Virus record (IMG/VR): IMGVR_UViG_3300032342_000060
Span: 1 to 25,853 of that record
Reading direction: 5' to 3' (one strand)
DNA length: 25,853 nucleotides
From: a virus
Every line of letters begins with the position of its first letter. Position 1 is the stretch's first letter. The position numbers and the translations under genes were made by a program. Below, piece by piece: positions 1 through 25,853 of this stretch. The notes below the pieces were generated by a model. It was not told where the DNA came from, did no database searches, and saw nothing but the letters and a program-made list of their open reading frames with translations.

Positions 1-1538
1 TGGATCAAAAAGTCGTCGAAATATCCGCTCGATGTGGACTTCATGAAGAGTCCCACCTTCCCCGGCGTAAAGGGCACGACGAAGTTGAATGCGGTCTTGG
101 CAACCCCGTCTAAATAGGGCGTGGCGAGTCCGTTCTTGCTGAGCACCAGCTTCAGGGTATAATCCGTTCCGCCCGCGAGCGTCACGGTGTCGTTCGTCCG
201 CTGCGTCTCGACTCCCGCAAGCACGCTTATAATCCGCACCCTCCATAAAGCGGCGGAATAATATAAATAGGCCGCCTTGAAATTATTATGATCCGTATAA
301 TCGAAAACTATTCCGAGGCCGTTATAGCCGCTGGAATTGATCTTGACCTGCAGAACCCCATCCGTGAACATCTTCAGGGGATGGGTCAAAAAAACATAAG
401 CTGCCGAGCATGAACCGGCGACCCTGCCTCCGGAGGCCGCCCATGAATACGCGCCTCCGCTTGAGGACTGGTCCCAATCCGAAATTACGTTGTCGCTGAA
501 GGAATCGGAAAAGAAATCCGCGGTCGCGGCTAACGGCAGGCCGGCCACATCCGCAGTGAGCGTCCCCGGAGTGCCGCCGTAGCCGCCGCCGATCGTGAAT
601 TGCCCGTTGGCAAGATCCCGGGTTATTTGGGTTGTGATATCTGTGCCGTTGTTATAGACCTTCAAGATTTGGTGTAGGGCGTGATCGGAAAGTTTATAGA
701 CCCCTTTTCCCGTCGTGCCGACTTTTACCCCGGCCGCGCCCGTGACGTAGCCGTAGATGAGTGGGATCGGCTTCCCGACATCCGCATCCGGCAGGGCGGA
801 ATAAACCGCCTGGTCGTAAACGTTCGGCGGTATTTTATTCGATAGGATTGCGCGGTGGTCTTTTATGGTAAGTGTCGTTTCCGTGTCGCCCGCCTGCCAG
901 TCGAGGATGCTTCCCTTGAAGACGGTCGCGTAAACGGAGTATTCCATCTCGTCTCCGCCAAGCAGGATGTAAATCTCGCGGTTCGTCCAGAGATACTGTT
1001 TTAATAATTTGTCGAAAAATTTATCCTCGTTGCGCAGCCGTAAACTTCCGTTTCCCGTTGTCTGTATTCCGAAGAAGATTGTGCGGCTGGAAACTGTCAG
1101 ATCGGAGAGGCCGTTCTGCGATATCCGCGGATAGTAATATTTGCTATTAAAGATTAAACCGTCCGAGCCGAAGCGCAACCAGAAATTGGCAACTATCGTA
1201 TAATCGAATATTCCGGCGGTCGTTCCGTCCGGATCGTCGGAGCCGGTCGTGTGGATGTAAACCTTCTTGTTCACCCGATCGAAGAAATAGGAACCGGCAT
1301 TGGCTTCCACCAGGGCGACTGTCGCGCGGGAGGTGTAGGCGGTGCCGTCGTTTTCAATAACCTCCTCGATGATCGGCGGGTGGTTCAGCATCGGGACTTC
1401 CACTATGGGATATTCGTAGACGTAGGAATAACCCGCCGTTTTCGTGAAGTCCTGGCAGTGAATGCCCATCCAGACCTCTACCAGGTAGATTTTTTTACTG
1501 GAGATCCTCTTCATGAAATCGGCGAAGGAGAGGGTCAT
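1..1538 (-). CDS. Minor tail protein with LamG-like domain (3' end cut by window edge), 512+ aa
   Basis: An open frame runs from ATG 1538 (SD GGAGG 5 bp upstream; ATGA overlap with the previous stop) to the window edge without a stop. The first ~330 residues are strand-rich tail-type sequence (MTLSFADFMKRISSKKIYLVEVWMG, SSRTIFFGIQTTGNGSLRLRNEDKFFDKLLKQYLWTNREIYILLGGDEM, SALPDADVGKPIPLIYGYVTG, ITRDLANGQFTIGGGYGG). From about residue 336 a concanavalin/LamG-like sugar-binding domain begins (DSFSDNVISDWDQSS...GAYSWAASGGRVAGS, VLQVKINSSGYNGLGIVFDYTDHNNFKAAYLYYSA, and near the edge KVGLFMKSTSSGYFDDFLI). The FDDF ending is typical of such domains. A host-surface receptor-binding role is likely; more domains may follow beyond the edge. 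Confidence 0.82.
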   Translation of the reverse strand, partial: MTLSFADFMKRISSKKIYLVEVWMGIHCQDFTKTAGYSYVYEYPIVEVPMLNHPPIIEEVIENDGTAYTSRATVALVEANAGSYFFDRVNKKVYIHTTGSDDPDGTTAGIFDYTIVANFWLRFGSDGLIFNSKYYYPRISQNGLSDLTVSSRTIFFGIQTTGNGSLRLRNEDKFFDKLLKQYLWTNREIYILLGGDEMEYSVYATVFKGSILDWQAGDTETTLTIKDHRAILSNKIPPNVYDQAVYSALPDADVGKPIPLIYGYVTGAAGVKVGTTGKGVYKLSDHALHQILKVYNNGTDITTQITRDLANGQFTIGGGYGGTPGTLTADVAGLPLAATADFFSDSFSDNVISDWDQSSSGGAYSWAASGGRVAGSCSAAYVFLTHPLKMFTDGVLQVKINSSGYNGLGIVFDYTDHNNFKAAYLYYSAALWRVRIISVLAGVETQRTNDTVTLAGGTDYTLKLVLSKNGLATPYLDGVAKTAFNFVVPFTPGKVGLFMKSTSSGYFDDFLI

Positions 1539-2296
1539 AGCGCCTCCTCGAATTCTATCGTGGTCTCCCACCAGCTAAGGTTGTTCTGGTTCTGAAATGT
1601 CGGCCGGTTTACGAGGCGGCCGTAATAAACCTCCGCAGGCAATAACTCGTGGTCGAGGAAGAGCACGAAAGGACGCGTTGTCTTCACGCTCTGGACGAAT
1701 GCCTGGAAATCCTGTTTGTCGTCGTTGTTCATGGAGACCGGCGCGGTCCAGTTCAACCCGAGTTTTCTGCGCTCGGACTTCTCGTCTCCGAATATCTGTC
1801 CCCCCTCGGACGGCGAAACGGTGGATAGATCGTCCCCTCCGTCCGAAAACCGCATGTGGAAATTTTTCACCGGCTCGAAATAATCGCCGAGGAAAAGCCG
1901 TCCCAATTCCACGTATCCGTCCGGATTGGACGCATCCTGTATATTCACCCGGTGATACCGGGCGGAATTGCTCGTCAGAAACTTGAAGATTATCCCGTTC
2001 CTCCAGGTGAGCGCCTCGTCGGCTATCAGGGGATCGAAGTCCGAATCATTGGAACTTTGGTATTTTATCGCCGCCCCGGAGGAAAAGTTGTGCCCGATCA
2101 GCGCGACGGCAAGGACGCTATACTCGCTTCCGAGGTCTATCGTAATCGTCTCGTTGCTGTCGCCGGTAGCGCGCCACTTGTATGTCCGGAACGGATGCGC
2201 AACGTTCGTTGCGGGCAGATCCGTCTCCTCGCTCGATGCGGATATAGCCGCCGCGAGGTCAACGAGATTTTCATATATCGTTCGAAATTTTCCCAC
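1535..2296 (-). CDS. Distal/minor tail protein with jelly-roll-like region, 253 aa
   Basis: The protein directly follows the tape measure. It starts with GTG at 2296 (SD GGAGG formed by the tape measure's last codons). The N-terminal half (AAAISASSEETDLPATNVAHPFRTYKWRATGDSNETITIDLGSEYSVLAVALIGHNFSSGAAIKY...) matches the pattern of discoidin/galactose-binding-like folds used in tail tips: S-x-x-x-x-x-P-A-x-N-v-x-x-P-x-x-x-x-W-x-a, then T-I-D-L-G and A-L-I-G-H-N. The C-terminal half (RKLGLNWTAPVSMNNDDKQDFQAFVQS...PFVLFLDHELLPAEVYYGRLVNRPTFQN) resembles the ring-forming part of distal tail proteins. It probably caps the tail tube and contacts the host surface. Its stop shares an ATGA with the next gene. 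Role by position and pattern, not certain. Confidence 0.75.
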   Translation of the reverse strand: MGKFRTIYENLVDLAAAISASSEETDLPATNVAHPFRTYKWRATGDSNETITIDLGSEYSVLAVALIGHNFSSGAAIKYQSSNDSDFDPLIADEALTWRNGIIFKFLTSNSARYHRVNIQDASNPDGYVELGRLFLGDYFEPVKNFHMRFSDGGDDLSTVSPSEGGQIFGDEKSERRKLGLNWTAPVSMNNDDKQDFQAFVQSVKTTRPFVLFLDHELLPAEVYYGRLVNRPTFQNQNNLSWWETTIEFEEAL

Positions 2297-2297
2297 T

Positions 2298-5200
2298 TCA
2301 GCCCTCCATCGAGGAAGAAGCGATCTTTATTTCCCCGTTTCGTGTCTTCGCTTCCACTGTGACGCCTATCAGGTTTTCCAAGTAATTCTGTCCCCCGGCT
2401 TTTTGTTCGAGCGTGATCTTCAGTTCCAGTGGCTGTTGCTGCTGATTGTAATTGATCATGGCGGGCAGGGCTGGCAGAGAGGGAGCCGCCCCCGGCGGCA
2501 CGACGGTTTCCCCGCCGTGAACCCAGGCGAGTTGTGCTCCGCCGTTTCCCGGCACGACGCCCCCCTCGGCGTATCCGCCGAGTCCTTCGAGGGTCTTGAT
2601 CATCGAGTCGCCCCAGGCTTTCGTCTGTTCCAAATATGCCGTGCCCCAGTTGGCAATCTCTTCGGCGGGGCTCTTTTCCCCTTCGAGGCCGAGCTTTTCT
2701 ATGGTTTTGCCGAGATCAACAATATCCTGAGGAAGATCGTATCCGAATTTCTCTGCAGCGCTGGTCATATCGCTGATCGCCGGACCCATCTGCGCAGCTA
2801 TCTCCGTCGGCGAAAATCCTTGCGCTTCGAGCTTCTTGATCGTCTCCTGCGCGGTCAGCGCCATATCGTCCAGGTTCTTTTGCGTGAGCGTTCCGGTGGA
2901 GCCGAGGCCCTTGATCGCGGCATCGAGGCCCGATATCACGTCCAGAATCGGAGAGGCATTCTTCATCTTCTCGGTATAGGCGATCAGGGCGTCCATCGGC
3001 GCGGTCGAAACCCCGGCCTTTTCCGCCGCTTCCCGTGCCTTGTCCACAACCGGCGAGACCTTCTCGAAGATCTCCTGCATGGATAGCCCTTCGGCCTGCA
3101 GCTTCTGGAAGCTGCTCTGCAAGAGTCCGAAGACGGAGGTAAATGAAGCGTCGGAGTAACCTGCCTTGCTCATGCCCTCGATCATCTTGTCTATTCCGCC
3201 GATCGCGTCCGAGATCCCGGAAACCCGTCCCTCCGTGGTTCCGCTCCTCTGAAGGTCGAGCATCGCTTGCAGGCTTTCAGTCGTCTCGAAGCCGTATTTT
3301 TCCTGCGCGGCGGTGAGCTGCTCGAGCTCGTCGCCGTACTTGGCGTAGGCTTCTTCCGTGGTGTACCCCTGGGAGATATATTCGCCGATTGATTCATCCA
3401 ATAGATCCGACATCCGGGTGAATTCGTCCTTGTTGCTGATATCCGTCTCCTTGAAAAAGTCCTCGATATAAGCCTTCATCCCGAAGGACTTATCCCCCAT
3501 CGCATCGCTGACTGCGGACATTTTGTCTAATAGTTCTTGCGAATAAGTATCGTCAAACCCTTGCTTCCCGAGCTGCTTGACATATCCCTCCTGCGTGGAT
3601 TCGAAGAGTCCATCCAATAGATCGGGGATCCCGGCCAATGCTTGGACGATTCCTGAAAGGTCTCCGGAAAGAGCCTTCGCCACGCCGGTGCCGACGTTCG
3701 AAGCGCCGGAAATCAGCTGGGACATGTCACTTTCTTCCCCGCCGAAAATTCCGGCGATTCCTTGCCCGATGGAATTGACTCCATCCATCAGCGCGCTGAA
3801 ATCTTCTCCCGCCTCCGTTATCTGCTGGATTCCCTGCCCGATCTGCGCGATCCCCGCCGATGCGTCGGATAGTTCCCCTCCCACGAGGCCGAGCATATCG
3901 AGAAATTCTGCCATGCCGTCCGACCATTGCTGAAGCCCGACGGCGATCTCCTCGATGTCGCTCATGGTCTTTTTCGTCTCGGTTCCCGCTGCTTCCAGAT
4001 ACTTCAGTAATGCGGCGTAATTGCCGGTCATTGCCGCCGCGAAATCCTGCGCAATCCCCAGAGACTCCTGGAATCCCTCGATTGAAAAATCCTGATAAGC
4101 CTCCAGGCTGTCAATGAAACCATCCATATCCAGAGTATTCAGAGCTCCGCCGAACTTTCCGAGCGTTACGCCCAAAGTCATGAAATCCCTGTTCAGCTTC
4201 GCCACTTCTTCCTGAGCTAATGGAAATTTCCCGGTGGAGACGTCGTTTAAAACCTTTCCGATAGCTTCATATTTCGCTTCGAGGGCGGGTATAGTTTTAT
4301 CCGCCAGGCTCTTCAGAAGCTGCTCATAAGGATCAGTTTTTTCCTTCGCTTTTAACGTTTCGTCGGAAATCGCGCTTAATACCGGCGGCAGCTTCTCTCC
4401 GGCTTTCTTGAGTTTATCCTGTTCGTCCCGGTAGGCTTTTGCCGCAGTCAAACCTTTTCTGTGTTCGGCGGCTACTGCGGAGATAGCCGCGTCGTATTCT
4501 TCAGACTTTCCCTTCGCCGAGTTCAATTCCCTGTAAATACCCGTTATCGCCCAGCTGTATTCTTCCAAAACTTTTTTATTCGCCAGTTCTTTGGCTTGTT
4601 CGTCTGTTTTTTGACCGAACATCTTAGCTTCATTATAGACTTCGTCATAAGTGGATTTGATTTGTTCCTTGAGGCTTTTGAATTCAGAGCTGACCAGCTT
4701 TGCCCATCCGCCTGTTGTCCCGCCGCTGGCCGTAAATTTTCTCTGAACCTCGTTCAGATAATCCATGGCGTTTTTCAGCTGGTCAATCTGGGCGGTTTCT
4801 ATGTCGGACTTGGAACGTTTTTTACTTTGGTTATAATAGTCAAGCAGATCGTTGATTTCAGATAATCGCCGCTTTATATAATCATAGGGTCCGGAATCCA
4901 TAAATGTCTTCAGGAGCTGTTCCCAGTTGCCCTGGATCGTGCTGACGAGACCTTTTGCGCTCTTGGCCTGTTCCGCCATCATCCCGCCGAATCTGTCCTC
5001 CACTATCTTCTGCACGGCGGCGAGGGCTTGGTCAACGGATCCCAGATAACTCCCCCCTTTATCGAAAACCAATCCCTCTCCCTTGAGGTCCTGCAGGGAT
5101 ATTCCGATTCGCCGGAGCTGCTCGAACGATTCTCCGAATTGCCCGGCCTTCAGGCGGCCGAGGGTATCAACCATCTGTGCCAGGCTTATTTTGTCCCCGA

Positions 5201-5663
5201 ACGCCGAGGCTGCGTCTCCGGCGGTTCGCATATAGCCGGATATGTCTTTGAGCTCGAAATGGAAAGCCTTCAACGCTATGGCCGACTCGCGGTATTTCTC
5301 CGGCGTAAAGGGAGTTTTTACGCTCTCGTCGTTCCACTTTTCGAGAGCGGCCGTCGCCAGTTCTTGTGAACCTAATAATCGTGTCAGGGTGATATTTTGC
5401 TGTTCATAAGTGGAGGCGACCTCGAAGGCTCTATCCGCCAACTGCTGGAATTGCTTTGCGGCTTCACGAATAAATCCCCCGGCGAGCCCGCCGAGCATGG
5501 AGCCGAGCGCAATGGATTTGGTCGAGAGCCCTTCGGTTTTCCGTCCCGCTCCCTCGGCGGCGTCGCCAATGCCGTTCAGCGCATCCTGAACCTTTTTCGC
5601 AACGCCGCTTAGCTCGTCTTTGCCGACGATCACCACGACGACTTTTTGTGATGTTGAAGCCAC
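2298..5663 (-). CDS. Tail tape measure protein, 1121 aa
   Basis: This long protein sets tail length and passes through the tail tube. It begins with GTG at 5663 (SD GAGGAG) and follows the chaperone gene, as usual. Segments include a charged coiled-coil N-terminus, a glycine-rich hydrophobic stretch SIALGSMLGGLAGGFI (50-65), conserved FGDKISLAQMVDTLGRLKAGQFGESFEQLRRIGIS (155-189), a long central helical region, glycine-rich hydrophobic segments near 600-690, three ~90-residue repeats (about 715-990, see findings), and a C-terminal GYAEGGVVPGNGGAQLAWVHGGETVVPPG (1030-1058), a motif frequent near the end of tape measures. The size predicts a long tail, of order 150 nm if the usual ~1.5 angstrom per residue applies. 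No lysozyme motif is seen. Confidence 0.92.
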   Translation of the reverse strand: MASTSQKVVVVIVGKDELSGVAKKVQDALNGIGDAAEGAGRKTEGLSTKSIALGSMLGGLAGGFIREAAKQFQQLADRAFEVASTYEQQNITLTRLLGSQELATAALEKWNDESVKTPFTPEKYRESAIALKAFHFELKDISGYMRTAGDAASAFGDKISLAQMVDTLGRLKAGQFGESFEQLRRIGISLQDLKGEGLVFDKGGSYLGSVDQALAAVQKIVEDRFGGMMAEQAKSAKGLVSTIQGNWEQLLKTFMDSGPYDYIKRRLSEINDLLDYYNQSKKRSKSDIETAQIDQLKNAMDYLNEVQRKFTASGGTTGGWAKLVSSEFKSLKEQIKSTYDEVYNEAKMFGQKTDEQAKELANKKVLEEYSWAITGIYRELNSAKGKSEEYDAAISAVAAEHRKGLTAAKAYRDEQDKLKKAGEKLPPVLSAISDETLKAKEKTDPYEQLLKSLADKTIPALEAKYEAIGKVLNDVSTGKFPLAQEEVAKLNRDFMTLGVTLGKFGGALNTLDMDGFIDSLEAYQDFSIEGFQESLGIAQDFAAAMTGNYAALLKYLEAAGTETKKTMSDIEEIAVGLQQWSDGMAEFLDMLGLVGGELSDASAGIAQIGQGIQQITEAGEDFSALMDGVNSIGQGIAGIFGGEESDMSQLISGASNVGTGVAKALSGDLSGIVQALAGIPDLLDGLFESTQEGYVKQLGKQGFDDTYSQELLDKMSAVSDAMGDKSFGMKAYIEDFFKETDISNKDEFTRMSDLLDESIGEYISQGYTTEEAYAKYGDELEQLTAAQEKYGFETTESLQAMLDLQRSGTTEGRVSGISDAIGGIDKMIEGMSKAGYSDASFTSVFGLLQSSFQKLQAEGLSMQEIFEKVSPVVDKAREAAEKAGVSTAPMDALIAYTEKMKNASPILDVISGLDAAIKGLGSTGTLTQKNLDDMALTAQETIKKLEAQGFSPTEIAAQMGPAISDMTSAAEKFGYDLPQDIVDLGKTIEKLGLEGEKSPAEEIANWGTAYLEQTKAWGDSMIKTLEGLGGYAEGGVVPGNGGAQLAWVHGGETVVPPGAAPSLPALPAMINYNQQQQPLELKITLEQKAGGQNYLENLIGVTVEAKTRNGEIKIASSSMEG
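2694..3521 (-). repeat. Three ~90-residue tandem repeats in the tape measure
   Basis: Within the tape measure, copies centred at residues 762-800, 853-892 and 942-983 share the pattern L-x-x-Q-G-x-S/T-x-x-E-x, 11-13 residues, A-A-x-E-K-x-G. Examples are QGYTTEEAYAKYG...QEKYGF, EGLSMQEIFEK...AAEKAGV and QGFSPTEIAAQ...AAEKFGY. The glycine after Q/E is at 766, 859 and 949, giving periods of 93 and 90. The copies are diverged, so the repeats are old or under selection to differ. Confidence 0.6.
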
Positions 5664-5974
5664 TACATAAACTCCTCAAGTTCCGGAACGAACATCAAAT
5701 ATTCTTGAAAGCCTATCTTCGCGTCCTGCTTCCGCCATTCGGCGGAGTAATGCTGCATCTCCGCTTCCCAGCGGTGCCGCTCCTGGGCGACTATCTCAAG
5801 CGCCCAATAATCTTCGAGAGGGAGGTCGGAAATATTCCAGAGGCGGTATTCGCGCTGGAGCAGGGCAAGATCGAAAGCCCGGTAAATAACCGGATCGGGA
5901 CGCCTGCTCTTCGGCTCTTCCCCTTTAGTGATAATACTTCCCTGCACCAGCGCACGCCTGACCTCCGGTCTCAG
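5663..5974 (-). CDS. Tail chaperone -1 frameshift extension (T part of G-T), 103 aa after the slip
   Basis: Read after the -1 slip at 5974, this frame adds 103 residues to the 128-aa chaperone, giving a 231-aa G-T form. The extension begins LRPEVRRALVQGSIITKGEE and ends with FQEYLMFVPELEEFM. The same frame has a GTG codon at 5947 that automated callers would use as a start, but no good SD precedes it. The acidic/aromatic helical content (DLALLQREYRLWNISDLPLEDYWALEIVAQERHRWEAEMQHYSAEWRKQ) is typical of the T domain, which binds the tape measure. The stop shares TAGTG with the tape measure start. Confidence 0.8.
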   Translation of the reverse strand: MRPEVRRALVQGSIITKGEEPKSRRPDPVIYRAFDLALLQREYRLWNISDLPLEDYWALEIVAQERHRWEAEMQHYSAEWRKQDAKIGFQEYLMFVPELEEFM

Positions 5975-6357
5975 TTTTTTTCCAGATTCTCTTTCTTGCC
6001 TTCGAAGAATTTTACGAGCTGTATGATTGCCGCCATCTTGTGAGGAAACCAGACTTTCTCGCGCCAGCCCTTTGTCTCACAAGTAAGCGGCTGCCCGTCT
6101 ATCGTGTATCCCTCAACGTTTTCAATACAGGCGTCCCAAAGGGCGGAGGCCGCCTCCATTTCCATTTTTGAAAAGTTCCCTACATCAACCGTGAATTGTA
6201 TTTCTTCGCCCGTTTTCATTGTTTTTTCGGCTCCGCTCCAGCGGAGCGAATTGAATTTTTGCCATTCAAGTGAATTCGGAACCTTGAAGATATGCTTCAG
6301 GGTGTCTTCCCCTGTTTCCATTTGAGCTATGAATTTCTGATTTACTTCAAATGCCAT
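5971..6357 (-). CDS. Tail assembly chaperone, zero-frame product (gpG-like), 128 aa
   Basis: Located between the tail tube and tape measure, where long-tailed phages encode chaperones that coat the tape measure. I chose the ATG at 6357 (MAFEVNQKF) over one at 6408 because it has TAAGGAGAAAA as SD and the longer N-terminus would run into the tail tube gene. The protein is an alpha/beta fold of usual length with VDVGNFSKMEMEAASALWDACIENVEG at its centre. It ends at a stop directly after A AAA AAC, so most ribosomes make this 128-aa form and a fraction read on in the -1 frame to give the longer form. The role is inferred from position and the slip site. Confidence 0.82.
   Translation of the reverse strand: MAFEVNQKFIAQMETGEDTLKHIFKVPNSLEWQKFNSLRWSGAEKTMKTGEEIQFTVDVGNFSKMEMEAASALWDACIENVEGYTIDGQPLTCETKGWREKVWFPHKMAAIIQLVKFFEGKKENLEKN
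5974..5980 (-). promoter_or_regulatory. -1 programmed frameshift heptamer A AAA AAC
   Basis: The last two sense codons and the preceding base of the chaperone frame read A AAA AAC, immediately followed by the stop TGA. This is a canonical -1 slippery heptamer with both tRNAs able to re-pair. After a -1 slip the frame continues through LRPEVRRALVQGS into the next ORF without a stop. The GGA before the heptamer (GGAAAAAAAC) and a GGAGG-like sequence just downstream may modulate it. Confidence 0.85.
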
Positions 6358-6367
6358 TTTTTTCTCC

Positions 6368-7405
6368 TTATACTGATGCCGCGAGATAGGTATCTTCGGG
6401 CACATCATTGACTACTGTTACCTGCACCGCGCCTTCGAGCGTCTCGTCATACATCGGCAATGTTTCTATATCATGTCCGACGACCTTGCCGTCAACCTTG
6501 ATCGGCGTGGCGGTATAGGCCAGATTCGGGATCTCGATCTTGACGCTGTGCGGATATGTTTCGTCCACCATCACCGGCGAGACGAAATCCATGATCACGG
6601 AAAGCGCAGTCTGGGCGAAGAGCCGGTCATGTTCCGCGTCGCTGTCGTGCGCAAGGCGCAGGCCGAATTTCAACGTCATCTTGCGTTTTCCGATTTCGCA
6701 TTCCCTGCGATAGCCGTCTCCGTCAAAGCGGTAACCTTCATCACCGAGCGCGTCATTCGAGAAACTGAAGTCCAGGTTGGTCAGGTCGGTGGAGCGGTCA
6801 ACCTCGCTCGCCTTCGTGCCGAGTTTGAACTGGAGGTTGTCGCTCTTGAGGTAAGGGCTGGTAATCAATTGCGGCATGGTTGCAAGCGCGCTGTCGCCGT
6901 AAAATCCGCTGCCGATCCAGCTTCCGGTGATCTTCGCCCTGTCCTTGACCGAGCAGGAAAGGGAAACCTCGTTCAGCGCCATATCGCGAAGCAGTTTTTT
7001 GAAACCGCTCGATAGCTGCTGAACCATCGAGGTTACGGGCAGTTGTTTGGTCGTGGCGATTGCCATCGGCGTAAACACGTGGCTGTATGCGTCGCTCTCT
7101 TCCAATTGAGTGGATACGACGTTGCCGAAAAGGAAGGCGAAGAGGAATGCCGCGCTGTGGCTCGTCAGGTCGAAATCGGTTTTGAGCGCGGTGTTGAACC
7201 GTTCGATATTCTGTTCGGTGGCCCATTCATGGCCCTTCCCGAAAACCTCCTCGTCATTCACCATATCCGGTTTGAAATCCGCATCCGGAAAGGCCGTCAT
7301 CCGCAGGGCTTGAATGAGGTCCGTGTTCGTAACGGCCGTGCCGTAGGCGGATTGCTTTTTCCAGGATAAGGCCATTTGGCCTTCATATTCTCTTACTGTT
7401 CCCAT
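6368..7405 (-). CDS. Tail tube protein-like major tail protein, 345 aa
   Basis: The protein opens with WKKQSAYGTAVTNTDLIQALRMT, typical of long-tailed phage tail tube proteins (an N-terminal K-x-x-x-Y-G-T-A), then has a beta-rich body with strands such as LNEVSLSCSVKDRAKITGSWIGSGFYG and LDFSFSNDALGDEGYRFDGDG. It ends with repeat-like strands (YPHSVKIEIPNLAYTATPIKVDGKVVGHDIETLPMYDETLEGAVQVTVVND). It follows the neck genes and precedes the tail chaperone. There is no tail-sheath gene before it, and its length is inconsistent with Mu sheath L (495 aa), so it supports a non-contractile tail. SD GGAGAAC is good. Confidence 0.82.
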   Translation of the reverse strand: MGTVREYEGQMALSWKKQSAYGTAVTNTDLIQALRMTAFPDADFKPDMVNDEEVFGKGHEWATEQNIERFNTALKTDFDLTSHSAAFLFAFLFGNVVSTQLEESDAYSHVFTPMAIATTKQLPVTSMVQQLSSGFKKLLRDMALNEVSLSCSVKDRAKITGSWIGSGFYGDSALATMPQLITSPYLKSDNLQFKLGTKASEVDRSTDLTNLDFSFSNDALGDEGYRFDGDGYRRECEIGKRKMTLKFGLRLAHDSDAEHDRLFAQTALSVIMDFVSPVMVDETYPHSVKIEIPNLAYTATPIKVDGKVVGHDIETLPMYDETLEGAVQVTVVNDVPEDTYLAASV

Positions 7406-7407
7406 TA

Positions 7408-7647
7408 TTAGTTCTCCTTCTCTTTATTTTCTGAAAATTCTGTTTCGTCTCCTTCATTTTTTGCGGCTCGCTTCTTTCTCGGCGTCCCGGCAGCTGCCTC
7501 GAAAAGACCGCCCGCCAGAAGCTTTGCCGCCGTCGGTTCATTCACTTCGTAAACCGCTTCCGGATCGTATTTGGCGGCGAAATCCGCCTCCGGACCGTGG
7601 ATGCTGATGGCTCCCGTTCCGGCGTTTTCCTTCCACTTGATTTTCAT
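7408..7647 (-). CDS. Small gp38-like protein, 79 aa
   Basis: A small protein with an N-terminal strand region (MKIKWKENAGTGAISIHGPEADFAAKYDPEAVYEVNEPTAAKLLAGGLFEAA) and a highly charged C-terminus (PRKKRAAKNEGDETEFSENKEKEN). The pattern of short basic strands followed by Y-E-V-x-E-x-x-A-x-x-L-x-x-G-L-F-E is frequent in small neck/tail proteins between the tail terminator and tail tube (Mu gp38/DUF2635-like position). I place it by position and pattern, not by a certain match. The stop is 2 bp before the tail tube gene, and the SD is GAGTTGAGA before ATG, a moderate site. Confidence 0.7.
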   Translation of the reverse strand: MKIKWKENAGTGAISIHGPEADFAAKYDPEAVYEVNEPTAAKLLAGGLFEAAAGTPRKKRAAKNEGDETEFSENKEKEN

Positions 7648-7660
7648 ATCTCAACTCCTT

Positions 7661-8137
7661 TTAACTTGGAAAATCGTATGCAATGTCGTAATCAAACATC
7701 GCTTCGAAATAGGCTGTCAGCGCGCTATGTCTGTTCCCTTCGAATTCCACCCGCCAGCCTTTGGGTTCGATAGGATCCATTTCAAGGCCGAGCCGCATGC
7801 CCGCGAGGGTATCTTTCACCAGCTCATAGAATTCCAGCAACGCCCGTTTCCGGTTCGTTCCTCCGCGAAGGTCTCCGGAGATAATCATCACGCTGAACGA
7901 GACGGGGTGCTGAAAGGAGAAGTTCGTATTCTGCTTCTGGTCTTCCCCTTCGTTGAAGAGCAGCAGGGCAGCCGGGGTGTTCGATATGCTCTGGGCGACT
8001 CCGTTCAGGTAATCCTCCGCGTCTCCCTCATAGTCCTTGATCGTCTTCAGTTTGCCGGTCGTTCCCCATAGGTCCTCGTTATCTTTCAGGGCTTCTATGA
8101 TCGCATCGCTCAAATCGTATAAATAAATCCTCGCCAT
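7661..8137 (-). CDS. Mu gp37-like protein (DUF1834), 158 aa
   Basis: DUF1834 proteins of Mu-like phages are neck or tail terminator proteins. The start (MARIYLYDLSDAIIEALKDNEDLWG) and YEGDAEDYLNGVAQSISNTPAALLLFNEGEDQ match the family pattern, as do VSFSVMIISGDLRGGTNRKRALLEFYELVKDTLAGMRLGL and the C-terminal FEAMFDYDIAYDFPS. The length is usual. The start is 1 bp after the upstream stop with GGAGGG as SD. Position between gpG-like and gp38-like genes is as in Mu. It probably closes the tail tube and joins it to the head. Confidence 0.85.
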   Translation of the reverse strand: MARIYLYDLSDAIIEALKDNEDLWGTTGKLKTIKDYEGDAEDYLNGVAQSISNTPAALLLFNEGEDQKQNTNFSFQHPVSFSVMIISGDLRGGTNRKRALLEFYELVKDTLAGMRLGLEMDPIEPKGWRVEFEGNRHSALTAYFEAMFDYDIAYDFPS

Positions 8138-8138
8138 A

Positions 8139-8666
8139 TCAGATACCCTCCGTCACCCAGCGCAAGAGGCGCTTCTGCGTATATTCGGTATCTTCTCTTT
8201 GAACCACGATATATGGCCGCGCAGGGATGTTCTGCATGAACTGGCGGTAGAAGCCGCGCTTCACCTGGATTCTTTTCGGGCTGATCGAGCGGCCGAACGC
8301 CTGGGTAATTGTGCGATGATGCGGCCGGACGTGTTGCTTGACCTTTCCCTTGAATCCTTTCTGATGGACCGCTGAATACGGCAGATTGGAGGAGATGGTC
8401 AGCCTGTCGTCTCCCACTTCGTATTTCACGCTGTGCCAGAGGCGGCTTTTCCCGATCAATGTCTTGCCGCGTCCCTTTCGGGTCTTCTTCGACGGTGTCC
8501 ACCTCGGCCGTCCGCCCACGTTGAAGTTCTGGTCCGTCGAGTAGCGCATCTGCTCCCGGACAGAGACCATCACGGGCCGCATGTTCCGCGCCCGGTCTCC
8601 GATGGCCTCAATCGCCGCCTGCGTCTCGGTGAGGTCAAGTATTTTTATTTCTTCTTTCATGCCCAT
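8139..8666 (-). CDS. Phage virion morphogenesis protein (Mu gpG-like), 175 aa
   Basis: Mu G-type proteins act at the head-tail junction during completion. The 175-aa protein has an N-terminal helical part (LTETQAAIEAIGDRARNMRPVMVSVREQMRYSTDQNFNVGGRPRWTPSKKTRKG), typical of the family. In particular, Q-x-F-x-x-x-G-x-P-R-W-x-P, with the following K-T-L-I-x-x-S-R-L, matches Mu gpG/tail completion proteins. The later strands (WHSVKYEVGDDRLTISSNLPYSAVHQKGFKG) and PARPYIVVQREDTEYTQKRLLRWV near the end also fit. The start overlaps the previous ORF by one base as TAATG. An ATG two codons further in (M3) is an alternative start. Confidence 0.85.
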   Translation of the reverse strand: MGMKEEIKILDLTETQAAIEAIGDRARNMRPVMVSVREQMRYSTDQNFNVGGRPRWTPSKKTRKGRGKTLIGKSRLWHSVKYEVGDDRLTISSNLPYSAVHQKGFKGKVKQHVRPHHRTITQAFGRSISPKRIQVKRGFYRQFMQNIPARPYIVVQREDTEYTQKRLLRWVTEGI

Positions 8667-9106
8667 TAGTAAATATTTCCATTGAACGCCCCGCTGTGAG
8701 CCTGTAGCGCGGCCGTTTTTGGCATCAAACCGTATAACCGACTTATTATCAGATAGTTAAGGGAATATGCGAAATCAGACGGACGTATGATTATGGCTGG
8801 CAGCCGTTTTTTAACGAAGATTACAGCAAGATTACCAAGATTACACGAAAAGTGCACAAGATTACTGCACTTTTTGCCGTTCAAATTATTGGATTCCGTA
8901 AGCCTTTTATTATCAGCATTATCCAAATATTTGAAGATTACAAGGATTACAATTGGGTGGTTTTTTAAGTTACTGATAAATAAGGCACTTACGGACAAGA
9001 TTACAAAGATTACACGTTTGCTAATAGCAACTGTGTAATCCTGCAAACGAGGCACGATCTCCGCCGGTTTTCCGCTTTGTCGCTGACTTTTTATATGAAT
9101 CGCCAT
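8666..9106 (-). CDS. Doubtful ORF, 146 aa, spanning a GATTAC-repeat island
   Basis: A 146-aa frame is open here, but I am not confident that it is a real protein. The first 27 residues (MAIHIKSQRQSGKPAEIVPRLQDYTV) and last 23 (LMPKTAALQAHSGAFNGNIY) look protein-like, whereas the middle is rich in V-I-F/V-I-L and N-L-G-N-L segments encoded by repeated GTAATC. Its stop (TAATG) overlaps the start of the next gene by one base, which favours translation. The SD is poor (AAAAGGCAGAAA). One reading is a small neck gene into which a repeat element was inserted without breaking the frame; the other is a non-coding spacer. No family recognised. Confidence 0.35.
   Translation of the reverse strand: MAIHIKSQRQSGKPAEIVPRLQDYTVAISKRVIFVILSVSALFISNLKNHPIVILVIFKYLDNADNKRLTESNNLNGKKCSNLVHFSCNLGNLAVIFVKKRLPAIIIRPSDFAYSLNYLIISRLYGLMPKTAALQAHSGAFNGNIY
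8819..9040. repeat. GATTAC repeat island with two palindromes
   Basis: Eight GATTAC copies on the plus strand (8819, 8830, 8839, 8860, 8936, 8945, 8999, 9008) and one inverted copy (9035-9040) lie within 222 bp. Three pairs are spaced exactly 9 bp (AAGATTACnAAGATTAC-like). Embedded in the island are AAAAGTGCA-9 nt-TGCACTTTT (8848-8874, perfect arms) and a 33-bp near-palindrome (9008-9040): outer arms GATTACAC/GTGTAATC and inner arms TTGCTA/TAGCAA. The island is AT-rich against its flanks. It is not a CRISPR: the units are too short and spacing is irregular. Confidence 0.8.
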
Positions 9107-9123
9107 TTTCTGCCTTTTTTTTC

Positions 9124-9555
9124 TCAGAATCCCGATAGGGTCTCCCGTGTGAAGGCTCGGATGTTTCCCGTCACACTCGATGTCCCGGCCTCCGCGTCGC
9201 TTGCCTCCTCCACGCCCGGAAGGTCGTCTTTGCCGCTTGATATACTGTTAAAAAGTTTTTCATAACTTTCGTAAATCTCCTGCGTTGTGTCGTCTATTCC
9301 ATCCTGCCGCCGCCCGCGTAAGTACCAGACGGCTATCGCCGCGGATGCATTTTTCACGATCACCGGAACCGGAGAAAGCGGGACGGAGTATCTCTTCGCG
9401 AGCTTGGTATCAATCCAGGCGTCCGCCTTCGCGATAGCTTCTGTTACCATATCATCATCTACCTCGGCATCGCCGGAAGGATCGTCGAAAGTCAGCTCCG
9501 CAACCTCCGCTTCCTTGATAAGCTTCAGGATGTCGTCTTGATCGCAATAAGCCAT
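9124..9555 (-). CDS. Mu gp36-like head-tail connector protein (DUF1320), 143 aa
   Basis: DUF1320 proteins sit at the connector between the portal and tail. The protein starts AYCDQDDILKLIKEAEVAELTFDD and continues MVTEAIAKADAWIDTKLAKRYSVPLSPVPVIVKNASAAIAVWYLRGRRQDG, with the pattern D-x-x-I-x-x-A-x-x-x-I-D-x-x-L-x-x-R-Y-x-V-P-L followed by P-x-x-x-x-x-A-x-x-I-A, as in Mu gp36. The length (143 aa) matches. It sits after the capsid and before the gpG-like protein, as in Mu. The C-terminal 25 residues (GVEEASDAEAGTSSVTGNIRAFTRETLSGF) are less conserved. It is followed by the unusual repeat-containing ORF. Confidence 0.85.
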   Translation of the reverse strand: MAYCDQDDILKLIKEAEVAELTFDDPSGDAEVDDDMVTEAIAKADAWIDTKLAKRYSVPLSPVPVIVKNASAAIAVWYLRGRRQDGIDDTTQEIYESYEKLFNSISSGKDDLPGVEEASDAEAGTSSVTGNIRAFTRETLSGF

Positions 9556-9559
9556 CTAT

Positions 9560-9745
9560 CTATTCCACCATCTTGTTTTTCTTGAGACCTGCAATCTCGG
9601 CTTCGCTCAGGGTCGCAGGAAGCGGTTCGCCCTTCTTGTATATCTTTCCCTTCAGGATGGTATTTACCGCAAAAATGAGGGCTTTCTTTACCGGGGGTTT
9701 ATTTTCCTGCTCGGTTTTTTCTTCTTTGTCTTTCAGAATTCCCAT
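9560..9745 (-). CDS. Small head/neck protein, 61 aa
   Basis: A short lysine-rich protein: a charged N-terminus (MGILKDKEEKTEQENKPPVKKA), then FAVNTILKGKIYKKGEPLPATLSEAEIAGLKKNKMVE. The ending, in which a kG-x-x-l-P-a-t-L-s-E-x-E-i-a-x-L-k segment is followed by a short tail, is common in small phage proteins encoded just after the major capsid gene. Their exact role is unknown; head stabilisation or connector assembly is a guess from position. The SD is AAGGA about 10 nt before ATG. It lies directly behind the capsid hairpin. Confidence 0.65.
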   Translation of the reverse strand: MGILKDKEEKTEQENKPPVKKALIFAVNTILKGKIYKKGEPLPATLSEAEIAGLKKNKMVE

Positions 9746-9772
9746 TTCGATAAATCCTTTTTTAAGGCCCGC

Positions 9773-9798
9773 CGGGGCTTCGGCATTCCGAAGCCCCG
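9773..9798 (-). terminator. Strong GC hairpin downstream of the capsid gene
   Basis: CGGGGCTTCGG and CCGAAGCCCCG form a perfect 11-bp stem with a 4-nt loop (minus strand AATG). On the minus strand it lies 20 bp after the capsid stop and before the next start. The stem has no following T-run (the sequence after it is CGGCGGGCCTTAAAAAAGG), so it is not a standard Rho-independent terminator. It more likely stabilises the capsid mRNA 3' end or acts as a partial attenuator, giving more capsid than downstream neck/tail transcripts. Confidence 0.6.
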
Positions 9799-9817
9799 CG
9801 GGGTTAAGGGTTAATGT

Positions 9818-10747
9818 TTAGGTCAGAACGTTGTCGATGATATATCCGGCTTCTGCGGCTATGATTTTTCCGCCGTTCTGCATATTGCCTTCATACCAGG
9901 TCGCGTCAACATTCGGGTCATCCCAGCTCTTGATCCAGACATCCAGCCCGTTCAGCCGAATGCGGAATTGAACGCCCACGGTAAAAGCATCCTCGCTGGC
10001 GAGAGGGTCAACGTAATAAAGACCCACATTGTCCGTGCGCCATACGCGCCCCACAACTTCGGTGATTCCCGGTTCTGTCGTTACCATTCTCGAACCCGGA
10101 ATAACGACCTTCATATTGCGGATGACTAAGGGTATTCCAATACCTTCGATCAGGTTGTTTTTCGTATACATCTGTAAGCCCAGTAGGGTGCTATCGGCTG
10201 CCATTACCCGGGCAACACTTGAAGGAATAACGATGTAATTCGGCTCTATTCCCGCCTGATCGAAAAAGGCATAATACGCCGCGTCTATATCTCCCATTAT
10301 ATCGGGGAGAGGACTTGTATCGTCCCATTTGGTAGCCGGAGAATCATGTTCGAAAGTCCCGGTATCATTCAGGAGAGCCTCTGCGTCGATTTCCATCGCG
10401 AGCCTGATTTTCGAAACAATTCTGCGGGTCGTCTTCTGTTGAAGCCGGACGATGGAATCCGCATTGTTTTTCTGTCTTCTGGTGATTTTTTGTTTTCCGG
10501 AGTAATTATCGGTAGCATAGGAACCTTCGGTCATTTTTGAATCAAGTTCCACGGCCGGCGCGCCGTCCGCTCTCTTCAGGTTGTATTCGTATTTCAGCTC
10601 CTCGTTTCCGAAAATCCAGAATTTGTCGCTCTCGAAAATCACCGGCTGAGGCGGCATTAGAATGTCCGACACGAAATTGGAATTCTGAATAATGCTCACG
10701 GCAAAGTTAGAAAGCGCTTGTTCTATATGTACATCTGAACTTTTCAT
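9818..10747 (-). CDS. Major capsid protein, 309 aa (HK97-type expected)
   Basis: This is the shell-forming protein by position (after protease/scaffold and decoration) and by pattern. It includes an N-terminal helix (HIEQALSNFAVSIIQNSNFVSDILMPP), an extended loop (KFWIFGNEELKYEYNLKRADGAPAVELDSKMTEGSYATDNYSGKQKIT), a long spine-like helix (TTRRIVSKIRLAMEIDAEALLN), a peripheral region ending in PDIMGDIDAAYYAFFDQAGIEPNYIVIPSSVARVMAAD, and a C-terminal beta region (VWRTDNVGLYYVDP...). The LPDIMGDIDAA...IVIPSSVARVM order is common to phage capsid proteins. The 309-aa length is close to Mu T (305 aa). The SD is strong (ATAAGGAGAAAAGAA). A perfect 11-bp hairpin lies 20 bp downstream of the stop. The family name cannot be settled without profile search. 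Confidence 0.9.
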   Translation of the reverse strand: MKSSDVHIEQALSNFAVSIIQNSNFVSDILMPPQPVIFESDKFWIFGNEELKYEYNLKRADGAPAVELDSKMTEGSYATDNYSGKQKITRRQKNNADSIVRLQQKTTRRIVSKIRLAMEIDAEALLNDTGTFEHDSPATKWDDTSPLPDIMGDIDAAYYAFFDQAGIEPNYIVIPSSVARVMAADSTLLGLQMYTKNNLIEGIGIPLVIRNMKVVIPGSRMVTTEPGITEVVGRVWRTDNVGLYYVDPLASEDAFTVGVQFRIRLNGLDVWIKSWDDPNVDATWYEGNMQNGGKIIAAEAGYIIDNVLT

Positions 10748-10758
10748 TTCTTTTCTCC

Positions 10759-11157
10759 TTATGTGGTGTCAGTGTCGGTATCAATTCCGAAAACTATAAG
10801 GACAGGAAATATTTCATCTGCCGCGCTCGGATTTCCAAGCGACATGGCGCAATATCTGCGTGTCCCTACTCCGCTTCCGAGAGGAGTGGCATGTCCGCTT
10901 GCGTCGGAATCGAGAAGATTGCCTGCCACTACTGCCGAAGCACCACGGATGGCATTTCCTACGCCGCCGACAAGAAAATCAACCCATTCGCCTTCGTCGG
11001 CGTCATTCAGGAAAATCCCCATTCCCTCGCCATCGCCTGCCATTACGGCTTCAGCGGGATCGCCCGTTTGCTCAAGCTGGCCGAAACAATTCTTGGTTAC
11101 GGCTTCCCCGGCTTTGACGGATATAACGGTTATCGCTTGTGGAAATAATTTAGCCAT
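10759..11157 (-). CDS. Capsid decoration-like protein, 132 aa
   Basis: A small all-beta protein located between the protease/scaffold and the major capsid gene, where Mu-like phages keep a head decoration or stabilising protein. The sequence is glycine/alanine/aspartate-rich with strand-turn patterns (GEAVTKNCFGQLEQTG, EWVDFLVGGVGNAIRGASAVVAGNLLDSDASGHATPLG, CAMSLGNPSAADEIFPVLIVFG). The GNLLDSDASGHATPL segment is typical of DUF2190/decoration-type proteins, where it forms a loop-strand motif. Its C-terminus is a short DTDTDTT tail. The ATG overlaps the previous stop by 8 bp, with AAGGGG as SD. It would sit on the outside of the shell. The family assignment is by pattern and position, not certain. 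Confidence 0.75.
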   Translation of the reverse strand: MAKLFPQAITVISVKAGEAVTKNCFGQLEQTGDPAEAVMAGDGEGMGIFLNDADEGEWVDFLVGGVGNAIRGASAVVAGNLLDSDASGHATPLGSGVGTRRYCAMSLGNPSAADEIFPVLIVFGIDTDTDTT

Positions 11158-11785
11158 TTTTCCCCTTCTCTTTTTCTTCCACGGCGAGCATGGCCTTGCC
11201 GTAGTCAGTTTCCTTGTTTGCCGCCATGTAGGCTTTGACTTTCCGGTCGAATTTCGTGCTCTCCAAATCCACGCCCTCGCTCGCCACGATTGTCTCTTCG
11301 CCGTTCACCGTCTGGACGTTCACGGGCATCTTGTCGCGGTTCTTCGGCTTTAGCTCTTTGACTTTCTTGTCATAGAGCGCCGGAGCCTGTCCGCGCAAAG
11401 ATAGATAGAATTCCTTCTCTGAAGGATCTATCTTCCCCTCATGCAGAAGCAGCTCGATTTCGTTCTTCTTGTTGATTTCCTGAAGATCGCTGATTTCCTT
11501 TTCCCGTTTTTCGTCGTTCTTCTCGAGCTCGGTGATCTTCTCGCTCAGCGCGAGGATTTCCGTGTCTTTGCTCTTCTCTCCCTCGGCTTTCTTCCCGGCC
11601 ATTTCCTTCAGTTCCTTCATCGAGGCCACGATCTTGTCCGGCGGAACGCCTGAGGCCGAGACGATCTCGTTCAGCCTCTTTTCGTTTTCGCCCGCCTTCT
11701 GGATAAACTTGTCCGCCGCCTCGATTATCTGGGCGTCGGTCGCGCCTTCCGGAAGGCCAAGCTTTTCAGCAAGTTTTTTTTGCAT
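11150..11785 (-). CDS. Internal in-frame start: separate scaffold protein (Mu Z-like), 211 aa
   Basis: Codon 182 of the protease gene is an ATG preceded by AAGGAGAAAGGA, a near-perfect SD with 6 nt between GGAG and the start. Translation from it gives a 211-aa protein containing only the scaffold-like helical and coiled-coil region (MQKKLAEKLGLPEG... to the end). In Mu the scaffold Z comes from the same kind of nested start in gene I, so the arrangement is expected and the SD makes it likely here. The scaffold would direct capsid assembly and then be removed by the protease. Confidence 0.6.
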   Translation of the reverse strand: MQKKLAEKLGLPEGATDAQIIEAADKFIQKAGENEKRLNEIVSASGVPPDKIVASMKELKEMAGKKAEGEKSKDTEILALSEKITELEKNDEKREKEISDLQEINKKNEIELLLHEGKIDPSEKEFYLSLRGQAPALYDKKVKELKPKNRDKMPVNVQTVNGEETIVASEGVDLESTKFDRKVKAYMAANKETDYGKAMLAVEEKEKGKNG

Positions 11786-12328
11786 TCCTTTCTCCTTGTT
11801 TTCTGGTTTTATCTCCATTGAAAGCACGATCACCTCTTCGTGATCCCCGCCTTCAGGCGCAGGATGCTCCGTCGCCGCGATCTGCAATTCATCAATGTGC
11901 GGTATATTGGTTACCGTCGCCGATTTCAGGTATGCCCCGATCGGCGCGCCGGTCTTCTTGTCTCTTGAATTTTTAATGATTACCGGGCTGAAATATTTCA
12001 CCCGCTCTTTCTCCACATCCTCTTTACCGATATCCGTCCAGTCCACGAGCGCCCAGAGTCCGTCCGGATGAACCTCTACTTCCGGATGGCGTATCCAGCC
12101 TGCCGCCGGAACCCTGCCGATCTCCTCCTTCGGTCTCTCTTCGGATTCATGCTCGTAGTCCACGAGGATTTCCTTGTTTATAACAACGTCGCGGATCATG
12201 TTCTTCCGGATCGCCTCGAGATCCTCATGAGTAAGTTCGGTATGCCTGCCCTTGTAGTAGAGCGGCCCCTTAACGGCTATGCGCTGCCAGCCCTTCCGGT
12301 CTCTCGGATGTTCTTCTTGACTTTTCAT
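11150..12328 (-). CDS. Mu I-like head maturation protease with C-terminal scaffold region, 392 aa
   Basis: Mu protein I is a maturation protease that cleaves the scaffold and itself during prohead assembly. Residues 1-165 carry the family pattern: WQRIAVKGPLYYKGRHTELT, ILVDYEHESEE (54-64, the DYEH motif), GRVPAAGWI (71-79), GLWALVDWTD (90-99), RVKYFSPVI and SATVTNIPHIDEL. The rest is scaffold-like: a helical head (KKLAEKLGLPEGATDAQIIEAADKF) and a long charged coiled coil (about 220-300). The start has AAGG about 8 nt upstream. An internal ATG at residue 182 has an excellent SD and would give the scaffold alone, as Mu does with I and Z (listed separately). It overlaps the decoration gene by 8 bp. 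Confidence 0.9.
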   Translation of the reverse strand: MKSQEEHPRDRKGWQRIAVKGPLYYKGRHTELTHEDLEAIRKNMIRDVVINKEILVDYEHESEERPKEEIGRVPAAGWIRHPEVEVHPDGLWALVDWTDIGKEDVEKERVKYFSPVIIKNSRDKKTGAPIGAYLKSATVTNIPHIDELQIAATEHPAPEGGDHEEVIVLSMEIKPENKEKGMQKKLAEKLGLPEGATDAQIIEAADKFIQKAGENEKRLNEIVSASGVPPDKIVASMKELKEMAGKKAEGEKSKDTEILALSEKITELEKNDEKREKEISDLQEINKKNEIELLLHEGKIDPSEKEFYLSLRGQAPALYDKKVKELKPKNRDKMPVNVQTVNGEETIVASEGVDLESTKFDRKVKAYMAANKETDYGKAMLAVEEKEKGKNG

Positions 12329-12338
12329 CTTTAATGCC

Positions 12339-12446
12339 TTATATTTCTTTTAAGGTTGGTTGCCATCCGTCGGCATATAGCCAACTGGGGCGGCTGGGAT
12401 CGGACGGATCGCTTCCGAGCCTTTTTTTATTTTTCCAACAAATCAT
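12339..12446 (-). CDS. Possible 35-aa mini-ORF at the 3' end of the portal fusion gene
   Basis: The 98-bp interval between the portal fusion and the protease gene is not empty-looking. A 36-codon frame begins at ATG 12446 inside the last codons of the fusion gene and ends 10 bp before the protease ATG. It encodes a proline/aspartate/tryptophan-rich C-terminus (DPSDPSRPSWLYADGWQP) that looks more like a protein than random DNA. No SD is visible, so re-initiation or a frameshift on the A-rich tract next to the fusion stop would be needed. A second frame through the same DNA is also open. Treat as tentative. Confidence 0.3.
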   Translation of the reverse strand: MICWKNKKRLGSDPSDPSRPSWLYADGWQPTLKEI

Positions 12447-15285
12447 CGTTAACATAAATCAATGCAATTCCATTTCTTCTGTTGTTTAGATAAGACTTGT
12501 TTCTCGACACAAAATAGGTTGTAACCTTCGCTCCCTCGGATGGATAGATATCCACCCGGCAATAAAGGTTTTCTTTTTTATCGTTATACATTTTTATAAA
12601 TGTATAACCCCATTCCCCGGAAACGGGATTTTTGTTAACCCAGACCTCCCAGGGATTCTGGACTGTATCTATGAATTTATTGAAATCGATAATCCTTTCG
12701 GGATATTTCAAAAGCTTGTTCAGGCTGCCCTGATTGAAAAGAAGGGTATCCTTGAAAGGCAAGGGTATATGCATTTCTAATTTATCCGGCCAGCCGGAAA
12801 GCAGCGAAGGATATTCTTTCGATATTTCTTTTGCGATTAAATTCCCGATTTCCGATAATTTCGATTCTGGATTGATTCTTATCAGGTGCTTTGCATCTAT
12901 AAAATCTTCAGGTGTTTTTTCTTTATTGTTTTTGAGATCAGCATCCGGGCGGTTTCTCTCTTTCCAGTTAGAAGAGCCTTCTATTCTTTCTATTTCCGGA
13001 ATTACTTCTTCCTTATATTCCACTATCCCGAAATTATAATCATCCGGATTGTGTCCGAAGCCTTCGCGCGGCCGGATGTTCACCGGCAGTCCGGTCTCCG
13101 GATCGTCATAGATGGCAAGCGCCTTCTCCTCGACCTTGAGGCCCATCTGCTGGATCTGCCCTGGCGTAAGCGCCTGGATCGTGCACCGGCAGTTGTAATC
13201 GAAAGGCGGGATCAGACCGCGATCCAATATCTCCTGGTAATGGAATATCTTGCCGTGAAGCGCGCGGTGTGCCGGGCGGACTCGGTCGTCTCCAGCGGTC
13301 AGGATTCGCCAATACGGCCGCTCATCAACGTTTTCCAGCATCTGGCGGACGCGCCCCGCCATATATGCCGATTGCATGTTGGTTTCGAACACGGTGCGTA
13401 AGTGAAATCTGTCCGGCGCGGCAAGTCCTTCGTTGCGGAAAACCGCATTGGTGCGGATGCGGAAATCCTCGAAGCTCAGGCCTTCGTCATAGGCCTGGAC
13501 AAGGAAATCATGCGCCTTGCCGATTGTCTTCAGATTGTCATATCCGGCGACGGAGAACATCCGCCCTTTCCATTTGGCGTTCAGGGCTTTATCTTGCCTG
13601 CTGGAAACCACCGGCTTGCGTTTCAGGAGCTTCAGCCCTTCGTCCGGATTTATAGGGTTATCGCTGAAGGTCGAGTCGCTCAATACGATCTCTTCCCCTG
13701 CCGCTTCCCTCTTCGCTTCGCCGACCCCGATTATCTCCGCGGCCGATGCCGCGTCCGCGAGGATAGCGCCGAGATCGGAATTCATCTCCGCATACGAATC
13801 CCATATATGTTCGAGCGCGTATTCATATCCGCTCGCTTCGACCTGTCGTATCATCTCGTTTTCAAGACGGGCATATCCCTCGGCGGCTTTGTCTATTCCG
13901 CCCTGAAGGATGTCGTCGAATTTGATCTCTATTTTTTCTTTCAGCATCAGAGTTTCAGAGTTTTTTTTTACTTCGGAGAAATTCATCTGTTGCCCGTTTT
14001 GAAATGGGGATTGCGCCCCTTCGGGCTTCAGGAGTGTATCGCCTTCATCCGCCGGTTCGGAAAGGTTCAACACCGAGCGCACCTGCTTCTTGGAGATATC
14101 GAGCCCCATTTCATATCCTGCCTGGATATCCTCCTTCGTGGCGTCTCCTCGCACATCTATCTGGATATGGGGGAAGAGAGGATTTGAGAAGTTCAGGCCG
14201 ATAAGGTTACGCACGAGCTGTTCGTTCAGCGTCAGCTCGAAAGAGAAGGCGTCGTATTTCAACAGGTCCGTTCGGACTTCGGCTTGGACGGTCGCCTGCG
14301 CCTTCGTCCCGTATTGGCTCTCGTTTGTTGAAAGCGTCTGGCCGAGCGCTACCTTCGAGATGAAATCCTTTGTCGCTTGAAGCATCCGTTCGTAGGGCGT
14401 CGCGCCGCTTGCCTTCGTCTCGATGATCTCGATCTTCGTATTTTCATCCAGAACGGCCGCCAGATCATTCATAAGTTCCTGAACCGCCTGGCGGATATAT
14501 TCCTTTTCCGTGGCGTTCGCTCCGGATGCATAATGGCCGATCACCAGCGGATTGCCGTGCCGTTCGATAAACGCCGCCCAGTCCTTCAGATTGTAATTGC
14601 GCAGGACATAGGCAAGCACCAGCGTGTACATCAATCCGGAGGAAAGGAAAGTGAAGTCCTGCTCGAAGTGCTTATGGAATATAAGCTGTTCGCTTTCCTC
14701 GATAGGCGTGCCAGCCAGACCGTAATCGCCCGCGAGCAACGGGAACTCCACGATCTTGTCCGCATCGCGCATCAGCAGACCCCATGCCGGAATCCGCTGT
14801 ATCGTATCCGGAATCAGAAACTTGCCGTCGTATTTATATGTCAGCTGGATCAAAGCAAACCCCTTCGGGATCGCGTCGGTCATCAGCTGCGGCAGCCGCA
14901 GGAGGGCGGGGGTCTTCAATGCCTCTTCAAGCCATTCCGCCTGTTTCTTCGCCTCGCCGGAATCGTCAGCCGGATGGACCATGATCTTCCGGTGCGCGAT
15001 TGAATTCTTGCGAAGTCCCATATCCGCCTTGATGTCCGGGTCTCTTCTCTCCATCTCGTCGAACATCCGCATTGCATCCGTCAGGTATCCCTCTTTCAGA
15101 TCGGTCATATATCCGGAAGCCGTCTTTGGCGTCAGCCCCTGCATCACCTGTTTCCAGTCTTTGGCGTATTGAAGGATATCTATTTTTACGATATTGGAGA
15201 TCTTCTTTTTCCAGCTTTCGGAAATGGCAATAGCGTTCTTTTTCGGAGCGTCGGTCAATATGATCATGCTTTCTTCCGGTTTCAC
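12427..15285 (-). CDS. Portal (DUF935) - MuF head morphogenesis - PBECR-like toxin fusion, 952 aa
   Basis: One uninterrupted frame joins three modules normally found in two proteins. Residues 1-430 are a DUF935 portal like Mu gp29 (GYLTDAMRMFDEMERRDPDIKADMGLR at 66-92; KVALGQTLSTNESQYGTKAQATVQ at 311-334). Residues about 440-760 are a MuF/SPP1 gp7 minor head domain with WRILTAGDDRVRPAHRALHG (659-678) and PPFDYNCRCTIQAL (693-706). Residues about 800-952 resemble the PBECR nuclease-toxin domains often attached to MuF proteins: LLKYPERI (858-865), VWVNKNP, then VTTYFVSRNKSYLNN (921-935). The start is GTG at 15285, sharing GTGA with the terminase stop, with GAGGAA as SD. The last 570 bp is visibly AT-richer than the rest. 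The portal forms the dodecameric DNA entry ring, MuF is a minor capsid protein, and the toxin domain may be injected with the DNA. Confidence 0.9.
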   Translation of the reverse strand: MKPEESMIILTDAPKKNAIAISESWKKKISNIVKIDILQYAKDWKQVMQGLTPKTASGYMTDLKEGYLTDAMRMFDEMERRDPDIKADMGLRKNSIAHRKIMVHPADDSGEAKKQAEWLEEALKTPALLRLPQLMTDAIPKGFALIQLTYKYDGKFLIPDTIQRIPAWGLLMRDADKIVEFPLLAGDYGLAGTPIEESEQLIFHKHFEQDFTFLSSGLMYTLVLAYVLRNYNLKDWAAFIERHGNPLVIGHYASGANATEKEYIRQAVQELMNDLAAVLDENTKIEIIETKASGATPYERMLQATKDFISKVALGQTLSTNESQYGTKAQATVQAEVRTDLLKYDAFSFELTLNEQLVRNLIGLNFSNPLFPHIQIDVRGDATKEDIQAGYEMGLDISKKQVRSVLNLSEPADEGDTLLKPEGAQSPFQNGQQMNFSEVKKNSETLMLKEKIEIKFDDILQGGIDKAAEGYARLENEMIRQVEASGYEYALEHIWDSYAEMNSDLGAILADAASAAEIIGVGEAKREAAGEEIVLSDSTFSDNPINPDEGLKLLKRKPVVSSRQDKALNAKWKGRMFSVAGYDNLKTIGKAHDFLVQAYDEGLSFEDFRIRTNAVFRNEGLAAPDRFHLRTVFETNMQSAYMAGRVRQMLENVDERPYWRILTAGDDRVRPAHRALHGKIFHYQEILDRGLIPPFDYNCRCTIQALTPGQIQQMGLKVEEKALAIYDDPETGLPVNIRPREGFGHNPDDYNFGIVEYKEEVIPEIERIEGSSNWKERNRPDADLKNNKEKTPEDFIDAKHLIRINPESKLSEIGNLIAKEISKEYPSLLSGWPDKLEMHIPLPFKDTLLFNQGSLNKLLKYPERIIDFNKFIDTVQNPWEVWVNKNPVSGEWGYTFIKMYNDKKENLYCRVDIYPSEGAKVTTYFVSRNKSYLNNRRNGIALIYVNDDLLEK

Positions 15286-16682
15286 AGGTAGTTCCTCGAC
15301 TCTTTCCAGCGGGATTGTTTCAAGTGTTCAACTTCGTATGTCATCACTGCTCCGGATGCGGCCTCGGCGCAGAGCGCCTGCGCCCAGAACCGGTCGCCGT
15401 GGCTCTTCTTATCCTGAATATTCTTGTTTTCGCTTTCATTCACGGCGGCAAGGCGCACGTTCCCCGTCGGCGTGATCTGCCGCTTGATCGAATGAATGTC
15501 GTAGCGCACCGATACATCATCAGGAATCACCGCTTTGCGCCGTTCATAGATTGTTTTTAATTGAGTTGCGAGGTGGATCTTCGTCTGCGTATTGAAGTTC
15601 ACCCCCTCAAACTTGCCCGGATACCGCTTAACGAAATATTCCGATATCGGCATTCCGAGCGATCCGGCCGTGGCGTCGAGGCACCCGCGCATAATATGCG
15701 GTTTGTGTGCATCGATGATTTGTTTCTGCGCTTCGAACTCGGCATTGCGCAGTTCGATTATCCAGCGGGTTACGAGCCTTCCGTCAACCGCTTCTGAAAC
15801 CCAAAGCGCTGTAAGATGCGTTGTCCTGGCGAAATCCACGCCGAGATAGAGATTCCCTTTTACTTTTTCGGTGAGCTTGTTCAGATTGATTTGCTCGACT
15901 ATTTGTCCCGCTTCGGACTCCCGGATATTCTCATGCCGGAAAATAGGTATCTCCCATTGAGCTGTCGCGTCGGTGATCAGTTCCATCGGTATCCAGAGCA
16001 TCGAGCCGTCAAGGAAAATGCACATAAATTCCTGCTCATAAGCCTCAGGAACGTCGGCAAAGTCCTTTTTTATCTGTTCAATATCTATCGGGAATCCCTG
16101 CGCCACGGCGTCTTCGATTGTGACCTTATATTTTTTGAAGGAATCGTTCTTCGTCCAGAGATCATAAAACATCCCCTGCGCGCCGTTCGGCGTGGAGAGG
16201 ATTATTATCTTTTTCCCGAAAGTCGCGGCGGCCGGGGCAAGCGCGGACCATATCGCTTTTCCGTTTCTATGAAAACCAAATTCATCGAGCAGGACATTCT
16301 CTGAAAAGCTGCGGATCGTGTCCTCGTTCGCCGGAACGGAGATGATCCGCGAATCGTTTTTGAATTCCACAGCTTCGACGGATATCTTTTGATCATCCAC
16401 TATGGTTTCTTCTTCATAAAATCTGGCTATGGCGTTGATCACTTTTATATGTCTTTTAACTTTCCGCATGAGTTCCTTCGCCTGGCGCATTCCCGCCGAG
16501 GCGAGCAGCCAGCCGGTCTCCGGAGTTTCATGGCATTCGTTAACAACCTTCAGCGCGGCCGCATCCGAAAAACCGATCTGTCGGCTTTTGAGGGCTATTA
16601 TCCGGAGCGACGGATCCTCGAGAAAATCCCGCTGGTATTGCGTCAGTCTCGGCTGCTTAATCTTTTTTCTTATCGTGTCCAT
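15282..16682 (-). CDS. Terminase large subunit (Mu gp28-like), 466 aa
   Basis: This is the packaging motor ATPase and headful nuclease. Residues 32-39, KSRQIGFS, form the Walker A variant of large terminases; VLLDEFG (130-136) is Walker B with the catalytic acidic residue; ILSTPNG (161-167) is the coupling motif III. The C-terminal RNase H-like nuclease begins YLGVDFARTTHLTALWV with D283 as a metal-binding aspartate, and later carries GCLDATAGSLGM (about residue 335) with another aspartate. The length is somewhat below Mu gp28 (551 aa). It overlaps the small subunit gene by 26 bp and its stop shares a GTGA with the portal start, so terminase and portal are translationally coupled. Confidence 0.94.
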   Translation of the reverse strand: MDTIRKKIKQPRLTQYQRDFLEDPSLRIIALKSRQIGFSDAAALKVVNECHETPETGWLLASAGMRQAKELMRKVKRHIKVINAIARFYEEETIVDDQKISVEAVEFKNDSRIISVPANEDTIRSFSENVLLDEFGFHRNGKAIWSALAPAAATFGKKIIILSTPNGAQGMFYDLWTKNDSFKKYKVTIEDAVAQGFPIDIEQIKKDFADVPEAYEQEFMCIFLDGSMLWIPMELITDATAQWEIPIFRHENIRESEAGQIVEQINLNKLTEKVKGNLYLGVDFARTTHLTALWVSEAVDGRLVTRWIIELRNAEFEAQKQIIDAHKPHIMRGCLDATAGSLGMPISEYFVKRYPGKFEGVNFNTQTKIHLATQLKTIYERRKAVIPDDVSVRYDIHSIKRQITPTGNVRLAAVNESENKNIQDKKSHGDRFWAQALCAEAASGAVMTYEVEHLKQSRWKESRNYL

Positions 16683-17271
16683 CTTTGCCTATTCCGAAAT
16701 ATCCGTGTAAAATTCCGTCAAGCTGTTTGTCCGTAACCTGTCCGCTGTCTTTTGCGGTTTTCTGGATTTCAGCCATTTTGAGTTTGTAGTATTCGATCTG
16801 TTTGTCGGCGGCTTTCTCGGCCAGATGCAGCCGGGCGATCTCCACATCATGCTTCCTGGCTTCCGCCTGAATCTTCAGTTTTTCATTATCAAGGCGCCGG
16901 AAGATGGCGACGGCGTTTATGATATTCTCCGGATCGAGTTTATTATTGTTGAGGACCTGCAGGGCGAGGTTTTCCAGCATCCCGCGGATTATCTTTTCCC
17001 GCGCCTCTTCGGGATCCCGATCCGTGATTGCCTCGTTCAGAAGATTCGTCAGCTCCACCGCTATCTGCTGAGCCTGGAGTTCTTTTGAATATTTCTGTGT
17101 CCGCCAGTTATAGATCGCGTTCTTGCTTATGACGAGGCCGAAGTTCTCTTTCACTCCCTTGGTTATTTCATCGAGGGAGGCGTTTTCCTTCACCTTGCCG
17201 CAGATATAGTTATAGGCGGCCGGGTTGGCCTTGGCTAAATCATCTACCTTAAAATGTCCTGTTCTGGGCAT
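16657..17271 (-). CDS. Terminase small subunit, DUF3486 (Mu gp27-like), 204 aa
   Basis: The small terminase recognises phage DNA and recruits the large subunit for headful packaging. The 204-aa protein has the DUF3486 plan: an N-terminal helix-turn-helix (SLDEITKGVKENFGLVISKNAIYNWRTQK, about 33-61), a long helical central region (ELTNLLNEAITDRDPEEAREKIIRGMLENLALQVL), and a charged coiled-coil C-terminus (KLKIQAEARKHDVEIARLHLAEKAADKQIEYYKLKMAEIQK). It is the first late gene after the 118-bp gap, with AGGGG SD just before ATG, and overlaps the large subunit gene by 26 bp as in Mu-like phages. The HTH would bind the phage packaging site near the transposon end. The call rests on both sequence pattern and position. 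Confidence 0.88.
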   Translation of the reverse strand: MPRTGHFKVDDLAKANPAAYNYICGKVKENASLDEITKGVKENFGLVISKNAIYNWRTQKYSKELQAQQIAVELTNLLNEAITDRDPEEAREKIIRGMLENLALQVLNNNKLDPENIINAVAIFRRLDNEKLKIQAEARKHDVEIARLHLAEKAADKQIEYYKLKMAEIQKTAKDSGQVTDKQLDGILHGYFGIGKDGHDKKKD

Positions 17272-17334
17272 AATTCCCCTATAATCTTCTATTTAACAAT
17301 GGGGTTTTTTCAGGGGATGGGCAAGAGGGTTAGA

Positions 17335-17358
17335 TAAATACCTTCCTAATATTAGGAA
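17335..17358 (-). promoter_or_regulatory. 16-bp perfect palindrome next to a possible -10 box ahead of terminase
   Basis: TTCCTAATATTAGGAA at 17343-17358 is a perfect palindrome. On the minus strand it is followed after 2 bp by TATTTA (17340-17335), a possible -10 box, so the palindrome would cover the spacer and -35 side of a promoter reading into the late genes. It lies in the 118-bp gap between the early/middle genes and the terminase, the largest clear gap on the right side of the window. I see no consensus -35. In Mu, late promoters lack a good -35 and need activator C bound to a dyad there; the analogy is inference. Confidence 0.4.
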
Positions 17359-17389
17359 TTATGGTTTTTAGGGATTAGAAAGAGATGGT

Positions 17390-17560
17390 TTATTTTTTGT
17401 TTTTTCTTGGTTTGATCATTCGCACGATCTTCGTTTCCAACAGATGCGATTGGCCGCATTTCATACAATAGGCATAGTGATGCCGACGATTCACACTGTA
17501 CCATTCGGACGTTTTGTTTATCCGGAGTTTTCCGCCACAATATTTCTGTGCGCAAATCAT
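17390..17560 (-). CDS. Small zinc-ribbon protein, 56 aa
   Basis: The sequence between the helicase loader and the terminase carries a short frame starting MICAQKYCGGKLRI with a second pair YCMKCGQ near residues 31-37. Cysteines 3, 8, 32 and 35 give two knuckles (C-x4-C and C-x2-C) about 24 residues apart, a standard small zinc ribbon, and the C-terminus is lysine-rich (KPRKNKK). It starts in an ATGA overlap with the helicase-loader stop, the junction used throughout this operon. A competing frame (GTG at 17564 to 17352) has no zinc pairs or plausible fold and I reject it. Small Com-like zinc proteins regulate translation in Mu, and this one could do likewise, but that is speculation. It is the last gene before the gap ahead of the terminase. 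Confidence 0.68.
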   Translation of the reverse strand: MICAQKYCGGKLRINKTSEWYSVNRRHHYAYCMKCGQSHLLETKIVRMIKPRKNKK

Positions 17561-18264
17561 TCACTCATTTTCCTATAATCGGTGGCATTCAGGATTATGG
17601 TCCGGCACATCTCGGCGAGCCGGGAACGGATGCGCGTCCCGATCCGGTCGGCAAGCGTAACCACGCCCTCATCCGGATAGTTCGTCGTCAGGATCGTCAG
17701 CTTCTCGTTGGCATAGCGTTCGTTCAGTAGATAGGCGACGGAATCGATCGCAAATTCGCTTATCCGCCTGGCGCCGACGTCGTCGAGCAGAAGGCAGTCG
17801 CATTCGAGAAGCGGCTGAAGGTATTCGGCTTCGTTCGATTGCTTGGCGATGATCGTCTGCAGCTCGAGCAGGAAATCCTGGTAATCGAGGAACCGTCCCT
17901 CGGCGCCCTTCAGAATCAATCTTATCAGAAGTGCGACAGCCAGATGGGTTTTTCCGGTCCCGCAGGGTCCCATGAAAAGAAGCCCCTTGCGCACCTCCGG
18001 CCAGTTGTCCGAGATGTTCATAACAGCTTTGCGGGCGTCGCTCGCGGCCTTTGGCGGCAGGCCGGGACGGTCATGGAAGTTTTCGAGGCTGCATTCGCGG
18101 AACCGCTTCGGGATCCCGGCGCGGTGAAGACGGTTCGCCGTGCGCATAGGTTCCAGGCAGCCGCAAGGGTATGCCCGGTTGTTCGGTCTATCGAATATCC
18201 AACCTAATCCCCGGCAGTCCGGGCAGGGGGCGGCGTTACTGTTTCCACTGTTTTGCTGGGTCAT
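17557..18264 (-). CDS. DnaC/IstB-type helicase loader ATPase, 235 aa
   Basis: This AAA+ protein is expected to load the replicative DNA helicase at phage replication forks. Walker A is GPCGTGKT (99-106), Walker B is CLLLDDVG (157-164), sensor 1 is TILTTNY (190-196), and the arginine-rich LADRIGTRIRSRL (204-216) matches the sensor-2/arginine-finger end of DnaC-like proteins. The N-terminus has a zinc-binding CPDC...CGC (C14, C17, C34, C36), typical of phage and Gram-positive DnaC/DnaI loaders. The start at 18264 lies inside the upstream gene and has only a weak SD (AAGAAAG), so coupling with the 109-aa gene is likely. Mu relies on host helicase loading after transposition, so a phage-encoded loader is notable. 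An IstB-like transposition helper is the alternative, but no istA-like partner is adjacent. Confidence 0.85.
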   Translation of the reverse strand: MTQQNSGNSNAAPCPDCRGLGWIFDRPNNRAYPCGCLEPMRTANRLHRAGIPKRFRECSLENFHDRPGLPPKAASDARKAVMNISDNWPEVRKGLLFMGPCGTGKTHLAVALLIRLILKGAEGRFLDYQDFLLELQTIIAKQSNEAEYLQPLLECDCLLLDDVGARRISEFAIDSVAYLLNERYANEKLTILTTNYPDEGVVTLADRIGTRIRSRLAEMCRTIILNATDYRKMSE

Positions 18265-18565
18265 GATATGCTTTCTTATTCTTGTTTTTCCGGCCGTTAA
18301 CCAGGTCGCCCGCGACGGTTAATATGTAGCGGAAAGCGGGCGGCTTCGCTTTCCCATGATTCTTGATATGTATTTGGATGCCGGTTTTCATCGCCTCGGC
18401 AAGCAGGTTATAAGCCCATAGCCCGGTAGCTTCATAGATCGCTTCCTTGTCCCGCTTGGTCAGCGAGTTTGAGCCGTAAGGTTTATTTTTGTAATAATCA
18501 TAACAGTCATAGCGCAGCTGCAACCATTCCTCCGAAACCCTCCTGATATATTCCTCGCGCGTCAT
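18236..18565 (-). CDS. Hypothetical protein, 109 aa, next to the helicase loader
   Basis: No family is certain. The N-terminus (MTREEYIRRVSEEWLQLRYDCYDYYKN) is helical and aromatic; the centre includes LTKRDKEAIYEATGLWAYNLLAEAMKTGIQ; the C-terminus (KAKPPAFRYILTVAGDLVNGRKNKNKK) is basic. A helix bearing GLWAYNLLAEAM, then a linker, then F-R-Y-I-L with a charged tail, is faintly like the C-terminal domain of DnaD/phage replisome organisers, which act with DnaC-type loaders. The overlap of 29 bp with the helicase-loader gene supports a shared job. The resemblance is weak and I would not name it. SD GGAGG lies about 10 nt upstream of the ATG. Confidence 0.65.
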   Translation of the reverse strand: MTREEYIRRVSEEWLQLRYDCYDYYKNKPYGSNSLTKRDKEAIYEATGLWAYNLLAEAMKTGIQIHIKNHGKAKPPAFRYILTVAGDLVNGRKNKNKKAYHDPAKQWKQ

Positions 18566-18609
18566 AGGTTCAGCCCCTCCGGGCGGCCAGCCGCCTTTTG
18601 CTTTTTCAT
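18562..18609 (-). CDS. Possible 15-aa micropeptide ORF linking two genes
   Basis: A 16-codon frame (MKKQKAAGRPEGLNL, then stop) starts in an ATGA overlap with the DUF5131 stop and ends in an ATGA overlap with the next start. It fills the only gap between those genes exactly. Its last four residues GLNL repeat the last four of the DUF5131 protein. No independent SD is clear, so it may simply be a re-initiation bridge created by a small duplication and not a functional peptide. Confidence 0.25.
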   Translation of the reverse strand: MKKQKAAGRPEGLNL

Positions 18610-19325
18610 AGATTCAGTCCTGCTGGGAATTGCTTGAGCGGATTTTTCAGGCCGAGATTATCCTTTTGAAAAACCGGAATGCCCCTCGCTTTCATAAATT
18701 CGGAAATATCTTCAGCCGATTCTTTTATTTCAGCGGATGCTTTTTCGTTTCCGGAAAAACCGCCGATGATCGCCCAATGAATATGATTCCAGTTATATGG
18801 CATTAAATAGCGCCTGTGGATCGGTTCGAGCATCGGTTCAAATGATATAAAACGTCTTTGACTATATCCTTGGAGTTCGTCGGGAAGTAATTTTATTCTT
18901 GGCAGTTCATCTCGGTTATTTATTGTGGTCCCTAATAAGGCATTTCCGTAGAAATGGAATTTACGATAGCGCGAGGGATTTTTTGTAAGAAATAGAAATT
19001 TGTGTAAAGTTGCCGCATAGGTTTCACCTATGATGGCGACAATCCATTCCTTCGGTACCCAGTCGCCGAAGAGGTCGGCGTTCGAGCAGACGAATATCCT
19101 GCTCGGCTTCTTTAGCTTCCAAGGCGCGTCGAGCCGTTCGGGATGGAAGGTGGGTTTGAAGCTCTTCTCGTCTTCGGTCTTCCCGAACCGCCGAGCCATT
19201 GCGCGGGCGTAGCAGATCCCCCAACAGGAGCAGACTTCCGGCCCGTGTTTGCAACCCGTAACCGGATTCCAGGTGAAATGCACATATCCAATACTATCCG
19301 CGCAGGGATTCAAGAATTTAGGCAT
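18606..19325 (-). CDS. DUF5131 / phage Gp37-Gp68 family radical-SAM-like protein, 239 aa
   Basis: Members of this family occur in many phages and resemble radical SAM enzymes; their substrate is not established. The hallmark N-terminus is here: TWNPVTGC (18-25), a cysteine cluster ending CYARAMARRFG (38-48), then FHPERLDAP, and PSRIFVCSNADLFGDWVPKEW, HKFLFLTKNPSRY, LLGTTINN, FISFEPMLEPI and IIGGFSGNEKA in the usual order. Cysteines 25, 32, 34 and 38 could ligate a [4Fe-4S] cluster, but the spacing differs from common versions (see findings). The start has a GGAG SD at 9 nt. It overlaps the previous gene by 16 bp and ends in an ATGA with a 15-codon mini-ORF. It probably modifies or repairs a nucleic-acid or metabolite target. 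The second half is AT-rich. Confidence 0.85.
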   Translation of the reverse strand: MPKFLNPCADSIGYVHFTWNPVTGCKHGPEVCSCWGICYARAMARRFGKTEDEKSFKPTFHPERLDAPWKLKKPSRIFVCSNADLFGDWVPKEWIVAIIGETYAATLHKFLFLTKNPSRYRKFHFYGNALLGTTINNRDELPRIKLLPDELQGYSQRRFISFEPMLEPIHRRYLMPYNWNHIHWAIIGGFSGNEKASAEIKESAEDISEFMKARGIPVFQKDNLGLKNPLKQFPAGLNL

Positions 19326-19534
19326 GTGGGAATCTCCAAAAATTGAAGGTGATAATCCTCTTGCTCATTAAACTTTTTCAATTGATCTGCTATTCCCCTT
19401 AAATCTTTTTCATTCAGGTAAATATCTTCTGCTTGATTAAAGCAATATTCATCCCTGAAAATGGTTATCCATCCGACAAAATCGTCTTCAATAAGTATTC
19501 CCCAATATCCATCTAGCTTATCATAGATTTTCAT
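19310..19534 (-). CDS. Hypothetical protein, 74 aa
   Basis: I do not recognise a family. The first half looks like an antiparallel beta sheet (KLDGYWGILIEDDFVGWITIFRDEYCFNQ), the second a helix (LNEKDLRGIADQLKKFNEQE) followed by a strand (YHLQFLEIP). Strands followed by a helix that begins NEKDLRGIADQL recall small phage proteins of unknown role that sit next to nucleotide-metabolism genes. It starts with a strong SD (GAAGGAGGC) and an ATGA overlap with the previous gene, and it overlaps the next gene by 16 bp. The composition is AT-rich. Confidence 0.62.
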   Translation of the reverse strand: MKIYDKLDGYWGILIEDDFVGWITIFRDEYCFNQAEDIYLNEKDLRGIADQLKKFNEQEDYHLQFLEIPTCLNS

Positions 19535-19824
19535 TTCATCGCCTCCTTCGATTCGCCTGCCTCCTCTCCACTTTCGATTGCAGGTATCTTCAATACTTCT
19601 ATTTTTTTTGCTAAAGCTTCAATCTTTTCATAATTGGTAATCAAGGCATTAAGCAGGTTCGGAATCATTTTTAAAGTTTTAACCGGATTGATCCCGCGCT
19701 CGAGGCTATTTTCTACAAAAGAATTCAGACTGAAATAATTCATAGTACTCACCAACACATCTGTTTTTAAAATTTCAATTTCGCTTACCAGCGATTCTTC
19801 TTTTTCCTGCTTTTCATCGGTCAT
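19531..19824 (-). CDS. Hypothetical acidic protein, 97 aa
   Basis: I do not recognise a family. The N-terminus is charged (MTDEKQEKEESLVSEIEILKTD) and could start a coiled coil; the centre (NPVKTLKMIPNLLNALITNYEKIEALAKKIEVLKI) is helical with leucine/isoleucine spacing that fits another coiled coil; the C-terminus (ESGEEAGESKEAMK) is acidic and probably disordered. There are no cysteines and no motifs. It is embedded in the coupled cassette, with ATGA overlaps at both ends, directly behind the MazG-like gene. A small oligomeric accessory protein is the most that can be said. Confidence 0.62.
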   Translation of the reverse strand: MTDEKQEKEESLVSEIEILKTDVLVSTMNYFSLNSFVENSLERGINPVKTLKMIPNLLNALITNYEKIEALAKKIEVLKIPAIESGEEAGESKEAMK

Positions 19825-20105
19825 TTTTCTCCTTCCTTTAATAATTCATCAAGCCTAAAAATTTTATGCCGTATCCACATCCGGACCTTATCTTTGCCAT
19901 AATATTCCGAGAGCTCTTTGAGCATGATATAGGCATCGGCGATCTCCTCGCAGAGATGGTCGGTGGAGCCCTTACCGCGGAAATCTTTAGATAGTTCTTT
20001 CGTCAGTTCGGCCATTTCTTCTATTGCCATCATAACTTGCGCTTCCTTGCCCCAGGCATCCAGCGCGCGACGATAGATATTCCGATATCTTGCTTTATCG
20101 CTCAT
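19821..20105 (-). CDS. MazG-like all-alpha NTP pyrophosphohydrolase, 94 aa
   Basis: MazG-type enzymes hydrolyse (d)NTPs to monophosphates and are common in phages, where they adjust nucleotide pools or alarmone levels. The metal-binding signature is present: E29-E30-M-A-E33 in helix 1 and E53-E54-I-A-D57 in a following helix (LCEEIADAYIMLKEL), matching the EExxE...ExxD pattern. The protein is all helical and close to the minimal single-domain length. I chose ATG at 20105 rather than the longer frame starting at 20156, because 20105 has an ideal SD (GAAGGAGAATTC) and forms an ATGA overlap with the previous gene. It ends in an ATGA overlap with the next gene. Substrate cannot be read from the sequence. 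Confidence 0.8.
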   Translation of the reverse strand: MSDKARYRNIYRRALDAWGKEAQVMMAIEEMAELTKELSKDFRGKGSTDHLCEEIADAYIMLKELSEYYGKDKVRMWIRHKIFRLDELLKEGEK

Positions 20106-20293
20106 GAATTCTCCTTCAGCCGCCGTATAAAATAGGCAGCTTTGAAAATAATCCATCTATAAAGGGAAATCCGGCAGCCCTTCTCAATAGAATGCTTTGC
20201 ATACTTGCAAGCCAAGCGATGAACCCATGAGACAAGGCCGGGTGGCTCAATGTGTCCATAATGATTGAAGATATGGCTGCACCGGCATTTCAT
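20102..20293 (-). CDS. Hypothetical small basic protein, 63 aa
   Basis: I do not recognise a family. The start is well supported by a consensus SD (AAGGAGG, 5 bp before the ATG) after a 40-bp gap, and the stop overlaps the next start as ATGA. The protein opens MKCRCSHIFNHYGHIEPP, a Cys/His-rich start that could bind a metal (C3, C5, H7, H11, H14), followed by a basic, tryptophan-containing helical stretch (VSWVHRLACKYAKHSIEKGC) and an aromatic C-terminus (YRWIIFKAAYFIRRLKENS) that may be an amphipathic helix. It could be membrane-associated or nucleic-acid-binding; nothing here decides between them. Confidence 0.62.
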   Translation of the reverse strand: MKCRCSHIFNHYGHIEPPGLVSWVHRLACKYAKHSIEKGCRISLYRWIIFKAAYFIRRLKENS

Positions 20294-20320
20294 CTTATCC
20301 TCCTTAAATGCTCGATCAAA

Positions 20321-20334
20321 ACAGGCTGGCCTGT
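20321..20334 (-). terminator. Weak terminator-like hairpin after the zinc-ribbon gene
   Basis: On the minus strand the sequence ACAGGC-CA-GCCTGT is a perfect inverted repeat followed by TTTTGATC. The loop of 2 nt is too tight, so the real stem is probably 5 bp with a 4-nt loop. It sits at the end of the zinc-ribbon coding sequence and before the next gene, one of the few non-overlapping junctions in this cassette. It may attenuate rather than stop transcription. Confidence 0.35.
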
Positions 20335-20624
20335 CATAGCGGCATCCTCAGGGAAAAGAATTCATCTATTCTTAAACGCAAATAGACAAATGGAGAAAGA
20401 GAAGCTATGATTTTTTTAATTCTATTAAAATAATAGCGAAGAGGAGACGGTTGGTCATAAAACGATAAGCGATAACTATTATAAAATTTCCTATAAGATA
20501 CATGTCCTTTTTTATTACAGAAAGAGCAATTTTCCGTTCTAAAATATGTATACCGCCCGGCTCCTTTTCTTCTTCTGGAACGTAACATGATAATTCCATT
20601 GCCATTGCATTCCGGGCATTTCAT
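20334..20624 (-). CDS. Zinc-ribbon protein with basic C-terminus, 96 aa
   Basis: This protein has one zinc ribbon: CPECNGNG at residues 3-10 paired with CSFCNKKG at 33-40, again DnaJ-like. Between the cysteine pairs is a very basic stretch (LRSRRRKGAGR). The remainder (SYRKFYNSYRLSFY...YFNRIKKIIA...) is aromatic and basic without a recognisable domain. The start is an ATGA overlap with the preceding zinc-ribbon gene, whose last codons supply the GGTGAAA SD region. Strongly AT-rich sequence in the 3' half suggests different ancestry from the transposition genes. A nucleic-acid-binding role is inferred from charge and zinc ribbon only. A tight 6-bp hairpin followed by TTTT lies at the stop codon. 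Confidence 0.68.
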   Translation of the reverse strand: MKCPECNGNGIIMLRSRRRKGAGRYTYFRTENCSFCNKKGHVSYRKFYNSYRLSFYDQPSPLRYYFNRIKKIIASLSPFVYLRLRIDEFFSLRMPL

Positions 20625-20878
20625 TTTTTCACCTTCCAGGCATCACAATAGCCTTTTGGATCGTGATCTAATGCAAAGATCGGACATCCGCGATGATAAT
20701 CGCAATTCCCGCAAATCCGCTCTATTGTTACCGTTCCCGATCCCTTGCAATTAATACATTTCTCTTTGGTGGTTGGACAAAATCCGTTTTTTCGAAAATA
20801 ATAACCCGTGCCTCCGCAATATTTACATACTGCATCAAATGTTTCCGCCGCCGGGCTTTCAGTTTTTTCTTCGCTCAT
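20621..20878 (-). CDS. DnaJ-type zinc-ribbon protein, 85 aa
   Basis: This small cysteine-rich protein has two DnaJ-like motifs: CKYCGGTGY (residues 18-26) and CINCKGSGT (41-49). Further cysteines lie at 34, 56, 59, 65 and 78 (CGNCDYHRGC and YCDAWK). The CxxCxGxG pairs are the signature of the zinc-binding region of DnaJ, here without a J domain, and the second cluster (56-78) may form another zinc site. Likely roles are protein-protein or nucleic-acid contacts by a zinc-stabilised fold; no catalytic residues are evident. It starts in an ATGA overlap with the preceding gene and ends in another ATGA overlap with a second zinc-ribbon gene, so the two are coupled and may have arisen by duplication and divergence. 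Confidence 0.75.
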   Translation of the reverse strand: MSEEKTESPAAETFDAVCKYCGGTGYYFRKNGFCPTTKEKCINCKGSGTVTIERICGNCDYHRGCPIFALDHDPKGYCDAWKVKK

Positions 20879-21213
20879 AGAACCTTCTCCTGAATTTTCT
20901 CCTCGGAGAGTTTTTCCAGAATTAATTCGCGGGCTTCATCAAGAACGAGAAAGGCCAGGGGAAGAAAGACATTCTTAAACGTGCTGATCGTTGGCTCGGT
21001 TTTAACCTGGTCTTTATAGAGTTTATCGAATCTATTCAATACTTCGCCTTTCACTCCGAGGAGCTGTTCGAATTCCATCAGGAATTCGCGGTCGCCCTCT
21101 TCGATCTCAAGAGTCATTTGCTGAAAAATATAATCGGCTTGATCTGCATTTTTAGATTCACAAGTAATTTCTTTTGTAGCTTGCAATTTTATTGTTGCTT
21201 CAAATTTATGCAT
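20875..21213 (-). CDS. Hypothetical protein, 112 aa
   Basis: I do not recognise a family. The N-terminal 35 residues look like beta strands (HKFEATIKLQATKEITCESKNA), then an acidic helical region (IFQQMTLEIEEGDREFLMEFEQLLG), then LPLAFLVLDEARELILEKLSEEKI, which could be an amphipathic helix. There is no signal peptide and no metal motif. Translation is coupled on both sides: it starts 8 bp inside the previous gene, whose last codons supply its SD, and it ends in an ATGA overlap with the next gene. Composition is AT-rich compared with the transposition genes, marking the start of the accessory cassette that runs to about 19.3 kb. Confidence 0.68.
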   Translation of the reverse strand: MHKFEATIKLQATKEITCESKNADQADYIFQQMTLEIEEGDREFLMEFEQLLGVKGEVLNRFDKLYKDQVKTEPTISTFKNVFLPLAFLVLDEARELILEKLSEEKIQEKVL

Positions 21214-21589
21214 CTTTTCCTCCTTTGAATAAATCCTCGGCTATCTCCCTTGCGGCCTCCGCTTCGGTGATCCGGCTGTAGGCCGCGTATTGAACCAGTA
21301 TCCGTATCGCCTTCGCCTTCAGTTCCCGCCCGCCGATCTCTCTTTCCGGCTCGGAAACCGGTATGAAATATCCGTCCGTCGTCGTGCTGCCGATGCAGAG
21401 ATGGTATGTGATCACCGCGTTGGACTTGATCTCCGCGATCTGGCGTTGAGAGAAGCCAAGCGCGTCCTCGATCTCCCCGGCTTTCTTCGCGTTCACCAGT
21501 CCGAGGGCGTTCCTGTTCAGCCAGTTATAGAGTTTTTTCTCTGCGCTTTCCCGAAAATCAAGATCGAGTTTAAACTGGTCTTCTTGCAT
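21206..21589 (-). CDS. Winged-helix-like early protein, 127 aa
   Basis: This is probably a small DNA-binding protein. Residues 33-70 contain VNAKKAGEIEDALGFSQRQIAEI, which fits a helix-turn-helix, followed by SNAVITYHLCIGSTTTDGYFIPVSEPE. The pattern of helix-turn-helix followed by a G-Y-x-x-P wing and a helix starting with E-R-E is common in phage winged-helix proteins of early regions. A C-terminal helical segment (RELKAKAIRILVQYAAY) follows. The start overlaps the preceding gene by 20 bp with a GGGAGAGGG SD, and its own last codons (AAAGGAGGAAAAG) form the SD of the next gene, so the two are tightly coupled. A regulatory or replication accessory role is inference. Confidence 0.75.
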   Translation of the reverse strand: MQEDQFKLDLDFRESAEKKLYNWLNRNALGLVNAKKAGEIEDALGFSQRQIAEIKSNAVITYHLCIGSTTTDGYFIPVSEPEREIGGRELKAKAIRILVQYAAYSRITEAEAAREIAEDLFKGGKDA

Positions 21590-22280
21590 ATTTCCCTCTC
21601 CCCGCCTTCACCTTCCCCAGCTCGAGGACGAGGTGCAGGGCATGGGCTTTGGAGCGTATTTGTTTCACGTCAACATATTTTCCGGTGTGAATATCTATGA
21701 ATCTTTTGCGCTGTTCCTCGGTGTATTGAAGTTCATTGAAAAGGATCAATAGTCTCTGGATATCCGCGGCTGTCGCGAGTGTGATCACCTTGCCGTTGGG
21801 TATGTCCGCCTGCGGCGCCGGTTCCGGCTGCTTCATCAATTCCTTTATCTGCTGTTCCATCGGCTTGTAAGGCGGCCGCTTTCCCTCCATTTCGCGGATT
21901 TCGTTTATCTTTAGTTTGCCGTTCCGCACGAGGGCAAGAACCTTGCAAAGGCGGGATAATTGCTCGTCGCTCAGGTCGGTGAGCGATTTCTTTTTCTTTT
22001 CTTTATAAAGCCGGAATGCGAAATATTTAACGATTTCGTGGACGTCGCCGATACCCTGAAGCTCGAGTTTCAGTTTTTCGTTCTGAAGGATTTCTTTTAC
22101 AAGGCCGTGCGCGTCGCGCATCAGAAAAACGCGCTTCGGGTATCTGCCTTTGGAATTGGCATAAGACCCGCCGGTAGCCCGCTGTCCCGGCTGATTGCGG
22201 GCTCCGGCTTTCGGTCTTACGGTAGGAGGTAACGTCCCGTTATGAGACCTGGTATCGTTTTTTGTCTTTGCCTGCGGCAT
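21570..22280 (-). CDS. Basic early-region protein, 236 aa (possible GemA-like C-terminus)
   Basis: I cannot assign this to a family with confidence. The first 45 residues are polar, basic and low-complexity (KTKND...RPKAGARNQPGQRATGG), suggesting a disordered nucleic-acid-binding tail. A middle helical domain (about 50-140) has LTDLSDEQLSRLCKVLALVRNGKL, and is followed by a proline-rich linker at about 141-165 (KRPPYKPMEQ to PEPAPQADIP). The C-terminal section, ITLATAADIQRLLILFNELQ with a later KAHALHLVLELGKV, resembles the pattern seen at the end of Mu GemA/gp16 (DUF1018) and some single-strand annealing or replication accessory proteins. I treat that as weak. It begins 41 bp inside the Gam gene with an acceptable SD (GAAGGAT). 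Location in the Mu semi-essential early region supports a role in DNA transactions or host control. Confidence 0.72.
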   Translation of the reverse strand: MPQAKTKNDTRSHNGTLPPTVRPKAGARNQPGQRATGGSYANSKGRYPKRVFLMRDAHGLVKEILQNEKLKLELQGIGDVHEIVKYFAFRLYKEKKKKSLTDLSDEQLSRLCKVLALVRNGKLKINEIREMEGKRPPYKPMEQQIKELMKQPEPAPQADIPNGKVITLATAADIQRLLILFNELQYTEEQRKRFIDIHTGKYVDVKQIRSKAHALHLVLELGKVKAGRGKYARRPV

Positions 22281-22773
22281 AAAACGTATCCTTCTCCTCT
22301 ATCAGAATGCCGAGCTTGTCCTGCGTTCTTTCCGGCGCTTTCTTGATCGCTTCCTTCACGAGATTCCAGGTAGCCGCCACGTAATCTGGGTATGCTTTCT
22401 TTGCAACTTCAAGTACCTGTTTCCAGTCCACTCCGGATTGGCAGACGAGCTGCGCGCTCTTCTGGAACCCTATCGTGCCGTAGTTCATCTCGAGAGATCG
22501 CTTTTCCGCGAAGAGTTGATCCTTGTTCTCTTCGGAGTATTTCTGCAGGGCGTTGATCAGTTCCTTCATCTCCATTTCAATTGTTTCTAAGTCCGGACGA
22601 ATCTCGTCCTGCGCTTTCGATATCTTCCGGTTCAGCTTCGCCTGCAACCGTCCCAAATCAGCATCGCAGATGCCGAGCAGTTGAAGCGCGCGGTCTGCGT
22701 CTTTCAAACTGTGCACCTCGAAGTTCTGAATCGCCGTTTTCTCAGCGGTGTTTTTTGTTTCTTTTTCTGGCAT
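22240..22773 (-). CDS. gam: Mu Gam-like host-nuclease inhibitor protein
   Basis: Gam binds free double-stranded DNA ends as a dimer and shields them from host exonucleases such as RecBCD; it is a distant relative of Ku. The 177-aa length fits the family (Mu Gam is 174 aa). The order of helices and strands is typical: a helical region with DADRALQLLGICDADLGRLQAKLNRKISKAQ (26-56), a long coiled-coil-like helix to about residue 100, the family-like segment SLEMNYGTIGFQK (93-105), then WKQVLEVAKKAYPDY and a lysine-rich C-terminus. It follows the MuB-like gene by 15 bp with a clear SD (AAGGAGAAAT before ATG). The position after A and B and before the semi-essential early genes matches Mu. Its 3' end overlaps the next gene by 41 bp. 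Confidence 0.9.
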   Translation of the reverse strand: MPEKETKNTAEKTAIQNFEVHSLKDADRALQLLGICDADLGRLQAKLNRKISKAQDEIRPDLETIEMEMKELINALQKYSEENKDQLFAEKRSLEMNYGTIGFQKSAQLVCQSGVDWKQVLEVAKKAYPDYVAATWNLVKEAIKKAPERTQDKLGILIEEKDTFYAAGKDKKRYQVS

Positions 22774-22788
22774 ATTTCTCCTTATTTA

Positions 22789-23934
22789 TTATCTCAGAAA
22801 TTGTTTCTTCACTGTCCGGACGAATTCCGGACTGATGGAAACCGCCGGATTGATCGCGCCGACGGTCTTTACCTTGTCCATCAAAATCAAGAGATCATGC
22901 AGGTTTCCGCCGGTAATCGCGTAAACCTCTTCGATTGTGTCCTGCGCCCAGCCGTCGCATCCGGTTTCCTTGAAGAACGGCATCACCTCTTCAAGGTCTA
23001 ATGCCGAAAAGCGGTATTTCATTGCGATCCGGGCGTTCAGTTGGCGATATTCATCCTCAGGTCTTAAAAGCTCTTCCATGAACCGCGGACAACCGAGCAG
23101 GAATATCGGCGTGTGGCTGTCCTGCCATATCTCGCGGAAGATGTTCAGCCACTGGCGGCGGTGCCACCAGTCGCTTTCATCCACGATGATCAATATCGGA
23201 TTGTCGGTCAGAAAATCGGAGATCGCTTCAAGGTTCTGGCTCGCATTGGATCCTGTTTTGAGTCCGAGCTTCCGGCAGATCTTCCGCACCATCTCGGCGC
23301 AACGCGTATTCTCGGAACCCTTCAGCAGGATATATCTGATCTTTCCTTCCGTTGAAGGTATGCCGGGATGGTATTTTTCATACGGACCGTTGGCAAGCGC
23401 CCATTTCAAAGCCTCTGTTTTTCCCTGTCCGCTCTGTCCGTTCACCATACAGAATCCTTTGTCCCGGTTCTCCACGCAATCCGCAAGGAGCTCTGCCACG
23501 ATCTTGACGGTGCTGGTCTGGATTATCCGCCTGCGCTCAGTCGCCAAAGCATGTTGTTTCTTTTGTTTCTCTATCTCGCGTATCCGTCCCGCCGCCTCGC
23601 GCAGCTTTGAGAGGCCGAGTTGCGAGATCGGGTTCTTGCCGGTGCGCCATTTCCAGATGGAATAATGGCTGATGCCGAGTATCTCCTTCGTCCCTTCCCG
23701 GACGTTTCCGGTTTTCGCAACCCAGTCCAGAACCTCGCGGAAAAGCGAGTCCGCTTCTTCTTTTTCCTTGTCGGAAAGTCCGGTGGTCTTCGGCGAGGAC
23801 ATTTCCTTTGCATCCTTGGCAAGCTTCTCCGCCCATGGACGCTTCTTCGCCTTCTCAACCTCCGCCAGCTCTTCATGCTGCTCGAAAATATCTCTTTCGT
23901 TTATCCAATCTATTTTTTCAGCCGGAACTGCCAT
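22789..23934 (-). CDS. MuB-like AAA+ ATPase, transposition target activator
   Basis: This AAA+ ATPase is expected to bind DNA, select targets, stimulate the MuA-like transposase and provide target immunity. Walker A is GQSGQGKT at residues 166-173. Walker B is ILIIVDESD at about 247-255, followed by WW as in other MuB/TniB-type proteins. A sensor-1-like strand IFLLGCP lies at about 277-283 and an arginine-containing ARIAMKYRF at 301-309. Upstream of the ATPase, EILGISHYSIWKWRTGKNP (84-102) looks like a helix-turn-helix, as in the N-terminal DNA-binding domain of MuB. At 381 aa it is longer than Mu B (312 aa), mainly from a charged N-terminal extension of about 70 residues. The start has a good SD (GGTAGGAG just before ATG) and lies 3 bp from the preceding stop. 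Confidence 0.93.
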   Translation of the reverse strand: MAVPAEKIDWINERDIFEQHEELAEVEKAKKRPWAEKLAKDAKEMSSPKTTGLSDKEKEEADSLFREVLDWVAKTGNVREGTKEILGISHYSIWKWRTGKNPISQLGLSKLREAAGRIREIEKQKKQHALATERRRIIQTSTVKIVAELLADCVENRDKGFCMVNGQSGQGKTEALKWALANGPYEKYHPGIPSTEGKIRYILLKGSENTRCAEMVRKICRKLGLKTGSNASQNLEAISDFLTDNPILIIVDESDWWHRRQWLNIFREIWQDSHTPIFLLGCPRFMEELLRPEDEYRQLNARIAMKYRFSALDLEEVMPFFKETGCDGWAQDTIEEVYAITGGNLHDLLILMDKVKTVGAINPAVSISPEFVRTVKKQFLR

Positions 23935-23937
23935 CTC

Positions 23938-24183
23938 CTACCTCCAATCTTCCAATAAATGTTTCTTCATAACTTCGCATAAATAAACCAATATGCTGTT
24001 ATCGCCGTAATAACTCTTTTCGATATATTCCTTTTTAGGATCATTACTATTTATCCAAATAAAAATAAAACCGCTGCATTTTTGCTCTATCGCTTTTGCC
24101 ATAGAAGAAAGAATATTTTCATCTGCATATCTGTAGGCGGTCATTTCATCTTTAGAATCCGGGGAGTTTTCATTCTTTGACAT
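23938..24183 (-). CDS. Hypothetical protein, 81 aa, between MuA-like and MuB-like genes
   Basis: I do not recognise this small acidic protein. It starts inside the end of the transposase gene (14-bp overlap) and stops 3 bp before the MuB-like start, so it is probably co-translated with both. It has a polar N-terminus (about 15 residues), a hydrophobic strand-like stretch GFIFIWINSN near residues 38-47, and a helical C-terminus ending in KKHLLEDWR. There are no cysteines arranged for zinc binding, no signal peptide and no clear membrane segment. Mu itself has no gene between A and B, so this is an accessory insertion in the transposition operon. Its position suggests it may modulate transposition or target choice, but that is inference from location alone. 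Base composition is AT-richer than its two neighbours. Confidence 0.7.
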   Translation of the reverse strand: MSKNENSPDSKDEMTAYRYADENILSSMAKAIEQKCSGFIFIWINSNDPKKEYIEKSYYGDNSILVYLCEVMKKHLLEDWR

Positions 24184-25853
24184 TGGATTCCTCCGCCTGG
24201 AATTTAAAGAAATTCAGTTTCGGTCCGGGCGTCGGCGTGTCCGCAGGCCGGTTCAGGTTTTCGTATTTCGGGGTGGTATGGATTATGTCCGCGCCGACTG
24301 CCTTCGCGTATTGCGGCTGTAGCGGCGCTTCGCTTTTCTTTTCGTTCCGGTTTTTCCAGCGGATCATCGGGTCGTATTCCGGTCCGTCGTTCCGGATTCT
24401 CGCTATTTCCTCGCGCACGCGCTTGCGCTCGCGCGCCTGTTCTTTCATGAATTGTTTGTAATTGGCCTCGCTCGTGTCCGTTCCGATGAGCGGCCTGTGC
24501 GTCAGCGGGAAGAGGTATTCCCCTTCGAGCGTATAGGCATATAGCGCCGAGATATCCTCCGGGTTATAGCGGATGACGATCTTCTTGCCGACCCATTTCG
24601 GAACCTCGGCGTTGTAGTAATATCGCGGCATCCCCCGCGTGCCGAACTTCTCGATTCCGCTCTGCTGGATCACGGCCTCGGCCTTCGGCCAGAGCGCAAC
24701 CTGCAAGCTCTTCTCGGAGATCGTCCGTATTGTCCCTTTGTTCTTCTCCCAGGCCGCAAGCGGAGTATCCCCGACGCGGCTTTGAACCTTGTTGTGGTAA
24801 TCCTGCCATAGCCAGCTCTCGAACATCGCGCGCAGGTCGCCCAAGCCGATGAAATATCCCCGCTCCCCGTGATAAAAGGCATTTACCTTCTTCTGTAGTT
24901 CCTCCGGACGGTCTTTCGCCTTCGCGGCCAGATAACCGGGCAAAAACTTTCCGAATCCGGTTTCCATCGTGCCGAACCACCGCTCGATAGGACCCTTGGA
25001 ACGCGCGAGGTATGGCTTGGCGAATGTCCGCTTGATCCCATATTCCGTAAAGAAGCTGGTTGTCGCCTCGTCAAAATCTATGCTGCCGAGCCGCTTCACG
25101 ACATCTTTGCGTATGTCGCGGCCGTGCAGCCTGTGCGCCTTGAAATCCTTGCCGTTGTCGAAATAAACGTCATCCGGAACCCCGCCCAGTCCGTCCGCGC
25201 CGATCCGGATGGATTCCGCGAGCGCGAGGGCGATAGTCTGGCTGCTCGGCTGTGTGTTGATGTAATAGCCCACGATTGCGGCGGTCCGGAAATCCAGCAA
25301 GGCGGTGAGCCACGGGCGTATGAGCTTTCCTTCGTGCTCGACGAGGACGTCCATCTCGTGATGGTCGCCGCAGTAGATCTCGGCGACGGCATAGGCGTTC
25401 AGGTCCCGCCGCACTATCGGCTCGTGCCTGTCGCGCCATTTCTTCTCGCCTTGCCGCATCCGTGTCTTGATGTCTTCCGGTATGGTCTCCGCGTATCGCA
25501 TAAGGGTCGGATATGAAGGCATCCTGCCCTTGTAAATACTCGAAAGGTAATAGTAACAGGTCTTTATGGACCGCTGCTCGGCGGTCAGATACATCTTCTT
25601 GAATGCTTCGGCGACCTCGGAATCCAGGTTCCGAAAATGCCCTCTGTCTCTGCGTTTCGCCCGCGCGAGCGCGCGCATCTTCATCCCTGCCTCGGACTTT
25701 CTATAGGCCGCCGCCCATCGCTGTATCGTCCGTGCCGGGATGCCGGTCTGGCCCGCTCTGTCTTTTGCTGTCGTTTCATTTGCCACAACCGGTCCGACCA
25801 CTTCCCATTTTTCGTTTGCTTGCGCGAGGTCGAATTCATCCGCTCCGTCAGGC
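24170..25853 (-). CDS. MuA-like DDE transposase (5' end cut by window edge)
   Basis: This is the phage transposase, which pairs the phage ends and carries out replicative transposition and integration. Numbered from the GTG at 25801, an N-terminal HTH-like segment (GIPARTIQRW, about 20-29) is followed by an RNase H-fold core. The core has D146 in YCGDHHEMD, D215 in YFDNGKDF and E273 in GPIERWF. The spacings of 69 and 58 residues match the D-D-E spacing of MuA (67 and 56). A beta-barrel-like Mu C-terminal part follows (TPLAAWE at about 342-348). The frame stays open through codons upstream of 25801 to the edge (reading DEFDLAQANEKWEVVGP), so the GTG is probably not the true start and the N-terminal end-binding domain lies outside the window. 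The 3' end overlaps the next gene by 14 bp, consistent with a coupled early operon. The family call is very secure; the missing length is unknown. Confidence 0.95.
   Translation of the reverse strand, partial: PDGADEFDLAQANEKWEVVGPVVANETTAKDRAGQTGIPARTIQRWAAAYRKSEAGMKMRALARAKRRDRGHFRNLDSEVAEAFKKMYLTAEQRSIKTCYYYLSSIYKGRMPSYPTLMRYAETIPEDIKTRMRQGEKKWRDRHEPIVRRDLNAYAVAEIYCGDHHEMDVLVEHEGKLIRPWLTALLDFRTAAIVGYYINTQPSSQTIALALAESIRIGADGLGGVPDDVYFDNGKDFKAHRLHGRDIRKDVVKRLGSIDFDEATTSFFTEYGIKRTFAKPYLARSKGPIERWFGTMETGFGKFLPGYLAAKAKDRPEELQKKVNAFYHGERGYFIGLGDLRAMFESWLWQDYHNKVQSRVGDTPLAAWEKNKGTIRTISEKSLQVALWPKAEAVIQQSGIEKFGTRGMPRYYYNAEVPKWVGKKIVIRYNPEDISALYAYTLEGEYLFPLTHRPLIGTDTSEANYKQFMKEQARERKRVREEIARIRNDGPEYDPMIRWKNRNEKKSEAPLQPQYAKAVGADIIHTTPKYENLNRPADTPTPGPKLNFFKFQAEESNVKE

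Follow-up and report, generated by a model that had tools for sequence, protein, structure and literature searches.

A probable captured repeat element with a preserved reading frame between the gp36-like and gpG-like genes of a Mu-like phage

Main finding

The late operon of a Mu-like phage carries 457 bp of extra, repeat-rich DNA between its gp36-like and gpG-like genes. We regard this stretch as a genuine oddity: it is probably a repeat element that the phage captured, and its reading frame has been preserved. In its complete form, our preferred reading is that of a captured mosaic of intergenic-type (REP/MITE-like) DNA, made up of short repeats in direct and inverted orientation and kept translationally coupled to the genes around it, and we give it an even chance of being right. 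Counted in its favour are the lack of such DNA at the same junction in most relatives, the intact flanking genes, the GC content, the density of repeats and hairpins, the codon score, the openness of the frame, a different small repeat at that junction in one relative, and comparable DNA in an unrelated phage and in a faecal contig.

The phage and its gp36-gpG junction

The window, by which we mean the whole stretch of DNA analysed, is a virus record of 25,853 bases. All of its identified genes lie on the minus strand, namely those for Mu transposase, a Gam-like protein, terminase, portal-F, a capsid-like protein, gp36, gpG (PF05069), gp37 and the tape measure. Neither capsid nor terminase revealed close relatives, the best terminase matches being only 32–38% identical. 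Two side observations concern its gene content. Portal (PF06074), Mu F-like (PF04233) and PBECR2 nuclease-like (PF18810) domains form one 952-residue frame at 12427-15285 (minus strand), whereas the relatives fetched have a gene each for portal and F. In addition, a small frame at 17390-17560 (minus strand) with cysteine motifs (YCGGKL..CMKCG) possibly encodes a Com-like zinc-finger protein, as judged by eye.

The features of the junction are as follows.

9124..9555, minus strand: gp36-like gene (PF07030), intact
8139..8666, minus strand: gpG-like virion morphogenesis gene (PF05069), intact
8667..9123: extra DNA from the gp36-like stop (at 9124) to the gpG-like start (at 8666), 457 bp, 39% GC
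8741..9043: repeat-rich core of the insert, 36% GC over 8760-9050

An earlier note had described a distinct stretch of about 290 bp at this place. The composition indeed differs from that of the surroundings (insert 39% GC, core 30–36%, window 51%), but the size given was too small, as the stretch really spans 457 bp (8667-9123). The same note had stated that Mu-like phages usually lack a spacer here, and this holds. We compared relatives fetched around the terminase (L121, L122 and L124, together with L123 and L125) and IMG/VR relatives. Among the 13 in which gp36 is followed directly by gpG, the two genes overlap or lie at most 2 nt apart in 11 (L121, L122, L124, L127, L128, L129, L130, L139, L148, L180 and L204), the overlaps being ATGA or TGATG and the gaps 1–2 nt. 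L123 and L125 have a different gene order, and some further relatives carry gpG elsewhere. Given that the 457-bp spacer is missing in 11 of the 13 relatives, the window carries an insert. Moreover, gp36 and gpG of the window are full length when aligned with the relatives, and as both are complete, nothing was lost.

The remaining two relatives do have a spacer. In L140, at least 200 bp of other DNA occupy the junction, and in L145 a different small repeat, TTTCAGGTGTCAG, occurs twice in a 64-bp stretch (17930-17993). Most likely the gp36-gpG junction tolerates inserts, and L145 is another instance.

Repeats within the insert

The insert contains GATTACNNN arrays and TTATTATCAG-like motifs. 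Its repeats are listed below.

8819..8824, plus strand: GATTAC unit 1
8830..8835, plus strand: GATTAC unit 2, 9-bp pair with unit 3 and 11 bp from unit 1
8839..8844, plus strand: GATTAC unit 3
8860-8865, plus strand: GATTAC unit 4, in the loop of the hairpin at 8848..8874
8936..8950, plus strand: GATTAC units 5 and 6, 9-bp pair
8999..9013, plus strand: GATTAC units 7 and 8, 9-bp pair
9035-9040: GATTAC unit 9, inverted, inside the 33-bp near-palindrome
8848..8874: hairpin AAAAGTGCA / TGCACTTTT (arms 8848-8856/8866-8874, 100% complementary)
9008..9040: 33-bp near-palindrome (arms 9008-9023/9025-9040, 88%, 1-nt centre), holding units 8 and 9
8895..8995: 101-bp imperfect inverted repeat, arms TCCGTAAG..ATCAG / CTGAT..CTTACGGA, enclosing units 5 and 6

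The nine GATTAC units reported earlier, eight forward and one inverted, were all counted within 8819-9040 (plus-strand starts at 8819, 8830, 8839, 8860, 8936, 8945, 8999 and 9008). Three pairs are exactly 9 bp apart (8830/8839, 8936/8945 and 8999/9008), and the step from 8819 to 8830 is 11 bp. The hairpin and the near-palindrome are likewise present as described. The 101-bp inverted repeat was absent from that description, and so were three TTATTATCAG-like motifs at 8743, 8907 and, inverted, near 8971-8986.

In 5000 dinucleotide shuffles of 8760-9050, the mean number of GATTAC on both strands was 0.19 and the maximum 4, against 9 observed, and 9-bp pairs, of which three are observed, occurred in none of the shuffles. 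The commonest hexamer of each shuffle averaged 3.5 copies, with a maximum of 11.

An open frame joins the flanking genes

The insert contains a reading frame that had been overlooked.

8666..9106, minus strand: open frame of 146 codons, AAGG before the ATG, stop overlapping the gpG start as TAATG, no homologue

This frame (9106-8666) is open throughout on the coding strand. Its ATG lies 17 nt past the gp36 stop, just after AAAAGGCAGAAA, and its TAA overlaps the gpG ATG much like the gp36/gpG joints of relatives. In 20,000 dinucleotide shuffles, the same frame of 145 codons was open with a probability of 5e-5 and any of the three frames with 2e-4, and with every GATTAC/GTAATC unit fixed the value was 8.5e-4; these probabilities are indicative only, because six frames of one region were examined post hoc.

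We therefore considered whether the frame could be a genuine accessory gene (a 'moron') for a fast-evolving, AT-rich protein of 146 residues, of which the GATTAC repeats would be a by-product through short coding repeats. The openness itself, the ATG with its upstream AAGG, the 17-nt distance from gp36 and the TAATG overlap are all consistent with this. So is a single hydrophobic stretch starting near residue 26 (mean 2.1), and short repeats (VIFVIL, VILVIF, CNLGNL) do occur in the product. However, the frame fits phage codon usage poorly, scoring -0.32 on a measure trained on 19 confident genes, 18 of which score +0.18 to +0.38 and one -0.03. It should be noted that a few presumed small genes of the phage score equally low (-0.33 for 20621-20878). 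No relative of the product was found in Pfam, NCBIfam, PHROG, the PDB or viral contigs, even at permissive thresholds, in agreement with the earlier view that no known phage gene accounts for the island. AlphaFold2 run on the single sequence gave a mean pLDDT of 37.6, which is weak evidence, uninformative but not encouraging. Furthermore, the GATTAC units occupy two reading registers within the frame owing to the 11-bp step, and the DNA is rich in palindromes and inverted units that a protein would not need. Overall, we find an accessory gene doubtful.

GATTAC units as a putative binding array

The units could alternatively form a putative array of sites bound by a protein of the phage or the host, such as a late-operon regulator or a recombination or packaging factor, given that steps of 9 and 11 bp are near one helical turn. 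Nine units with non-random spacing point in this direction, as does an unrelated marine phage (L007:2530-2878 and nine like contigs) that carries ten GATTAC units, nine in one incomplete contig. Mostly at 8–11-bp steps, these units occupy the intergenic spacer of two divergently oriented genes (ArdC-like and terminase-small-like, both by eye). Across ten distinct rows, 0 of 60 unit columns vary, as compared with 13 of 220 elsewhere, an excess of conservation that is slight (about 0.04 by simple proportion) in an array found by selecting for the motif. The marine array is a candidate operator, origin or packaging site, but its flanks are unrelated to those of the island. An operator would also be unusual so far inside a co-transcribed late operon; the units are missing in relatives, and no promoter excess was found. 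We consider a binding array an unlikely explanation.

Folding of the insert as RNA

An action of the insert as RNA, in which its hairpins would set the gpG level by attenuating, stabilising or processing the late mRNA, is very improbable in our judgement, although two local hairpins do fold well. The hairpin at 8848-8874 and the palindrome at 9008-9040 outdo at least 199 of 200 shuffles (z -3.6 to -4.4), and the former, an A4/T4 hairpin, resembles a weak two-way terminator; its only T run is TTTT, at the stem end. In contrast, the whole 457-nt region is of ordinary structure (z -1.5 for the coding strand and -2.0 for its complement), and the earlier suggestion of an RNA-structured spacer is weak for the region as a whole, real though the local hairpins are. 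The window contains no Rfam match and no tRNA. A scan of the coding (minus) strand returned no terminator-like site, its loop limit of 8 being one that would miss the 9-nt loop of 8848-8874, and relatives that could provide covariation are lacking.

Searches for related islands

We searched for homologous islands by blastn and found none among 50,697 phage and 72,556 plasmid records. The fetched loci, about 3 Mb in total, contained none either. The window itself holds no second copy of the insert, which counts against a captured repeat. No viral contig matched a 21-base core. Of the 91 contigs matched by a 15-base pattern covering unit 7, none of those fetched held a cluster, and none of 299 genomes from the phylum of a Clostridia MAG, itself bearing a lone pair, contained a two-pair pattern. 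Searching the literature for the repeat strings yielded nothing. Such arrays have been associated with small GxxExxY or S23 protein genes, an association that we do not claim here.

Two kinds of match were set aside. The 20-base core pattern AAGATTACNAAGATTACACG had three genome matches, each a lone pair with no cluster, as chance would give. Two 9-bp GATTAC pairs occurred in 55 stretches of viral contigs, mostly collagen-like GNQ coding repeats (GGTAATCAA), which are simple low-complexity coding and a different thing.

GATTAC-like palindromic DNA in another phage and a faecal contig

Architecture of a similar kind was observed in an unrelated phage record, G001 (45.9 kb; L334, L375), where 19.5 kb contain 12 runs of GATTAC-type units at 9-bp steps. 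Nine of these 12 runs are intergenic, and the elements are dispersed over about ten places, mostly gene junctions. Several runs form hairpins (e.g., AACCGCTGATTACGCAGATTTCGCTGATT..AATCCGTGTAATCCGCGAAATCCGCGGTT), two of which gave z -3.6 and -4.6 when tested. The 9-bp step and the GATTAC core are common to the G001 units (GATTACGCN) and those of the island (GATTACNAA), whereas the spacer bases differ; the link is therefore one of architecture only. A reading frame of 230 residues in G001 includes one GATTACGCN element, in frame, at its N-terminus (ADYADYK).

Moreover, a hairpin similar to those of G001 was found in a faecal contig of chromosomal, Bacteroides-like appearance, where it separates convergent genes. 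Together with the G001 runs, it indicates that palindromic DNA of 9-bp GATTAC-like units exists as a kind of intergenic repeat, one that enters phage gene junctions; common descent with the island is not implied. As a separate observation, the fetched end of MT836920.1 (L376), deposited as 'Bacteriophage sp.', resembles a Bacteroides-type chromosome, with a glycoside-hydrolase-like frame by eye, and the record is for this reason possibly mislabelled.

A captured repeat kept in the coupling chain

Phage late operons are packed, and their neighbouring genes are coupled by overlaps. As relatives join gp36 and gpG by overlaps or gaps of 1–2 nt, the insert looks fitted into this coupling chain. We propose that a chromosome or another mobile element supplied a repeat block, which inserted into the late operon precisely at the gp36-gpG junction and is carried in the late mRNA. 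Ribosomes leaving gp36 would restart 17 nt downstream, translate the single open frame and terminate at the TAATG that includes the gpG start, so that coupling would be kept as it is through the TGATG/ATGA overlaps or 1–2-nt gaps of relatives. Under this proposal, the insert would persist because restart and read-through to TAATG maintain coupling, and, being open in the coupling frame, would do little harm; neither a useful protein nor a binding site would be needed from it.

A host-derived repeat element, as the earlier note had put it, is the best-fitting of the options raised there, although its source was not found in the collections searched. Against the captured-repeat reading also counts that the insert ends bear neither clear terminal inverted repeats nor a target duplication, the best candidate arms (8746-8760/8965-8979) being internal to the insert and 80% complementary.

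If true, a coupling-preserving insert would show that repeat DNA can enter packed late operons without silencing downstream genes, and would offer a route from noncoding repeats to new phage reading frames. If the units were instead a binding array, they would represent an unrecognised control site within a structural operon.

Comparison with known repeat systems

The island shares traits with several known systems. With the TAACTGA intergenic direct repeats of Beggiatoaceae, Cyanobacteria and Bacteroidetes, whose role is unproven (PMC4679880), it has in common a short fixed word directly repeated at gene junctions; those are heptamer direct repeats, whereas the island combines hexamers in steps of 9 and 11 bp with one inverted copy and with hairpins. 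BrickBuilt of Porphyromonas gingivalis, a minisatellite-bearing MITE (PMC4596501), is likewise a noncoding-like insert with tandem and inverted repeats at gene junctions, but its 23-bp units are contiguous, its inverted ends defined and its copies many. The island lacks defined ends and has no second copy in the window or in the phage and plasmid collections searched. The GATTACGCN elements of G001 resemble it in the 9-bp step, the GATTAC core, the inverted arms and the location mostly at phage gene junctions, and differ in their spacer bases, their dispersal and the lack of sequence homology beyond the unit. Without defined ends, second copy or homology, we do not assign the island to the RPEs, MITEs or TAACTGA-type repeats.

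The Rickettsia palindromic elements (RPEs) are short palindromic DNA that stays in open frame within transcribed coding regions (reviewed in PMC10969869), and the island would, as proposed, work like them. It is palindromic too (33-bp and 27-bp hairpins, 101-bp inverted repeat), and a putatively translated frame runs open through it, although it lies between genes. RPEs are about 150 bp long, multi-copy and inside host genes, whereas the island is 457 bp long, single-copy in the window and between phage genes. Homology to RPEs is not claimed. The island may represent, with a rather low probability, an intergenic analogue of RPEs in a phage late operon, that is, a palindromic element with its own start, frame and stop-start overlap that inserts between overlapping genes without polarity.
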